DNA of 64,000 nucleotides from contig QCMW01000001.1 in NCBI GenBank assembly GCA_003213495.1, forward strand, positions 62,001 through 126,000. Reading direction: 5' to 3'. The notes below the pieces were generated by a model. It did not search any database. It worked only from the letters and a program-made list of their open reading frames with translations, and was not told the origin of the DNA. Every line of letters begins with the position of its first letter. Position 1 is the first letter of the stretch. A program made the position numbers and the translations under genes. Below, one piece after another: positions 1 through 64,000 of this stretch. This DNA comes from SAR86 cluster bacterium AG-422-O05 (GTDB lineage: Bacteria > Pseudomonadota > Gammaproteobacteria > Magnimaribacterales > D2472).

Positions 1-724
1 TTTCTTCAATAAAATTTCCAGAATTTAAACTGTAATCTAATACAGATAAGGATACATAACCATTTTTAACAGCTTCGGCATCTGTCATATATTTATCCTC
101 TAAGGGCTCACCAGATAAATTATATTTGAACCTATATGAATTTGACGATGAATTATCAACCCTGATTGGCTTAGCAGGAACATCTCTTTTGGATAATCCG
201 GTAGCTAAAACTCCTTTGAATTCGTTTTGATCAATATCAGGAAAATTAATATTAATAACTTTGCCTACAAATGCTCTTGATGAAATTAGTTTTTCGACTA
301 ATTCAACTGATTTTTTAGAAATAAAATTTATGTCTTTTGCATTATAGGAGGCAACTGAAATTGCAATTGGAGGATACTTCAGATTTCTTCCACCAATAGC
401 AGCTCCTACAGTACCTGAATATAGAACATCATTACCAATATTTGCACCATGGTTTATACCTGAAATTACAATATCAAATTCAAAATCAACGATGCTCAAT
501 AATCCCAAATAACTACAGTCTGCAGGTGTTCCGTCAACAGCGTAAATTTTATCGTCTAATTTAGTAACTTCTATCTCATTTAAATATGATATTGCAGCAC
601 TCATTCCGCTACAATTATTTTTTGGAGCAACTATCCAAACCTCGTGGTTTTTTGATAACTCTTTACAAAGACTTTTTATATTTTCAGCATCATAACCATC
701 ATCATTTGTTAACAATATTTTCAT
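1..724 (-). CDS. surE: 5'/3'-nucleotidase SurE (3' end cut off by the window)
   Basis: SurE is a metal-dependent phosphatase that removes phosphate from nucleoside monophosphates, in the cytoplasm. The reading frame runs from ATG at 724 and is still open at base 1, so about 241 codons are visible; SurE proteins are usually near 250 residues, so only a few C-terminal residues are missing. The N-terminus MKILLTNDDG places the metal-binding pair at D8-D9, S39 lies in NNCSGM, and the ligand Asn lies in SGINHGANIG near residue 92. The start codon overlaps the ispDF stop as ATGA, so the two are translationally coupled. It is the last visible gene of the long minus-strand run. truD, often nearby in gammaproteobacteria, is not seen between ispDF and surE. 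Confidence 0.95.
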   Translation of the reverse strand, partial: MKILLTNDDGYDAENIKSLCKELSKNHEVWIVAPKNNCSGMSAAISYLNEIEVTKLDDKIYAVDGTPADCSYLGLLSIVDFEFDIVISGINHGANIGNDVLYSGTVGAAIGGRNLKYPPIAISVASYNAKDINFISKKSVELVEKLISSRAFVGKVININFPDIDQNEFKGVLATGLSKRDVPAKPIRVDNSSSNSYRFKYNLSGEPLEDKYMTDAEAVKNGYVSLSVLDYSLNSGNFIEE

Positions 725-1866
725 AACTTTTCTTTTAAATTAACGAGACTTTGAACAGCAATTGCTTTGTTTTCACCAATAATACCAATTTGCTCAGAAG
801 TCGTTGCTTTCAAGCCTATTTTTGAAACTGGTATTTTGAAGATCTCAGACAATTTATTCAAAATTTGCTCTCTCCATGGATTAATTTTTGGATATTCACA
901 AATTATAGTTGTATCAATATTAAATATCTCAAGATTTTTTTTATCAAGGATATTAAGACAATGATTAATGATTTTTCGGCTATCTAGATTTTTATTTTTT
1001 GGATCTTTATCAGAAAAAAATAATCCTATGTCACCTGAGCCAGTGGCTCCAAGAATTGAGTCTGCAATTGAATGCAGCAATACGTCACCATCAGAATGTG
1101 CAACAATTCTATAGTTACAATCAATCTTACAACCTCCTAATATTATTCCATCTCCATTTTCGTATCTATGCAAGTCAAATCCAATTCCACTTATGTTCAA
1201 AAAGTTATTCAGCATTTCTAAATCACTTTTTTCAGTTATTTTTATATTTGATCTTCTTCCTTTGACTTTTGATAATGATAAATTTGAATACTCAATTGCA
1301 TAAGATTCATCAGGACATTCAACTTCGTCTTTTATGCATTTATTTAATGAGTTACAGAGATCTTCTAGCCTGCATATCTGAGGAGTTTGAACTAAAAGAA
1401 ATTTATCCTTATCTTTTGTGATGTCATTCTCACCAACAATCTTAATTGAATCATAAACAGGTGTATATAAAAATGAACAACTTACATTTTTATTTAAAAT
1501 ATCTTTATACAAATTAGCAATATCCGCTTCAGAAATATTTGGTCTTACGGCATCATGAGTTATTACAAACTCAAAGTCTTTGTAATCAAGAGCTAGAGCA
1601 TTCTTAATAGAATCCTGTCTTGAATCTCCTCCATGAACAAATTCAACTTTTTTAGAATTGTAAAAATCCTGTTTTTCAATAAATTCATCATTTTTAGAAA
1701 TTGCTATTATTACTTGCTTAACATATTTTGATACCAGAAAAGGATAAACTGAATTTTCAATAACTGACTTTCCATTTAATTTCATGTATTGCTTAGGTGT
1801 GTCGCCTCCAAACCTTTCTCCGGAACCAGCAGCAGCAATTATTACTAATAAACTATTTTCTTTCAT
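721..1866 (-). CDS. ispDF: bifunctional IspD/IspF fusion of the MEP isoprenoid pathway
   Basis: This 381-residue protein fuses two MEP-pathway enzymes. Residues 1 to about 222 are IspD (2-C-methylerythritol 4-phosphate cytidylyltransferase), with the CTP-binding AAAGSGERFG at 11-20 and PKQY at 24-27. From about residue 226 it is IspF (methylerythritol cyclodiphosphate synthase), with GIGFDLHRY carrying the metal-binding Asp and His, HSDGD, and the C-terminal KATTSEQIG loop. IspE, the enzyme acting between them, is encoded separately at 56788. Fused ispDF is familiar from alpha- and epsilonproteobacteria; most gammaproteobacteria keep two genes. It overlaps ftsB by 14 bases and touches surE by ATGA. 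The start at 1866 is set by the IspD N-terminus. Confidence 0.96.
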   Translation of the reverse strand: MKENSLLVIIAAAGSGERFGGDTPKQYMKLNGKSVIENSVYPFLVSKYVKQVIIAISKNDEFIEKQDFYNSKKVEFVHGGDSRQDSIKNALALDYKDFEFVITHDAVRPNISEADIANLYKDILNKNVSCSFLYTPVYDSIKIVGENDITKDKDKFLLVQTPQICRLEDLCNSLNKCIKDEVECPDESYAIEYSNLSLSKVKGRRSNIKITEKSDLEMLNNFLNISGIGFDLHRYENGDGIILGGCKIDCNYRIVAHSDGDVLLHSIADSILGATGSGDIGLFFSDKDPKNKNLDSRKIINHCLNILDKKNLEIFNIDTTIICEYPKINPWREQILNKLSEIFKIPVSKIGLKATTSEQIGIIGENKAIAVQSLVNLKEKL

Positions 1867-2161
1867 CTTCTTCTATTTCATCTTCTTTGAAGGTAATAAA
1901 TTCCTCTTCAGGATAAGTAAGATTCAATTTTTCTCTTGCAAAATTTTCTATATGATCGTTTGAATCTTGTGCATTTTGGATTTCAAATTCTAAAATTTCA
2001 TTTTTTTTCTTTAATGCATCATTTTTTTGTAATTGACTATCATTTTCTTTTACTAATTCATTTCTTTTAAAATAATTATTTTCACCAAAAAAAATACTGT
2101 TGGAAAGCAAAATAATCAAACCAATTAACAAAAATAGAAGGAAGTAATATATTTTATTCAT
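1853..2161 (-). CDS. ftsB: cell division protein FtsB
   Basis: FtsB is a small bitopic inner-membrane protein that joins FtsL and FtsQ in the divisome and helps activate FtsWI. The 102-residue product has a hydrophobic helix at about residues 5-24 and then a heptad-like coiled coil (about 33-72) rich in Lys, Glu, Asn and Leu. The C-terminal FAREKLNLTYPEE segment resembles the conserved end of the FtsB/DivIC family. The tail is strongly acidic (EEDE). Position after eno and before ispD is the usual gammaproteobacterial context (eno-ftsB-ispD). The gene overlaps eno by 8 bases and ispDF by 14. Sequence identity is weak in this family, so the call leans on architecture and position. Confidence 0.88.
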   Translation of the reverse strand: MNKIYYFLLFLLIGLIILLSNSIFFGENNYFKRNELVKENDSQLQKNDALKKKNEILEFEIQNAQDSNDHIENFAREKLNLTYPEEEFITFKEDEIEEDERK

Positions 2162-3431
2162 GCAGCAAAATATCGATACTCTCTTCTTCTATCCAAAGTA
2201 ATCTATTATATTTTGCAACCCTGTCTGATCTGCATGGCGCTCCTGTTTTAATCTGACCAGATCCCAAGCCAACTGCGAGATCAGAAATTGTAGTATCTTC
2301 TGTTTCACCTGATCTGTGTGAAATAATGGTTTTATAATTATTTTTGTTAGCGCACATAATAGTTTCGATTGTTTCAGATAAAGTTCCTACCTGATTAAAC
2401 TTAATCAAAATTGAATTAGCTATACCTTTTTCAATACCACCCTCAAGGATTTTTTTATTGGTAACAAATAAATCATCTCCAACAAGCTGACACCTGTCTC
2501 CAATAAGCTCAGAAAGTATCCTCCATCCTTCTATATCATTTTCATCCATACCATCTTCAATTGAAATAATGGGATATCTTGAAACAAGATCCTCTAAGTA
2601 ATTTGCAAACTCTTGAGAAGAAAAAATTTTATTTTCTCCGTCTAAAACATATTCATTCCCATTATAGAATTCGCTAGAAGCGCAATCTAAAGCCAAATTG
2701 ACATCAATGCCTGGACTTAGATTAGATTTTTTAATAGCTTCAATTATTAATTGCAAAGCTTCCTCATTTGAATTTAGAGATGGAGCAAAGCCACCCTCAT
2801 CTCCAACCGAAGATGAATATTTCTTAGATGTAAGAATACTTTTAAGACTTTGATAAATTTCAGATGACCATTGCATGGCTTGTGAAAAATTTTTAGCTTT
2901 AGATGGAACAATCATGAATTCTTGAATATCAACATTATTATCTGCATGTTCACCACCGTTGAGTATATTAAACATTGGCATTGGGATTGTTTTTTTCGGT
3001 ACATTTCCAGAAATATCTTTATATATTTGCGTAAAGTGTTCATAAAGTGGAATTTGTTTTAATTTTGATGCAACCAAAGCCACTGCAAGCGAGACAGCCA
3101 GGATTGCATTAGCTCCCATCTTTGATTTATCAATTGTTCCATCACACGATATAAGAATATTATCAATGTCATTCTGATGACAAGGATCTTTTCCAACAAT
3201 AAGAGGCCCTAATACATTATTTATATTTTCAATAGCCTTGAGTACACCTTTACCAGCATAACTCTCTTCACTGTCTCTAAGCTCAAGCGCTTCTTTAGAG
3301 CCTGTAGATGCTCCGCTCGGTGCCATTGATATAGCACTCAATCCATTTTCTAGAGTAATTTTACATGAAACAGTTGGAATACCTCTTGAGTCAAAAACTT
3401 GCAAACCATGAACTTTTAGTATTTTTGACAT
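2154..3431 (-). CDS. eno: enolase
   Basis: Enolase interconverts 2-phosphoglycerate and phosphoenolpyruvate in glycolysis and gluconeogenesis, and in many bacteria it also docks on the RNase E degradosome. The 425-residue length is typical. Visible signatures are DSRGIPTV near the N-terminus, SVGDEGGFAP, the metal site GDDLFVTN, the catalytic Lys in SILIKFNQVGT, and the substrate loop ISHRSGETED. The next gene upstream is kdsA, 3 bases away, and ftsB overlaps its stop. The neighbours pyrG and kdsA match the gammaproteobacterial pyrG-(kdsA)-eno-ftsB order. KdsA consumes the PEP that enolase makes. Confidence 0.98.
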   Translation of the reverse strand: MSKILKVHGLQVFDSRGIPTVSCKITLENGLSAISMAPSGASTGSKEALELRDSEESYAGKGVLKAIENINNVLGPLIVGKDPCHQNDIDNILISCDGTIDKSKMGANAILAVSLAVALVASKLKQIPLYEHFTQIYKDISGNVPKKTIPMPMFNILNGGEHADNNVDIQEFMIVPSKAKNFSQAMQWSSEIYQSLKSILTSKKYSSSVGDEGGFAPSLNSNEEALQLIIEAIKKSNLSPGIDVNLALDCASSEFYNGNEYVLDGENKIFSSQEFANYLEDLVSRYPIISIEDGMDENDIEGWRILSELIGDRCQLVGDDLFVTNKKILEGGIEKGIANSILIKFNQVGTLSETIETIMCANKNNYKTIISHRSGETEDTTISDLAVGLGSGQIKTGAPCRSDRVAKYNRLLWIEEESIDILLHE

Positions 3432-3434
3432 AAA

Positions 3435-4265
3435 TTATTTGATGTCTAAATCATCTTGATTCTTAACAAAATCATCCAAGTTTTTAATTTGTTTAAGATA
3501 GTCATCTAAAACGTTTAGTGGAAGAGCACAAGGACCGTCGCATTTTGCTTCATCAGGATCTGGATGAGCTTCTAAAAAAAGTCCTGCAATTGATTGAGAG
3601 ATTCCAGCCTTCGCTAGACTTAATACAAATTCTCTTCTACCTCCTGTTGCACTTCCAAGACCTCCAGGTAACTGAAGTGAATGAGTTACATCAAAGATTA
3701 CCGGAGTACCTATTTTTTTTAAGATTTGAAAATTCAATGTATCTACAACCAAATTATTGTATCCAAATGTATTGCCCCTTTCGCAAAGAATAATATTTTC
3801 ATTCCCTGCTGAGATACATTTCTCTACAACATTTTCCATCTCAGGTGCTGAAAGAAACTGCGGTTTCTTAAATTGAATTATTGAACTTGTTTTAGCAGCA
3901 GCAGAAACTAGATCAGTTTGTCTTGCTAAAAAAGCAGGAATTTGGACAACCTCACAAACCTCACTTACTGGTTTTGCTTGATCAGCTTCATGAATATCTG
4001 TAATTACTGGGACATCGAATGAGTTTGAGACTTCTTGAAGTATTTTTAACCCCTCATCCAATCCAGGTCCTCTAAACGAATTTATAGAACTTCTGTTTGC
4101 TTTATCAAATGATCCCTTGAAGATATAATTAATATTATATTTTTCACAAGACTCCTTAAATTTTTCTGCAACATGCATAGCCAAGTCTCTTGACTCTAGC
4201 ACATTCATTCCTCCCATTAGAGTCAATGTTTCTGAATTGCCTATATTAAAATTTCTTAATTTCAT
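3435..4265 (-). CDS. kdsA: 3-deoxy-D-manno-octulosonate 8-phosphate synthase
   Basis: KdsA condenses PEP with arabinose 5-phosphate to make KDO-8-phosphate, the precursor of the inner-core sugar of lipopolysaccharide. At 276 residues it is full length. The segment GGMNVLESRDLAM has Asn21 at the position of E. coli Asn26, which marks the metal-independent class (metal-dependent enzymes carry Cys there). KANRSS, AFLARQTDL, VKKPQF-like FKKPQF, and the C-terminal EAHPDPDEAKCDGPCALP are also present. It sits 2 bases after pyrG and 3 before eno. The arabinose 5-phosphate isomerase KdsD is encoded in this window at 35961. The following phosphatase, KdsC, is not seen. Confidence 0.97.
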   Translation of the reverse strand: MKLRNFNIGNSETLTLMGGMNVLESRDLAMHVAEKFKESCEKYNINYIFKGSFDKANRSSINSFRGPGLDEGLKILQEVSNSFDVPVITDIHEADQAKPVSEVCEVVQIPAFLARQTDLVSAAAKTSSIIQFKKPQFLSAPEMENVVEKCISAGNENIILCERGNTFGYNNLVVDTLNFQILKKIGTPVIFDVTHSLQLPGGLGSATGGRREFVLSLAKAGISQSIAGLFLEAHPDPDEAKCDGPCALPLNVLDDYLKQIKNLDDFVKNQDDLDIK

Positions 4266-4267
4266 TT

Positions 4268-5905
<1,638 letters not shown>

Positions 5906-5934
5906 TTATCATGATGGGATATTAGAATAACAGA

Positions 5935-6996
5935 TTAATCTATGCTTTTATATACTTTTTTTACGCGAGATTTAATATTAGTCATAAAATAATACGATAT
6001 GAGATCATTTGATTTAGATATGTTTGAAATTGGAAGTTTAGGTGAAAAAAATTCACACCAGTCACCAATTCTACAATTTGAAATTTGTGTTACATCAATA
6101 GTGGTTAAATCCATACTCACTCTTCCAAAAACTTTTGCAATTTGGTCACGAACCATAACCGATGTACCGTCTTTAATTGTTACAGGCAAACCATCAGCAT
6201 AACCTAAATATACCGATGCAATTTTCATATCATTTTTAGCTACTGCTCTTCCGTTATAACCAACTTTATCGCCTTTCTTTATTGATCTGATATTTATTAT
6301 TGGTGACCTTAATGTCATTGCTGTTTTTAATTGATCGTCATTTAGATAGCCCCCGTAGATACCGATACCGCATCTAACCCAATCTAAGGAGAATTCTGGA
6401 AAATTCATGATGCAGCCAGTATTTGCAATACTTTTTAGAATGTTTTTATTTAATTGATTTGACAAGTCATTAAATAATTTAAATTGACTTTCGTTGGAAG
6501 AACTTTCTTTGTCATTTGAAGATGCTAAATGACTCATTAGAGTAAATTTCTTTTCTTTTAAATATTTTTCATAAATTTTAATAAAGTCAGATATCTCAAA
6601 TCCCAACCTATTCATTCCAGTATTTACCTTGTACCAAAACATTTCATGATTTTCTTCATCTTTTACAAGATTAAACTGATTTTTATTATGAATAACTAAA
6701 TCAAGCTTTTGGTTTTTAGATAAAATATATTCCTCCTTTGAGTATATGCCTTGCATTAAAAGAACTTTCTTATTGGATTTTTTTCTAATTTCCAATGCTT
6801 CCTCAATTCTTACTACTCCATATCCGTCAACAAGGTCATCAATGTCCTCAACTGTTCTTGATATGTTATGACCATAGGCATCAGACTTGATGACAGCCAT
6901 AAATTTTGATTTTTTTTGTAATTTATTTTTAATGACTTTAATATTTTTTCTTAAAATATTAGCATCAATTAATATTTCGGACTTTATAGATGTCAT
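5935..6996 (-). CDS. alr: alanine racemase
   Basis: This PLP enzyme converts L- to D-alanine for peptidoglycan; ddl in the same gene run then joins two D-Ala. The 353 residues show the N-terminal barrel with the PLP lysine K37 in MAVIKSDAYGHN, the ring-binding RCGIGIYG near 208-215, and the second catalytic base Y247 in VGYNG, followed by LGYADGLP. The start codon overlaps the dnaB stop by 4 bases. The order dnaB-alr is the common gammaproteobacterial one (rpsF-rpsR-rplI-dnaB-alr). It is slightly short at the C-terminus but no motif is missing. Confidence 0.96.
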   Translation of the reverse strand: MTSIKSEILIDANILRKNIKVIKNKLQKKSKFMAVIKSDAYGHNISRTVEDIDDLVDGYGVVRIEEALEIRKKSNKKVLLMQGIYSKEEYILSKNQKLDLVIHNKNQFNLVKDEENHEMFWYKVNTGMNRLGFEISDFIKIYEKYLKEKKFTLMSHLASSNDKESSSNESQFKLFNDLSNQLNKNILKSIANTGCIMNFPEFSLDWVRCGIGIYGGYLNDDQLKTAMTLRSPIINIRSIKKGDKVGYNGRAVAKNDMKIASVYLGYADGLPVTIKDGTSVMVRDQIAKVFGRVSMDLTTIDVTQISNCRIGDWCEFFSPKLPISNISKSNDLISYYFMTNIKSRVKKVYKSID

Positions 6997-8366
6997 TCAC
7001 TTAAAGAATCGTAAAAACCATCATTAGAGAAGTTCTCAAATCGTGTATATTCCTTGAGGAAAGTAAGATTAACAACGCCTGTAGGTCCATTTCTTTGTTT
7101 ACCAATTATAATTTCTGCTTTATTTCCTTCAGTAGAACCTTCGTTATAAACTTCATCTCTATAAATAAATAAAATTACGTCAGCGTCTTGCTCTATCGCA
7201 CCAGAGTCTCTTAAATCAGCCATCATTGGCCTTTTATTTGGCCTTTGTTCAACTCCTCTATTAAGCTGAGAAAGAGCGACCACAGGTACTCCTAACTCCT
7301 TTGCTAAAGATTTAAGTGATCTTGAAATTTCTGAAATTTGATTAACTCTGTTCTCGCTTGATAAAGGCAATTGCATTAATTGAAGGTAATCAACAACTAT
7401 CAATGACAATCCATTTTTTTGTTGTCTGGCTAATCTTCTAGCTTTAGCTCTAAGCTCCATTGGAGATAATATTGAGCTATCTTCAATGAACATTGGCAAA
7501 TCTACTACTCTTTCACTTTCCTTGAATAAGTTTTGCAATTCTTCATCTTTTAACATACCTGAACGAACATTCTGTTGGTTCATTTTGCTTATACTTGATA
7601 AAAGTCTTGTAGTTAAAGATGCTGCTGGCATCTCAAGACTAAATATAAGTACAGCGCCTTCATTATTCTCATCTAGTAAAATATTTTCAGCTATATTCAT
7701 AGCAAACGAGGTTTTTCCCATGCTTGGTCTTCCTGCAACAACTATAAGATCACCCTTTTGCAGACCTTGAAGTTTTTTATCTAAATCTTTAAAGCCAGTT
7801 GAAGTCCCTAAAAGACCTCCAGGCTTATTAGATAGTTCATACATTCTATCTAATGCTGCCGGTACAAGTTTGTCCAATTTCTGCAAATTATCATCACTGT
7901 GACTAGCTTCTTCATTTAGTGCAAAGATCATGCTCTCTGCTTTATCTAATATTGCAGCGCCATCTTGACCTTGTGGATTACGTATCAATTCTGAAATATC
8001 AAAGTTTGCTTTTTGGAGCTTTCTTACAATTGATCTTTGTTTAATAATTTCAGAATAGGCTTCCAAATTTGCAGCTGATGGAGTTGTAGTAGCAAGCTCA
8101 ACTAAATAGTCTTTACCTCCAACCTCTGTAAGAGCATTCTTATTATCAAGCTTCTCAGATACTGTTAATGGATCAAGTGGCTTATTTTCATCAATAAGAT
8201 CAGCCATTGTTTGAAAAATAATACGATGATTTTTATCATCAAAATCAACGTCCTTTATTATTTGAATAACCGTATCAAATCTACTAGTTTCGAGCATGAG
8301 ACCTCCAAGGACTGCTCTTTCAGCATCTCTGACTTGCTCGTTTTGAAAAATATTTAAATCTGACAT
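6993..8366 (-). CDS. dnaB: replicative DNA helicase DnaB
   Basis: DnaB is the hexameric 5'-3' helicase of the replication fork. In 457 residues it shows the N-terminal primase-interacting domain (AERAVLGGLM), the linker, and the RecA-like motor. Walker A is AGRPSMGKTS at 211-220, followed by SLEM, the Walker B stretch LIVVDYLQLM, SQLNRGVEQR, and the final DADVILFIYRDE and KQRNGPTG motifs. There is no intein. It lies 38 bases downstream of rplI and overlaps alr by 4 bases. Confidence 0.98.
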   Translation of the reverse strand: MSDLNIFQNEQVRDAERAVLGGLMLETSRFDTVIQIIKDVDFDDKNHRIIFQTMADLIDENKPLDPLTVSEKLDNKNALTEVGGKDYLVELATTTPSAANLEAYSEIIKQRSIVRKLQKANFDISELIRNPQGQDGAAILDKAESMIFALNEEASHSDDNLQKLDKLVPAALDRMYELSNKPGGLLGTSTGFKDLDKKLQGLQKGDLIVVAGRPSMGKTSFAMNIAENILLDENNEGAVLIFSLEMPAASLTTRLLSSISKMNQQNVRSGMLKDEELQNLFKESERVVDLPMFIEDSSILSPMELRAKARRLARQQKNGLSLIVVDYLQLMQLPLSSENRVNQISEISRSLKSLAKELGVPVVALSQLNRGVEQRPNKRPMMADLRDSGAIEQDADVILFIYRDEVYNEGSTEGNKAEIIIGKQRNGPTGVVNLTFLKEYTRFENFSNDGFYDSLSE

Positions 8367-8404
8367 CGGAATATGATTTTTACATCATATCTCAAAATAT
8401 ACAA

Positions 8405-8851
8405 CTACTCTGGTAATACTTTTACTAAAACTTCTACATTAACTTCTGGATGAACACTAATTACAATATTGTGATCTCCCGTTTCTTTGATTGGACCATC
8501 TGGTAGTTGGACTTCACTCTTATCTATTTGTATATCTTTTGTGGAAAACGCTTCAGATATTTCTCTGGTTCCAACTGAGCCATACAAGGCGCCTTCTTCT
8601 GTGACAGGAACAACAATTTCACACTCTGAGCCACTAATATCTTTACCTCTAGCCTCTGCTTTGGTTAACATATCAGCTGACATTGCAGCTAGTTCATCTT
8701 TTCTCGCTTCAACTTCAGTTATATTTTTTTTACTAGCAAAGGCAGCTTTTTTTTGAGGTATAAGAAAATTTCTAGCATAACCAGAATTAACCTCAACAAT
8801 ATCCCCTATCTCACCTAATTTTTGTATCTTATCTAATAATATAATTTTCAT
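8405..8851 (-). CDS. rplI: 50S ribosomal protein L9
   Basis: L9 binds 23S rRNA at the base of the L1 stalk. The 148-residue product begins with the conserved MKIILLDKIQKLGEIGD and contains GYARNFLIP, then the long connecting helix (EARKDELAAMSADMLTKAE) and a C-terminal domain with ALYGSVGTREI. Length equals the E. coli protein. It follows rpsR by 3 bases in the rpsF-rpsR-rplI operon. Confidence 0.97.
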   Translation of the reverse strand: MKIILLDKIQKLGEIGDIVEVNSGYARNFLIPQKKAAFASKKNITEVEARKDELAAMSADMLTKAEARGKDISGSECEIVVPVTEEGALYGSVGTREISEAFSTKDIQIDKSEVQLPDGPIKETGDHNIVISVHPEVNVEVLVKVLPE

Positions 8852-8854
8852 AAG

Positions 8855-9049
8855 TTATTTGTGCATATCTGTATAAGGTATTAAAGCTAAGTATCTAGCA
8901 ATTTTAATATACCTGGTTATTTTTCTTTGATTTGAGGCTGAGATACCAGTCACTCGTGCTGGAATAATTTTTCCAGTTTCAGTTATAAACTGTTTTAAAA
9001 GATTAACATCTTTATAATCGAAATTTTTTGGTAAATCATACTTACTCAT
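8855..9049 (-). CDS. rpsR: 30S ribosomal protein S18
   Basis: S18 forms a heterodimer with S6 on the 30S platform. The core matches the family: [25 protein letters not shown] and then [21 protein letters not shown] (quoted in two pieces). I start it at the ATG at 9049, because a Shine-Dalgarno AAGGA at 9058-9062 lies 8 bases upstream; ATG 9052 (spacing 5) is equally possible. A farther ATG at 9070 would put the ribosome site inside the coding region. The start overlaps the rpsF stop. Compared with E. coli S18 it lacks most of the basic, aromatic N-terminal stretch. Confidence 0.93.
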
Positions 9050-9554
9050 CATCTTTTTCCTTATCATCAATATTATCTATCGAAGGATCTTTTTTTTGAT
9101 CTTCATTAGAGCTTTCATTGTCTTCTGACTTCTGACTATCTTTATTTGATTTTTCCTCGTCATCTTGTTTTGTTTGTGAATCTTTAGACTTAGAGGTTGT
9201 TTCATTATCATCCTCTATTTCATGTTTATTATTTTTAGAGTCTAAAAATAATTGTGAATCTCCTTCACTATGCTCTTTAACACTCATAAAGAGATGTCTT
9301 ATGATTGATTCATCATATTTAATTTTATTTTCAACATCGATTAATTTAGTTGGGTCTCCCTCAATATTAAAAATTAAATAATGGCCTTTATTATGATTAT
9401 TTATTGAATATGAAAGCTGTCTTCTGCCTATATCTTCGCACTTCTTTACAGAAAATGAACTCTCGCTCAATGTTTTTTCAAACTTTTTTGTAAATTCTCC
9501 AACCTTTGATGAAAGATTGGGATTAAGAATGATAACTGCTTCGTATTTTTTCAT
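9042..9554 (-). CDS. rpsF: 30S ribosomal protein S6 with a long acidic C-terminal tail
   Basis: Residues 1 to about 97 form the S6 ferredoxin-like domain: [12 protein letters not shown] at the start, [20 protein letters not shown] in the middle, [11 protein letters not shown] at the end. From about residue 105 to 170 the protein is a low-complexity tail of Asp, Glu, Ser, Lys, Asn and Gln with no hydrophobic core, about twice the length of the E. coli extension, which is itself extended by RimK with glutamates. It is the first gene after a 78-base gap from ftsA, so a promoter may lie at 9555-9632, although I found no convincing -35/-10 pair. rpsR overlaps its last codons. Confidence 0.96.
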
Positions 9555-9632
9555 TATTTTCCTTATGGTTATAGATTTTTACTTTATGTAAAAACCAAGG
9601 AAAGCGAATTCTAAATCAATTGAAGGGTATTA

Positions 9633-10859
9633 TCAATACTCACTTTTTACAATTCTTAAAAGCTTTGAAAAGAATCCTTGATTTTGTTCTGATAACATTT
9701 CTTCGTTAATTTGTTTAAAACCATAATCAATCAATCCAATTGAGGTTGCATAGATTGGATTTTGCAATATTGTCTCCATACCTTTAAAAGATGAAGGTAC
9801 TCCCAATCTCACTGAGGTTTGGAAAACTGATTCTGCAAGTTCTACAACGCCTTCCATTTTAGATGTTCCACCAGTTAAAACAATTCCAGCTGTAATTTTT
9901 TCTTGATAATCATTCCTATTGATTTCTGCTTTAACAAGTTCAAAGAATTCTGTATACCTAGGTTGAATAATGTCTGCCAATGCAGCTCTTGATAAATCTA
10001 CCGGTGGCCTGCCCCCAACACCTTGAACCTCAATGGTTTCATCTTTTCTTGTAAATTGAGATAGAGCACATCCATGTTTTTGTTTAATTTCCTCAGCCTG
10101 TGGTGTTGGAGTTCTTAAAGCTTGAGCTATATCGCTCGTGACTTGATCACCAGCAATTGGTAGTACGCCTGTAAACTGAATGGCACCAGATTTAAAAATT
10201 GCAATATCAGTTGTTCCACCTCCAATATCTACCAAACAAACGCCAAGATCTTTTTCATCTTCTGATAAAATTGAATAGGAACTAGCTAACTGCTCTAAGA
10301 CAAATCTCTCAACGGTTAGTCCACAATTTCTGACACATTTTTCAATGTTTTTCATTGCACTTTCTGCACATGTTACAAGATGTACTTTTGACTCGAGTCT
10401 TACACCTGACATTCCCAAAGGATCTAGGCTAACTTCTTGTCCGTCAATAACATATTTTTGAGGTATTACATGCAAAACTCTTTGATCAGATGGAATTGCC
10501 ATAGCTTGAGCAGATTCGTTAACCTTTTCTAAATCCCAATTAGAGACTTCATTATCTTTAATGCCATGAGTCCCATGAGAATTTAAACTTTTGACATGAT
10601 TACCCGCAATGCCTACAAATACATTTTTAATTTTTTCATCTATCATAGATTGTGCTTGATCTACCGCTTTCTTAATAGCATCAGTTGTAGCATCAATGTT
10701 GACGACTATTCCTCTTTTTAATCCACTAGAGGGATACGAACCCAAGGCAACTATTTCTAAGTCATTTGTTTCATTGTACTTTCCAACTATACAAACCACC
10801 TTAGAAGTTCCAATATCTAGTCCGACTATCAAATTTGTATTTTTTACATTACTTGCCAT
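9633..10859 (-). CDS. ftsA: cell division protein FtsA
   Basis: FtsA is an actin-like ATPase that tethers FtsZ to the membrane and recruits later divisome proteins. The product (408 residues from ATG 10859) has the phosphate 1 motif LIVGLDIGTSKV, the 1C subdomain, phosphate 2 in LGVCLVDIGGGTTDI, and the adenosine motif GIVLTGGTSKMEG. The C-terminal end (FFSKLLRIVKSEY) is the basic amphipathic membrane helix. An in-frame ATG at 10877 would add six residues; 10859 gives the family's usual start just before the first strand. It overlaps the ftsQ stop by 11 bases. No ftsZ follows: the next gene is rpsF, which is unusual. Confidence 0.97.
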   Translation of the reverse strand: MASNVKNTNLIVGLDIGTSKVVCIVGKYNETNDLEIVALGSYPSSGLKRGIVVNIDATTDAIKKAVDQAQSMIDEKIKNVFVGIAGNHVKSLNSHGTHGIKDNEVSNWDLEKVNESAQAMAIPSDQRVLHVIPQKYVIDGQEVSLDPLGMSGVRLESKVHLVTCAESAMKNIEKCVRNCGLTVERFVLEQLASSYSILSEDEKDLGVCLVDIGGGTTDIAIFKSGAIQFTGVLPIAGDQVTSDIAQALRTPTPQAEEIKQKHGCALSQFTRKDETIEVQGVGGRPPVDLSRAALADIIQPRYTEFFELVKAEINRNDYQEKITAGIVLTGGTSKMEGVVELAESVFQTSVRLGVPSSFKGMETILQNPIYATSIGLIDYGFKQINEEMLSEQNQGFFSKLLRIVKSEY

Positions 10860-11463
10860 ACTTAATTGCAGCTCCATCTGTGTATCTAATGTCTATGATA
10901 CTAGGATTTTTTCCAATCTCGAACAAATAATTCACAGTATCCTCAAAATTTTGAAACTTTTTTTCTGTTAAATGCTTGCCAAACCTTATTAAGAATTTAT
11001 CTGTTTTAATATCCCATCCAGTTACATGGCTATATTTAATAGTTTTGATTTTGATAGTAGCCTCACAACGAGAAATTATCTGAAGAGCATCTTCAGCCAA
11101 ATCTTCTGGAGCAGATACAAAAATTATATCTTTTTTAGATTTATCATATTCAAATCTAAATAAATCTTTATCATAAAAAAATTTATCATTAAGAACTAAT
11201 ATTGGTTCTCTATTTTTAATTCTAATAAAAATTTTTTTCTGGAAAGGCTGTTGCATGATGGAGTAGTTTTCAATCCAATCTTCTGAAATTAAAACTTTTT
11301 CAATCTTTCTTTTTGAATTTGTTTTTCTTAAAGTTTCAATAAGTAGTTGTTGGCTCTTAAACTCAAAACCCGATTCAAAATTTATCTCAATTTCATATTC
11401 TGCAAATAAATTTGTTGAAATTAAGAAGAATATTATTAGGAATGGTTTTTTATAAAGAAGCAT
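10849..11463 (-). CDS. ftsQ: cell division protein FtsQ, short form
   Basis: FtsQ is a bitopic periplasmic divisome protein that binds FtsB and FtsL. The product is about 204 residues from ATG 11463 (212 from the in-frame ATG 11487), against about 276 in E. coli. A hydrophobic helix lies almost at the N-terminus, so the cytoplasmic tail is nearly absent. The first periplasmic part (POTRA region) is reduced, followed by WIENYSIMQQPFQKKIFIRI and REPILV, which match the family's hydrophobic-positively charged strand pattern. The C-terminal IIDIRYTDGAAIKY corresponds to the conserved VDLRYxxGxAV end. Position between ddl and ftsA is canonical. Neither start has a clear ribosome site. Confidence 0.88.
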   Translation of the reverse strand: MLLYKKPFLIIFFLISTNLFAEYEIEINFESGFEFKSQQLLIETLRKTNSKRKIEKVLISEDWIENYSIMQQPFQKKIFIRIKNREPILVLNDKFFYDKDLFRFEYDKSKKDIIFVSAPEDLAEDALQIISRCEATIKIKTIKYSHVTGWDIKTDKFLIRFGKHLTEKKFQNFEDTVNYLFEIGKNPSIIDIRYTDGAAIKYGK

Positions 11464-12373
11464 CAATGATTTTTTGCACAACCTCATTATAAGTTAAGCC
11501 CAATAAACTGCCTGACTTGGGAACATTACTGTGGCTTGTCATTCCAGGAACTGTATTAATTTCTATTACATAAAATTTACCTTTTTTATCTTGAATCATG
11601 TCAACTCTTGCCCATGCTTTACAATCTAATACTTCAAATGCATTCATAGCTATTGATTTAATCTCATCTAGTTCATTTTGAGTTAATTGTGCCTCAACAT
11701 GCAAAGTATCATCTGAGATATATTTTGCATCATAGTCATAAAAATCATTTTTTGTGATTATTTCTATAGGCGGATAACATTCTTTGTCAATTATAGTTAC
11801 TGTTAGCTCTCTTCCATGAATATATTCTTCAAACAAAAAACCTCTGTTAGGATTTGTGCATTTTTTATATGCAGCTCTTAAGCTATCTTCATCGCTAATT
11901 TTAAAAATATCTACGCTTGAGCCATCTTCCTCTGGTTTAAGAAATAAATATTCAAAAGGTCTGAACCTATCATAAGGTGATACATGAAGCCCATTATTAA
12001 CAATTGTTTTGGTGAATTTAACTTCAAGCCAAACTGGGGTTCTAATATTATTTTTTTTTAATATTTCTTTTGCTAATCTTTTATTCCAAGTATTTCTACA
12101 TGCCATTGAGTTTGATCCAGAATAAAGGATATTTAAGTCATCTAAATCTTCTTGAAGTTTTCCACCTTCACCCTCAAAACCATGAAGTGCAATAAATATA
12201 AAATCATAAACTTTTAGCTCATGTAAATTGTTTAGATTCTTAAAATCTATTAAGTCTGATTCATATCCAAGATCACATATTGCTTTATGAACGCCCATAC
12301 CACTTTTCAATGATATTTCTCTTTCTGAGGATAACCCTCCATAAAGAACTGCTATTTTTTTGATTTTTTCCAT
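11450..12373 (-). CDS. ddl: D-alanine--D-alanine ligase
   Basis: Ddl makes the D-Ala-D-Ala dipeptide that MurF adds to the peptidoglycan stem. The 307-residue ATP-grasp protein shows VLYGGLSSEREISLKSG at the N-terminus, the lid and central ATP-grasp elements (FLKPEEDGSSVDIF, FEEYIHGRELTV), and the Mg site VIEINTVPGMTSHS near the end. Length equals E. coli DdlB. It overlaps murC by 22 bases and ftsQ by 14 (from the preferred ftsQ start), so it is tightly coupled within the dcw run. Confidence 0.97.
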   Translation of the reverse strand: MEKIKKIAVLYGGLSSEREISLKSGMGVHKAICDLGYESDLIDFKNLNNLHELKVYDFIFIALHGFEGEGGKLQEDLDDLNILYSGSNSMACRNTWNKRLAKEILKKNNIRTPVWLEVKFTKTIVNNGLHVSPYDRFRPFEYLFLKPEEDGSSVDIFKISDEDSLRAAYKKCTNPNRGFLFEEYIHGRELTVTIIDKECYPPIEIITKNDFYDYDAKYISDDTLHVEAQLTQNELDEIKSIAMNAFEVLDCKAWARVDMIQDKKGKFYVIEINTVPGMTSHSNVPKSGSLLGLTYNEVVQKIIDASL

Positions 12374-13755
12374 TTGTTTTTTATTGATTCACATACCTTT
12401 GAGACACTGCCTGCGCCTTGAGTTACTAAAATATCAAAATCTTCTATCTTATCCATAATTAAATCATTTACATCATCATGACTTTGTACATACGTCACAT
12501 TTTTATGGCCTTCTTGTTCTATCGTTTCCGAAATTGCTCTTGAATGGATTCCTCTTATAGGTTTTTCACTTGCCGAATATATATCAAGCAATATTAATAA
12601 ATCTGTTTTACTGAGAACCCTCACAAAATCATCAAATAATTGTGCAGTTCTTGTAAATCTATGAGGTTGAAAAATCATGCAAACTTTCTTATTTGGATAT
12701 TCTTCTTTGTATGCATTAATATTTGACTCAATTTCAAGAGGATGATGGCCATAATCATCTATTAAAGTAATGTTTCTTTCATTAATAACTAGATCGTGTT
12801 TTTCATAACGTCTTCCAACTCCTGAAAACTCTTGAATTCCACTTTTAATTGCTCTTAATGGAATTCCTTCCTCTATCGAAACTGCAATCGCTGCTGCAGC
12901 GTTAAAGACATTATGTTTACCAGGTAAATTAATTTTAAATTTATGCACTTTACTGTTTTTCTTATCAATAATTTCAAAACTTTGCTTGCCTTTGCTTGAT
13001 GATATTTTAGTTATCTGATAATCACAGCCTTTTGATTGTCCAAATTTTAATTGAGCTCTCGAGATTTTTTTTGATATTTTTTTAATATTTATATCATCTC
13101 CATTAATTACTAGGTATCCGTAAAAAGGAACATTATCTGAAAACATCACAAATGAATCTAATAAGTTATCAAAAATATTGTTGTAATGAACTAAATGATC
13201 ATCATCAATATTGGTTAATACGGCTACATCTGGTTGTAAATGTGTAAATGTTCCATCACTTTCATCTGCCTCAACAACAATATATTTGCCCTCCCCTAGA
13301 TCAGAATTCTCATCGGTGCTTAAAACTTTTCCTCCTACAACATAAGTAGGACTGAGTTCTGCTTTGCTTATTATTTTTGCAATCATGCTTGTTGTGGTGG
13401 TTTTGCCATGACTTCCTGCTACAGCAATGCTTTCATAACCTATCATTATGCTTGCAAGCATTTCGGCTCTAGGTATCGTTGTAATTGATTTCTTTTTAGC
13501 CTGAACTAATTCAGGATTGTTTTGATTGATGGCAGAGGAGACAACCAATAAATTTGCATCCTTAATGTTGTCTTTATTATGTCCGATATAAACTTTTGCT
13601 CCATCCTCTCTTAATTTTTTTAGATCATTTGAATCAACAACATCAGAACCTGAAATCTTGTAGCCTTTTTTAATTAAAACTCTAGCTATACCAATCATTC
13701 CAGCTCCACCAATGCCAACAAAATGAATTTTTTTTACTTTTTTAAACAGTTTCAT
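12352..13755 (-). CDS. murC: UDP-N-acetylmuramate--L-alanine ligase
   Basis: MurC adds L-Ala to UDP-MurNAc, the first amino acid of the stem peptide. The 467 residues contain the N-terminal Rossmann loop HFVGIGGAGMIGIA, the ATP loop AGSHGKTTTT at about 114-123, EADESDGTF, NIDDDHLVHY, and the C-terminal DDYGHHPLEI and FQPHRFTRT motifs of MurC. It overlaps murG by 14 bases. All expected Mur ligase landmarks are present, in contrast to MurD in the same cluster. Confidence 0.98.
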   Translation of the reverse strand: MKLFKKVKKIHFVGIGGAGMIGIARVLIKKGYKISGSDVVDSNDLKKLREDGAKVYIGHNKDNIKDANLLVVSSAINQNNPELVQAKKKSITTIPRAEMLASIMIGYESIAVAGSHGKTTTTSMIAKIISKAELSPTYVVGGKVLSTDENSDLGEGKYIVVEADESDGTFTHLQPDVAVLTNIDDDHLVHYNNIFDNLLDSFVMFSDNVPFYGYLVINGDDINIKKISKKISRAQLKFGQSKGCDYQITKISSSKGKQSFEIIDKKNSKVHKFKINLPGKHNVFNAAAAIAVSIEEGIPLRAIKSGIQEFSGVGRRYEKHDLVINERNITLIDDYGHHPLEIESNINAYKEEYPNKKVCMIFQPHRFTRTAQLFDDFVRVLSKTDLLILLDIYSASEKPIRGIHSRAISETIEQEGHKNVTYVQSHDDVNDLIMDKIEDFDILVTQGAGSVSKVCESIKNKWKKSKK

Positions 13756-14914
13756 TTTTATCTAAATACTTTTCTAATTGATCAACTATATTTTTAGATG
13801 AAAATATATGGGAGCTATTTGATTTATACATCCACTTATAAAATGTTTTATTTTCAATAATACCTTTTATTTTTTCTTTTAATTTTTTTATATCATCTTT
13901 TTGCTCATGCATAATTCCTTTACCTTGTCTTTCAATGCTTTTTGCATTCTCAACTTGATGATTATCTACTGATGTTGGCAGAGGGATAATTACAAGACCT
14001 CGATTAATGGTAGTTACTTCGGATAAACTTAAGGCGCCTCCTCTTGATATAACAAAGTCAGACCATAATATTTGATTAACAGGATTTTTATAAAATTCAG
14101 ATACTTCTGCGTCTATACCTTCTTTCAAGTATATATTCTTTACTTCTTGTAAATTATTTTTACCGCATTGATGCTTTATTTTTATATTATTTGAAAAATC
14201 CTTAAAAATTTTTGGTACAAACTTATTTATGTATTCTGACCCTTGACTGCCACCTGTGATATAAATCCTTATATCACTTTTGTAATCAATTGGAACTTCA
14301 ATAGTCTTTTCAATAGTTAATGTACCAAGATTGGCATTAAATCCTTTTAATGGCGGGCGTCGTAAATCTGGTTTTCTAGGATTAATAAATGATTCTCTTA
14401 CAGGATTACCAATAAAAATTGATTTACTCCAATAACTTTTGGGAATGTTTTTAAAATCATCGGAATTTCGTATATCGTGTTCTGGAAACCCAAAGAAATT
14501 GATTTTTGATATTCTTGATAACAGTTTATTGGCAGATCCTATTACAACATTTTGCTCATGTGTAAAAACTGGTTTTCTTCTTATCCAGCATGCAATTCCC
14601 ACAGGCACTGTAATGAAGCCACCAAATCCTATCATTGCATCTATTTTTTCTTTGTTAATAATTTGAATTGTTTTGAAAACGTTTATAAGAGTTTTGAATA
14701 AAACTTGTAATTTTTTGATTAAATTCGAGCCACGAAAACCCTCCATCGATAATTCAAAGATCTTTGACTCAAGATTATGATATGCATTTTTTTCGATTTC
14801 AGAGCCAGTGCCAATAAAAATAATCTCATGATTGTTTTTTATTAGCTCTTTGCCAATTACTGATGCTGGAAATACATGACCTCCTGTTTTAGCAGCAACA
14901 ACTAAAATTTTCAT
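13742..14914 (-). CDS. murG: undecaprenyldiphospho-muramoylpentapeptide GlcNAc transferase MurG
   Basis: MurG adds GlcNAc to lipid I to make lipid II at the inner face of the cytoplasmic membrane. Seen motifs are the N-terminal glycine loop KTGGHVFPA, GFGGFITVP, THEQNVVIGSANK, the second-domain loop ITGGSQGS, and the UDP-GlcNAc site SRGGALSLSE with PLPTSVDNHQVENA. At 390 residues it is about 35 longer than E. coli MurG. The extra length lies mostly between the conserved GNPVR and ITGGSQG, i.e. at the linker between the two GT-B domains (about residues 176-225). It overlaps murC by 14 bases and follows ftsW by 2. Confidence 0.96.
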   Translation of the reverse strand: MKILVVAAKTGGHVFPASVIGKELIKNNHEIIFIGTGSEIEKNAYHNLESKIFELSMEGFRGSNLIKKLQVLFKTLINVFKTIQIINKEKIDAMIGFGGFITVPVGIACWIRRKPVFTHEQNVVIGSANKLLSRISKINFFGFPEHDIRNSDDFKNIPKSYWSKSIFIGNPVRESFINPRKPDLRRPPLKGFNANLGTLTIEKTIEVPIDYKSDIRIYITGGSQGSEYINKFVPKIFKDFSNNIKIKHQCGKNNLQEVKNIYLKEGIDAEVSEFYKNPVNQILWSDFVISRGGALSLSEVTTINRGLVIIPLPTSVDNHQVENAKSIERQGKGIMHEQKDDIKKLKEKIKGIIENKTFYKWMYKSNSSHIFSSKNIVDQLEKYLDKNETV

Positions 14915-14916
14915 TT

Positions 14917-16026
14917 TTAAAGTATTTTGTTTTCATTATTTATACGAAGAACGATTCCAATTAAAGCCAACATTATAATAATACTTGTGCCTCCGTAACT
15001 TATAAATGGAAGTGTTAGGCCTTTTGTAGGAAGCAATCCTATATTAACTGAAATATTAAAAATAACTTGGATTGAAATTAACAAAAAAATTCCAAAAACA
15101 GTATATGATTGAAAATATCTTTTCTTTTTGAATGAATCAAAAGATATAGATATCAAACCAACAAACATTATTATAAAAATAAAAATTAGCATTAATCCTC
15201 CAATTATTCCAAGCTCTTCAACTAAAATAGCAAAAATAAAATCAGTATGCGCTTCTGGTAAAAAAAAGCTTTTTTGAAAACTATTACCAAGACCAACTCC
15301 AAGCCATCCACCTTGCCCGATACTAATTAAAGAATTTGATAACTGCCAGCCTGCATCTCTAACAACTTCAACTGCAAAAGGGTCTGTAAAAGCTAAAACT
15401 CTTGCCATCCTATATGCTGAGCTAGTAATTCCAAGATAACCAACTATACATATTAATAACATTAGCAATATGAGCTGAGAAAAAGAAATTCCTGCATAAA
15501 ATAAAATTCCAACAACTAAAAGGCAGATAATTGCAACAGAGCCTAAGTCTGGTTGAATTAGTATCAAACATGATATTACAAACAATAAAAATAATGGTTT
15601 TAAAAAACTTCTTAAGGAATCTATTTCAGTCATTCTTCTTACTGAATATCCTGAAATATAAAGAATTAAACTAAATTTACATATTTCAGACGGTTGAATA
15701 TTAATTGGTCCCATTTTTATCCACCTGAGACTGCCGTTTACTCTAGTACCAACCTCAGGTATGAATAGTGCTACTAAAAACAATATGCTTACTAAGAGAA
15801 AAATCCAGTCAGATTTATAAAGAAATTCTGAGGGTATTACTAAAAAAAATAATAGAGCAATCAGACCAATTGCCATAAATATAAATTGTCTTTCAGCAAA
15901 ATAAAAAGGATTTGATTTCATGTCATCTGCAACATAAATACTCGATGATGTAACCATTATTAATCCCAATGCTAATAAAAAAATTAAGGGCAAAATTACC
16001 AGTAAATCGTTCTTATTTGTATTCAT
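14917..16026 (-). CDS. ftsW: lipid II polymerase FtsW (SEDS family)
   Basis: FtsW is the septal peptidoglycan glycosyltransferase, working with FtsI. The 369-residue protein has about ten hydrophobic segments. SEDS signatures include GSLRWIKMGPINIQPSEICKF (in part), LIQPDLGS carrying the catalytic Asp, QLSNSLISIGQGGWLGVGLGNS, LPEAHTDFIFAILVEELG, and the C-terminal LPTKGLTLPFISYGG. Position between murD and murG identifies FtsW rather than RodA. It overlaps murD by 14 bases. The N-terminal cytoplasmic tail is short. Confidence 0.97.
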   Translation of the reverse strand: MNTNKNDLLVILPLIFLLALGLIMVTSSSIYVADDMKSNPFYFAERQFIFMAIGLIALLFFLVIPSEFLYKSDWIFLLVSILFLVALFIPEVGTRVNGSLRWIKMGPINIQPSEICKFSLILYISGYSVRRMTEIDSLRSFLKPLFLLFVISCLILIQPDLGSVAIICLLVVGILFYAGISFSQLILLMLLICIVGYLGITSSAYRMARVLAFTDPFAVEVVRDAGWQLSNSLISIGQGGWLGVGLGNSFQKSFFLPEAHTDFIFAILVEELGIIGGLMLIFIFIIMFVGLISISFDSFKKKRYFQSYTVFGIFLLISIQVIFNISVNIGLLPTKGLTLPFISYGGTSIIIMLALIGIVLRINNENKIL

Positions 16027-17056
16027 TTATATAATTTTGTGCAAAGTGATTAAATGCCTCTCCTCGTTCACTAAAATCTTTATAGTCCTTTCCGCTTGGA
16101 TATCCTGGAGAGAATAAAATATTTTGAGAAAAATCTTTTTTGTGAATAAATTCAAACACATCTTTTAGACTTTTGAAACAATGCTTATTTTTATGAGAAA
16201 TGCACTTATTAATCTGCTGTGCATGATGTCCAAAAATATATATTGCTTTTGGACCCTCAATAATAATATCTCTATTTTGCTCTTTTGAAGGATCGCCACA
16301 TACTATTAAAATATATTCTGAATGAAAAATATTTTTAATTTCATGTAATGCATAAGATAGGGAGTGGAAATTAGTTGATTTCGAATCATTGATGATATTT
16401 TTTGAAATCATTTCTAATCTAAAGGGAAGACTTTTAAAATTTATTTTTTTTGCAGTGTGATTGGTAATCCATTCAAATAGTTCATATGGACATGTTTTAT
16501 GTGAGATATTGTTTTTTGCTAATAAAATTTTTTCTTTAGCAGCTTTGTAGGATTCAAAATTACCATGATGGTCCAAATGATCAATATCAATATTAAGCAA
16601 TATTCCAAAATCAAGCTTGTTAACTTTCATCTTCTCTAGCTGAAAACTAGATAATTCAATTATTGAGTAATCTTTGTTGTTATTAATAAAGTCTAAAACT
16701 GGTTTTCCAATATTCCCTATTAAATTAGAGCTTCTGTATTCTTCAAAAAGCTGATGTAGATGAAATGCTGTTGTGCTTTTTCTATTAGTTCCGGTGATTC
16801 CAATTTTTATTGATTTATCATCATTAAAGAATATATCAATGTCTGTAAGTACATTATTATTTTCTTTTATTATCTCCTCGAAAGTAGACTTAGGTATTCC
16901 AGGACTACATAAAATTTGATCAAAGTCATTTAAATTAAATCTTTTATTGTACTTAGAGATACTTTCATCAAAAATCTCAAATTCTAAATTTTTATTAGTT
17001 AAGTATCTCTCAAAAGATTTTCCAGTTTCTCCATAACCATAAATTAAAGATTTCAT
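16013..17056 (-). CDS. murD: UDP-MurNAc-L-Ala--D-glutamate ligase MurD, short and with an altered ATP loop
   Basis: MurD adds D-Glu to UDP-MurNAc-L-Ala. Family landmarks are IELSSFQLE, NIDIDHLDHHGNFESY, LPFRLE, NDSKSTNFHS, and the C-terminal SPGYPSGKDYKDFSERG. Two things are odd. First, it has only 347 residues against about 438 in E. coli, with losses in the N-terminal and central domains. Second, the ATP loop reads GTNRKSTT (residues 89-96), with Arg92 where nearly all Mur ligases have Gly; the codon is AGA at about 16779-16781. The frame is uninterrupted from ATG to stop, and start and stop overlap ftsW by 14 bases and lie 4 bases from mraY, so it is under coding constraint and not an obvious pseudogene. 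Confidence 0.9.
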   Translation of the reverse strand: MKSLIYGYGETGKSFERYLTNKNLEFEIFDESISKYNKRFNLNDFDQILCSPGIPKSTFEEIIKENNNVLTDIDIFFNDDKSIKIGITGTNRKSTTAFHLHQLFEEYRSSNLIGNIGKPVLDFINNNKDYSIIELSSFQLEKMKVNKLDFGILLNIDIDHLDHHGNFESYKAAKEKILLAKNNISHKTCPYELFEWITNHTAKKINFKSLPFRLEMISKNIINDSKSTNFHSLSYALHEIKNIFHSEYILIVCGDPSKEQNRDIIIEGPKAIYIFGHHAQQINKCISHKNKHCFKSLKDVFEFIHKKDFSQNILFSPGYPSGKDYKDFSERGEAFNHFAQNYINEYK

Positions 17057-17060
17057 TAAT

Positions 17061-18146
17061 TTATCTAAGTTTTAGAGTTGCCAAGGCAATTAAAATCAAA
17101 ACTAAAGTTATTATCCAGAATCTGACTATTATTTTAGGCTCTGCCCAACCTTTTAATTCATAATGATGGTGAATTGGAGCCATCAGAAATACTCTTTTGC
17201 CTCTTGTCTTGTATGAAATTACCTGAATCGCAACGCTAAGTGTTTCTACAACAAAAACACCAGCCATAATAGCGAAGACCAATTCATGTCGCAATATTAT
17301 TGCAATTATCCCTAAAATAGCTCCAAGAGTTAAGGAACCAATATCACCCATAAAAACTTGGGCTGGATATGTGTTGTACCAAAGAAAGCCTATTCCCGAT
17401 CCAATTAAAGCACCACAAAAAACTATTAACTCTCCAGATAGTGGAAGATGAGGTAGATATAAATAATCAGCAATAAGTTGATTACCCATAGCATAAGCAA
17501 TTAGTCCCAACGCGCCGCCAATTAAAACTGTTGGAAGAATGGCAAGCCCATCCAATCCATCAGTCAAATTGACCGCATTAGAAGATCCTATTAATACAAA
17601 CATGCCGGTAAAAATAAAAATGAATGGCGACATTGGTAATATTAAATCTTTAAAAAAAGGAACAATAAATGAAGTCTCAGGCATTATTTCTGCTGAATAA
17701 TATAGATACGTCATTGATATTAATGCAATTATTGATTGAAAAATAATCTTTTGTATTGAAGTTAGTCCATCAGAGCTTTTTTTGCTTATTTTTAGATAAT
17801 CATCAAAAAAACCAATTAAAGCAAAGCCTATTGTTACGCCCAAGACTACCCAGATATATCGATTTCCAAGATCTGCCCATAAGATAGTTGAAATAGTCAA
17901 AGATGACAATATTAAAAGGCCTCCCATTGTTGGTGTTCCTGTTTTTTTATAATGAGATTTTGGACCATCTTCTCTTACAAATTGCTCGAACTGCATTGAT
18001 TTTAAAAAATTTATAATTGCAGGGCCTAACAAAATCGAAATTACTAGTGCAGTCAAAGTACCCCCAATGGTCCTAACTGTTAAGTATCTTAAAACATCAA
18101 AACCAGGATCAACTGCCGTAAGAACCGTTCCTAAATATTCAAACAT
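17061..18146 (-). CDS. mraY: phospho-N-acetylmuramoyl-pentapeptide transferase MraY
   Basis: MraY transfers phospho-MurNAc-pentapeptide to undecaprenyl phosphate to form lipid I. The 361-residue length equals the E. coli enzyme (360) and about ten membrane helices are visible. Signatures are GPKSHYKKTGTPTMGG, FFDDYLKI, the Mg-binding SSNAVNLTDGLDGLAI, FMGDIGSL, and MAPIHHHYELKGW near the C-terminus. It overlaps murF by 8 bases. Unlike E. coli, where murD follows mraY in the same order, nothing is inserted here. Confidence 0.98.
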   Translation of the reverse strand: MFEYLGTVLTAVDPGFDVLRYLTVRTIGGTLTALVISILLGPAIINFLKSMQFEQFVREDGPKSHYKKTGTPTMGGLLILSSLTISTILWADLGNRYIWVVLGVTIGFALIGFFDDYLKISKKSSDGLTSIQKIIFQSIIALISMTYLYYSAEIMPETSFIVPFFKDLILPMSPFIFIFTGMFVLIGSSNAVNLTDGLDGLAILPTVLIGGALGLIAYAMGNQLIADYLYLPHLPLSGELIVFCGALIGSGIGFLWYNTYPAQVFMGDIGSLTLGAILGIIAIILRHELVFAIMAGVFVVETLSVAIQVISYKTRGKRVFLMAPIHHHYELKGWAEPKIIVRFWIITLVLILIALATLKLR

Positions 18147-19479
18147 TTTTAAATCTCTCCATTTTCATTCCTCTGGAACCTTTCATTAAGATAACATCTT
18201 TTGAGGTTATGTTTTCTTTTAAATAAAACTTAAGATTCTTTTCATCTTTAAAAAATCTAGCTCCTTTGCCAAAGCCCTCGATAGTATATTTTGTCAAATC
18301 TCCATATCCTAAAATAGTATTGATTCCTTTTTTTTTGGCATAAATACCAATTTCTTTATGAAGCTTCTTTTTATATCTTCCAAGTTCTAACATGTCGCCT
18401 AATACTAAGACAGTATTTTTTTTATAATTACTTAATAAGTCTATAGATTTTTTTGTAGAATCTGGATTTGCATTATATGTGTCATCAATTAATGTAGATC
18501 CATTAATCCATTTTGATTTTATTTGTCTTAACTCATTAAAATTATTTTTGTTTAGAGCATTGGCAAAATTTTCTAAATCCTCATTCAAGCAAAAATGAAC
18601 TGCAAAACTTGCAAGAATATTTTTAATATTATGTTCACCTTCAATCGAAGTCTTTATCAAAATAGATTTTTTGATTAAATTTGACGAAATAACAAATGAT
18701 AATCCGCTTTCTTTTATTCTAATTTTAGAAGCATAAAAGTCAGCATTGCTGCTTAATCCAAATGAGATGACTTTTATGTCACTTCTTAACTTTTTCCATT
18801 TTTTTAGATGGTATTGATTATCATTTGGTACGATTAAGAAACCATCTTTTTGAATGTTGTTTACTAATTCTGACTTAACTTTAAATACGCCTTCGATATT
18901 TCCTAATTTCTCAAGATGCGAATGACCTATATTAGTTATCACTCCAACATTAGGCTTTAGAATTCTACTTAAATAGTTAATATCTCTAAATTTTGATGCA
19001 CCTATTTCTAAAACAAGATTATTTGATTTACAAGACGCGTTCATAATGCTTAAAGGCATTCCTATTTCATTATTGAAGTTTTTGAGAGTTTTGGAGCTAT
19101 TTTTTAAAGTTTTATATACTAGATTTGTTGTGGTTGTTTTGCCATTGCTACCAGTAATTGCAATTACATTTCCTTTAAACTCCTTAATAATGTTTTCAGA
19201 GATTTTTTTAAGAGCAGAAATTGTATTTTCAACATATATAATTTTTTTGTTTTTCTTTTCCTGATATCTTTTGTGATCGGCAAGAATAATAACTGCTCCC
19301 TTCTCTAGTGCTTTATCAACAAAATCATTACCATCATAATTTTTGCCTCTAATAGCAATGAACATTGAATCTTTTTTAATAGATCTTGTATCTGTCGAAA
19401 TAGATTTAATGACTGAGTTCTCCTTGAATGGAATAGAAAGATATTTACTCAAGTCAGATGTATTAGTTATAAATTTCAT
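18139..19479 (-). CDS. murF: UDP-MurNAc-tripeptide--D-alanyl-D-alanine ligase
   Basis: MurF adds the D-Ala-D-Ala unit made by Ddl, finishing the UDP-MurNAc-pentapeptide. In 446 residues it shows STDTRSIKKDSMFIAIRG at the N-terminal substrate domain, the ATP loop AITGSNGKTTTT, LEIGASKFRDI, ITNIGHSHLEKLG, and the C-terminal DDTYNANPDS with VLGDMLELG and LMKGSRGMKME. It overlaps mraY by 8 bases and murE by 17. The ATP loop carries the usual Gly, unlike the MurD of this cluster. Confidence 0.97.
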   Translation of the reverse strand: MKFITNTSDLSKYLSIPFKENSVIKSISTDTRSIKKDSMFIAIRGKNYDGNDFVDKALEKGAVIILADHKRYQEKKNKKIIYVENTISALKKISENIIKEFKGNVIAITGSNGKTTTTNLVYKTLKNSSKTLKNFNNEIGMPLSIMNASCKSNNLVLEIGASKFRDINYLSRILKPNVGVITNIGHSHLEKLGNIEGVFKVKSELVNNIQKDGFLIVPNDNQYHLKKWKKLRSDIKVISFGLSSNADFYASKIRIKESGLSFVISSNLIKKSILIKTSIEGEHNIKNILASFAVHFCLNEDLENFANALNKNNFNELRQIKSKWINGSTLIDDTYNANPDSTKKSIDLLSNYKKNTVLVLGDMLELGRYKKKLHKEIGIYAKKKGINTILGYGDLTKYTIEGFGKGARFFKDEKNLKFYLKENITSKDVILMKGSRGMKMERFKNV

Positions 19480-20962
19480 TAACTACCTCATGATCACTGA
19501 AATAACTTATTTGATTATTTTCTTCCTGTGTTTCTTCATGTCCTTTCCCTAGAATCACCAAACAATCATTATTAGTAATCTCCTTTACGCCAAATATAAT
19601 TGCTTGTTTTCTGTCTTTTATCTTAACTACGTTTTCAATATTGTTATTTTTTGCTGCATCCTTAAAAATATCCTCAAAATCTTCACTTCTTGAATTATCA
19701 GATGTAAAAATTACTTTTGATGAATCTCTTATAGCAGCTGAAAGCATCTTTGATCGTTTTGACTTATCTCTACCACCTCCGCAACCTATAATCACAATAA
19801 GATTGTCGTATTGATTTTTTATTGATGATAAAAATAACCTAATGGCCTCGTGGTTGTGAGCATAGTCAATTATTATATTTGAAGGAATATCTCTAATTAT
19901 TTCAGCTCTTCCCTTTGGTAATCTCAAATAATTAAGGTCATTAATTTTATTTTCTAAAAACCCGCCAAACCCTATCGAACAAATTGCGAAAACAAGATTG
20001 TGTACATTGAAGTTGGGAAAAACATTACAGCAAAATTTAAATTTCTTTCTTTCTTTAAAATTATACTCTTTTGGTGGTTTATTAATGCTTATTTCAAAAG
20101 TTGTTTCTTTAATAGATATTCCTTTAATCTCATAGTAAATATCAGAAAAATTATTATCTTTGCTAACAACTAATAATTTATTTTCATCATTAACAATAAA
20201 ATCATACTTATGATGAAATTTATATGATTTGTCATCAAGAAGTTTTACTAAGGATTTATTTTTAAAAATTTCAAATTTAGCGTCTCGATATGCTGAAATA
20301 TTTTTATGGTAATCTAAGTGATCACTTGAAATATTTAATATCGAAGTTGCATTAAACCAAACAATATCATTTAATCTCCCCTGGTCTAATGCATGTGAAG
20401 AAATCTCAATACAAATATTTACTGGTACTTCAAACCCATCCATATACGGAGTCCTTCCGAAACCAAAAAAATTTAAGATGGTAAATAACTCAAAGATATC
20501 TGGAGTTGTTTTTGTTGAAAAGATTTTATCACTTTTCTCTTGATTAAAGTAAACACCTAATGTTCCTATGTATAACGATTGATGTCCTTGATTATTTAAT
20601 ATTTGATGACAGAAATAAGCTGAGGAGGTTTTGCCATTAGTTCCTGTAAATCCGAAATATTTACTATGATTTATATCAATTTGATATAACTCACAAAGGA
20701 AAAGTGAGATTTTACTTTCAAGATCTTCTACATAAAAAATATTTTTAACTTCAGTTATAAATTCAGGATCATTATGAACTGCAATTACTGCTCCTAATTT
20801 AATAGCCTCCTCACAAAATTCACTTCCATGATTATTAGTTCCAGGTAATCCAAAGAAAATTGAATTTTTTTCTATTTTAAATGTAGAATTTGTTGCGAAA
20901 GCAATTTCGATGTCTTTTGGAAAATTTATATTTAATATTTTTTCTAGCTCATTCATCTTCAA
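19463..20962 (-). CDS. murE: UDP-MurNAc-dipeptide ligase MurE (probably meso-diaminopimelate-adding)
   Basis: MurE adds the third stem residue. Landmarks are GTNGKTSSAYF (ATP loop), STKTTPD, ISSHALDQGRL, the carbamylated-Lys region SDHLDYHKN...YRDAKFEIF, and CGGGRDKSKR. The diaminopimelate-selecting motif, normally DNPR, reads DNSR (in FTSDNSRSED). The Arg that contacts DAP is kept while Pro is replaced by Ser, so DAP remains the likely substrate. It overlaps ftsI by 14 bases and murF by 17. At 499 residues the length is normal, and an extra patch of Lys, Phe and Asn-rich sequence lies in the central domain. Confidence 0.95.
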   Translation of the reverse strand: MKMNELEKILNINFPKDIEIAFATNSTFKIEKNSIFFGLPGTNNHGSEFCEEAIKLGAVIAVHNDPEFITEVKNIFYVEDLESKISLFLCELYQIDINHSKYFGFTGTNGKTSSAYFCHQILNNQGHQSLYIGTLGVYFNQEKSDKIFSTKTTPDIFELFTILNFFGFGRTPYMDGFEVPVNICIEISSHALDQGRLNDIVWFNATSILNISSDHLDYHKNISAYRDAKFEIFKNKSLVKLLDDKSYKFHHKYDFIVNDENKLLVVSKDNNFSDIYYEIKGISIKETTFEISINKPPKEYNFKERKKFKFCCNVFPNFNVHNLVFAICSIGFGGFLENKINDLNYLRLPKGRAEIIRDIPSNIIIDYAHNHEAIRLFLSSIKNQYDNLIVIIGCGGGRDKSKRSKMLSAAIRDSSKVIFTSDNSRSEDFEDIFKDAAKNNNIENVVKIKDRKQAIIFGVKEITNNDCLVILGKGHEETQEENNQISYFSDHEVVNEIYN

Positions 20963-22568
20963 AATAACCTAAGTGATTTAAAGAGCTTTCAGCAATTTTT
21001 GCAAAAACTGGAGCTGCTACTGCACCACCAGTATATGAATTTAGTCCTGGATTATTTATTGATACAAAAATAGTAAGAGATTCATCACTTAATGGAGTGA
21101 TACCAGCAAAAGATGCAATATATAAATCTTCTGCATATCCAGATCTTCCTCTTATCTGATGAGCTGTTCCAGTTTTGCCTGCAACAGAAAAACCTCTAAT
21201 ATTTGCTGCTGGGGCAGTTCCATCTTGAACAACTTCTTGAAGTGCTTTTAAAACGTATGATGCAGATTCAGGAGAAATAATTTGTCTTGAAGTTGATATA
21301 TCATCTTTAATCAAAGTAAAATCTTTAAATACTCCGTTGTTTGCAAAAACAGAATATGCTGACGCAATCTGAAAAGGACTGATTGTTATTCCATAACCAT
21401 AACCTAAGCTTGCTAATTCTTTGTCAATAACACTATCTTTAATATTCATATAACCAAAGGCCGAAGAAGGAAAATTGACTGAGACAGGCTTAGTAAAACC
21501 AAAATTATAATAATTATTTGTTAAGTCATCATATCCAACTTCAAGCGATATTAAAGATGCTCCTATTTGACTTGAAACGGCAATAATTTCTGTAGGTGTT
21601 AATTTCTCATGGTTTCTTGAATCAACTATTATTTTATCGTTTAAATTTAGTCTTCTAGGGATATCTATAATTTGATTTGGAGTAACTACCTCAGCATCAT
21701 AGGCTTTTGATAGCATTATGGGTTTTAAAACTGATCCTAACTCATAAGCATCAACTAAAGCTCTATTTTTTTGAATTTTTCTTTTTGGATGATTAGGGTT
21801 ATAAGACGGATAGCTAGCCATTGCTAATATTTCACCATTTTTGTTATCAAGTATTATTACAGTTCCTGACTTAGCTCTGTTTTTTTCTATAGCTTCTGCT
21901 AAATGTTTGTAGGCAAAATATTGAAGGGTTGCATCAATAGTTAGATGAAGATCCTGTCCTGGGATTGCTTCGGATACCACAATTGGTTTTGAAATTATTT
22001 CTTGTTTTGTATTTTTGAAATATTTATTCCTTCCATTAACTCCTGATAAAACTTTGTCATAACTTTTCTCTAGCCCTTCTTGCGCACCATCGGTTCCGAA
22101 AAAACCAATTAACGGAGCAATTTGATCGCCTAGGGGATAATGCCTGCTATAACGAACCTCTATCTCAGTATTTTTTAATTTTATTTTTTTTATCTCTAAT
22201 AAATTTTTTTTAGAAACGTTTTTCTTTAATAATGTTTTCTTTTCAAATGTTTCTTTAACATAATCTATGTCTAATTCTATTAATTCCGCGAGTTTAAGTA
22301 ATTGTGATTTTTTAAATCCCTTAAGAGCATATAAATCATAGTTAACCACAGAAACTGCTAGAGGAACGTTGTTCCTATCAAAAATAGAACCTCTTACTGG
22401 AATAATATCTTTATATTTGATGTGCCTTTTGGCACCCTCATTCTGTAAGAAAGTGCTATCAATAATTTGTATAGAAAAAATTCTATAGATAATCACTAGC
22501 AAACAGATTGAAACAGTTAAACCTACAGTTACAAATCTCCAATTAAAATATTTACTTTTGCTTTTCAT
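20949..22568 (-). CDS. ftsI: septal transpeptidase FtsI (PBP3)
   Basis: FtsI crosslinks septal peptidoglycan as the partner of FtsW. The 539 residues have a cytoplasmic tail and membrane helix (about 11-31), a pedestal domain (PVRGSIFDRNNVPLA at 57-71), and a class B transpeptidase domain. The SxxK motif is SVLK at 279-282 (catalytic S279) and KTGT is at 465-468. The SxN motif is changed: residues 332-334 read SSQ instead of SSN, at the expected spacing of 53 residues from the catalytic Ser. It overlaps murE by 14 bases and ftsL by 17. Confidence 0.97.
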   Translation of the reverse strand: MKSKSKYFNWRFVTVGLTVSICLLVIIYRIFSIQIIDSTFLQNEGAKRHIKYKDIIPVRGSIFDRNNVPLAVSVVNYDLYALKGFKKSQLLKLAELIELDIDYVKETFEKKTLLKKNVSKKNLLEIKKIKLKNTEIEVRYSRHYPLGDQIAPLIGFFGTDGAQEGLEKSYDKVLSGVNGRNKYFKNTKQEIISKPIVVSEAIPGQDLHLTIDATLQYFAYKHLAEAIEKNRAKSGTVIILDNKNGEILAMASYPSYNPNHPKRKIQKNRALVDAYELGSVLKPIMLSKAYDAEVVTPNQIIDIPRRLNLNDKIIVDSRNHEKLTPTEIIAVSSQIGASLISLEVGYDDLTNNYYNFGFTKPVSVNFPSSAFGYMNIKDSVIDKELASLGYGYGITISPFQIASAYSVFANNGVFKDFTLIKDDISTSRQIISPESASYVLKALQEVVQDGTAPAANIRGFSVAGKTGTAHQIRGRSGYAEDLYIASFAGITPLSDESLTIFVSINNPGLNSYTGGAVAAPVFAKIAESSLNHLGYFEDE

Positions 22569-22830
22569 TAATTAATTCTTTTGGTCTTTTTTTTATCATT
22601 CCTAAATTTTCCTTTGCAAATTTTTCAATATTCGCAGGAGAATGCTCAATATGAAATTGTGTTAGTAGGTTCAAATTCATATCTTTTAAGTTTTCATATT
22701 CAACGTTAAGTATTTCATTATTGTTATAAAGGGTACTTATTTCCCATGAAAGTCTAATTTTTTCAATACATAAAAAAAATGTAATACTAAAAATTATTGC
22801 AAAATTTATAATTTTTTTTGTGCTAATCAT
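22552..22830 (-). CDS. ftsL: cell division protein FtsL
   Basis: FtsL forms the FtsQLB complex and relays activation to FtsWI. The 92-residue product has the right architecture: a hydrophobic helix at about 8-23, a helical periplasmic segment (LYNNNEILNVEYENLKD) and a short C-terminal part with FAKENLGM, which resembles the family's conserved AREKLGM end. Primary sequence is poorly conserved in FtsL, so the position between rsmH and ftsI is the main support. It overlaps rsmH by 4 bases and ftsI by 17. Confidence 0.88.
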   Translation of the reverse strand: MISTKKIINFAIIFSITFFLCIEKIRLSWEISTLYNNNEILNVEYENLKDMNLNLLTQFHIEHSPANIEKFAKENLGMIKKRPKELINEKQK

Positions 22831-23720
22831 ATTTTTTGAAACACCCTCATAGTTGCACTTCTTGATCTTGGATTTTCAGTGACTTCTTTTGATGAAGCCT
22901 TTATCTTTTTTGCAATGCACTTAAATTCTTTTATTTCTTTACTGTTTAATGGAATGTCCTTTGGAAAGGATTTAATTATTGGTTTAAAAAATTCTTTTAC
23001 AATTCCATCCTCCAAGGAATGGAAAGATATAACTACTATCAATCCGTCTTTTTTAATTATTCTTTTTGCAATTTCTAGTGATTCTTTGAATTCATTTAGC
23101 TCGTTGTTAATAAAAATTCTAAATGCTTGAAAAGACTTTGTTGCTGGATTGATTTTCAATTTTTTTTCAGGATATACATCCTTTATTAATGAGGCAAGTT
23201 GTAAAGTTGTTCTTATCGGTGAGCTTTTCTGTATTTCAATAATTGCATTTGCGATTAATCTTGCATGCTTTTCATCGCCATACTTATAAAGAATTTCAAT
23301 AATTTCTTCTTTTTTGGCTTTTTCTAGCCATTTCGAGAAAGGCTCTCCGATAGTGTTATCAAAACGCATATCAAGTTGGCCTTCTTTATTAAAACTAAAT
23401 CCTCTTTCTGCGTTATCAAGATGAGTCGAGCAAGTGCCTAAATCGTAAATAATTCCATTAATACTGTTATCTTTAAAATACTTGTCCAAGTTTTTAAATG
23501 AATCATGACGAATTTTAAAATTATCATTCTTAAAATTTAATCCAAACTCATATGCTTCTGGATCTTTGTCAAAACTCGATAAATATCCTTTAGAAGATAT
23601 TTTTTCAAGAATTAATTTAGAATGGCCGCCTCTTCCAAAGGTGCAATCAACATAATGACCATCAAGATCATTAATTAAAAAATCTACGGATTCTTCCAGC
23701 AGGACTGGAAAATGTAGCAT
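22827..23720 (-). CDS. rsmH: 16S rRNA m4C1402 methyltransferase RsmH
   Basis: RsmH (MraW) methylates N4 of C1402 in 16S rRNA; the 2'-O-methylation of the same nucleotide is made by RsmI, encoded nearby at 25790. The 297 residues begin HFPVLLEESVDFL and show VDCTFGRGGHS (SAM loop), GIIYDLGTCSTHLDNAERGFSF (in part), LDMRFD, FQAFRIFINNELNE, ISFHSLEDGIVKEFF, and NPRSRSATMRV at the end. DLGTCS replaces the common DLGVSS. It starts 1 base after the ftsZ stop, whereas in most dcw clusters rsmH directly follows mraZ. Confidence 0.97.
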   Translation of the reverse strand: MLHFPVLLEESVDFLINDLDGHYVDCTFGRGGHSKLILEKISSKGYLSSFDKDPEAYEFGLNFKNDNFKIRHDSFKNLDKYFKDNSINGIIYDLGTCSTHLDNAERGFSFNKEGQLDMRFDNTIGEPFSKWLEKAKKEEIIEILYKYGDEKHARLIANAIIEIQKSSPIRTTLQLASLIKDVYPEKKLKINPATKSFQAFRIFINNELNEFKESLEIAKRIIKKDGLIVVISFHSLEDGIVKEFFKPIIKSFPKDIPLNSKEIKEFKCIAKKIKASSKEVTENPRSRSATMRVFQKI

Positions 23721-23721
23721 C

Positions 23722-24834
23722 TCAGTCTACTTGTTTTCTCATAAAAGTCGGCACATCGAGGAAATCAATTTCATCCTCTGCAGACGACGTGCCAACTTTC
23801 TGACTTGTTTGATCTTTATCCAGGCCTACCGGATTTAGTTTTAATGAAGGCTCATTATCTATAACTATAGAGGGGGCCCTTTGGTCAACTCCTGTTGCAA
23901 CAATAGTTACCTGGAGATCATCTTTAAAATTGTCATCGTAAACTAAACCATAAATAATATTTGCATCATCACTTACAATTTCATCAACTATCTCCGAGAC
24001 TTCTCTTTGATCTCTTAAAGTGGGTTCTTTGGCAGTAATATTTACAAGCACTCCTCTTGCATTTTTGAGATTAATATCCTCTAGTAGTTCACTTTTTATT
24101 GCCATATTACCAGCAACTTCAGCTCTATTTTTACCGCTTGCTCTTCCAGTACCCATTACAGCTATGCCTTTTTCTGACATGACTGTCTTAACATCAGCAA
24201 AATCGACATTAACATGTCCTTTTTTCATAATAATATCTGAGATTCCCTGAACTGCTCCTTTTAGAACATCATCTGCCTTTGCAAAAGCATCTTGCATTGA
24301 AGTGTCTTCACCTAAAATTTTATAAAGCTTCTCGTTTGGAATAGTTACAAGGCTGTCAACCTCTTCAACCAATGCTGCTAAACCTTTCTCTGCTGCTCCC
24401 ATTCTCTTTTTTCCTTCAAGTTTAAAAGGTTTGGTGACAACAGCTACAGTTAATGCACCTAATTCTTTTGCAATTGACGCAATTATGGGAGCAGCTCCAG
24501 TACCAGTGCCGCCTCCCATTCCAGCAGTAATGAAAACCATATCTGCACCTGCTAAAAGTTCTTCAATTGCTATTCTGTCACTTTCTGCAGCTCTTTTGCC
24601 TATTTCCGGATCAGCACCAGCACCCAATCCCTTTGTAAGTCCATTTCCTAATTTTAATGTCGTTGCATTTTGAACTGATTTTAAAGCCTGTGTATCAGTA
24701 TTTGCACATATAAAATCAACTCCTTCAATTTTATGATTTATCATATGGATGACTGCATTACCTCCGCCGCCACCTACTCCTACAACTTTAATTTTAGCGT
24801 GTTCTGCTTCTTGTCCAACTACTTCAAAATTCAT
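23722..24834 (-). CDS. ftsZ: cell division GTPase FtsZ, relocated to the head of the dcw cluster
   Basis: FtsZ is the tubulin homologue that builds the division ring. The 370 residues include the glycine-rich VVGVGGGGGNAV, the tubulin signature GGGTGTG at 107-113, the T7 loop region NVDFADVK, and a C-terminal peptide LDVPTFMRKQVD that matches the conserved tail bound by FtsA and ZipA. A variable linker of roughly 40-50 residues separates domain and tail. The gene lies between mraZ (18 bases upstream) and rsmH (1 base downstream), not after ftsA. A strong ribosome site, AAGGGGA, lies just before ATG 24834. No second ftsZ follows ftsA in this window. Confidence 0.98.
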   Translation of the reverse strand: MNFEVVGQEAEHAKIKVVGVGGGGGNAVIHMINHKIEGVDFICANTDTQALKSVQNATTLKLGNGLTKGLGAGADPEIGKRAAESDRIAIEELLAGADMVFITAGMGGGTGTGAAPIIASIAKELGALTVAVVTKPFKLEGKKRMGAAEKGLAALVEEVDSLVTIPNEKLYKILGEDTSMQDAFAKADDVLKGAVQGISDIIMKKGHVNVDFADVKTVMSEKGIAVMGTGRASGKNRAEVAGNMAIKSELLEDINLKNARGVLVNITAKEPTLRDQREVSEIVDEIVSDDANIIYGLVYDDNFKDDLQVTIVATGVDQRAPSIVIDNEPSLKLNPVGLDKDQTSQKVGTSSAEDEIDFLDVPTFMRKQVD

Positions 24835-24852
24835 TTTTTCCCCTTCTCATAA

Positions 24853-25320
24853 CTAAAATGACATTGTTTTTATGCTTTCAGGTAAGACAACATCTAGAAT
24901 CTCTGTCGACAAAGATCCTCCAGTTTGTCTCATTTCCCAGCTATTAATATTCCAAATTTCAAATTTATTACCCATACCAACTACAGCTATCTGTTTTTGT
25001 CCCATTATTTCGGCGTATTCTTGAAGATCGACCGGTACTCTTATTAGCATTCTTCCATTTACATCGATTTCTGTTTCATGTGCATTTCCTAAAATTGTCC
25101 ATTGAATGTTTCTTACTATAGGGTCTAGGCCTTGAAGCGATTGAAGTTTATTTGATATTTGTAACCACTCATCGCCAGGATATAACTTTAAAGCTGGATA
25201 CTGAGGATCTTTTGTTACGACAATTTTTGATAAGCTTTTTGATTTAAATGCATCTCTATACCTTGCTGGCATAGATATTCTCCCTTTTGCATCCAAAGAT
25301 ACTGTATTAAATCCAAACAT
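24853..25320 (-). CDS. mraZ: transcriptional regulator MraZ
   Basis: MraZ is a DNA-binding protein with two AbrB-like half domains that in E. coli represses its own dcw promoter. The 155-residue product shows the first repeat MFGFNTVSLDAKGRISMPARYR (in part) and the second around ETEIDVNGRMLIRVP, with the DxxGR signatures in both. It is the first gene of the run. Its ATG has no visible Shine-Dalgarno sequence, and a good -10 box ends only six bases before it, which would give a leaderless mRNA. GTGTG repeats just upstream look like its own operator. Confidence 0.96.
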   Translation of the reverse strand: MFGFNTVSLDAKGRISMPARYRDAFKSKSLSKIVVTKDPQYPALKLYPGDEWLQISNKLQSLQGLDPIVRNIQWTILGNAHETEIDVNGRMLIRVPVDLQEYAEIMGQKQIAVVGMGNKFEIWNINSWEMRQTGGSLSTEILDVVLPESIKTMSF

Positions 25321-25326
25321 CTACAA

Positions 25327-25380
25327 AATATAAAGTCTTTTTACACACTTTGCAACATTTTTACACACTTTTTCACACAA
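25327..25380 (-). promoter_or_regulatory. mraZ promoter with probable MraZ operator boxes
   Basis: Read on the minus strand, TTGCAA (25355-25350) and TATATT (25332-25327) are separated by exactly 17 bases, a good sigma-70 arrangement. The predicted start of transcription falls on the A of the mraZ ATG at 25320. The same stretch holds GTGTG-type decamers in one phase: TGTGTGAAAA, AGTGTGTAAA, a degenerate AATGTTGCAA that contains the -35 box, and AGTGTGTAAA again. Known MraZ operators are short G-rich direct repeats about 10 bp apart upstream of mraZ, so autorepression is the likely role. The repeats are seen; the binding is inferred. Confidence 0.6.
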
Positions 25381-25409
25381 AAAAGATGTCTAACTTTGTA
25401 AATAAATGT

Positions 25410-25769
25410 AAGCGAGTTGGTCTATAAGCCGGATTCTGTAAATGATGATCATCTATCTTGATATTATGTTGCCATAATATTCTAGCAACCTACCCAAATC
25501 CAAAGCGAGCAGCTTTATAGGATTTCTATTTGGTTTTGCTTCAGGCTGGGGTTTACAATGCCTCAAATGTTACCATTCAAGCGGTAAGCTCTTACCTTAC
25601 CTTTTCACCCTTACCAAAAAAATTGGCGGTATATTTTCTGTTGCACTTTCCGTAAGCTCACGCTTCCCAGGTGTTACCTGGCGCCCTGCTCTTTGAAGTC
25701 CGGACTTTCCTCTTTTCAGCTATTTTCGCTGCATTAGCTAAGCCTTAAAGCGATCATCCAACCAACTCA
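25410..25769 (-). ncRNA. rnpB: RNase P RNA (class A)
   Basis: This is the catalytic RNA that matures tRNA 5' ends. Read on the minus strand, the conserved core blocks are GAGGAAAGTCCGGAC near the 5' end, GGGCGCCAGGTAACACCTGG, a central GGTAAGGTAAGAGCTTACCG hairpin, GAATGGTAACAT, GGGTAGGTTGCTAG, and the 3' ACAGAATCCGGCTTATAGAC. The ends pair as helix P1: GAGTTGGTT (25768-25760) with GACCAACTC (25422-25414). The length of about 360 is normal for type A. The 5' end is set by P1 and by a TATAAT box seven bases upstream; the 3' end is uncertain by a few bases. It lies between rsmI and mraZ on the same strand, with no clear terminator. Confidence 0.95.
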
Positions 25770-25775
25770 ACGGCT

Positions 25776-25781
25776 ATTATA
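25776..25781 (-). promoter_or_regulatory. -10 box of rnpB
   Basis: A perfect TATAAT on the minus strand lies in the 20-base gap between the rsmI stop (25790) and rnpB. Transcription would begin about seven bases on, at 25769-25768, exactly where helix P1 begins. The -35 position (about 25799-25804, CTTATA, inside the rsmI 3' end) is weak. Confidence 0.55.
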
Positions 25782-25789
25782 ATGATTTT

Positions 25790-26605
25790 TTAGTTTTCTA
25801 TAAGTGATTTATAAATATCTCTTTTATTGTCATGTGTTATTAATGAAATTAATTTTGCTGAATCCGAAGCAGATAATTTTTTTAAATACTCATTTTTTAT
25901 CCTTTTAGTCAACTTCACATTAGATTTAACGTTATTCTCGCCACCAAGAACTATCACTGACTCTCCTTTCATACTAATTTTTTCTTTATCAAAAATTGAT
26001 AATATATTTGTTATATTACCTCTAACAACTCTCTCATGTATTTTTGTCATTTCCATACATATAGAAATATTTCTATCAGGATGGAGATATTTAGAAGCTA
26101 TCTGGATGGTTTTTACGATTCTTTTTGAAGATTCAAAAAATATTGAAGTCTTTTTTTCATTTTTTAACTCTTCTAGAAATAATATTTGTAATGATTCTTT
26201 TCTTGGAAAAAATCCGTAAAAAGAGAACTTATCTGTAGGCAAGCCAGACATGATCAGAGCGTTTATTACCGAAGAAGGTCCTGGCAATAGAGTATATTTA
26301 ATATTGTTCTCAATACATTTTTGGATTAATTTATAACCTGGATCTGAAATTGCAGGAGTCCCTGCATCCGAAACTATAGATACAGTCATATCATTTGCAA
26401 GTTGTTTAATGATTGTATTCGTTACTTTTGTTTCATTATGTTCGTGAAATGATTCACATTCTTTTTTGATATCGATTGATTTAAGGAGCTTTTGCGTAAC
26501 TCTTGTGTCCTCAGCATATAAATAGTCACAAGTTCTAATAGCGTCGATTGCTCTTTGTGATATATCATTTAAGTTGCCAATTGGTGTTGAAATAAAATTT
26601 AGCAT
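25790..26605 (-). CDS. rsmI: 16S rRNA 2'-O-methyltransferase RsmI
   Basis: RsmI methylates the 2'-O of C1402 in 16S rRNA, pairing with RsmH of this window. The 271-residue TP-methylase shows FISTPIGNLNDISQRAI at the N-terminus, CDYLYAEDTRVTQKLL, SFHEHNE, SDAGTPAISDPGYKL, LPGPSSVINALIMSGLPTD (in part) and the GFFPRK motif, all typical. The last third is more variable. It is divergent from the lpoA-like gene with only 17 bases between the two start codons, the same pairing as rsmI/lpoA in E. coli. Confidence 0.96.
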   Translation of the reverse strand: MLNFISTPIGNLNDISQRAIDAIRTCDYLYAEDTRVTQKLLKSIDIKKECESFHEHNETKVTNTIIKQLANDMTVSIVSDAGTPAISDPGYKLIQKCIENNIKYTLLPGPSSVINALIMSGLPTDKFSFYGFFPRKESLQILFLEELKNEKKTSIFFESSKRIVKTIQIASKYLHPDRNISICMEMTKIHERVVRGNITNILSIFDKEKISMKGESVIVLGGENNVKSNVKLTKRIKNEYLKKLSASDSAKLISLITHDNKRDIYKSLIEN

Positions 26606-26622
26606 TTTATGAGAGTTAATTA

Positions 26623-27549
26623 ATGAAATTCAGCTTAACATTTTTTTTAGGCAGTTTGCTGCTTTTTATGGTTTCGTGCACATCGATACCAAATCAAAAT
26701 AAAAGTAATCTAAATATTAATTTGGCCATTCAAACATCTAATAAAAATAAAGAACTCATTATAGAATCTTTATTTGAAAGCAATATAGAATTTACTATTA
26801 GTTTTGATGAACTAGGTTCATATGAATTGCCTAACAATCTAATTGATTCAAAAATGAAATACTTTTGTAATTCTCTTTTGCAGGATGAAAGAATCTTAAT
26901 TGAGTCATCAGTATTCAAATCAAATCAAACTAAAAATGTTCTTGTTGTTTATTCGCCTAAGTATGTTAATTACGTAAAAAATTTAAAAGAGAAATATCCT
27001 AATGAGCTTTTTTTATCTGTAGATAATTCGAACTATGAAGATAAGGTTAAAGAAATACTTAATGTAATATCAAGTTTGGACAAATATAGTATTGTAAACA
27101 AGATTGATAAAAGTATAAAAATTGAACACGAGCCAAGAGTTAGAAAGGATATTTCGAAGATATACTTTATAACTAATTATGAACTTGGCAAAACTTTGGT
27201 TCCTACTTTTAGAAGCTACTCATTAAATATAGATCTATATTCAACTAGTGAAATTTTTTATGATGCAAGTGATTTAAAAAAACTTGCTGACTTTGAAGAT
27301 TCCTATATACCAGTCTCAAATAAATATATTAATAAAATTGGTGCTAATAATGCCTCAAATATTAAAATTAACATTGAAAAAATTTTGATAGAAGATTTTT
27401 TAACTATTGAGAATGTATTTCAAAATAATCTTTTTTACGAAAATTATGAATTAAATACTGGTAATGCCAAAATCAAAAGAAATAATTGTCTAAAACGTGA
27501 TTTATATTTATGGAAAGTTTCTACAAATAATATTATTAGTCAGACTTGA
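26623..27549 (+). CDS. lpoA: LpoA-like (LppC family) outer-membrane lipoprotein, short form
   Basis: In E. coli LpoA is an outer-membrane lipoprotein that reaches through the periplasm to activate the peptidoglycan synthase PBP1A. This 308-residue protein has a signal peptide ending in the lipobox VSCTS (Cys19). Its C-terminal half resembles the periplasmic-binding-protein-like domain of LppC proteins: RVRKDISKIYFI, LVPTFRSYSLNIDLYSTSEIFY. It is less than half the size of E. coli LpoA (678), and the N-terminal TPR-like domain appears to be missing. Position opposite rsmI supports the call. Its last 14 bases overlap the sspA 3' end on the other strand. The Lys, Asn and Ile-rich composition suggests fast drift, so function may have changed. 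Confidence 0.75.
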   Translation: MKFSLTFFLGSLLLFMVSCTSIPNQNKSNLNINLAIQTSNKNKELIIESLFESNIEFTISFDELGSYELPNNLIDSKMKYFCNSLLQDERILIESSVFKSNQTKNVLVVYSPKYVNYVKNLKEKYPNELFLSVDNSNYEDKVKEILNVISSLDKYSIVNKIDKSIKIEHEPRVRKDISKIYFITNYELGKTLVPTFRSYSLNIDLYSTSEIFYDASDLKKLADFEDSYIPVSNKYINKIGANNASNIKINIEKILIEDFLTIENVFQNNLFYENYELNTGNAKIKRNNCLKRDLYLWKVSTNNIISQT

Positions 27550-28147
27550 GATCTCTTTCAATGGATGAAAGGCTATCTAAAAAACCTGGTCGTTCAAAAA
27601 CTTTGTTTTGATAATCTAATAATGGTTTTAGATGTCTGTTTAAAGGCAACTTAATTCCAATTGATGGCAATCGCCAAAGAATTGGTGCAAAACAACAATC
27701 TACAAGTGTGAATTCATCACTCATAAAAAATTTGTTTTCTTTAAAAGTAGGTGCAATGGATGAGATTTCATGAAGTAATTCTTCCCTAATTTTCATTAGC
27801 TCTTTTTCTGGCTTTTCTGCTAATATTAAAGTATCAACAAGTGGACACCACTCTCGATCTATTCTTAGCATAAGCGTTCTACTACTTGCTCTTGCAACTG
27901 GATACACTGGAAGCAAAGGTGGATGTGGGAACCTTTCATCAAGGTACTCCATCATTACTGATGGATCATGTATTGCAAGCTCTCTATCTACAAGAATAGG
28001 AAGTTTATGGTATGGGCTAATAGAAAGAATATCATCAGGTGTTTCTTCAGGCTTAGCTTCATTTATTTCTGCAGCGATGTCTTTTTCTGCGAGAACTATC
28101 CTTACCCTTTGACTGTAATGGTCATCTCTATCTGAATACAAAATCAT
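27536..28147 (-). CDS. sspA: stringent starvation protein A
   Basis: SspA is a glutathione-transferase-fold protein that binds RNA polymerase and modulates promoter use under starvation; it has no transferase activity in E. coli. The 203 residues contain a thioredoxin-like N-terminal domain (MILYSDRDDHYSQRVRIVLAEK, in part; SPYHKLPILVDRELAIHDPSVMMEYLDE in the middle, also in part) and an all-helical C-terminal domain with FTLVDCCFAPILWRL. The usual Pro and His positions of the SspA surface pocket are present (PHPPLLP). It ends the petABC-sspA block; sspB, normally next, is absent and the convergent lpoA-like gene overlaps the stop. Confidence 0.95.
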   Translation of the reverse strand: MILYSDRDDHYSQRVRIVLAEKDIAAEINEAKPEETPDDILSISPYHKLPILVDRELAIHDPSVMMEYLDERFPHPPLLPVYPVARASSRTLMLRIDREWCPLVDTLILAEKPEKELMKIREELLHEISSIAPTFKENKFFMSDEFTLVDCCFAPILWRLPSIGIKLPLNRHLKPLLDYQNKVFERPGFLDSLSSIERDLKSD

Positions 28148-28161
28148 ATTTTTTTCCCCTT

Positions 28162-28989
28162 TTATTTTTTATAATCTTTTTTGAATTCTCTATACAATAA
28201 TGAAGATAATGCTGTGAAAATTAAAAAATAAAATACCACATACCAACCTATTCTTTCCCTAGTTGCTTTTATTGGCTCTCCAACATAAACAAGAAAATTT
28301 GTTAGATCATATATTAATTTGTCAAACTCCTCTTTTGATAAAGACCCAGTACCCTCTTGAACTTCAAGAAAGCCACATTTTTCAATCATGATTGGATTCC
28401 CATCATTGTCTCTTTTTTCTCCACCATTTTTAGCTATTTTTGGTATATCTTTACATACTAGTCTTTGATTTCCTTGAAGAGATAATAGAACATTTGGCAT
28501 TGCAGTTCCTGGGTAAACAAGATTGTTTACACCATACTGCTTTGATGAGTCTTCATAATATGCTCTTAGATAAGAATAAATCCAATCATCCCCTTTATAT
28601 CTAGATACTAAAGTTAGATCAGGTGGCTCTACTCCAAACCATGTTGCCGATTCCTCTGGCATAGCACCCGTCATCAAGTCTCCTGATTTAATAGATTTAT
28701 CAAAAACTAAATTTTCAAAAAAAATGTCTTCAGGAATTTCTAAATCCTGAGCAACTCTTCCCCATCTCGAATACTGTAATGAATGACAACCATAGCAATA
28801 ATTGATATATGTTGAAGCTCCTCTTTGAAGTGAGTCAATATCATTAAGAGAATATTTAAATTCATCACAATCACCATAATCTTTACAAGGCCCGCCCTCT
28901 GCAGAAACAATTTCATGAGATGTAACGATAAATAATAAAAAAAGTGATACCTTTAGAATATTTTGAAATATATTTCTATGATGCATCAT
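28162..28989 (-). CDS. petC: cytochrome c1 subunit of the bc1 complex
   Basis: Cytochrome c1 accepts electrons from the Rieske protein and passes them to soluble cytochrome c. The 275 residues have a signal peptide (ends near SAEGG), the heme c motif CYGCH preceded by YINYC, the Met ligand region YPGTAMPNVLLSL, and a C-terminal anchor helix with basic tail (LIFTALSSLLYREFKKDYKK). Conserved LYDLTNFLVYVGEP-like sequence precedes the anchor. It overlaps petB by 4 bases. Complex III sits in the inner membrane with the heme in the periplasm. Confidence 0.96.
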   Translation of the reverse strand: MMHHRNIFQNILKVSLFLLFIVTSHEIVSAEGGPCKDYGDCDEFKYSLNDIDSLQRGASTYINYCYGCHSLQYSRWGRVAQDLEIPEDIFFENLVFDKSIKSGDLMTGAMPEESATWFGVEPPDLTLVSRYKGDDWIYSYLRAYYEDSSKQYGVNNLVYPGTAMPNVLLSLQGNQRLVCKDIPKIAKNGGEKRDNDGNPIMIEKCGFLEVQEGTGSLSKEEFDKLIYDLTNFLVYVGEPIKATRERIGWYVVFYFLIFTALSSLLYREFKKDYKK

Positions 28990-30203
28990 AATCTTGTTGG
29001 CACTTCCTTTGTCTTCTCATACTTTGTATATATTGGCATTAGAAGAAAATAAGCAAAATATATTATGGTACAAATAATACTCATAATTTTTCTTATTTCT
29101 GTTACTCCAACAGTTCCTAAATATCCTAATGTAAGAAAACTAACTCCAAATAATGTAATAGCAATCTTGCTATATATTCCCTTGTATCTGATAGATGCTA
29201 CCTTACTTCTGTCAAGCCAAGGCACTATAAAAAATATTGCAACAGCAGCAGCCATTACAATAAGTCCACCTAGGGGGTCAGGAATTGCTCTAAGCATAGT
29301 GTAGAAAGGTGCATAATACCAAACAGGCGCAATATGATCTGGAGTCACTAATGGATTAGCTTCCTGAAAATTAGCCATTTCAATGAAATATCCACCACCT
29401 TCTGGGAAGAAGAACATAATTATTGCAAAGACTGTCATGAAAACACCAATTGCAACTAATCCATTTAAAACTTTATATGGATAGAAAGGTACGCTGTCCA
29501 AAGGAACTCCATCTTCGTCAAGATGTTCCTCAATATCGACTCCTTCAGGATTACCTGCCCCAACTTCATGTAAGGCAACTAAATGAAGAAATACGAGTGC
29601 AATTAAAATTAAAGGCAATGCAACAACATGAAGAGCAAAAAATCTTGAAACAGTTATTCCCGATATATAATAGTCGCCTCTAACCCACAACTCTAGTGAT
29701 TCTCCAACATATGGAATTGCTCCAAATAATGAAATAATAACTTGCGCCCCCCAGTATGACATTTGTCCATATGGCAACACATAACCCAAAAAACCCTCAG
29801 CCATCATTGCAAGATAAATTGTGCAACCAAAAATCCAAACTAACTCTTTAGGTTTTTGATATGAACCATACAAAAGGCCTCTGAACATATGAAGATAGAC
29901 AACTGCAAAAAATAATGAGGCGCCCGTAGTATGCATATACCTGATAACCCAACCATAATCAACATCTCTCATGATATATTCAATTGATGAAAATGCTTGC
30001 TCTTCTGTATTTGAATAAGGCATTATCAACCATATACCAGTAACTATTTGAATAATCAGAGTCACTGCTGCAAGAGCTCCAAATAAGTACCAAAAATTTA
30101 CTTTAGATGGAACAGGATGCTTTGAAAGATGTCTTTCAAATGTGTTTACAATTGGCAATCTGTTATTAAGCCAAGAAAATAATTTACCAGCCATTTCGCT
30201 CAT
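28986..30203 (-). CDS. petB: cytochrome b subunit of the bc1 complex
   Basis: Cytochrome b carries hemes bL and bH and both quinone sites of complex III. The 405-residue protein is a full-length fused cytochrome b (not split as in b6f) with about eight helices. Heme ligands are the His pairs in RYMHTTGASLFF...LHMFRGL and RFFALHVVALP...FLHLVALHEVG. The Qo-site signature appears as PVWYYAPFY, a variant of PEWY. It begins 1 base after the petA stop. The upstream genes are rplM and rpsI, the standard gammaproteobacterial setting. Confidence 0.98.
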   Translation of the reverse strand: MSEMAGKLFSWLNNRLPIVNTFERHLSKHPVPSKVNFWYLFGALAAVTLIIQIVTGIWLIMPYSNTEEQAFSSIEYIMRDVDYGWVIRYMHTTGASLFFAVVYLHMFRGLLYGSYQKPKELVWIFGCTIYLAMMAEGFLGYVLPYGQMSYWGAQVIISLFGAIPYVGESLELWVRGDYYISGITVSRFFALHVVALPLILIALVFLHLVALHEVGAGNPEGVDIEEHLDEDGVPLDSVPFYPYKVLNGLVAIGVFMTVFAIIMFFFPEGGGYFIEMANFQEANPLVTPDHIAPVWYYAPFYTMLRAIPDPLGGLIVMAAAVAIFFIVPWLDRSKVASIRYKGIYSKIAITLFGVSFLTLGYLGTVGVTEIRKIMSIICTIIYFAYFLLMPIYTKYEKTKEVPTRL

Positions 30204-30806
30204 TTATAACTCCTTATCCTCTCCAATTGTTAGTATGCTTCCCTCGAACATATGAGGAGGCACGACTAAGTTTGTTGGTGCTGGAACACCTTTAAAAACT
30301 CTTCCTACAATGTCAAACATGGAACCATGACAAGGACAAAAAAAACCACCAGACCATGATGCATCCCATGGCTTCGGCTCCACTTCAGGAAAATATTTTG
30401 GTGCGCATCCAAGATGAGTGCAAACACCTGAAAAAACTGAATATTCCGGACTTTTTGATCTAGATGGATTCATGCCTTTATATGGCTCAACAATATCATC
30501 AGAATTTGGATCAGCAAGTTTTGGTAACGCAAGATCTAAACTAGCAATACTCTCTTTTGTATGTCTCACAATAAAGACAGGTTGCTTTCTCCAAGAAACT
30601 TGGATTTGTTGACCAAATTGCATTTTTGAAACATCTAATTTTACTGGTGCTCCGGCAGCTTTTGCTTTTGCGCTTGGATTCCATGCAGCAATAAATGGAG
30701 TTGCTGCAAAAGGAACTCCTGACAAACCAATTGCGCTAGTGAGACCAATCAAAACCTTTCTTCTTGTCTTATCTTTTTCTTGCATTTTAGGATGTGTGCT
30801 ACTCAA
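30204..30806 (-). CDS. petA: Rieske iron-sulfur protein of the bc1 complex
   Basis: The Rieske subunit moves electrons from quinol to cytochrome c1 through a 2Fe-2S cluster. Cluster-binding boxes CTHLGC and CPCHGS are both present. The N-terminus has a Tat-type signal-anchor (RRKVLIGLTSAIGLSGVP), as in other bacterial Rieske proteins. Length is 200 residues. It is the first gene of petABC and lies 73 bases downstream of rpsI. Confidence 0.97.
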   Translation of the reverse strand: MSSTHPKMQEKDKTRRKVLIGLTSAIGLSGVPFAATPFIAAWNPSAKAKAAGAPVKLDVSKMQFGQQIQVSWRKQPVFIVRHTKESIASLDLALPKLADPNSDDIVEPYKGMNPSRSKSPEYSVFSGVCTHLGCAPKYFPEVEPKPWDASWSGGFFCPCHGSMFDIVGRVFKGVPAPTNLVVPPHMFEGSILTIGEDKEL

Positions 30807-30879
30807 TTTCCGCAGAAAATTATAACATAATTAAGCTTTATAAAATTCACTTATAATTAGAAATAAGTTTAAGTTAATT

Positions 30880-31272
30880 TTATCTCTTTGAGAATTGCTT
30901 GCTCTTTCGTGCCTTAACAAGGCCAGGTTTTTTTCGCTCTACTCTTCTTGAGTCTCTTGTTAACAATCCAGCTCTTTTTAGTTGAGGTCTTAATTCTTCA
31001 TCATACTGTGTCAATGCTCTTGAAATACCATGTCGAATAGCTCCAGCTTGACCAAAGCTACCTCCACCTTTAACTTTTATATCTAGATCAAGTTTATCCA
31101 CAAGCTCTACTAGCTCGAGCGGTTGAAGTACTAACATCTGAGCAACTTTACGACCAAAGTATTCATCTAATTTTCTATCATTTACAGAAATATTACCTTT
31201 ACCTTTTTTTAAATAAACTCTAGCAGAAGATGTTTTTCTTCTTCCGGTAGCATAATGAATATCCGAACTCAT
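30880..31272 (-). CDS. rpsI: 30S ribosomal protein S9
   Basis: S9 has a globular domain and a basic tail that reaches the decoding site. Sequence from ATG 31272 begins [19 protein letters not shown] and ends [11 protein letters not shown], the universal C-terminus. [15 protein letters not shown] is the family signature. An in-frame ATG at 31287 would add five residues but has no ribosome site; ATG 31272 overlaps the rplM stop as TAATG, which favours it by coupling. About 130 residues, as in E. coli. Confidence 0.97.
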
Positions 31273-31703
31273 TAGATAGGATTCCATTCAGAAGGTTGTT
31301 GTGATTCGTGATTATGATTTGGGCCACTAAAGACTTTTAATTTCCTAATCATTGATTTACCAAGCTTATTTTTTGGCAACATCCCTTTTACAGCCTCTTC
31401 GATAATTCTCTCAGGATTCGAATGAACAAGCTCTTTAAAAGTTTTTGTTTTTAATCCTCCAGGATATAGCGAATGTTTATAGTATTTTTTATCAGTGTAT
31501 TTCTGACCAGTAACCTTAATTTTTTCAGCATTAATAACTATGACGTAATCGCCGCCATCAGTATGAGGAGTAAATGTTGGCTTATCTTTACCACGAATTC
31601 TGTCTGCGATTTTAGTTGCCATTCTACCTAAAATCTTATCAGTTGCATCGACTACAAACCAATTTCTATCTACTTCTTCTTTTTTTAATGAGTAAGTTTT
31701 CAT
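31272..31703 (-). CDS. rplM: 50S ribosomal protein L13
   Basis: L13 is an early assembly protein of the large subunit. The 143 residues show [21 protein letters not shown], the signature [18 protein letters not shown] (in part), [12 protein letters not shown]-like [12 protein letters not shown] and a C-terminal tail with HNHESQQP. Length matches E. coli (142). It heads the rplM-rpsI-petABC-sspA run; a plausible promoter lies just upstream. Confidence 0.97.
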
Positions 31704-31724
31704 AATCTTTTAATTTGAGATGGA

Positions 31725-31753
31725 ATGTTAATGTTTAGTTGCAAATATATCAA
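31725..31753 (-). promoter_or_regulatory. candidate promoter of the rplM operon
   Basis: On the minus strand, TTGATA (31753-31748) and TAACAT (31730-31725) are 17 bases apart. Transcription would start near 31718, about 15 bases before the rplM ATG at 31703. The match is good at -35 and moderate at -10. Confidence 0.4.
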
Positions 31754-31782
31754 TATTTATTAAGCAATTATTTAAAAAACTA

Positions 31783-32832
31783 TTACGTATTTAAATATTC
31801 GAAAGTTTGCATTTCTATCAATCTGCTCTGACATCTTTTCCATAAAATTTCTAATCTATCGCCAGAATATAAATCTTTTTCTTTAACTTTATTAAAGAAA
31901 AACTTCACTTTAGCTTTTTCAACATATACGATATCGATAAATGAAATAAATCTTCTAACTAAATCTATTTTTTCATCGTTACAAGAGTCAAAGTTGCTAA
32001 TAAATACCCAATCAAAGTTTTCAGATATAAACTTATAGTCAGTTGATCCAAGTGGCTGTCGAAAAAATGAATCAAATTCTATCCAAAGAAGATTTTTTAG
32101 GGCAAGTTTGCATTTGAACTTACGATTATTAATTTCAATATTTTCATTCTTAATAAAATCCAAACCAAAATTATCACTAATAACGTTTAATATTTCTTCC
32201 TCTGAGTATCCACTTCCTATGTCTTTTTTGTTAAGATCTATGAGATTTTTTGTTCTGTAGTCAATATCACCTTCGAGTTTAAAAATTTTTATTTTATCTG
32301 CAAAAATATTCATTGATTTAATGAATTTTTGTCTCTGAAGTCCGTTTTGATATAAATCATTTGGATGGGCATTGGATGTCAATATTACTTTCATTCCCCT
32401 ATCAACAATTTTATTTAACAAATCTCCAACAATCATTGCATCTGCTACATCCTCAACTTGAAACTCATCAATAAATAACAATTCATAAGTATTTAAAAGA
32501 GATTTGGTTACTAGTTTAAGTGGGTTCTTAGACCCACTATTATTATTAAGCTCGGCATGCACAAAATTCATAAAATCAATATAATGAAAATCTTTTATTA
32601 TCAAGTGATCATTTAAGCTTAAATACTCTTTTGTGATTAGTGTTTTGCCTCTTCCAACATCACCCCAAATATAGATTCCATTAAGAGCATCATCCTTTAA
32701 TCTATTAATTTTGAAAATATTTCTTTTTTTTAAATTTATTCTGTTTAGATTTGAAATAAGCTTAATTTGGTTTAAATTAGGCTCTAATCCTTGGTTTTTA
32801 AGTTTATCAATGATATTTTGAGTGTCTGACAT
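31783..32832 (-). CDS. zapE: cell division ATPase ZapE (AFG1 family)
   Basis: ZapE is an AAA-like ATPase that associates with the Z-ring in E. coli and is related to mitochondrial AFG1. The 349-residue protein has Walker A in YIWGDVGRGKTLITKEY, Walker B LLFIDEFQVEDVADAMI, the family VILTSNAHPNDLYQNGLQR region, and a C-terminal RRFISFIDIVYVEKAKV. ZapE next to rplM-rpsI is standard synteny. Its start codon lies back to back with that of the divergent degS-type gene, one base apart. The protein is somewhat shorter than E. coli ZapE (375). Confidence 0.95.
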   Translation of the reverse strand: MSDTQNIIDKLKNQGLEPNLNQIKLISNLNRINLKKRNIFKINRLKDDALNGIYIWGDVGRGKTLITKEYLSLNDHLIIKDFHYIDFMNFVHAELNNNSGSKNPLKLVTKSLLNTYELLFIDEFQVEDVADAMIVGDLLNKIVDRGMKVILTSNAHPNDLYQNGLQRQKFIKSMNIFADKIKIFKLEGDIDYRTKNLIDLNKKDIGSGYSEEEILNVISDNFGLDFIKNENIEINNRKFKCKLALKNLLWIEFDSFFRQPLGSTDYKFISENFDWVFISNFDSCNDEKIDLVRRFISFIDIVYVEKAKVKFFFNKVKEKDLYSGDRLEILWKRCQSRLIEMQTFEYLNT

Positions 32833-32833
32833 T

Positions 32834-33808
32834 ATGAAATTATTCCAATCATTTAATTTAAATTACTTGCTAATTATATTTCTAACCTTTTCTGCAACAT
32901 GGTACTTTATATCTAATGACAATAACAAACTAGTAGCTGCATCTGAGAAATCTATATCTTCAGTTGTAACAATATCTTCAACTAATAATCAAACATATTC
33001 ACCAAATAAAAATGGAATGGGTTCAGGAGTTATTTTTTCTGAAGATGGGTATATTGTAACCAACTTACATATACTTTCTGGAAATAACATTGATGTAAAA
33101 CTCAATAATGGTAAGAACTATTCAGCCAGCATTATTGGTATTGACAAAAATGCTGATATTGCGGTTTTAAAAATTTCTACTGATGATCTCTTAGTTCCAA
33201 TTAATTTTGCTGACTCAGATAATTTAAAGGTAGGAGATAAAGTGCTTGCCATTGGAAATCCATATGGAATTGGTACTTCAGTATCGAGCGGCATTATAAG
33301 CGCAACTGGTAGAGATTATGGAAACCCATATCTACAATTGATACAAACAGATGCTGCAATCAATCCAGGCAATTCGGGTGGCGCATTAATAAATGAAAAT
33401 GGCAATCTAATCGGTATAAATTCAAAAATTTTTTCTAAAACTGGTGCATATCAAGGAATTGGTTTTGCAATACCTTCAAATCTTGTTGTTCAAATTTCTA
33501 CTCAACTTATTAGATATGGAGAGGTTAGAAGCCTATGGATTGGCAACTTTCGAGTAGCTAAAGTTATGTACAGGCAGGACAATAAAATTATAGAAGGTCT
33601 TAAAATTGTTGAAATGGAAAATGTTGGACCTCTTTATGAAAATGGAATTAGAACGAACGATATTATTATTAAGATCAATGATGAAACTAGCAACTGGAAT
33701 AACTTAATTAGCTCTTTAAGATTTGCAACTCTTGGTGAAGAGTTAGAATTAAATATTTTAACTACTAGTAATAAAATTCTAAATTTAAAATTTGAAACTA
33801 AAAATTAA
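32834..33808 (+). CDS. degS: membrane-anchored DegS-type serine endoprotease
   Basis: This is a trypsin-like HtrA-family protease with one PDZ domain. After a single N-terminal hydrophobic anchor (about residues 8-24) come the catalytic His in VTNLHILSG, Asp in NADIAVLK, and Ser in INPGNSGGALIN. A single C-terminal PDZ (MENVGPLYENGIRTNDIIIKI, in part) and the lack of a cleaved signal fit DegS, which cuts RseA to start the sigma-E envelope stress response, better than DegP or DegQ. I take ATG 32834 as start; an in-frame GTG at 32822 lies inside zapE. rseA and rpoE are not in this window. It converges on murA with one base between stops. Confidence 0.88.
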   Translation: MKLFQSFNLNYLLIIFLTFSATWYFISNDNNKLVAASEKSISSVVTISSTNNQTYSPNKNGMGSGVIFSEDGYIVTNLHILSGNNIDVKLNNGKNYSASIIGIDKNADIAVLKISTDDLLVPINFADSDNLKVGDKVLAIGNPYGIGTSVSSGIISATGRDYGNPYLQLIQTDAAINPGNSGGALINENGNLIGINSKIFSKTGAYQGIGFAIPSNLVVQISTQLIRYGEVRSLWIGNFRVAKVMYRQDNKIIEGLKIVEMENVGPLYENGIRTNDIIIKINDETSNWNNLISSLRFATLGEELELNILTTSNKILNLKFETKN

Positions 33809-33809
33809 A

Positions 33810-35069
33810 CTAAGATGGAAGTCTAACAATATTTGCACCTAAATAATTCAATTTCTCCTCAATACGCTCATAACCTCTATCAATATGATAAATTCTATCA
33901 ACCACTGTCTCCCCTTTTGCACACAAACCTGCAAGTATCAAACTTGCAGAAGCTCTTAAGTCAGTAGCCATTACTTCTGCTCCATATATTGACTCAACTC
34001 CCTTAATAATTGCGTGATTGCCCTTCACTTCGATATCACATCCCATCCTGTTAAGCTCTAAAATATGCATAAATCTATTTTCAAAAACAGTTTCATAAAT
34101 ATTCGAAACTCCTCTAGATATAGCATTTATAACTGAAAATTGTGCTTGCATATCTGTTGGAAATTCAGGAAATGGAGCGGTAGTTATATCCACCGGATCT
34201 GGACGATCTTTATCCATAGAAATAGAAATAGAATTGTCGTCAAAACTGATTTTAGGTCCACTTCTTTCTATCATATTAATAACTTTCATTAGTCTATTTG
34301 GATTAATGCTATCAATTGTAATACTTCCATTGGTAACTGCTGCTGCTACAAGATATGTTCCGGCTTCAATTCTATCAGCAGGTATTGTGAAGCTAGTCCC
34401 AAAAAGTTCATTCACACCTTTAATAGTAATCTCATCTGTTCCAGCTCCTTTAATATCGGCGCCCATGGAATTCAACATGTCAGCAAGATCAATTATTTCA
34501 GGTTCTTTTGCTACATTTGTAAGAACAGTCACCCCTTGAGCAAGAGTGGCAGCCATCATAATATTTTCAGTTCCAGTAACAGTAACTCCATCAAATCTTA
34601 TATTAGATCCAACTAACTTATTAGCAGATGCCTCAATGTATCCATTTTTTAATTTTATTTTAGCGCCCAGTTGCTTTAAGGCATCTAAGTGATAATTGAC
34701 TGGCCTTGAACCAATAGCGCAGCCGCCAGGTAAAGCAATTCGGGCCTTGCCATACTTTGCAACTAGAGGACCAAGAACCAGTATAGATGCTCTCATGGTT
34801 TTAACCAATTCATATCTTGCTTGAATGTCTTTAAGATCAAATGATGAAATAGTGAAGTCCATATTTTCATCTAATAAAATTTCTGCTCCCATCGATCCAA
34901 GTAACTCAAACATTGTTGTGATATCTTGTAGATAAGGTAAATTTTTTAAAACTACGCTCTCATTGCTAAGGATTGTTGAAGCTATCATTGGTAAAGCAGC
35001 ATTTTTTGCACCTGAGCAAGAGATTTTTCCTGATAAAGAGTTCCCCCCTTTTATTAATAATTTTTCCAT
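33810..35069 (-). CDS. murA: UDP-N-acetylglucosamine 1-carboxyvinyltransferase MurA
   Basis: MurA transfers enolpyruvate from PEP to UDP-GlcNAc, the first committed step of peptidoglycan synthesis. The 419 residues equal E. coli MurA. Conserved residues are K22-N23 in SGAKNAALP and the catalytic Cys117 in LPGGCAIGSRPVNYH, so fosfomycin's target Cys is retained. Also seen: FPTDMQAQ and ADLRASASLILAGLCA. It follows ibaG by 2 bases, the usual ibaG-murA pairing. Confidence 0.98.
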   Translation of the reverse strand: MEKLLIKGGNSLSGKISCSGAKNAALPMIASTILSNESVVLKNLPYLQDITTMFELLGSMGAEILLDENMDFTISSFDLKDIQARYELVKTMRASILVLGPLVAKYGKARIALPGGCAIGSRPVNYHLDALKQLGAKIKLKNGYIEASANKLVGSNIRFDGVTVTGTENIMMAATLAQGVTVLTNVAKEPEIIDLADMLNSMGADIKGAGTDEITIKGVNELFGTSFTIPADRIEAGTYLVAAAVTNGSITIDSINPNRLMKVINMIERSGPKISFDDNSISISMDKDRPDPVDITTAPFPEFPTDMQAQFSVINAISRGVSNIYETVFENRFMHILELNRMGCDIEVKGNHAIIKGVESIYGAEVMATDLRASASLILAGLCAKGETVVDRIYHIDRGYERIEEKLNYLGANIVRLPS

Positions 35070-35071
35070 CG

Positions 35072-35287
35072 TTAGATAACTATGGTTTCAAGGCTTAAAG
35101 CATGTAGCTCACCTGATTTAAACTCATCGTCTAACAGGTTCATAATAGTTCTATGTTGATTAATTAAGGTCATTGTGGAAAATATTTCCGACGATACTTG
35201 TAATTTTAGATTACACGAGTCGCCTTTAAACTCGCAAACCGCATCAGGTATATTTTTTTTGATAATATTTTCAATTTTTTCTTTCAT
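35072..35287 (-). CDS. ibaG: BolA family protein IbaG
   Basis: BolA-like proteins bind 2Fe-2S clusters with monothiol glutaredoxins; IbaG is the acid-stress paralogue found next to murA. From ATG 35287 the product has 71 residues. It shows the family segments CNLKLQVSSEIFSTMTLINQHRTI (in part) and the C-terminal ELHALSLETI, where the His is the conserved cluster ligand of the BolA C-terminus. The in-frame upstream Met codons lie inside mlaC and give non-homologous sequence, so I reject them. It starts 1 base after the mlaC stop. Confidence 0.9.
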   Translation of the reverse strand: MKEKIENIIKKNIPDAVCEFKGDSCNLKLQVSSEIFSTMTLINQHRTIMNLLDDEFKSGELHALSLETIVI

Positions 35288-35288
35288 T

Positions 35289-35915
35289 TTATTTAATACC
35301 TGCGTCTCCAGCATCTGAAACCCAATTTTCAAGAGTGGCCTCAATATTTTCATCATGAGATTTTGCTAATGCTTGAAATTGATTCCTGAATGTAAGACCT
35401 AAATTAACACCATTGATAATTATATTGACTATTTTCCAGCCTTCTGAACTTTTTCTTAATTTATAGGATATCGGATACTTACTAGTTCCTGTATCTAATA
35501 TTTGCTTAACCTCGATATTTAACACTTCATCTTCAGGTAATTTATCTGGAAAATTAGTGGATATTTTTGAATCGCCCCATTGAGCTAATGTCTCAGCATA
35601 TGTATCAAGTAATGAATCTTTAAAAATATTCACAAAATTAGATCTTTGCTCTGGAGTTGCAATTAAATAATATTTTTTTCCCATCACGCTTGCAGAGACT
35701 CTCCTAAAGTCAATCATTGGCTCAAAGATTATTTTTATTTTATTCTCGTATTCCTCTCTATTAGTCTCAAACAAATCTGCATCTGCGGTAAGCACTTCAA
35801 CCATTTTTTGTGCATTAGTATCAATAAAAATGTAAGGATTTTCCTCAGATTGAATTGAAACAGTTAAAAGAAGGATAAAAAAAAGAACTAAAATATTTTT
35901 ATGTGTGCCTAACAT
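35289..35915 (-). CDS. mlaC: periplasmic phospholipid carrier MlaC
   Basis: MlaC shuttles phospholipids between the outer-membrane MlaA and the inner-membrane MlaFEDB complex. The 208 residues have a signal peptide (about 1-23), then DFRRVSASVMGKKYYLIATPEQRSNF (in part), FKDSLLDTYAETL, and KIVNIIINGVNLGLTFRNQF, all typical of the Tol/MlaC family. It is the only Mla gene here: mlaFED, which normally precede it, and mlaB, which normally follows, are absent, and the divergent neighbour is kdsD. Confidence 0.94.
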   Translation of the reverse strand: MLGTHKNILVLFFILLLTVSIQSEENPYIFIDTNAQKMVEVLTADADLFETNREEYENKIKIIFEPMIDFRRVSASVMGKKYYLIATPEQRSNFVNIFKDSLLDTYAETLAQWGDSKISTNFPDKLPEDEVLNIEVKQILDTGTSKYPISYKLRKSSEGWKIVNIIINGVNLGLTFRNQFQALAKSHDENIEATLENWVSDAGDAGIK

Positions 35916-35960
35916 TGGTCTATTATAGCATTTGAGTTAGCTAAAAATTTGCAAATTATT

Positions 35961-36926
35961 ATGAAAAAATTTAACTACATTTCATCTGCAAAAAGAACTT
36001 TAAAAATAGAGTCTGATTCTATAAGAGCTATTGCTAATCAACTTGACAGTTCTTTCACAAAACTTTGTGATGCTGTAATGAATACTAAAGGTAAATTCGT
36101 AATAATGGGCGTTGGTAAATCTGGTCACATTGCACAGAAAGTATCAGCAACATTATCTAGTACAGGAACAACATCAATATTCATTCATCCTACAGAAGCA
36201 GCTCATGGAGATATTGGAATGATAGACAAAAAAGACATTATCCTTCTAATATCTAATTCAGGAGAAACAGATGAAATTATTAATATAATTCCATCATTAA
36301 AAAGACATGCAAAAAAAATAGCATCTCTTACCGGTAGTAACAAATCAACAATTGCAAAATCTGCTGACATTAAAATTGAACTTAAATCAAAGAAAGAGGC
36401 TTGTCCTCTTGATTTAGCTCCAACCTCTTCAACAACAAATGCTCTTGCTTTTGGTGATGCTCTTGCAATAGCATTACTTGAAGCTAAAGGGTTTACAAAA
36501 AATGATTTTGCATCCTCTCATCCAGCTGGAAAATTAGGAAAAAAACTAATCACAAAGGTTTCTGATTTAATGCATAAAGGTGGTTCGGTTCCAAAAGTTA
36601 AGCCTGATACAGTATTAGATGATGCTCTTCTTGAGATTACAAAGAAAAATCTCGGTATAACTCTTGTTATAAATAAGAAAAAAATAGTTGGTATTTTCAC
36701 CGATGGTGATTTAAGAAGATGCATTAATAATAAAGTCGATATTCAAAGGACAAAAATTAAAGAGGTAATGACAAAAAACTTCAAAACAATTAGCTTTAAT
36801 TCATTAGCTGTTGATGCTGCAGAAATGATGGAACAAAATAAAATTTTTACTTTGGTCGTTATGAACAAAAAAGAATATGTAGGTATTATATCGATGCATG
36901 ATCTTATAGAAGCAAGGATTTTGTAA
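35961..36926 (+). CDS. kdsD: arabinose-5-phosphate isomerase KdsD
   Basis: KdsD makes arabinose 5-phosphate from ribulose 5-phosphate for KdsA. The 321 residues contain an N-terminal SIS domain (GVGKSGHIAQKVSATLSSTG, HGDIGMI, LLISNSGETDEI) and two C-terminal CBS domains (LMHKGGSVPKVKPDT; VMTKNFKTI). I use ATG 35961; the frame also has a TTG at 35949. Only 45 bases separate it from the divergent mlaC. In E. coli kdsC and lptC follow; here lptA follows after 3 bases. Confidence 0.95.
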   Translation: MKKFNYISSAKRTLKIESDSIRAIANQLDSSFTKLCDAVMNTKGKFVIMGVGKSGHIAQKVSATLSSTGTTSIFIHPTEAAHGDIGMIDKKDIILLISNSGETDEIINIIPSLKRHAKKIASLTGSNKSTIAKSADIKIELKSKKEACPLDLAPTSSTTNALAFGDALAIALLEAKGFTKNDFASSHPAGKLGKKLITKVSDLMHKGGSVPKVKPDTVLDDALLEITKKNLGITLVINKKKIVGIFTDGDLRRCINNKVDIQRTKIKEVMTKNFKTISFNSLAVDAAEMMEQNKIFTLVVMNKKEYVGIISMHDLIEARIL

Positions 36927-36929
36927 TTC

Positions 36930-37337
36930 GTGATAAAGCTATTTTTTGTATTTCTTATTTTTTTTAGTTTTTCAATTTTTTCAAAAGATCTAAATGAGCA
37001 TGTAAAAATTAAATCAGATTCAATTGAGTTTTATAAGGAATATAACCAGATTAATTTTAAACATAACGTTAAAATTAAATCAGACTTCATAAGTATTGAG
37101 GCATCATCAGCAATTTACGATAATAGTGAAAATTCAATATCTTTGACTGGTACGCCTACTACCATAACTTCTAATAAAGATAATAATGATTTCTCTGGAA
37201 CAGCAAATAAGATTATTTTTTATACAAATGAAAAGGTACATTTAATTGGAAATGCAAAAATGATTTATCAAAATCTAACAATTTCTTCTGAACTTATAAT
37301 ATTTAATCCTATGACTGGAAAGTTTTCTTCAGAATAA
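36930..37337 (+). CDS. lptA: LPS transport periplasmic protein LptA, short
   Basis: LptA forms the periplasmic bridge that carries lipopolysaccharide from LptBFGC to LptDE. The 135-residue product (GTG start) has a signal peptide ending near FSK, then OstA-like beta repeats: IKSDSIEFYKEYNQINFKHNV, ISIEASSAIYDNSENSISLTG, FSGTANKIIFYTNEKVHLIGNA (each in part), and a final ISSELIIFNPMTGKF. E. coli LptA is about 185 residues, so roughly one beta-jellyroll turn is missing. LptC is a homologous fold, but the position directly before lptB favours LptA. Confidence 0.88.
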   Translation: MIKLFFVFLIFFSFSIFSKDLNEHVKIKSDSIEFYKEYNQINFKHNVKIKSDFISIEASSAIYDNSENSISLTGTPTTITSNKDNNDFSGTANKIIFYTNEKVHLIGNAKMIYQNLTISSELIIFNPMTGKFSSE

Positions 37338-37341
37338 GCAA

Positions 37342-38055
37342 ATGTTAAATGTTACAGATATATCTAAATCCATTAAAGGAAAAAAAATTGTTTCAAAGGT
37401 AAGTTTTGAAATTAATAAATCAGATATATTTGGTTTATTAGGTCCCAATGGCGCCGGTAAGACTAGTACATTTTACATCATAGCTGGTTTGATGAATCCA
37501 GATGATGGAAAGATAACATTATCTAATAAAGATATATCAAAGCTACCTATGCATAAAAGATCTAAGCTTGGAATTAAATATCTTCCCCAAGAACCATCTA
37601 TCTTTCAAAATTTAACAGTTTATGAAAATCTTTTAGGATTAGCAGAATTGTCTTTTAAAAATAAGAAGGACATTACAGACTTTGTAAGCAACTCAATAGA
37701 GGAATTTGGTTTATCAGACATAACACAATTAAAAGGTAGGCAGCTCTCTGGAGGACAAAGAAGAAAGGTAGAAATTGCTAGAACACTTGCAGCAAAACCA
37801 AAAATTATACTTTTAGATGAACCTTTTGCAGGCATTGACCCAATTGCGATTGAAGATATTAAGAAGGTTTTAAAAAAACTATCCGGTAAAGGTATTGGGA
37901 TTCTGATAACTGATCACAATGTAAGAGAGACTTTAGAAATATGTAATGAAGCAGCAATCATAAGCAATGGAGAGATAATTTCTCAAGGTTCCAAGGAAGA
38001 ATTAATTAATGATAAATTAGTTAAAGAGGTATACCTTGGAAATATGTATAAATAA
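37342..38055 (+). CDS. lptB: LPS export ABC transporter ATPase LptB
   Basis: LptB powers LPS extraction from the inner membrane with LptF and LptG. The 237-residue ATPase has Walker A LLGPNGAGKTST, the Q-loop YLPQEPSIFQNL, signature LSGGQRRKVEIAR, Walker B IILLDEPFAGIDP, and the switch His in ITDHNVRETLEI. SIFQNLTVYENLLG is typical of LptB and separates it from other branched-chain-like ATPases. It follows lptA by 4 bases and precedes rpoN by 3. Confidence 0.97.
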   Translation: MLNVTDISKSIKGKKIVSKVSFEINKSDIFGLLGPNGAGKTSTFYIIAGLMNPDDGKITLSNKDISKLPMHKRSKLGIKYLPQEPSIFQNLTVYENLLGLAELSFKNKKDITDFVSNSIEEFGLSDITQLKGRQLSGGQRRKVEIARTLAAKPKIILLDEPFAGIDPIAIEDIKKVLKKLSGKGIGILITDHNVRETLEICNEAAIISNGEIISQGSKEELINDKLVKEVYLGNMYK

Positions 38056-38058
38056 ATT

Positions 38059-39324
38059 ATGGGCATTCTCTTATCAAAAAATTTAAAACAAAAGCAAAGT
38101 ATAAAACTTACTCCATCGTTAAAAAAATCTATCGATCTTCTGCAGTTATCAAGATTTGAATTAATTAAAAAAATTGAAAATGAAATCATTGAAAACCCTT
38201 TTTTAGAAAAACAAGATTATGATTATGATAATTCTTTCAATGAAAAAGACTTTAATTTTGATATCGAATCAAAATTAACCTTAAGAGAAACGCTTTTAGA
38301 TCAATTAAATGATTTTGATTTAAGTAATAAAGAAACTCAAATATCTAAATTATTAATTGATAGCATTGATGAATCAGGAATGTTAACAGAAAGTATTTCT
38401 GGGATTGAAGAGATATCAAATTTCTTTTTTTCTGAATCAGAAATCGAAATTACATTAAAAAATATTATTCACAAGCTTCATCCTAGTGGTGTTGGATTTA
38501 GAAGCTATAAAGAATGTATAAGTATTCAAGTAAAAAATAGTAGCATTTCAGCAAATCAAAAGACTCTAGTAAATAAAATTCTTTTAAATAAGAATCTTGA
38601 TGATTTGGAAGAAATTAAAACAAAATTAGTTAAAGAAGGTGCTGAAAAAAAAGATATTAATAGAGCAATTGAAGAAATAAAAAATTGTGACTTAAGTCCA
38701 GGTTTAAATTACGAAAAAACACAATATATTGAAACAGATTTAAAATTATTTCTAAAAGATGAAGAAGTTAAGGTTGAGTTTATTGAAGATAGTTTCCCAA
38801 TTATTAAAACAGATAATGATTTGATTGATCAAGTGAAAAAAGAATTAAAAAAGAAGAAGAATGAGAAATTATTGGCAAAAATTAATGAAGCAAAATGGTT
38901 GCTCAGATCTGTAAAAAAAAGAAATGAAACAGTGCAAAAAGTTGGCCAATATATCTGCTTGAAACAAATTTCTTTTTTTGATGAAAATCCGCTAAAAATA
39001 AATACTTTAACTAATAAACAAATTGCAGATGAGATTGGAGTTCATCCTTCAACCGTGTCAAGAATCTTAAGAAATAAATATATTGAAACTCCAAAAGGCG
39101 TAATGCCGCTTAAGTCCTTATTAATATCATCAGTTTCTAAAACAAGAAGTATCTCACCATTACAATTAATGAAACTTATTGAAGACATTATAAAAGCTGA
39201 AAAAAAACCAAAAAGCGATAAAAGGATTGCTATTGAACTAAATAAAAGAGGTTTTGGTTTAGCTCGCAGAACTATTACAAAATATAGAAAAAAGAATAAC
39301 ATTCCATCATCAAGACATAGATAA
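38059..39324 (+). CDS. rpoN: RNA polymerase sigma-54 factor RpoN
   Basis: Sigma-54 directs RNA polymerase to -24/-12 promoters and needs ATP-driven enhancer-binding proteins. The 421 residues show region I (KQKQSIKLTPSLKKSIDLLQLS), a shortened acidic region II, the core-binding region, the helix-turn-helix (EIGVHPSTVSRILRNKYIETPKG, in part) and the RpoN box RRTITKYRKKNNI near the C-terminus. E. coli RpoN has 477 residues; the loss is mainly in the acidic region. Position after lptB is the classical one, but hpf, ptsN and rapZ, which normally follow, are replaced by mgtE. Confidence 0.96.
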   Translation: MGILLSKNLKQKQSIKLTPSLKKSIDLLQLSRFELIKKIENEIIENPFLEKQDYDYDNSFNEKDFNFDIESKLTLRETLLDQLNDFDLSNKETQISKLLIDSIDESGMLTESISGIEEISNFFFSESEIEITLKNIIHKLHPSGVGFRSYKECISIQVKNSSISANQKTLVNKILLNKNLDDLEEIKTKLVKEGAEKKDINRAIEEIKNCDLSPGLNYEKTQYIETDLKLFLKDEEVKVEFIEDSFPIIKTDNDLIDQVKKELKKKKNEKLLAKINEAKWLLRSVKKRNETVQKVGQYICLKQISFFDENPLKINTLTNKQIADEIGVHPSTVSRILRNKYIETPKGVMPLKSLLISSVSKTRSISPLQLMKLIEDIIKAEKKPKSDKRIAIELNKRGFGLARRTITKYRKKNNIPSSRHR

Positions 39325-39348
39325 TTTTTAACAGGCAAAAATTCAATA

Positions 39349-40689
39349 ATGGAAATTAAGGAGAACAAAGAAAACTTAAAAATTATTTTAGATGATTCTT
39401 CAAATCTCTCTGTAAATCAAATAAGAAGACTTTTGAATGATATGTCATCCTCAGAAATAGCTCATGCACTTGAGTCTTCCCCGCCTAAGCAAAGAAGTAT
39501 TATATTTTCTTTACTTGAAACTGAAGAGGAAGGTGATGTTCTTTTTGAGCTTGGCGAAGAAATTCAACAAGATTTGATTTCAAATATTTCTAATGAAGAA
39601 CTTTCTGAGGCGGTAAAAGAACTTGAACTAGATGAAATAGTTGATATTTTACAAAATCTACCAGAAGAGAGAATGAAAACAATTCTTTCAAATATGTCAA
39701 AAGTAGATAGGCAAAGAATTGAAATGGGACTTACATTTCCAGAAAACACAGCAGGAGGATTGCTAAATACTGACGTAATAAGTGTAAGGCCAAACAATTC
39801 CATAAAAGAAGTTCTAAGCTACTTAAGAGATCAAAAAGAGCTACCGGAGAGTACTGATAAAATTTTTGTTGTAAATAATGATAATAATTACCTTGGCGAA
39901 CTGCCTATAAGTAAAATTATTACAACAGATCCAGTAATGAATGTTAGGGAAATAATGGAAACGGATATCCCTGCAATTGATGTAAATCTTGAGGATAAAG
40001 ATGTTGCAACAATCTTTGAAAGAAATAATTTAATATCTTCTGCTGTTATTGATCACAAGGGACAGCTAATTGGAAGAATAACTATTGACGATGTCGTTGA
40101 TGTAATAAGAGAAGATGCTGATCAAAACCTTCTTGGTATGGCAGGAGTCGCAGAGGATACTTTTGCGCCTCCAGGCAGAGCAGCAAAAAGTAGAGTATTT
40201 TGGTTAGCAATGAATTTAGTAACAGCATTTATAGCTGCAAGTACTATAAACATATTTCAAGATGTGATTGATAAAATTGTTTATTTAGCTGTTTTAATGC
40301 CCATAGTAGCAAGCATGGGCGGAGTTGCAGCCACTCAAACACTGACAATTGTATTAAGAGGTCTAACGCTAGAACAAATAAATACTTCAAACATCAAATG
40401 GCTTTTTAAAAGAGAATTAGCGGTATCAATAATAAATGGTATTGTCTTGTCCACTTTAGTTGCAATTTCAACATATCTTTGGTTTCAAGACTACACTTTA
40501 GCTGTTTTGATAGCCTCCGCATTAGTTATTAATCTTATAAGTTCTGTTATTGCAGGAATTCTTGTACCTCTAATTCTCAGGAAGCTAAACCAAGATCCAG
40601 CAATTGGTGGAAGTGTAGTTGTAACAACAGTTACAGATGTTGTGGGTTTCTTTTCATTTCTTGGACTAGCAACAATATATTTAATCTAG
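39349..40689 (+). CDS. mgtE: magnesium transporter MgtE
   Basis: MgtE is a Mg2+-gated Mg2+ channel. The 446 residues have an N-terminal superhelical domain (to about 125), two CBS domains (about 130-255; GGLLNTDVISVRPN and the DHKGQLIGRITIDDVVDV region), a plug helix and five membrane helices (about 285-446). MPIVASMGGVAATQTLT is the pore-lining helix signature and NQDPAIGGSVVVTTVTDVVGFF (in part) holds the conserved Asp. It follows rpoN by 24 bases. Its last 9 bases overlap the yhdP 3' end on the other strand. Confidence 0.96.
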   Translation: MEIKENKENLKIILDDSSNLSVNQIRRLLNDMSSSEIAHALESSPPKQRSIIFSLLETEEEGDVLFELGEEIQQDLISNISNEELSEAVKELELDEIVDILQNLPEERMKTILSNMSKVDRQRIEMGLTFPENTAGGLLNTDVISVRPNNSIKEVLSYLRDQKELPESTDKIFVVNNDNNYLGELPISKIITTDPVMNVREIMETDIPAIDVNLEDKDVATIFERNNLISSAVIDHKGQLIGRITIDDVVDVIREDADQNLLGMAGVAEDTFAPPGRAAKSRVFWLAMNLVTAFIAASTINIFQDVIDKIVYLAVLMPIVASMGGVAATQTLTIVLRGLTLEQINTSNIKWLFKRELAVSIINGIVLSTLVAISTYLWFQDYTLAVLIASALVINLISSVIAGILVPLILRKLNQDPAIGGSVVVTTVTDVVGFFSFLGLATIYLI

Positions 40690-43032
40690 CCTTTTAATTT
40701 CTGGGTTGTCAATATTACCAGTTACTTTAAATTTGAAAGTTGATACATCATCAAGACTTTCATCAAAAATATTTTCTAAAACCATTCCACCGGCTAGAGC
40801 AGGAATACCTCCAAAAATTGCCGCATACCATGGAATATTCTCAGAGACTTTTAGTCTCATTTCCAAGTCTAGATTTAGGCTATCAAGAACTCCTACAGAG
40901 TTTTTTACTATGTCTCCCTGCCATCTCATTTTAGCTTCGCTTGTTTCAATTTTAATTGGCTCGCTGATTAATGCCCTATTTTGACCAATATAAAAATTAC
41001 CTTCAGCTCTATTAATATAAAGATTTGTGGATGCTATATTTGTCTCATTGTTAATATTTTCAATAATGGCATTCAAGTTAAATATTTTTAATGCTCTTAA
41101 AAATGCAGAATTAGGAATCTCTGTATTAGATTGAAAATCTTTTAATAAGAAATCAACATTGCCCTCAATATTTTTCAATTGATTAATACCTATCCACTGA
41201 ATATTTAAATTTGTGGAAAGATATTCAAAATCATAATTAGTTAAGGCTTTTAGTGTGCTATTTTCATTGTTGATTTTATAAGAACCCCTTACCTTATACA
41301 TATCAGTTTTATTGTTATAACTTATATAAGCTTTTTCATTATTATCATAAGGCCCTATGTTCAAATTTTTGCTCGATACTTTAATATTATCGATAGTCGT
41401 TATGTTTTTGTTCCTCAATAAATAAAAATCAATGTCTTGAAAGATATCATCATATGTTTGTATATTTTTGCCGACAAATCTCAAATTAATATTTGCTATA
41501 TCAAAATTACTTTGAGATTCAACAATATCTAGACCCTTAAATTCAAACTTTGTATTGTAGACATCAATTCTTGTAAAACCTGTGTTATCAATATTTATTG
41601 ATCCATTCAGATTGTTACCTTTAAAGGTAGCGAGTGAAGAGTTTTCTTTAAAATTAATTTTAAATATTTGATTCTTGTATATATTATTGAAGAAGTTTAA
41701 TTCATCAATTTTTAAGTTTAATGACATTAAATTAGCATCATTGTTAGCCTCATTTGGAATTAGTATGTTATTAATCTTTAAATTTTTTAGTGTTAAATAT
41801 ATGTGAAATCCGTCTGCAAAATCTTTTTCTTTAATTTCATTATCAAAGCCTTTCCCAAGTGAAAAGAAACCATTATTGTTATTACCTATAAAGGCATAGA
41901 ACCTTTGATTTTCAATGAGATACGTTGGTTGAGTAATGTTTTCAATATAAATTGATGTATCTAAATTTTCGTCGAATTTTTTATTAAGCTCATTAATACT
42001 TGAAGAGATTTCTGTATCTTTTAAGTTTGATCTTAAATCCAATGAAGTATTACCATCACTAATTAATATCTTTGCTGCAAATTCTTCTCTACCATTAAGA
42101 GTTAAAAAATTCTCATAATTAAGTATCTCATTCATATCGAATTCAAGATTAGTATAGATAGTGACATCATTATTTTTGATTTGAATTGAGCCATTAATAT
42201 TTTGCTCGGGTATTTTTGCATCAAACATACCTGTAACTTCCTTTTTTGAGTTTTCATACAAGACGGCATTGATATTTTCAAAAAGATAGCCTGAAAGAGT
42301 TTTTAAAGCTGAATTCCTAAAGATATACTTATTAACAGTTACCAATTCATTCGAATTAGATTCATAAAAACCACTGCTGTAAAGTGATAAATCTATTTTG
42401 TAGTCAGAAAAGGAACTAAAATCAAAAAGATCATTTTCGTCTAAAATTTGCTCATCTAAATTAAAATAAATTGAATAATAGTATTTATTTTCGTTTAATT
42501 TATTGAAAATATTTAAACCATTAAAATTCATATTATTTAATTCTCCAGTCTCAGTTGCTACTGAAAGCTCTCCAGACTGACTCAAAATTCTTGTATTTAA
42601 TGATGCAAAATCATAATTATTAGATTTGATATATAAATTTTTGATATAAATTTTAAAATCAGTGTTTTGATCAGATGATGAGTCTTGTAGGAAATTAAAA
42701 TTATCTATTCTAAGATCATTTAAATAAATAAAGCCCATTGAAAAAGACCTAATAAGATCGATACCTATTAGAATTTTGTCTCCCTTGAGGACAACTTTTT
42801 TAGCTTGATCTCTAATTAAAATATTATCAACAGAGATATTAGGATTTAAGAAACTCACCTTTGAATTTATTTCTGAATATTCAAAAGAATAATTTTTCGC
42901 AATTGTTTTATTTGCAATAAAAAAAATACTTTCAGGTTTATAAAGAAGAGATAAGTAAGTTATAAATATGGAAGATAAAAATAAAACGATAATTATTAGA
43001 CCAAACTTAATAAATCTTTTAAAAATAGTCAT
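40681..43032 (-). CDS. yhdP: YhdP-like AsmA-family envelope lipid transport protein, short
   Basis: YhdP, TamB and YdbH are giant beta-groove proteins thought to bridge the periplasm and carry phospholipids to the outer membrane. The 783-residue product has one N-terminal membrane helix (about 10-30) and a long run of beta-rich, Asn/Asp-rich sequence with no catalytic motif. The C-terminus (PWYAAIFGGIPALAGGMVLENIF, then FKFKVTGNIDNPEIKRL) matches the YhdP end. E. coli YhdP has about 1266 residues, so the groove would be shorter. It follows mreD by 2 bases, the mreBCD-...-yhdP order of gammaproteobacteria, with maf and rng missing between. Confidence 0.85.
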   Translation of the reverse strand: MTIFKRFIKFGLIIIVLFLSSIFITYLSLLYKPESIFFIANKTIAKNYSFEYSEINSKVSFLNPNISVDNILIRDQAKKVVLKGDKILIGIDLIRSFSMGFIYLNDLRIDNFNFLQDSSSDQNTDFKIYIKNLYIKSNNYDFASLNTRILSQSGELSVATETGELNNMNFNGLNIFNKLNENKYYYSIYFNLDEQILDENDLFDFSSFSDYKIDLSLYSSGFYESNSNELVTVNKYIFRNSALKTLSGYLFENINAVLYENSKKEVTGMFDAKIPEQNINGSIQIKNNDVTIYTNLEFDMNEILNYENFLTLNGREEFAAKILISDGNTSLDLRSNLKDTEISSSINELNKKFDENLDTSIYIENITQPTYLIENQRFYAFIGNNNNGFFSLGKGFDNEIKEKDFADGFHIYLTLKNLKINNILIPNEANNDANLMSLNLKIDELNFFNNIYKNQIFKINFKENSSLATFKGNNLNGSINIDNTGFTRIDVYNTKFEFKGLDIVESQSNFDIANINLRFVGKNIQTYDDIFQDIDFYLLRNKNITTIDNIKVSSKNLNIGPYDNNEKAYISYNNKTDMYKVRGSYKINNENSTLKALTNYDFEYLSTNLNIQWIGINQLKNIEGNVDFLLKDFQSNTEIPNSAFLRALKIFNLNAIIENINNETNIASTNLYINRAEGNFYIGQNRALISEPIKIETSEAKMRWQGDIVKNSVGVLDSLNLDLEMRLKVSENIPWYAAIFGGIPALAGGMVLENIFDESLDDVSTFKFKVTGNIDNPEIKRLD

Positions 43033-43034
43033 TC

Positions 43035-43505
43035 CTACAATCTTCGTTTAACAAAGTTAGGTAAATATGCTGAAAGAATTGCCATTAAGATGCAAAGAGT
43101 GATATTTAATATAGTGCTCATGAATAAAGTGACATACGAAAAATTCCAAATATTTATTATCATTTGTGACAATCCGACATAAGCTGATGAGGATAAGCCA
43201 AAAAATATACAAATCTGTAAGTATGAAAATAATTTAAATGCATTAGCGTAAATATTTATTAAATAAGTTATTAAACAAAAAAAGATTGCATTCAGTCCTA
43301 AGAATGAATCAGAAATAAGATCTATAAATAATCCTATGAAAAATGCTTCACTTGAACCAATATTTGAATTTGATTTGTAAACATAAAATGAATAACTTAA
43401 AAAAGTTAGGGGAAAAATTATAAAATAAGCACTTGTGATGCCTGCTATTTCCTTATCAAGCAGATTAATCAATATTAAAGAAAATATAATCTTTAAATAT
43501 CTCAT
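43035..43505 (-). CDS. mreD: rod shape-determining protein MreD
   Basis: MreD is an integral membrane partner of MreC in the elongasome. The 156 residues form about five hydrophobic helices, with the family pattern FFIGLFIDLISDSFLGLNAIFF (in part), i.e. a polar G-D pair in the third helix. Sequence conservation is low, and the call rests on the mreB-mreC-mreD order. Start and mreC stop share one base (TAATG). Confidence 0.92.
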   Translation of the reverse strand: MRYLKIIFSLILINLLDKEIAGITSAYFIIFPLTFLSYSFYVYKSNSNIGSSEAFFIGLFIDLISDSFLGLNAIFFCLITYLINIYANAFKLFSYLQICIFFGLSSSAYVGLSQMIINIWNFSYVTLFMSTILNITLCILMAILSAYLPNFVKRRL

Positions 43506-44341
43506 TAGTACTGAATTACTCCAAAAAGATCACTTGCAATAGGGTTTGCAGATAACTTAATTTCTAACTCGACTGTCGTAGAGTCTATCTTCATAACCTT
43601 ATCAACCTTTCCTATTTCTATATCCTTTGGATATATACCTCCTAAGCCTGAAGTATAGAATATATGACCAGCAATTATTTCTTGGGATTCAACTAATGGA
43701 TTGTATTTACAGATAATTATTTCTGATCTGCCGCTACCTTGAGCATTACAAAAGAAATCATTTGTGCTTGATTTTATGGGTATATAATGAGAAATATCTG
43801 TTAGAAGAAGAACTTCAGAATACTTGTTAGTATGAATTATTTGGCCAATTATTCCTGAAGCATTGAAAACCATAAACTCATTAAAATTTTCGTTATTATC
43901 GCTTATGACTTCTACAAACATCCTATGTCTATCACAACAATTAAAAATGTTTGGATCAAAACTTCTTAATTGCGCAATCTTATATGAAGGTTGATAATTG
44001 TTAGATTTAGCAGCATATTTAATAATCTCATAATCTTTATAAAAATTGTTTTCTTTTGCAATTAAATAATTATTTAGGTAGCTCAAGTCTAGTGCTTCCT
44101 TAAGCATTTCATTTTCATTTATTAGAAACTTTTTTGATTTTGAGCGCTCACTAAGGTGTTTTATTTGTTCAATTGTAATTTGGTTTAAGAAGTAATACGT
44201 AGAGATCTTAAAAGATTTAAATCCATTTTTTACAGATTGGAAGTTATTAGATGTTATATCTAAATATAAAATTCCAACACCTAACAAAATGTAAAGTACG
44301 AATATTAATTTCTGACCACGAGTTGGCGAAATTCTAGCCAT
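43505..44341 (-). CDS. mreC: rod shape-determining protein MreC
   Basis: MreC is a bitopic periplasmic protein that stimulates PBP2-RodA. The 278 residues have a membrane helix at about 11-27, a coiled coil (about 55-90) and two beta-barrel subdomains with VFNASGIIGQIIHTNKYSEVLLLTD (in part) and a GLGGIYPKDIEIGKV segment, the family's conserved GxGxxxP-xxIxVG region. Two adjacent Cys (FNCCDRHRMF) lie in the first barrel. It starts 5 bases after mreB. Confidence 0.94.
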   Translation of the reverse strand: MARISPTRGQKLIFVLYILLGVGILYLDITSNNFQSVKNGFKSFKISTYYFLNQITIEQIKHLSERSKSKKFLINENEMLKEALDLSYLNNYLIAKENNFYKDYEIIKYAAKSNNYQPSYKIAQLRSFDPNIFNCCDRHRMFVEVISDNNENFNEFMVFNASGIIGQIIHTNKYSEVLLLTDISHYIPIKSSTNDFFCNAQGSGRSEIIICKYNPLVESQEIIAGHIFYTSGLGGIYPKDIEIGKVDKVMKIDSTTVELEIKLSANPIASDLFGVIQY

Positions 44342-44346
44342 CTATA

Positions 44347-45396
44347 CTATTCGGAAGACAATAGATCAATATTATATTTGTCCATAATCTCTAAAGCTTG
44401 CCCGCCACCTCTTGCAACGCAAGTCAATGGATCTTCTGCGACAATTACAGGAATGCCAGTTGAAGTAGATATTAATTTATCCAAATCTCTCAAAAGAGCA
44501 CCTCCTCCTGTAAGGACAATACCTCTTTCTGCAATGTCAGCTGCTAATTCTGGAGGTGATAACTCAAGGGCGTTTCTAATGGCTCTTACAATTCCATAAA
44601 GTGGGTCTTTCATGGCTTCAAAAATTTGCTCACTGTTTATTGTGAATGTTTCTGGTATACCTTCAGCTAAATTTCTTCCTGTGATTGACATTTCTAATTT
44701 TTCAGACTCAGGTGTTGCACAACCAATGGTATATTTAATTTTCTCGGCAGTAGAGTCCCCAATGACACATCCATAATTTCTTCTAATCCACGATGTTATA
44801 GACTCATCCATTTTATCTCCACCAATTTTGACGGATTCAGAATAAACAACACCATTTAAAGATAGTATAGCTATCTCAGATGTACCGCCACCAATATCGA
44901 CAACCATATTTCCGCTAGCTTCTTCAACTGGAAGACCTGCGCCAATAGCTGCAGCCATTGGTTCTTCAATTAATTTAACATCTCTAGCACCAGCACCTAG
45001 TACTGATTCTCTTATCGCTCTTCTTTCTACTTGAGTTGATCTGCACGGTACACAGACTAAAACCCTTGGACTTGGTTTGATAAATAATTTTTCGTGAACC
45101 TTGGCAATAAAGTGTTGCAACATCTTTTCAGTTACTTGGAAGTCAGCGATGACACCTTCAGAAAGTGGTCTAATAGCCTTTATATTGCCTGGTGTTCTGC
45201 CAAGCATTTTCTTAGCTTCAGTACCAACTGCAACAACAGTTTTTTGACCACGTGACTCTCTAATTGCTACCACGGATGGCTCATTAAGAACAATTCCTAC
45301 ATCCTTTGTATAGATTAATGTATTGGCGGTGCCAAGGTCTATTGATAAATCATTTGAGAAATATCCCCCGATCATCTTAAATAAATTTAATTTCAC
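44347..45396 (-). CDS. mreB: rod shape-determining actin homologue MreB
   Basis: MreB filaments guide lateral wall synthesis. The 349 residues show [16 protein letters not shown] (phosphate 1), [12 protein letters not shown] (phosphate 2), and [15 protein letters not shown] (adenosine), with [14 protein letters not shown]-like [14 protein letters not shown]. The start is a GTG at 45396, giving [16 protein letters not shown], close to the E. coli N-terminus; an AGGT lies about 9 bases before it. It is divergent from gatC with 83 bases between. Confidence 0.98.
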
Positions 45397-45461
45397 TAGA
45401 TTACCTACAAAATATATATTTTAATTAATTTGCTAGTTAGGTTAATATCCACCCACTAAAC

Positions 45462-45467
45462 TATAAT
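45462..45467 (+). promoter_or_regulatory. candidate -10 box of gatC
   Basis: A perfect TATAAT lies 12 bases before the gatC ATG, so transcription would start about six bases before the start codon. No clear -35 or ribosome site is seen, which resembles the near-leaderless arrangement at mraZ. Confidence 0.35.
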
Positions 45468-45479
45468 AATATCCTATAT

Positions 45480-45761
45480 ATGGACAAGAAAACAGTAACA
45501 ACTATATCTTACCTATCAAGGCTAAAAATTGATGGTGAAAAAGAAGAAAAAATCATTAAAGATTTAGATAATATTATTGAATTTGTTGATCAGCTTGATG
45601 ATGTGGATACATCCAATATTGAACCACTCACAAATCCACTTGAAAAAACTGCTAAAACAAGAACTGACGAAGTAACAGCAAAAAATCTTAAAAATGAACT
45701 ATTAGAAATTGCGCCATCTAGCAATGAAGATTATTTTTTAGTACCAAGGGTAGTTGAGTGA
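45480..45761 (+). CDS. gatC: Asp/Glu-tRNA amidotransferase subunit C
   Basis: GatC is the small chaperone-like subunit that clamps GatA and GatB. The 93 residues match the family: ISYLSRLKIDGEKEEKIIKDL, FVDQLDDVDTSNIEPLTNPL (in part) and the C-terminal NEDYFLVPRVVE. It starts the gatCAB operon and overlaps gatA by 4 bases. Confidence 0.96.
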   Translation: MDKKTVTTISYLSRLKIDGEKEEKIIKDLDNIIEFVDQLDDVDTSNIEPLTNPLEKTAKTRTDEVTAKNLKNELLEIAPSSNEDYFLVPRVVE

Positions 45762-47209
45762 CAATTAAATACAAAACAATCAAAGAAATTAAAAGCATGA
45801 TTTCTCAAAATGAGATTTCAAATATAGAGATTGTTCAAGAGGTGTATAAGCTTATAGATGAAAATAAGCATCTCAATGCCTTCATTACATTGAATGAAGA
45901 AAATTCCCTAAAAAAAGCTGAAGTCTTAGATAAAAGTTCATCTAATTTACCACTAGCAGGAATACCCATTGCACAAAAAGATCTTTTTTGCACAAAAGGG
46001 ATAAGAACAACATGCGCATCAAACATTCTCAATAATTTTATACCTCCATACTCCGCTACCGTTATTGAAAATCTAGAAAAAGCTGGTTGCATCTCAATAG
46101 GCAAAACAAATATGGATGAATTTGCTATGGGATCTTCTAATGAAACTAGTTTTTTTGGAAATGTTCAAAATCCATGGGGTCAGAAACTTGTGCCTGGAGG
46201 AAGTTCTGGTGGTTCAGCTTCTGCAATAGCAGCTGGGATAGTTCCGGCTGCCTCTGGTACAGATACTGGCGGCTCAATTAGACAACCAGCATCTTTATGT
46301 GGAATATCTGGACTAAAGCCAACATATGGAAGAATTTCTAGATGGGGAATGATTGCATTTGCTTCGAGTCTTGATCAAGCAGGTCCTATGGCAAGAACAG
46401 CTGAAGACTGTGCCATTATGCTAAATGAAATGTGTTCTCATGATGAAAAAGATACTACTTCTCTTAACGATAAAATTCCAAATTTTGAGGATAATTTAAA
46501 TAATTCTTTGAATGGAAAAAAAATAGGAATTGTAAAAGATCTAGATTTGTCTAGCCTAGATAACGATGTTGTTGCAGTATATGAGAATTCTTTGAAAGAA
46601 TTTGTTTCTATGGGTGCTGAGCTTATTAATATCAATCTACCCAATCTTTCTTTGTCCGTCCCAACTTATTATGTAGTCGCTCCTGCGGAATGTTCTTCAA
46701 ATTTATCTAGATTTGATGGAGTAAAGTTTGGAAGGCGGTCTGAGAATCCAAAAGACCTTGAGGAGCTTTATATTCAAACTCGATCAGAGGGCTTTGGTGA
46801 TGAGGTTAAAAGAAGAATATTGATTGGCTCATATGTTCTATCTGCAGGCTACTATGATGCTTATTATAAAAAAGCACAGCAAGTTAGAAGATTGATCAAA
46901 AATGATTTTGATAGCGCTTTTAAAAATGTTGATGTGATCATGACACCAACTACTAGAGGGCCTGCTTTTGAAATGGGATCAAAAGGAAGCGATCCAATAC
47001 AAATGTATTTAGAAGATCTATTCACAATTTCTGCAAACCTTGCAGGACTTCCAGCTATGTCCATTCCAAATGGTAATATTGACAACAAACCAATTGGTCT
47101 TCAAATAATTGGAGACTTTCTTAATGAAAGCACGATTTTAAATTTTGCTCATATGTATCAAAAAGTGACTAATTGGCACAACTATACGCCGGAAGGAGTA
47201 AGGCAATGA
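45758..47209 (+). CDS. gatA: Asp/Glu-tRNA amidotransferase subunit A
   Basis: GatA releases ammonia from glutamine for GatB. The amidase triad is visible: Lys in IAQKDLF, the cis-Ser in VPGGSSGGSASA, and the nucleophilic Ser in GTDTGGSIRQPA. The 483 residues are full length. The start is a GTG overlapping the gatC stop (GTGA). GatCAB lets the cell make Gln-tRNA or Asn-tRNA by transamidation, which matters if glnS or asnS is missing; neither is in this window. Confidence 0.97.
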   Translation: MTIKYKTIKEIKSMISQNEISNIEIVQEVYKLIDENKHLNAFITLNEENSLKKAEVLDKSSSNLPLAGIPIAQKDLFCTKGIRTTCASNILNNFIPPYSATVIENLEKAGCISIGKTNMDEFAMGSSNETSFFGNVQNPWGQKLVPGGSSGGSASAIAAGIVPAASGTDTGGSIRQPASLCGISGLKPTYGRISRWGMIAFASSLDQAGPMARTAEDCAIMLNEMCSHDEKDTTSLNDKIPNFEDNLNNSLNGKKIGIVKDLDLSSLDNDVVAVYENSLKEFVSMGAELININLPNLSLSVPTYYVVAPAECSSNLSRFDGVKFGRRSENPKDLEELYIQTRSEGFGDEVKRRILIGSYVLSAGYYDAYYKKAQQVRRLIKNDFDSAFKNVDVIMTPTTRGPAFEMGSKGSDPIQMYLEDLFTISANLAGLPAMSIPNGNIDNKPIGLQIIGDFLNESTILNFAHMYQKVTNWHNYTPEGVRQ

Positions 47210-48633
47210 CTTGGGATACGGTAATAGGTCTTGAAATACATGTGCAACTGTCAACAAAATCTAAACTTTTCTCTGGGGGATCTACTGAGTTTGGTGCTGA
47301 ATCTAATACACACGTTGATTTAATTGATATGGGTTTACCGGGAGTTCTTCCTGTGGCAAACAAAGAAGCATTTTACAAAGCTATCAGGTTTGGTTTAGCC
47401 ACTGGTGCCAACATAAATCAGACTTCTACTTTTGATCGAAAAAACTATTTCTATCCTGACTTGCCTAAAGGATATCAAATTACCCAAATGACTAAACCTA
47501 TTGTCGAAAATGGTTCAATTAAAATAGTGACTGATGATTCAGAAAAAATAGTCAACATTACAAGGGCGCACCTAGAAGAAGATGCAGGAAAATCAATTCA
47601 TGATCTTTTTGATGGCGAAACTGGAGTGGATTTAAATAGAGCTGGTACTCCGCTACTAGAAATTGTGTCAGAACCTGAAATATCAGATGCTAAGGAAGCT
47701 GTTGCATACTTCAAAGCAATAAGACAGCTTGTTACCTTTTTAGATATTTGTGATGGAAATATGGCTCAAGGATCTATGAGATGTGATGTTAATGTTTCTA
47801 TAAAGAAAAGTGGTGATACAGAGCTTGGCACACGAGCAGAACTTAAAAATATTAATTCATTTAAGTTTATTGAAAAAGCAATTAATTTTGAAATTGATAG
47901 ACAAATTAGAGTTATTGAAAGCGGTGAGTCTGTGGTTCAAGAAACAAGACTTTACGATAGTGAAAAAAACGAGACTCGTTCAATGCGTTCAAAAGAGGAA
48001 GCAAATGATTATAGATACTTTCCATGTCCAGACCTACTTCCAGTTGTAATTTCTGACAAAGAACTTCAAGAGATTAAAGAAAGTCTTCCTGAACTTCCTG
48101 AGGAAAAAGAAATGAGGTACATTCGAGAAGTTGGTCTTGAAGAGTCTGAGGCCAAAATTATCTCCTCTTCTAAAGCAATGGCAAACATGTTTGAAGAAGC
48201 CTCAACAAAAACAGATGATGCAAAACTAATTGCTAAATGGCTTGTTGGAGATGTAAGCGCTCTATTAAATAAAGATCACATTGAGATCGATGAATCAAAT
48301 TTATCATCAGAAAATTTTGGCAAGCTTATTGAAAGAATATCTGATAATACAATTTCTGGAAAAATTGCGAAATCAGTGCTTGAAGAGATATGGGAAAATG
48401 GATCTGATGTAGATCAAATAATTGAAACAAAAGGTTTGGTTCAAATACAGGATGAATCTTTGCTTAAAGAAATAGCCAGGAAAGTTATTGATGCAAATCC
48501 AGACCAGGTTGCTGCATACAAGAATGGAAAAGATAAATTATTTGGATTCTTTGTTGGACAAGTAATGAAAGAAACTCAAGGAAAAGCAAATCCCAAAAGC
48601 GTTAACGAAATTCTTAAGGAGTTACTTCAATAA
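47206..48633 (+). CDS. gatB: Asp/Glu-tRNA amidotransferase subunit B
   Basis: GatB phosphorylates the mischarged Glu- or Asp-tRNA and amidates it with ammonia from GatA. The 476 residues from ATG 47206 begin WDTVIGLEIHVQLSTKSKLFS, with YFYPDLPKGYQITQ, RAHLEEDAGKS, DLNRAGTPLLEIVSEP and MRCDVNVS. The C-terminal helical/YqeY-like tail (GQVMKETQGKANPKSVNE) is complete. ATG 47206 overlaps the gatA TGA and has AGGAG 7 bases upstream; a more distant ATG at 47173 is inside gatA and is rejected. Confidence 0.98.
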   Translation: MTWDTVIGLEIHVQLSTKSKLFSGGSTEFGAESNTHVDLIDMGLPGVLPVANKEAFYKAIRFGLATGANINQTSTFDRKNYFYPDLPKGYQITQMTKPIVENGSIKIVTDDSEKIVNITRAHLEEDAGKSIHDLFDGETGVDLNRAGTPLLEIVSEPEISDAKEAVAYFKAIRQLVTFLDICDGNMAQGSMRCDVNVSIKKSGDTELGTRAELKNINSFKFIEKAINFEIDRQIRVIESGESVVQETRLYDSEKNETRSMRSKEEANDYRYFPCPDLLPVVISDKELQEIKESLPELPEEKEMRYIREVGLEESEAKIISSSKAMANMFEEASTKTDDAKLIAKWLVGDVSALLNKDHIEIDESNLSSENFGKLIERISDNTISGKIAKSVLEEIWENGSDVDQIIETKGLVQIQDESLLKEIARKVIDANPDQVAAYKNGKDKLFGFFVGQVMKETQGKANPKSVNEILKELLQ

Positions 48634-48634
48634 T

Positions 48635-49096
48635 TTAAACAATAAACATGCTGAGCGTTTCAGCAACAAATGCAGGCTTTTCTACTCCCTTAATTTCCAT
48701 TGTCACCTCAGTTTTTGCAAGATATTGACCAGGGTTTTTTTCTGTAACATCAATACACTTCATGCGAATTCTAACCTCTGAGTTGACAGGAACAGGACTC
48801 AAAAATCTTACTTTGTCTAAACCGTAATTTAGTCCCATTTTTGTTCCTTCTAAAACCATACCAATTTCTTGTTCAAAGGGAATTCCTGCTACAAGAGATA
48901 ACGAAAGAAATCCATGTGCAATGGTAGACCCAAATACTGGCGTTGCTTGTTCAGGATCAACATGAATAAACTGATGGTCCATAGTTGCATCAGCAAATTT
49001 ATCAATCCTATCTTGATCGATAGTGACCCAATCCGACACCCCCACTTCAGTTCCAAGTACAGAATCTATTTCAGATGGTTTGATTATCTTTAACAT
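48635..49096 (-). CDS. MaoC-like (R)-specific enoyl-CoA hydratase
   Basis: The 153-residue product is a single hot-dog-fold MaoC dehydratase. The hydratase motif is visible as FADATMDHQFIHVDPEQA followed by GSTIAHGFLSLSL, with the catalytic Asp and His in the first part. Such enzymes hydrate short or medium enoyl-CoAs in beta-oxidation or related CoA-thioester pathways. The start at 49096 has GGAGA about 7 bases upstream; an upstream in-frame Met at 49168 lies within the ligase gene. It starts 1 base after the acyl-CoA ligase stop, so the two probably act in one pathway. Substrate unknown. Confidence 0.9.
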   Translation of the reverse strand: MLKIIKPSEIDSVLGTEVGVSDWVTIDQDRIDKFADATMDHQFIHVDPEQATPVFGSTIAHGFLSLSLVAGIPFEQEIGMVLEGTKMGLNYGLDKVRFLSPVPVNSEVRIRMKCIDVTEKNPGQYLAKTEVTMEIKGVEKPAFVAETLSMFIV

Positions 49097-49097
49097 A

Positions 49098-50714
49098 CTA
49101 TTTCTCCATGTAATGGTTACTATATTCTTCTCTAAGTTCAAATTTTTGTAGCTTTCCTGTTGCTCCATGCGGTAACTCTTTTAGGAAAACAATTTCATCT
49201 GGTAGCCACCACTTTGCAACTTTATCACTTAAAAATTCAATGATACTTTCTTTTTCGATAGGCTCGCCTGAATTAGTTACTATAAAAAGCATTGGTCTTT
49301 CATCCCACTTTGGATGAGGAATGCCGACTACACAAGCTTCAGCTACTTCAGGGTGGCCAAAAGCTGCATTTTCTAAATCTATTGAACTGATCCACTCTCC
49401 TCCAGATTTGATAACATCTTTAGCCCTATCTTTAATAGTCATATATCCATCCTCATCAAGGACTGATATATCACCTGTATCGAACCAACCATCTGCATCT
49501 ACAGCATCTTTGTCTGCTTTAAAATATTTTTGAAGTATCCATGGTCCTCGAACCATTAAGTGACCCTGTGATTCACCATCTTTTGGAAGCTCATGACCTT
49601 CATCATCAACAACTTTTAGTTCAACTCCATATATAGGCCTACCCTGCTTTAATTGCACTGCATATTTTTCTTCTTTAGACATATTCTCCATTTCGGGAGT
49701 TGGAACATTTGTTGTTCCCAAAGGACTCATTTCCGTCATACCCCAGGCATGTATTACATTTACATCATGAACTTCATCAAATTCTTGAAGTGTAGCAAGA
49801 GACAATGCTGAGCCACCAATAATTGTATTTTTTACTGAACTGAGAATTTTATTATTGTCTCTACAATAAGCCAATAAACCCATCCAAATTGTTGGAACAC
49901 CAAATGCTAAAGTTACATCTTCTTGGTCAATCAATTCAAATAAAGGCTCGCCCTCCATTTGCATTCCAGGCATTACCAATTTAAGTCCATTCATAGGACC
50001 AAAATAAGGTATTCCCCAAGCCAAAACATGGAATAATGGAACAACCATCAAAATAGTATCATCAGGTTTAATAGTCATTGCAGTTAATGCTGCTTGAGCA
50101 TGAATCACATTTGATTTGTGGCTATAAAGAACGCCCTTTGGATTTCCAGTAGTTCCTGAAGTGTAACAAAGAGCACATGCAGCATCATCTTCTAAGGTTG
50201 GCCAAGAATAATTTTCATCGCCATCTTGAATATATTCCTCATAAGAAATAGCATTTTTAAGGGTTGTTTCTGGCATTTCATCCACTTCACACAAAACAAC
50301 ATATTTTTCTACAGTCTTAAGGTTTTCCTGCAAAGCCTCTAATATTGGAACGAAAGGTAATTCAACAAAAATAATCTTATCTTCAGCGTGATTAATGATA
50401 TATACAGCTTGCTCTGGATGTAATCTAAAGTTTAAGGTATGAGTAATTGCTCCCATTCCTGAGATGCCATAATACATTTCTAAATGTCTGTATGTGTTTA
50501 ATGCAAGAGTTGCGATTACGTCACCCTTCTTAACACCATCTTTTTCAAGTGCAGATGCTAATTTTCTCGATCTGATACAAACTTTTTCATAATTGGATCT
50601 ATGAATATCTCCAGATACCAATCTACTAATTATTTCTGTCTTTGGATGTATTTCTCTAGCATGCTCAATAATACCAGCGACATTAGGTGTCCATTTTTGC
50701 ATATCTCCAATCAT
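49098..50714 (-). CDS. fatty-acid or related acid--CoA ligase (AMP-binding family)
   Basis: This 538-residue ANL-family enzyme activates a carboxylic acid with ATP and joins it to CoA. Motifs are [17 protein letters not shown] (P-loop, A3), [11 protein letters not shown] (A5), [18 protein letters not shown] (A7), [12 protein letters not shown] (A8) and the catalytic Lys in [10 protein letters not shown] (A10). The length, and the [12 protein letters not shown] style, fit the medium/long-chain and methylmercaptopropionate (DmdB-like) ligase group; the substrate cannot be read from sequence. A ribosome site GGGAG lies 8 bases before ATG 50714. It is divergent from the nitroreductase gene. Confidence 0.9.
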
Positions 50715-50781
50715 TTAAATTGCTCCCTTAAGATGTTTGATATAAATTATATAAGAAGCAACATTATTTGATAACAAAATT

Positions 50782-51447
50782 ATGAATATTAAAGAAGGTA
50801 TTGAAAAAAGATTTTCCGTAAGAGCATTTACTGATGAAGTGCCAAAGTTGAAAACAATTAAAGAAATTCTTAAGACTGCTAATGCGGCACCTTCAGGCGG
50901 CAATATTCAACCTTGGAAAGTATATGTGTTATCTGAGGAAGCTAAGAAACGTCTTGCAGAAAAAACTTTATATAATTTTGATAATGGTGTTCAAGAAGAA
51001 ATTGAGTACGATATATATCCGAAGCCTCTAGCTGATGAGTATAAAAAAAGAAGATATGAATGTGGTCTAGATATGTACGGAGCTTTATCCATTGAGAAAG
51101 ATGATCTTGACTCTCGTTTTAAACAGATTAGAGAAAATTATAATTTCTTTGGTGCTCCACTTGGGATGATTATCACAATAGATAGATCATTTGGAAATAA
51201 TGGTTGGGGACACGTAGGTATGTTCCTAGAAAATTTGTGGTTGAGTGCTATTCATTATGGTCTTGGTGTTTGTCTGCAAGAATCATGGTCAATTTATCCC
51301 AAAACCGTAAAAGATCATATAAAACATCCTGATAATGAAATAGTTTGGTGTGGTGTAGCTATTGGTTATGAAGATAAAAGCCATCCCATAAATCAATACA
51401 GAACAAGAAGAGAAGAACTTGAATCATTTGTAAAATTTGTTGAATAG
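50782..51447 (+). CDS. nitroreductase family FMN oxidoreductase
   Basis: The 221 residues form a single nitroreductase domain: EKRFSVRAFTDEVP at the N-terminus with the FMN-phosphate Arg/Ser, AAPSGGNIQPWKVYVL, FGAPLGMIITIDRSF, and a GVCLQESW segment that contacts the flavin ring. These enzymes reduce nitro compounds, quinones or enones with NAD(P)H; the physiological substrate is unknown. The acyl-CoA ligase is divergent 67 bases away. selO follows and may be coupled, since its possible starts overlap or lie within 10 bases of this stop. Confidence 0.92.
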   Translation: MNIKEGIEKRFSVRAFTDEVPKLKTIKEILKTANAAPSGGNIQPWKVYVLSEEAKKRLAEKTLYNFDNGVQEEIEYDIYPKPLADEYKKRRYECGLDMYGALSIEKDDLDSRFKQIRENYNFFGAPLGMIITIDRSFGNNGWGHVGMFLENLWLSAIHYGLGVCLQESWSIYPKTVKDHIKHPDNEIVWCGVAIGYEDKSHPINQYRTRREELESFVKFVE

Positions 51448-51454
51448 ATTAAAG

Positions 51455-52891
51455 GTGTCATATAAGAAAACGTTTAATTTGAATAATTCTTATGCAAAAG
51501 AACTGCAAGAAATTTCAGAAAAATGTATCCCGACTGGTTTTAAGCAAGCTGAATTTCTTCTTAAAAATTATGATCTTGCTGAGAAGCTTGGGTTTACAAA
51601 AAATTTCTTAGACTCTAAAGAGTGTCTAAATATATTTTCAGGCAATAGTTTGTTAAAAAACTCTCAACCAATAGCTCAAGGATATTCTGGTCATCAATTT
51701 GGTCATTTCAATCCTCAATTAGGAGATGGTAGAGCAATTTTATTGGGTGAAATTGATGGAATGGATATTCAGCTGAAAGGCATTGGACAAACTCCCTATT
51801 CAAGAAGAGGAGATGGTAAATCGGCTTTAAGTCCAGTATTAAGAGAATACTTGATAAGTGAATTCATGCATGCAGTAAAAATTCCAACAACACGATCTCT
51901 TTTTGCGCTTAAAACAAATGAAAATGTAATGAGAGAGACACAACTCCCGGGCGGAGTTTTAACCAGAGTTGCTAAAAGTCACATAAGAATTGGAACATTT
52001 GAATATGCAAGGACAAAAAGTAATGAAACCTTAAAAATATTAGCAAATTATTCAATCAATAGGCATTATCCAGAATTAAATAAAACTGATAATAAATATT
52101 TAAGTTTTTTTGCAGCTGTTTGTGATAAGCAAGCTTCTCTAATATCAAAATGGATGAGTCTTGGATTTGTTCATGGGGTTATGAATACAGATAACATGAC
52201 AATTTCTGGTGAAACTATTGACTATGGTCCATGTGCATTCATGGATACTTATGATCCAAAAACAGTATTTAGCTCAATTGATCATAATGGAAGATATTCT
52301 TATCAAAACCAGCCAGCAATACTAATTTGGAATCTGGCAAAATTTGCTGAAACACTTATTCCATTAGTTGATGAAAATGAGGAGATTTCAGTTAAAAAAC
52401 TCACAGAAGTGCTTCAACTTGTAATGCCGTCATATCAAGAATATTTCTATATAGAGCTCGGTCAGAAATTAGGACTTGAAAATATTAATAATAATACAAA
52501 AATAATTGATGAATATTTGAAAATACTACATTCTGAATCAATAGACTTTACTTTATCATTTAGAAATCTTGCAAAGATTGTCGATAAATCTATTACTACA
52601 AGTAATTCAGTTTTTAATAAATCTAAAAATTTTTCAACATGGTACAACTCGTGGATAAAAGAAATAAATATTAAAACTGTTTCTAAGAAAATAAATTTAA
52701 AGAATCCTTACTTCATACCTAGAAATCATCATGTTGAAAATGCACTTATGAATGCTATTGGTGGCGACATGAAAGAAATTAATTTGATGGCTGAATTACT
52801 GAAAGATCCTTTTACAGAAAAAGATGAATATGAGATATATGCAACGCCCTCATCCTCAAGTGAACCTTACATTACCTATTGTGGCACTTAG
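51455..52891 (+). CDS. selO: protein adenylyltransferase SelO (YdiU/UPF0061)
   Basis: SelO is a pseudokinase that binds ATP in reverse and AMPylates Ser, Thr or Tyr of target proteins, linked to redox stress in E. coli. The protein (about 478 residues) carries GHQFGHFNPQLGDGRAILLGE (in part), QLKGIGQTPYSRRGDGKSAL (ATP site), REYLISEFMHA, and the Mg-binding FVHGVMNTDNMTISGETIDYGPCAFMD (in part). There is no C-terminal selenocysteine motif; it ends PYITYCGT with an ordinary Cys. Start is uncertain: GTG 51455 is preferred, TTG at 51437 or 51440 would overlap the nitroreductase gene. A small candidate frame on the other strand overlaps its stop. Confidence 0.92.
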   Translation: MSYKKTFNLNNSYAKELQEISEKCIPTGFKQAEFLLKNYDLAEKLGFTKNFLDSKECLNIFSGNSLLKNSQPIAQGYSGHQFGHFNPQLGDGRAILLGEIDGMDIQLKGIGQTPYSRRGDGKSALSPVLREYLISEFMHAVKIPTTRSLFALKTNENVMRETQLPGGVLTRVAKSHIRIGTFEYARTKSNETLKILANYSINRHYPELNKTDNKYLSFFAAVCDKQASLISKWMSLGFVHGVMNTDNMTISGETIDYGPCAFMDTYDPKTVFSSIDHNGRYSYQNQPAILIWNLAKFAETLIPLVDENEEISVKKLTEVLQLVMPSYQEYFYIELGQKLGLENINNNTKIIDEYLKILHSESIDFTLSFRNLAKIVDKSITTSNSVFNKSKNFSTWYNSWIKEINIKTVSKKINLKNPYFIPRNHHVENALMNAIGGDMKEINLMAELLKDPFTEKDEYEIYATPSSSSEPYITYCGT

Positions 52892-53013
52892 AATAATTTA
52901 GAAAGAGATAATATTTTTTCTTCTCTGAGATTCTTTTGACTGTTAAGTTCATAAATATACTCTTGAAGATCTTTGATCCAGTTCAGTCTATATGCCAAAT
53001 TATACTCAGCCAT
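52888..53013 (-). CDS. possible small protein of 41 residues (weak)
   Basis: An open frame from ATG 53013 encodes 41 residues beginning MAEYNLAYRLNWIKDLQEY, helical and charged, and ending SLSKLF. The same frame stays open about 30 codons further upstream without a Met, GTG or TTG start, so it could be the remnant of a longer gene. It overlaps the selO stop on the opposite strand. There is no clear ribosome site and I recognise no family. Confidence 0.25.
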   Translation of the reverse strand: MAEYNLAYRLNWIKDLQEYIYELNSQKNLREEKILSLSKLF

Positions 53014-53210
53014 CGCACAATCAGATTGATATAGAATAATGAGTTCACTAATTAAATTTATTTTTTTATATTTTAAAAAAGATATAAATGCAAAAAATTC
53101 AACTTACAGGAAATGCATTGATAGGAAAACCTATAAGAAACATACATCTCCAATAACTCAAGATATTCTTTATGACCTTAAGAGTGGCTATATTAAACAG
53201 ATTAAATAAA
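52892..53210. other. 319-base stretch without a convincing gene
   Basis: This is the largest gap in the window not filled by a gene. It is AT-rich, with runs of T and A around 53061-53080, and holds no tRNA, terminator-like hairpin or repeat that I can see. Two small open frames occur on opposite strands (52888-53013 minus and 53039-53209 plus). It separates the plus-strand selO from the minus-strand prmC, whose 3' ends converge here, so it may hold a decayed gene. Confidence 0.6.
53039..53209 (+). CDS. possible small protein of 56 residues (weak)
   Basis: An open frame from ATG 53039 to TAA 53207-53209 encodes 56 residues: a hydrophobic, Phe/Leu-rich start (MSSLIKFIFLYFKK) and then a Lys/Tyr-rich basic part ending SGYIKQIK. 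It has no visible ribosome site and no family I recognise. A frame of this length occurs easily by chance in such AT-rich DNA. It ends one base before the prmC stop on the other strand. Confidence 0.25.
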   Translation: MSSLIKFIFLYFKKDINAKNSTYRKCIDRKTYKKHTSPITQDILYDLKSGYIKQIK

Positions 53211-54023
53211 TTATTGTAGAGTTCCTAAGGTAATTCTAGGAAGGTCCTGATAGTCTTTTAAATTAGCAATTTCTACAAAATGGTTCTTTTTTAAAATATT
53301 TTCTACCTCTTCTTGTTGCTGATATCCATGTTCCAACATAAGCATACCTCCCCCCTTTAGAACTTCAGTTGACTGCTCAACAATTAATCTTATATCCCTG
53401 AGTCCATTATCTTTTGCTACTAATGCACTATTAGGTTCATGTTTTAGATTTTCTAAGTGAGGATCCTGGTCTGCGATGTAAGGAGGATTGGATACTATTA
53501 AATCAAAAGATTCTTTTTTAAAAGATGAGAGCCAATCTGCATGAACAAGAAAAAAATTATCTACATTAAGATTATTCTTGTTAATCATAGCAACATTTAA
53601 TGCGTCCGCTGAACGATCTGAGCCATAAACTTTTAAACTTGGATTTTGAAGAGCTATTGATATACCAATACATCCGGAGCCTGTACCAGCATCTAAAACC
53701 TTAATAGAAGATGAAAAACGATTTTTTACATAATCGATTATGATTTCTGTTTCTGGTCTTGGAATTAAAACCCTTGAATCAACAAAGAATTCATATTCAT
53801 GGAATTTAGAGGAATTTAAAATGTAGTCTAATGGAATGCCCTCTTCTTTTAGTTTTAGAAACTTCTCAATTAAAGTTTTATCTTTATTTTTAAGAACAAT
53901 GTTTGGGTTTATATAAATCTCGTTATCATTAAAACCTAATTTTTCTTTGAGAAAAAAAATAAAATCTTTTTTAATAACTTCGCTATCAAGCATATCAATG
54001 TAATGACTTAATTTTTTTTTCAA
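53211..54023 (-). CDS. prmC: release factor glutamine methyltransferase PrmC
   Basis: PrmC methylates the Gln of the GGQ motif of release factors 1 and 2. The 270 residues have an N-terminal helical domain, RVLIPRPETEIII, the SAM loop VLDAGTGSGCIGIS, and the catalytic NPPY in LIVSNPPYIAD. It directly follows prfA, its own substrate, with no spacer, as in many gammaproteobacteria (hemA-prfA-prmC). Confidence 0.97.
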   Translation of the reverse strand: MKKKLSHYIDMLDSEVIKKDFIFFLKEKLGFNDNEIYINPNIVLKNKDKTLIEKFLKLKEEGIPLDYILNSSKFHEYEFFVDSRVLIPRPETEIIIDYVKNRFSSSIKVLDAGTGSGCIGISIALQNPSLKVYGSDRSADALNVAMINKNNLNVDNFFLVHADWLSSFKKESFDLIVSNPPYIADQDPHLENLKHEPNSALVAKDNGLRDIRLIVEQSTEVLKGGGMLMLEHGYQQQEEVENILKKNHFVEIANLKDYQDLPRITLGTLQ

Positions 54024-55109
54024 TTATTCTGATTCAAGTTGTGAAAGCATAGCTAATTGATTTTCAGCCAAAAGTGCATCACAGATTTCTTTTATATCAC
54101 CATCCATAATTTGGTCAAGATTATGTTGAGTTAACTTTATTCTATGATCTGTCATTCTTCCTTGAGGAAAATTATAAGTTCTTATTTTTTCACTTCTATC
54201 ACCAGTACCTACTAATATTTTCCTTTCGCTTGCAATACTTTCCTGTTGATTATCAATTTCTTGCTGTTTCAACTTTGCAGCAAGAAGTGATAATGCTTTT
54301 TCTTTATTTTTATGTTGGGATCTCCCATCTTGGCACTCTACAACTAGGCCTGTTGGAATATGTGTAAGCCTGACAGCTGAATCAGTTTTATTAACATGCT
54401 GACCTCCTGCTCCAGAAGCTCTAAAGGTATCTACTCTCAAGTCATTTTTATCAATGTTTATGTCTTTTACTTCTTCTACCTCAGGCAGAACAGCCACAGT
54501 ACACGTAGAGGTATGGACTCTGCCTTGAGATTCAGTTTCAGGTACTCTTTGAACTCTATGCACGCCTGATTCAAACTTTAAAACCTTAAAAACTCCTTTA
54601 CCGTTGAGCTTTGCAACTACCTCCTTAAGACCGCCTTGTTCTGAGGGTTTAATATCAATGACTTCTAAACTCCATCCCTCTCTTTCAGAAAGTCTTGTAT
54701 ACATTCTGAATAAGTCGCCCGCAAAAATGCTAGCTTCATCTCCTCCTGCTCCAGATCTGATCTCTAAGAAAGCAGATCCTGCATCAGCAGAATCCTTAGG
54801 GAGTAACATCAATTTTAATTCTTGTTCTAATTCTTCAGGCTTATTTATAGACTCCTTTAATTCTTCTTCAGCAAGAATCTTGAGATCTTTGTCTCCAGAA
54901 TTAATAATCTCATTAGCGTCTTCAATACTTTTTGTAATCTGATTATATTCATTAAATTTATCAACAATAGGTTTTAAATCTGAGAATTCTTTGTTAAGCA
55001 AAGTGTATTTTTCAATGTCTTTAACTGTTTCAGCATCAAGAAGGAGGTCCTGAATTTCATTTATACGATTCTCAAGTTGATCAAGTTTTTTAAACATAGA
55101 TTCATGCAT
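54024..55109 (-). CDS. prfA: peptide chain release factor 1
   Basis: RF1 ends translation at UAA and UAG. The 361 residues show the GGQ loop in RASGAGGQHVNKTDSAVR, the stop-codon recognition region around RVQRVPETESQGRVHTS (PxT type: the tripeptide reads PET), and the RTYNFPQGRMTDHR tail. Start ATG 55109 overlaps the hemA stop by 8 bases; an in-frame Met at 55097 is an alternative. The Gln in GGQ is the target of PrmC encoded next. Confidence 0.97.
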   Translation of the reverse strand: MHESMFKKLDQLENRINEIQDLLLDAETVKDIEKYTLLNKEFSDLKPIVDKFNEYNQITKSIEDANEIINSGDKDLKILAEEELKESINKPEELEQELKLMLLPKDSADAGSAFLEIRSGAGGDEASIFAGDLFRMYTRLSEREGWSLEVIDIKPSEQGGLKEVVAKLNGKGVFKVLKFESGVHRVQRVPETESQGRVHTSTCTVAVLPEVEEVKDINIDKNDLRVDTFRASGAGGQHVNKTDSAVRLTHIPTGLVVECQDGRSQHKNKEKALSLLAAKLKQQEIDNQQESIASERKILVGTGDRSEKIRTYNFPQGRMTDHRIKLTQHNLDQIMDGDIKEICDALLAENQLAMLSQLESE

Positions 55110-56334
55110 TAGAAAAAAATCTCTTAATCATTGATTCAATAATATGGTCATCAATTTGTTTGATATCTTCATAATTATTAAGATTAGAATCATTAATATT
55201 TAAAGTTTTAATTGACTTAATTAATTCAGAATAATCCTTTGACTCTTTGAATTGTTTAACTTCTTCAGATGATAAATTTTGAAGAAAAGTATCTAGCTGA
55301 ATGTTAACTTTATCTCTTGATGTTTTTAATTCAAATGACTCTAATGCTTTTTTAGATTCGACAGCAATGATATTCATTGCTTTTTCTGCTTCAATTGAGC
55401 GCTGTCCAAAGTTCTCTTGTGTTATTTTTTCAATATCATCAATTGAAAAAAGGTAAGCCTGCTCTATATTTCTAATTTCATCCTCAACATTTCTAGGAAC
55501 ACCTAGATCAATAATTAATATTGGTTTATTTTTTCTAACGCTCAGTGCATTTTCAATTGCACCCTTTCCAATGAGAGGTATTTCGGCTGTGGCGGATGCA
55601 ATGACAATATCACAGAATTGAAGTTGATCATGCAATGTATCAAGTGAAGATGATACGATTTCGTAACTATTTCTTAATTTAATATTTTTTATAGATCTAT
55701 TCACAGAATTAATGTTTTTAATACCACTTCTATAAAGATTCTCCATAACACTAAAGGCAAGAGACCCTGCCCCAACCACTAAAACATTTTGCTTATCTGG
55801 TTTTTCAAAAATATTATGAATTAACTTCATTGTTAAACCGCTAACAGATAAAGGATTTAATCCTATTTCGGTATCTGTTCTTGCAATCTTTACTATTTCA
55901 ATGACTTTCTTTGTTAGATAAGATAGCTTTTTTCCAACTATCTTATGTTCTGAGGATTTTTTAAAAGCTATTTTAAATTGTCCGAATATTTCTTGCTCAC
56001 CCAGTACCTGTGAGTCTATTCCAGATGCCACTTTACACATATGAGCAAGGGCATTATGGTTTGTAAGAAAATAAAAACAGTTCTTAGGTATATCATTTAT
56101 ATCTAAAATTTTTAGTACTTCATTAAAAACTTCATTAATAATCCCCTTTTTTCCAACAAAATAAATCTCTGTTCTATTACATGTTGAAATGCCAAAAAAA
56201 GACTCAAAATCACCTTTAAAAATTCTTTTTAAATGATTATCTAATATAATTTGATTAGACTCATTTATAATAAATTTTTCTCTCTCAGATATAACAGAGG
56301 TCTTATGATTTATGCCAAATAATTGTAGTTCCAT
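55102..56334 (-). CDS. hemA: glutamyl-tRNA reductase
   Basis: HemA reduces Glu-tRNA to glutamate-1-semialdehyde, the first step of C5 heme synthesis. The 410 residues show FGINHKTSVISEREKF, the catalytic Cys52 in GISTCNRTEIYF, GEQEIFGQFK, the NADPH loop VLVVGAGSLAFSV, and the C-terminal dimerisation helices. Its start (ATG 56334) lies 22 bases inside the divergent lolB-like gene, so the two 5' ends overlap. hemA-prfA-prmC is the usual order. Confidence 0.97.
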   Translation of the reverse strand: MELQLFGINHKTSVISEREKFIINESNQIILDNHLKRIFKGDFESFFGISTCNRTEIYFVGKKGIINEVFNEVLKILDINDIPKNCFYFLTNHNALAHMCKVASGIDSQVLGEQEIFGQFKIAFKKSSEHKIVGKKLSYLTKKVIEIVKIARTDTEIGLNPLSVSGLTMKLIHNIFEKPDKQNVLVVGAGSLAFSVMENLYRSGIKNINSVNRSIKNIKLRNSYEIVSSSLDTLHDQLQFCDIVIASATAEIPLIGKGAIENALSVRKNKPILIIDLGVPRNVEDEIRNIEQAYLFSIDDIEKITQENFGQRSIEAEKAMNIIAVESKKALESFELKTSRDKVNIQLDTFLQNLSSEEVKQFKESKDYSELIKSIKTLNINDSNLNNYEDIKQIDDHIIESMIKRFFSNA

Positions 56335-56791
56335 ATTAAAAAAAATTTCTTATATTTTTTTTCTTTTTGTAATTGTTTCGTGTGCAAATAATAATGACAT
56401 TAAACCAGCTCCATTTGCTGGAAAAGTTTTAATAAATCAAAATAATGTTGAGCAATTTTCTTTCAATATAAATATAAATGTTGATAGTAATACTTCTATT
56501 ATACAGGTTAAGAAGCCATTTTATGGAAATGTTCTTGAAATAAAAGCTCAAGATGGTAAAAATTTAGTATTTTTGCCTTCAAAATTTAGTGAGCCATTTT
56601 TTGTTCCAAAGTCTGTGAATAGAAATTTTAAATATTGGATTAGGCAATGTCTTTTCTCTAAAAATCTTGATATTTATGAGGATGGTGAAGGTGTATTCTT
56701 TAATTTTAAGTGCAATAAAACTGGCTCAAGAACAAATTTTTCAATTACTTACGAAGATTACTACTTAAAAGGGTTTGTTGAAAGAAAATGA
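56312..56791 (+). CDS. lolB: outer-membrane lipoprotein receptor LolB, short
   Basis: LolB receives lipoproteins from LolA and inserts them in the outer membrane; it is itself a lipoprotein. The 159-residue product has a signal peptide with lipobox VSCANN (Cys at about 24). The mature part is a small beta-rich domain with FAGKVLINQNN and QVKKPFYGNVLEIKAQDGKNL (in part), resembling the LolB half-barrel, and KYWIRQCLFS replaces the usual LRxWIxGLP. E. coli LolB has 207 residues. Position before ispE and opposite hemA is the strongest support. The only good start, ATG 56312, overlaps the hemA 5' end by 23 bases. Confidence 0.82.
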   Translation: MPNNCSSILKKISYIFFLFVIVSCANNNDIKPAPFAGKVLINQNNVEQFSFNININVDSNTSIIQVKKPFYGNVLEIKAQDGKNLVFLPSKFSEPFFVPKSVNRNFKYWIRQCLFSKNLDIYEDGEGVFFNFKCNKTGSRTNFSITYEDYYLKGFVERK

Positions 56792-57600
56792 ATCATATTA
56801 AGACACAATGTCCTGCAAAAATTAATCTTTTTCTAAAAGTATTGAATAAAAGAGTTGATGGCTACCATAATATTGAAACTTCATTTCAGCTTATTGATTT
56901 GTATGATTTAATGAGTTTTGAAAAAACATCTAGTGAGATAATTATTGAATCTAATAAGGACTTCCTTATAGGTGAAGATAATACAATTTATGCATCTGCA
57001 TTAAAAATTAAAGAATGCCTATCTGATGATGATTATGGGGTGAAAATTACTATTCAAAAAAATATTCCAACTGGTTCTGGCATGGGAGGCGGCAGCTCAA
57101 ATGCAGCATCAACTATCATTGCATTAAATAAACTATGGAATCTTAATCTAAATGAGAAGAAATTAGGCGCAATTGCAAAAGAAATTGGAGCCGATGTTCC
57201 GTTCTTTATGTTTGGAAGAAATGCCTTAGGATATGGAATTGGTGATGAATTACAAGAGACATCATCAATTAAAAAAAACATATTAGTTATAGATCCATTA
57301 ATTCATAATTCATCAAAGCAGATGTTTAATCTATTAGAAGAAAGGAAAGATAACAACAATAATTCACTTTCTAAACAAAATCATTTCTTTGATGTTTTTG
57401 TTGAGAGTAATAAAGAAGTAAAGGATTTTGTTAAAAAATTTAATAAAGATTACGTAATTAATCTTACTGGCAGTGGTTCTTGTATGTTTATATGCTATAA
57501 AGATGAAAAAGAAATTAATGAAATATTAAAAAAAATTCCCTCTAAATGGAGACTCTTTTTCTGTAAACCATTACAATATTCGCCGATATGTTATATCTAA
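56788..57600 (+). CDS. ispE: 4-diphosphocytidyl-2-C-methyl-D-erythritol kinase
   Basis: IspE phosphorylates the IspD product of the MEP pathway, giving the IspF substrate. The 270-residue GHMP kinase shows CPAKINLFLKV with the conserved Lys, the ATP loop PTGSGMGGGSSNAAS, IGADVPFFMFG, and LTGSGSCMF at the C-terminal motif. It overlaps lolB by 4 bases (ATGA) and is followed after 6 bases by the tRNA-Gln gene. Both flanking MEP functions are in the fused ispDF of this window. Confidence 0.96.
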   Translation: MNHIKTQCPAKINLFLKVLNKRVDGYHNIETSFQLIDLYDLMSFEKTSSEIIIESNKDFLIGEDNTIYASALKIKECLSDDDYGVKITIQKNIPTGSGMGGGSSNAASTIIALNKLWNLNLNEKKLGAIAKEIGADVPFFMFGRNALGYGIGDELQETSSIKKNILVIDPLIHNSSKQMFNLLEERKDNNNNSLSKQNHFFDVFVESNKEVKDFVKKFNKDYVINLTGSGSCMFICYKDEKEINEILKKIPSKWRLFFCKPLQYSPICYI

Positions 57601-57606
57601 CAGCTT

Positions 57607-57681
57607 TGGGGTGTCGCCAAGCGGTAAGGCAACGGGTTTTGATCCCGTCATGCGTAGGTTCGAATCCTACCACCCCAGCCA
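57607..57681 (+). tRNA. tRNA-Gln (anticodon TTG)
   Basis: The sequence folds as a 75-base cloverleaf: acceptor TGGGGTG/CACCCCA, anticodon stem ACGGG/CCCGT with loop TTTTGAT (anticodon TTG), T stem GTAGG/CCTAC with loop TTCGAAT, discriminator G and an encoded CCA. The U1-A72 pair is the usual tRNA-Gln feature. It lies between ispE and prs and is probably cut out of their common transcript by RNase P. The same position is known in pseudomonads. Confidence 0.98.
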
Positions 57682-57708
57682 TAATTTATAATGTTCATAG
57701 GGGAAATA

Positions 57709-58662
57709 ATGAAAAATAAAAGTCTAGATATATTTACCGGTACAGCTAATCCTGAATTTGCTCAGGAGGTCTCTGATATTCTTGGTATTAAAATTTCTGC
57801 TGCTGATGTTGGATATTTTTCCGACGGAGAACTAAATGTCGAAATTGAAGAAAATGTAAGAGGTCATGATACTTTTATTATCCAATCAACCTGCTCTCCT
57901 ACCAATAAAAACGTAATGGAAATAATGTTAATTGCTGATGCATTGAAAAGATCATCTGCGTCGAGAATCACTGCTGTTGTTCCATACTATGGCTATGCAA
58001 GACAAGATAGAAGAGTTAGGTCTGCAAGAGTTCCTATTAGTGCAAAAGTTGTTGCAGATATGTTTGCATCTGTTGGCATTGACAGAGTCCTTACAATAGA
58101 TCTTCATTCAGAAACTATTCAGGGTTTCTTTGATATGCCAGCTGATAATGTATATGCCACTAAATTTATGGTCGATGATATAAAAGAAAATAATGATAGA
58201 AATGAAGTTGTTGTCGTGTCACCTGATGTTGGTGGCGTAGTGAGATCTAGAGCTTTGGCAAAATTACTTGATGATACAGATTTAGCAATTATTGATAAAC
58301 GAAGAGCTGAGGCTAATCAGTCAGAAGTGATGAATATAATTGGTGAAGTCGAGGGTAAAGTTTGTATCGTGCCAGATGACATTATTGATACGGCTGGAAC
58401 ATTGTGTAATGCTGCTGAAGCATTAAAAAATAATGGTGCTAAGGCAGTTAAAGCTTATATCACACATCCTGTTCTTTCAGGACCTGCAATAGAAAGGCTA
58501 AATAAGTCTGCTATAGATGAATTAGTTGTAACAAATTCAATACCTTTAGACAAAGAAGCTAAAAAATGCAGTAAAATACGCGTCATTTCAATTGCAAATA
58601 TAATTGCTGAATGTATTACACGTTTAAGCAATGAAGAATCGCTTAGTGAAATGTTTTTATAG
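57709..58662 (+). CDS. prs: ribose-phosphate pyrophosphokinase
   Basis: Prs makes PRPP from ribose 5-phosphate and ATP for nucleotide, His and Trp synthesis. The 317 residues from ATG 57709 show [14 protein letters not shown], the YGYARQDRR motif, [20 protein letters not shown] (in part), [14 protein letters not shown], and the PRPP loop [19 protein letters not shown] upstream is a good ribosome site for 57709; an in-frame ATG at 57691 is rejected. Confidence 0.98.
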
Positions 58663-58670
58663 AGGAAATT

Positions 58671-59387
58671 ATGACTGATCAAATTATTTTAAATGCAGAT
58701 CCACGAGAGAGAACTGGCACAAATAAGGCCCGTGAGATAAGAAATGTAGATGGAATGGTTCCAGCAATAGTATATGGTGACGAAAAAGAAACACTTAATA
58801 TTAAATTAAAACTTAATGAGCTTACTAAAGCATCTGAAAATGAACTTTTTTATACACAAGTTCTATTAATTAAAACTGAGGGCAGCGAAGAAAAAGTGGT
58901 TCTAAAAGAATTACAAAGAGACCCAGCTAAAGGTAAATTCTTACACGCTGATTTTCAAAGAGTTTCTAGAAAAACAAAGCTAAAAGTTGTAATTCCAGTT
59001 AACTTTACTAACGAAGAGGAATGTGTCGGTGTAAAAGTCGATGGTGGTGTTGTTGCAAAAACAATAAGAGAAATCGAAATTATGTGCCTTGCTGGCAATA
59101 TTCCTGAATCAATTGATATTGATATTGAAAATCTTAATCTCGGTGATTCGATTAGACTTACTGAAATTTCTTTACCTGAAGGTTCTGAGATTCCTGGATT
59201 AACGGAAGAAACAGATCAGATGGTTGTTTCTGTAAATGCTCCTAAAGCAGTTGAGGAGGATCCGATTGTTGAAGAAGCTGAAGAAAGTGAAGGACAAGAA
59301 GCAGAAGAAGCTACTGAAGGCACTGGTGGAGATGAGTCTGCAACTGCTGAAGAAACTACTGAAGAAGATAGCTCTGAAAAAGGCTAG
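58671..59387 (+). CDS. rplY: 50S ribosomal protein L25 (general stress protein CTC form)
   Basis: L25 binds 5S rRNA. The 238-residue product is the two-domain CTC/TL5 form: an N-terminal 5S-binding domain (ADPRERTGTNKAREIRN, MVPAIVYG) and a second beta domain from about residue 95 (LKVVIPVNF, GDSIRLTEISLPEGSEIPGL, in part). The last 35 residues are almost only Glu, Ala, Thr, Gly, Asp and Ser. It lies 8 bases after prs in the prs-rplY-pth-ychF block, preceded by GAGGAAA. Confidence 0.96.
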   Translation: MTDQIILNADPRERTGTNKAREIRNVDGMVPAIVYGDEKETLNIKLKLNELTKASENELFYTQVLLIKTEGSEEKVVLKELQRDPAKGKFLHADFQRVSRKTKLKVVIPVNFTNEEECVGVKVDGGVVAKTIREIEIMCLAGNIPESIDIDIENLNLGDSIRLTEISLPEGSEIPGLTEETDQMVVSVNAPKAVEEDPIVEEAEESEGQEAEEATEGTGGDESATAEETTEEDSSEKG

Positions 59388-59391
59388 CTTG

Positions 59392-59958
59392 ATGTACAAG
59401 CTTTGTATCGTTGGGTTAGGTAATCCTGGCAAAAAATATGATAGTACACGGCATAACATTGGCAAAGACTGGTTAGTAAGACTTTCAAAGTCCTACAACA
59501 TAGATTTTATTTCAAAATTAAAATTTGAAGCTGAAATAGGTGAATCTCATAGCGGTTCAATTTTATGGATTATACCTACTAATTACGTTAATAATTCAGG
59601 TAGAACATTATCTAAAATTATTAAATCAACAAATTTAAAACCTGAGAATTGTCTGATAATGCATGACGAACTTGATCTAGATATTGGTTCTTTACGTATA
59701 AAAGATTCAGGTGGGCATGGCGGTCATAATGGTCTTAGAGATATTACTAACAAAATTGGTTCAGCAAACTTTTTAAGACTTAGAATTGGAATTGGTCATC
59801 CTGGTTCTAAAGATGAAGTTACAAATTGGGTGCTTAATAAATTTACTCCTAATGAAATAAAGCATCTTGATCAATCGTATTCCAAATTTATTGATATATT
59901 TGAATTAATTACTGCAAACAATATAAAAGAAGCACAAAAACTTCTTCATACTAAATAA
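59392..59958 (+). CDS. pth: peptidyl-tRNA hydrolase
   Basis: Pth recycles peptidyl-tRNA released early from ribosomes. The 188 residues from ATG 59392 begin YKLCIVGLGNPGKKYDSTRHNIG with the catalytic His and the substrate Asn. NYVNNSG, the Asp in MHDELDLDIGSLRI, and GGHGGHNGLRDI follow. The frame stays open upstream into rplY with Lys/Leu-rich sequence that is only the shadow of the acidic L25 tail, so the start is the ATG 5 bases after rplY. Confidence 0.97.
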   Translation: MYKLCIVGLGNPGKKYDSTRHNIGKDWLVRLSKSYNIDFISKLKFEAEIGESHSGSILWIIPTNYVNNSGRTLSKIIKSTNLKPENCLIMHDELDLDIGSLRIKDSGGHGGHNGLRDITNKIGSANFLRLRIGIGHPGSKDEVTNWVLNKFTPNEIKHLDQSYSKFIDIFELITANNIKEAQKLLHTK

Positions 59959-59963
59959 TATTC

Positions 59964-61052
59964 ATGGGATTTAAGTGTGGAATTATAGGATTACCAAATG
60001 TTGGTAAATCTACACTTTTTAATGCTCTTACAAAATCTGAAATACCAGCAGAAAATTTTCCGTTTTGCACCATAGACCCTAATGTTGGAAAAGTGCCCTT
60101 GCCTGATAATCGATTAATAGAATTAAATAAAATTGTTAACTCACAAAGAATTATCCCTGCTGCTTTGGACCTTGTAGATATTGCAGGATTAGTTAAAGGA
60201 GCTTCGGATGGCGAAGGCCTTGGAAATGCATTCTTATCGAACATAAGAGAAATGACTGCTTTAGCACATGTTGTTCGATGTTTTGAAGATCAGAATATTA
60301 CTCATGTTGACGGATCGGTTAATCCAAAAAGAGATGTTGAAGTTATAAATCTGGAATTAATCCTCTCAGATCTTGAAACAGTTACAAAAAAAATTGCTAA
60401 GTGTGAAAAACTTATTAAAACAAATGATAAAAATAATGAAATACAATTAGAAATACTCTTGCTTATACAAAAAGATTTAGAAAATGGTCAATTAATAAAT
60501 CTTAAAAATTTTACAGAGGATGAACAAAAGATAATCAAAAGTTTTCAACTTTTATCATCGAAGCCTATGTTTTTTATAGGAAACATAAATGACAGCGAAC
60601 AATCTCAAAAATATATTGAACAATTAAACTTAGTAGCAAAAGAACTTAATACATTCGTAATTCCTGTATCAATAAAAATTGAACATGAGATTTCTACGCT
60701 TGAGGAAGAAGAAAAAAAAGAATACCTTGAAGTGATGGGCTTGGATGAACCTATCTTAAATAAAATCATCCTTGAGGGTTATAAGATGCTGGGTCTAAAG
60801 ACTTTCTTCACGGCTGGGCCTAATGAAATAAGAGCATGGACAATAAAAGATGGATTTACAGCTCCAAATGCCGCAGGTGTAATCCATACTGACTTTGAAA
60901 GAGGTTTTATAAAAGCTGAAGTAATAGACTTCAAAGACTATATAGCAAATGGAGGAGAATTGGGGGCCAAAGAAAACGGCAAATTAAGACTTGAGGGAAA
61001 AGAATATATTGTTCAAGATGGGGATGTAATTCATTTTAAATTTAATGTTTAA
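59964..61052 (+). CDS. ychF: ribosome-associated ATPase YchF
   Basis: YchF (OLA1 family) is an Obg-related P-loop protein that binds ATP, touches ribosomes and affects oxidative stress in E. coli. The 362 residues show the P-loop GLPNVGKSTLFN, the DIAGLVKGASDGEGLGN switch II stretch, FIGNIND at the position of the NxxE specificity motif, and a C-terminal TGS domain (KTFFTAGPNEIRAWTIKDG, in part; GDVIHFKFNV at the end). It closes the prs-rplY-pth-ychF block, 5 bases after pth. Confidence 0.97.
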   Translation: MGFKCGIIGLPNVGKSTLFNALTKSEIPAENFPFCTIDPNVGKVPLPDNRLIELNKIVNSQRIIPAALDLVDIAGLVKGASDGEGLGNAFLSNIREMTALAHVVRCFEDQNITHVDGSVNPKRDVEVINLELILSDLETVTKKIAKCEKLIKTNDKNNEIQLEILLLIQKDLENGQLINLKNFTEDEQKIIKSFQLLSSKPMFFIGNINDSEQSQKYIEQLNLVAKELNTFVIPVSIKIEHEISTLEEEEKKEYLEVMGLDEPILNKIILEGYKMLGLKTFFTAGPNEIRAWTIKDGFTAPNAAGVIHTDFERGFIKAEVIDFKDYIANGGELGAKENGKLRLEGKEYIVQDGDVIHFKFNV

Positions 61053-61058
61053 AACTAA

Positions 61059-61086
61059 TTGACTCTTCAAATTATAATATTATCAT
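61059..61086 (+). promoter_or_regulatory. candidate promoter of tRNA-Met
   Basis: TTGACT (61059-61064) and TATCAT (61081-61086) are 16 bases apart, each one mismatch from consensus. Transcription would start near 61093, about three bases before the tRNA 5' end. Confidence 0.5.
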
Positions 61087-61095
61087 TCAACGATT

Positions 61096-61172
61096 GGCTA
61101 TGTAGCTCAGATGGTTAGAGCACAGCACTCATAACGCTGGGGTCGGTGGTTCAATTCCACCCATAGCCACCA
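61096..61172 (+). tRNA. tRNA-Met, elongator type (anticodon CAT)
   Basis: A 77-base cloverleaf with acceptor GGCTATG/CATAGCC, D stem GCTC/GAGC, anticodon stem CAGCA/CGCTG with loop CTCATAA, T stem GGTGG/CCACC, discriminator A and encoded CCA. It is close to E. coli elongator tRNA-Met, including G1-C72, and lacks the initiator's unpaired C1 and GGG/CCC anticodon stem. The last anticodon pair is an A31-C39 mismatch. tRNA-Ile2 (CAU) is less likely because of the E. coli metT match. Confidence 0.95.
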
Positions 61173-61179
61173 ATTTTGA

Positions 61180-61416
61180 TTAGTTCTTATTAATTAAAAA
61201 AATTATTATCAAAGAAACAAGTGCAACGATCCCATTGTCACCAATTGCATCAAGTACTGCAATTAAATTTGAATACACTATACCTACAAAAGGAGCATCT
61301 GGTCCAAAGACAATTCCAAGTAACAATGCAACTGCCACAACAAGTAACAAGACATCAGTGACTTGTTTTAAGTAGCTTTTAATTTTGTTTAAAGAATAAT
61401 AAAAATCTAGTTTCAT
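61180..61416 (-). CDS. small two-helix membrane protein, paralogue A
   Basis: The 78-residue protein begins with a basic amphipathic stretch (NKIKSYLKQVTD), then a hydrophobic segment to about residue 38 ending GIVFG (34-38), a short loop with Pro and Phe, and a second hydrophobic segment (about 44-75) containing AIGDNGIVALVS, ending NKN. It aligns with the next gene upstream (61469-61687): the GIVFG turn and the GD(N/A)G(I/L)V motif fall at matching places. No known family is recognised. There is no ribosome site before ATG 61416, and a 10-bp inverted repeat lies just upstream. It converges on tRNA-Met. Confidence 0.75.
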   Translation of the reverse strand: MKLDFYYSLNKIKSYLKQVTDVLLLVVAVALLLGIVFGPDAPFVGIVYSNLIAVLDAIGDNGIVALVSLIIIFLINKN

Positions 61417-61428
61417 AAATTTATGATA

Positions 61429-61456
61429 TCAAAGGGAGAAATTAATCTCCCTTTGA
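61429..61456 (-). terminator. perfect 10-bp inverted repeat between the two small genes
   Basis: TCAAAGGGAG and CTCCCTTTGA form a perfect 10-bp stem around an 8-base loop, 12 bases after the stop of the upstream small gene. No run of U follows on the minus strand, so it is not a standard intrinsic terminator. It may protect the 3' end of the first mRNA, weaken read-through into the second gene, or hide the second ribosome site. Confidence 0.5.
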
Positions 61457-61468
61457 AGAAGTAAATGA

Positions 61469-61687
61469 TTACTTAAGCAATCCTATTAAGATAGCTGCAA
61501 CAAGTAAACCAACGAGTCCTGCATCACCAAGTGAAGATACAACACCTAAAAGGTTTGTAAGAACATCGCCGAAGAACCATGTATCGCCAAAAACAATACC
61601 AGCTACAACACCTAATCCGATTACAGCAACAAGAATTTTAGTAAGACTTGTAACTATATCACCAATCATTTTCATTGCATTATCCAT
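61469..61687 (-). CDS. small two-helix membrane protein, paralogue B
   Basis: The 72-residue protein is very hydrophobic: a first segment of about 12-33 ending GIVFG (30-34), the aromatic loop DTWFFGD, and a second segment of about 42-71 with SSLGDAGLVGLL. It is a clear paralogue of the gene at 61180-61416. It has one of the strongest ribosome sites in the window, GGGGGGAG at 61693-61700, five bases before ATG 61687, which predicts high expression. It lies 125 bases after pnp. No family recognised; channel, scaffold or holin-like roles are all only possible. Confidence 0.82.
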   Translation of the reverse strand: MDNAMKMIGDIVTSLTKILVAVIGLGVVAGIVFGDTWFFGDVLTNLLGVVSSLGDAGLVGLLVAAILIGLLK

Positions 61688-61812
61688 AATAACTCCCCCC
61701 TATTAGGTTTATTTATGATTTGCAGGTTCCATGAGACCACAAAAACATTTTTGAATCAAATTCTGTTAGTCACAATATTTGACTTTTTAAATTTTATAGA
61801 ATAGTGGTGTTT

Positions 61813-63918
61813 CTAGTCTGAATCTGAGGCATTTTCTGCTAATGCCTTCATAGATAACTTCATCTTTCCTCTATCAAAACCAATAAGTTTAACTTCAACT
61901 TCTTGGCCTTCTTCAAGGACATCATTTACATCCTCAGTTCTCTCAGTTGAAATTTCAGAAATATGGACAAGACCATCTTTGCCAGGAAGAATATTTACAA
62001 AAGCTCCAAACTCAACAATTTTGACTACTTTACCTTTATATACTTTATTTAACTCTGGCTCTTCCAATATTTCTTCAATAATAGCAAGACACTCTTTCAT
62101 AGATGACTGATTTTGTCCAAAGACTGAAACAACTCCATCATCATTGATGTCAACTGTAGCACCAGTTTTCTCCTGCATCGATTTAATAACAGCTCCGCCC
62201 TTTCCAATGATTTCTTTTATTTTGTCTTTATCAACCATAAATGTTTTCATTGCAGGAGCATTTTCAGAAAGATCCTTCGGAGATGAAATTACTTCATTCA
62301 TAATTCCTAAAATATGAGTTCTAGCATTTTTTGCTTTAGCTAAAGCAGTTTCCATAATTGATTCATTTATACCACTAATTTTAATGTCCATTTGTAAAGC
62401 AGTTATACCTGACTCTGTTCCGGCTACTTTGAAATCCATATCGCCAAGATGATCTTCATCTCCTAAAATATCTGTAAGAACTGCAAAATCATCTCCTTCT
62501 TTAATTAATCCCATTGCAATTCCTGCAACTGGACTCGATATTGGAACACCAGCATCCATTAATGATAAAGATGTGCCGCATACTGACGCCATTGAACTAG
62601 ATCCATTTGATTCTGTTATTTCTGAAACTACACGCATTGTGTAGCCAAAATCATCAATATCAGGCATTACAGCTTTAATAGCTCTTTTTGCAAGATTGCC
62701 ATGACCAATTTCTCTTCTTTTTGGACCCATAGGCATTCCAATCTCACCTACACTGTATGCTGGAAAATTGTAGTGCAGCATAAAATTATCCGAACCTTCA
62801 CCCTCAATAGATTCTATTCTCTGTGCATCTCTTGATGATCCCAGGGTAGCAACAACAATTGCCTGCGTTTCACCTCTAGTAAATAGTGCAGAACCATGAG
62901 CAGAAGGTAAAATATTTGTTTCTACATAAATAGGTCTTACGGTATCTAAATCCCTACCATCAATCCTTGGTAGATTATTTAAAATATTTGACCGCACAAT
63001 ATCTTTTTCAAGTTTTTTGAATGCTGACAGTACTTTACCAACCTCAATCTCATCTGATTCTTGATATTCTTCAAGAATTGAATTTTTAATTTCGCCAAGT
63101 TTGTAATTTCTTTCAGCTTTTATTGAAATTTTAAATGCATCTGTAATTTCAGCTTTATATTTATTTTCTAGTTCAAAGTAATAACTACTTTCCTCTAAGT
63201 CAGTTTCAATATCCCACTCATCATTGCCACATAGAGCTCTTAACTGATTGCAAGCATTAATTACTGCTTTCATCTCTTGATGGCCAAATAAAACCGCTCC
63301 CAACATTAAATCTTCATTTAATTCTTTTGCTTCTGATTCAACCATTAAAACGGCTTCATCTGTACCTGCTACAACCATATCTAAATATGAATCTTCTAAT
63401 TGCTCAAAAGTTGGATTAAGAACATATTCACCATCTATAAACCCAACTCTAGCTGCACCCATAGGTCCATCAAAGGGAACGCCAGAAATAGTTAATGCGG
63501 CCGAGGCGCCAATCATTGCAGCAATATCTGGATTTTGCTTTTTATCAGATGACATTACAGTACAGAAAATCTGAATTTCATTTGTAAAATGTTCAGGAAA
63601 CATTGGTCTTATAGGTCTATCAATTAACCTTGAAGTTAGCGTTTCTCTTTCAGTGGGTCTAGCTTCTCTTTTAAAAAATCCGCCAGGTATTCTTCCGGTC
63701 GAATAAAATTTTTCCTGATAAAAAACAGCAAGAGGAAAAAAGTCTTTTGCAGGATCGGCTTCCTTTTTGGCAACTACTGTTGTCAATACAACCAAGTCAC
63801 CGATAGTGACTACTACTGCAGCTGTAGCTTGACGAGCTATCTTATTTGTTTCTATTTTTACTTGTTGATTTCCGTACTCAAACTCTACGAATGTAGATTC
63901 TAAATTTTTATTTTCCAC
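61813..63918 (-). CDS. pnp: polyribonucleotide nucleotidyltransferase
   Basis: PNPase degrades RNA 3' to 5' with phosphate and is part of the degradosome. The 701 residues contain two RNase PH domains ([22 protein letters not shown], in part; [15 protein letters not shown] in the second, with [23 protein letters not shown], in part, at the active site), a KH domain ([20 protein letters not shown]) and an S1 domain ([23 protein letters not shown], in part). The start is GTG 63918 with AGGA about six bases upstream. It follows rpsO, the standard rpsO-pnp pair. Enolase, the other degradosome partner, is at 2154. Confidence 0.98.
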
Positions 63919-63941
63919 GATTTTCCTACTTATTAATGATC

Positions 63942-64000
63942 TTATCCTCTTAAACTTAACTCTTTAACAATATTATTATATCTTTCTAGATCTTTTCTTT
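63942..64000 (-). CDS. rpsO: 30S ribosomal protein S15 (only the C-terminal end)
   Basis: The last 19 codons are visible, reading [18 protein letters not shown] before a TAA at 63942-63944. This matches the S15 C-terminus (E. coli ends DVARYTQLIERLGLRR). The rest lies beyond the window. It is 23 bases upstream of pnp. Confidence 0.9.

Follow-up and report, generated by a model that had tools for sequence, protein, structure and literature searches.

Two small paralogous membrane proteins, encoded side by side in the SAR86 order and hereafter called B and A, look like a real, so far unexplained membrane component, since their pair is old and kept by nearly all SAR86, and since B has relatives in many ocean viruses. 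Our preferred explanation, which is tentative, is that B and A may together form a hetero-oligomeric assembly of the inner membrane, in which B would be abundant and A scarce, with a loop facing the periplasm. The pair was studied in a window of 64,000 nucleotides (i.e., the whole stretch of DNA that was analysed) from a genome of 1.28 Mb (G000), and the features of the locus are given in Table 1. The hairpin between the two genes, the joint presence or absence of the two members and the viral relatives are additions to the sequence-only reading that first pointed to this pair.

Table 1. Features of the B-A locus and its surroundings, in positions of the window.
Feature	Position	Strand	Remarks
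ychF	59964-61052		named by eye; converges with the B-A pair
tRNA-Met	61096-61172		converges with the B-A pair
gene A	61180-61416	-	ORF call; A type; 78-aa paralogue, 3' of B
hairpin in the B-A gap	61429-61456	-	11 pairs; arms 61446-61456 and 61429-61439, loop 61440-61445
gene B	61469-61687	-	ORF call; B type; 72-aa small membrane protein
ribosome-binding site of B, GGGGGGAG	61693-61700	-	strong (computed energy); 5 nt before the ATG
15-nt stretch GTCAAATATTGTGAC	61769-61783	-	about 80 nt 5' of B; found in similar form in most of the 11 relatives that were aligned
pnp	61813-63918		named by eye; B and A follow on the minus strand

Both open reading frames were recovered where they had first been drawn, on the minus strand, with 78 (A) and 72 (B) codons, and the paralogy of their products is above chance: BLASTP aligns 59 residues at 36% identity (E 5e-10), while a profile-profile comparison of A and B gives a probability of 98.9 (E 3.7e-17). 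The GIVFG and GDxG(I/L)V motifs, on which the likeness had been recognised, are present in both proteins and largely retained among relatives, and the description of A and B as small membrane proteins of the two-helix type is supported. Retention of the pair in relatives goes along with purifying selection on both genes, the median dN/dS being 0.31 over 232 pairs of B genes and 0.46 over 204 pairs of A genes, in pairs that are near synonymous saturation.

Across the window's own genome and 59 relatives, at least one match to B was found in 50 of the 60 genomes, and two or more in 49. With a profile of both types, 37 of the 40 SAR86-order genomes that are at least 90% complete have both members, side by side and on the same strand, three (G037, G803 and G052) have neither, and none has a single member. 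SAR86 genomes are small, and a lack of conservation in close relatives, which would have told against the sequence-only reading, was not encountered. In all 49 loci with both genes, B lies ahead of A on one strand. The vicinity of pnp, which had been noted from the sequence and is not supported as meaningful, is lineage-dependent: pnp lies ahead of the pair in families f1 and f2, was not found in the stretches read of the f3 and f4 loci (six f3 stretches being only 2-3 kb long), and is no fixed neighbour. Because order and strand are fixed while this neighbourhood changes, the pair seems to move as a unit. A third match in genome G048 (L051) was dropped, as it looks by eye like what we take to be SecE. 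We also rejected a joint loss of the pair with rhodopsin, which is present in 35 of the 40 SAR86-order genomes: two of the three pair-less genomes keep it, G052 alone also being without rhodopsin.

In a scan of named genomes, the best 80 of 102 relatives come mostly from SAR86, and also from SAR92/Porticoccaceae, a group with one Woeseia-titled member and other marine gammaproteobacteria. Two class samples contained a family match in 5 of 274 genomes (two from the SAR86 order) and 9 of 369 genomes (three from that order), the window's own genome being counted among them. Two phylum samples held nothing credible besides the window's genome, with weak matches in 3 of 299 and 5 of 398 genomes, of which one and two, respectively, belong to the same class; one weak match, L165, is overlapped by genes that by eye are presumably a VapB/VapC pair. 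From these sequences, the A type is seen in SAR86 and SAR92 (which has both types, in L112, L115 and L090), while the B type extends to other marine gammaproteobacteria and to viral contigs from the sea. The SAR92 pair is followed by a conserved protein of 105 aa and membrane type (L112, 8819-9136; L090, 8821-9138), which has no match to the family profiles.

In a phylogenetic tree with 65 rows, 20 rows of the A type stand on one side of a branch with a support of 99/100, opposite to all B and viral rows; this tree, whose bootstrap is not fully settled, leaves out three divergent A-like rows (CCA_L113, G284A_L135 and G276A_L133), and the A group was broken up in an earlier tree that included them. 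All trees rest on about 75 columns and many of their inner forks are unsettled, the position of the second pairs of G397 and G160/G276 being uncertain. Both tandem members of G397 lie on the B side. In genome G284, an A-like domain is fused to a long lysine/threonine repeat tail (L135, 1150-1701, minus strand). Given the split between A and B types and the occurrence of both in SAR92, the duplication would predate the separation of SAR86 and SAR92, unless the pair was transferred, and is best regarded as ancient. Of the tandem duplication proposed earlier, the adjacency of the paralogues on one strand stands, whereas a local and recent event is not supported.

B-type genes without a neighbouring A occur in other hosts (L101, L107, L108 and L156), and a single family member of the B type was found per fetched stretch in 80 of 80 viral loci (the best 80 of 94 relatives). 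Combined with the somewhat faster evolution of A (see the dN/dS values above, near saturation), these cases speak for two independent paralogues, which would share locus and ancestry while having separate membrane jobs and forming no complex. We nevertheless consider this unlikely, as the two genes are never split in the 40 near-complete SAR86-order genomes and keep their order and strand at every one of the 49 loci despite a changing neighbourhood.

The two genes also differ in their ribosome-binding sites. That of B pairs with the 16S tail at a computed -11.0 kcal/mol, and a 16S end with CACCTCC is present in this genome. The site had been called exceptional, and rightly so: this energy is reached by none of the 58 ORFs in the window that are 100 aa or longer (best -8.8, median -1.65), a comparison in which start codons were set by a crude rule. 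A had been described as having no site, but its site, at -1.9, is weak in an ordinary way, with sites as weak or weaker in 32 of the 58 ORFs. Over 49 loci, the medians are -11.0 for B and -0.9 for A, and the site of B beats that of A in 44 of them. The 15-nt stretch upstream of B was tried as the mark of a regulon and rejected, with one exact site in the whole genome.

Between the two genes, all 49 SAR86 gaps (35-79 nt) fold at -16.5 to -24.4 kcal/mol. For the 47 unique gaps, 142 of 9400 shuffles are as low as the real energy (median z -4.7), the hairpins of L029, L031 and L032 being no better than shuffles; among the nine gaps of 30-110 nt that the window has between co-directional genes, an energy of -15 or below is found for this one and for one other, which holds a tRNA-Gln. 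The stem sequences are lineage-specific. In a comparison by script of the stems of 44 of the 47 unique gaps (L029, L031 and L032 left out), 26 distinct arm pairs were counted, and each of nine positions is occupied by two to six types of pair. Arms from different stems pair at 53% of positions, to be read against an own-arm pairing that is 100% by construction of the stem finder. A MAFFT alignment of the stems shifts arms between rows, and no pair counts were therefore drawn from it. At least five T in the next eight bases follow 17 of the 44 SAR86 stems; the stem of the window has three, and a terminator scan with a U-run rule found none at its B-A gap. As the stems end 5-28 nt before the start codon of A (44 stems), there is little room for a separate promoter. 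A 9-of-12 promoter match at 61432-61404 (minus strand) was discarded because its second hexamer is inside gene A, so that full-length A is not obtainable from this site.

Hairpins 3' of B extend beyond SAR86, in a comparison that leaves out the gap energies of L090, L123, L125, L127 and L128. They occur in SAR92 (z -2.2 in L112 and -1.8 in L115), reach z -2.9 to -3.5 in L113, L114 and L119, and are weak in the gap of G397 (L158; -9.2, z -1.7). Behind the four solitary B genes listed above, all four hairpins have a U-run and 0-2 of 200 shuffles are as low; in these 4 of 4 loci tested, they look like plain terminators. A hairpin also follows viral B in 10 of 11 loci outside the group with nrdA/nrdB described below (0-11 of 200 shuffles as low), the exception being L193 (130 of 200), and neither of the two loci examined from the nrd group shows it (31 and 130 of 200).

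The simplest reading is that the hairpin would be the old terminator of B, often weakened, with A living on read-through. Since the hairpin behind a solitary B looks like a plain terminator, A is probably transcribed by read-through and B made in excess. Because the stem of the window has no U-run and only the 17 stems mentioned above are T-rich, a role in processing or in simple mRNA protection, instead of partial termination, is possible.

As for the proteins themselves, AlphaFold2 models based on the family alignment, which are monomers of moderate confidence, place helices at residues 2-33, 37-55 and 58-71 in B (pLDDT 77.7, pTM 0.45; 69.9 to 54.2 for the other four models) and at 2-37 and 44-77 in A (pLDDT 85.3, pTM 0.52). 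The charges of the A type (+2.5 over residues 1-20, -3.0 for the central part and +1.7 over the final eight residues) would suit an N-in/C-in topology; the signal appears weaker in the B type (-0.3, -2.8 and +1.0, respectively), the N-terminus of which is not positive.

In searches of family libraries with A and B of the window, nothing came below E 0.17. Scans of 26 members of one alignment against Pfam, NCBIfam, PHROGs and PADLOC returned scattered single-member matches, the best with E 0.0038 (Pfam), 0.013 (PHROGs) and 0.027 (NCBIfam); for PADLOC, five families were reported (best E 0.01), each in at most 2 of the 26 members, and Pfam gave no defence or immunity family. A sequence profile search of the PDB had no match, while Foldseek yielded 0 and 4 matches against the PDB, none below E 6, and three against viral models, none below E 6.9; the two-helix models carry little fold signal in such comparisons. 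The known family that the sequence-only reading had considered as the outcome against it was thus not encountered, Pfam, NCBIfam, PHROGs, PADLOC and the PDB being without significant and consistent match, and no paper on the pair or its family was found in a collection of open-licence papers.

A candidate A-like protein was observed in the Woeseia-titled group, where a protein of 209-226 aa is encoded behind one of the B-type genes (7 loci). The A profile matches both ends, in order, in 5 of 5 such proteins (E 6.5e-4 to 0.41, for a nominal database of 1000), and the ends are separated by an extra stretch of about 120-140 residues that is coiled-coil-like by eye. Two B-type profiles match 0 and 1 of the five (E 6.3), four of them are found with a mixed profile (E 0.026 to 1.3), and hhalign links the A profile to the second end only (probability 59%, E 9e-5). 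This is suggestive of an A-like protein with a coil inserted in its loop. If so, the coil would sit in the loop between the two helices, which the charges of A would place in the periplasm.

Turning to viruses, a first scan found four contigs with a family member, whereas the B of the window has 94 relatives and a viral member used as query 100 relatives in viral contigs, 80 of each set being kept and the two sets overlapping. B-type relatives thus appear in roughly a hundred viral contigs, which come from a viral collection and on several of which phage genes were confirmed. In the largest group, nrdA, nrdB or both accompany B (65 of 88 viral loci, two contigs having been entered twice); in L241, nrdA, nrdB and an IscA-like gene are confirmed by Pfam and an RNase H is recognised by eye. 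A permuted tmRNA (Rfam RF04321) lies directly 3' of viral B, between nrdA/nrdB (L195, L214, L241; L271, 2255-2478; others), in 3 of 3 such loci in one scan and 17 of 20 in another; permuted tmRNAs of marine T4-like phages are already described in the relevant passages of PMC9004378. Among the cultured phages of INPHARED, three tblastn queries had no match with the low-complexity filter on, and the first 50 kb (about one third) of Melnitz and HTVC008M contained no credible match, the best hit (E 9e-4, for a small set) lying in HTVC008M in an antisense frame.

A second viral group comprises 11 contigs (L138, L139, L140, L141, L150, L152, L187, L190, L193, L224 and L225). A TorF-like porin gene is located 63-78 nt 3' of B in L138, L141 and L150, directly 3' of B in L193 (recognised by eye only), and about 1.1-2.6 kb from B on the other strand in L140, L224 and L225; it was not seen in four of the 11 contigs. 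The Pfam family Gcw_chp is confirmed in L138 and L140 and not in L141, L193 and L225; the calls in L141 and L150 are based on their identity of 73-76% with L138, and the TorF-like proteins of L140 and L225 are 70% identical to each other. In five near-copies (L255, L256, L258, L259 and L260), an MscS-like domain lies 5' of B and a terminase 3', with AmtB found in three of them (L256, L259 and L260; by Pfam on L256 only). In L256 (2303-3870), and also in L259 and L260, AmtB is followed by a 131-aa MscS-like beta-domain protein, and the B-type gene and the terminase come directly after them.

These neighbours raise the idea of an uptake accessory, in which the B type would tune or stabilise envelope transport (TorF in the outer membrane, AmtB in the inner membrane) and phage B would keep nitrogen uptake running. 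It draws on the TorF-like genes directly 3' of B (L138, L141, L150 and, by eye, L193) or within 2.7 kb of it (L140, L224, L225), on AmtB and the MscS-like domain 5' of B, on the two tandem glutamine riboswitches carried by L138 (2216-2331), and on a SAR86 genome with an apparent torF-glnK-amtB row (L171, 1453-3290), in which torF is supported by Pfam while glnK and amtB, named by eye, are presumed. However, the SAR86 B-A pair is not located at that row, the largest viral group adjoins nrdA/nrdB instead, and the AmtB contigs, being near-copies of each other, count as few independent cases. Moreover, no rule of joint loss with TorF holds, since the pair-less G037, G803 and G052 keep TorF, whereas the TorF-less G808, G809, G810 and G811 keep the pair. 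All in all, such a role seems improbable. In genus g8, three torF copies lie about 10 kb from the B-A pair.

The many viral copies also bring to mind a holin/antiholin-like or superinfection-exclusion-like system taken from phages, B making lesions or blocking phage entry and A moderating it, and the size of the proteins and the topology predicted for them would be in keeping with class II holins, for which PMC9636201 gives two helices with N-in and C-in ends. Yet the scans gave no significant holin or immunity match (single members at best, E 0.048 for NCBIfam holin_phiLC3 and 0.094 for a PHROG holin) and no holin family in Pfam among the 26 members. In the viral loci read, the copies adjoin nrd, torF, amtB or ligase genes, no lysis gene being apparent by eye or in ten PHROG scans, and the host locus consists of pnp, a tRNA and ychF, with no lysis cassette. 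Finally, conservation in 37 of 40 hosts and a very strong ribosome site are unlike a lethal or patchy defence gene, which makes this explanation very doubtful.

We return to the hetero-oligomer with B in excess, which we favour because of the joint presence and absence of the two members, their fixed order, the hairpin, the unequal ribosome sites and the paralogy; the plain terminators behind solitary B genes, the charges of A and, suggestively, the protein with a coil that follows B in another lineage may be added. Each protein would fold as a hairpin of helices whose two ends most likely lie in the cytoplasm, a short loop reaching the periplasm. B would be the ancestral, self-sufficient subunit, made from its very strong ribosome site, and the hairpin at the end of its message would originally have been its terminator. 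A, having arisen by the old duplication, would sit behind this hairpin, be read mainly by read-through and join in smaller amounts as a minor subunit with a capping, regulating or anchoring role. In other settings, a B-type protein would function with no A next to it, and the B-type copy of marine phages would be an accessory gene acquired from hosts. At the inner membrane, our guess is that the assembly acts as a pore or scaffold or as an accessory to a transporter. Against this model stand the hairpin of the window without U-run and the minority of T-rich stems, the hairpins of L029, L031 and L032 and the weak one of L158, the N-terminal charge of B, the moderate confidence of the monomer models and the B-type genes without A in other hosts and viruses. 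The hetero-oligomer had already been proposed from the sequence and is plausible; a meaningful link with pnp, a recent duplication and an odd lack of a ribosome site in A are not supported.

SAR86 is abundant in the surface ocean, and a pair and hairpin kept while the stem sequence changed, along with about a hundred viral contigs, point to an unnamed membrane function used by both ocean cells and viruses. At its broadest, and with little confidence on our part, an undescribed inner-membrane family found both in oligotrophic marine Gammaproteobacteria and in common marine phages, T4-like and other, might form an oligomeric envelope module, with B exceeding A by means of an internal terminator and, in one lineage, a coiled-coil A reaching through the periplasm. 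Phages would carry B together with TorF or AmtB, so that this module would serve nutrient uptake or envelope energy and be taken over by phages during infection.

Several known systems invite comparison. Subunit c of the F-type ATP synthase (proteolipid) is a two-helix hairpin of 70-80 residues, a likeness to which the presumably high abundance of B may be added; it differs in that its Pfam family is absent among the 10 families reported for the 26 members and that the alignments of A and B show no charged position kept inside helix 2. Superinfection immunity proteins of the T4 Imm type are likewise small, phage-encoded and located in the inner membrane, but no such family is among the Pfam, NCBIfam, PHROGs and PADLOC matches. 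Class II holins and pinholins (S21 68 of phage phi21) are alike in their length of about 70 residues and their occurrence in phages, and A and B would also resemble them in the predicted two helices and N-in/C-in topology (for holins, PMC9636201), while A and B differ as a conserved chromosomal pair with a strong ribosome site and no significant family match, the viral B copies not being seen beside lysis genes in the loci read. Finally, ratio-setting operons are a counterpart at the level of RNA: in the parts of the two reports that concern us, low-U internal terminators (PMC9045158) and processing stem-loops (PMC4423207) set the ratios of subunits, of transporters in the former case. Here, the genes encode paralogous small membrane proteins and the B-A ratio is deduced from sequence; the likeness lies in the stem-loop between a strong upstream gene and its downstream partner, and in the low U content of many B-A stems.
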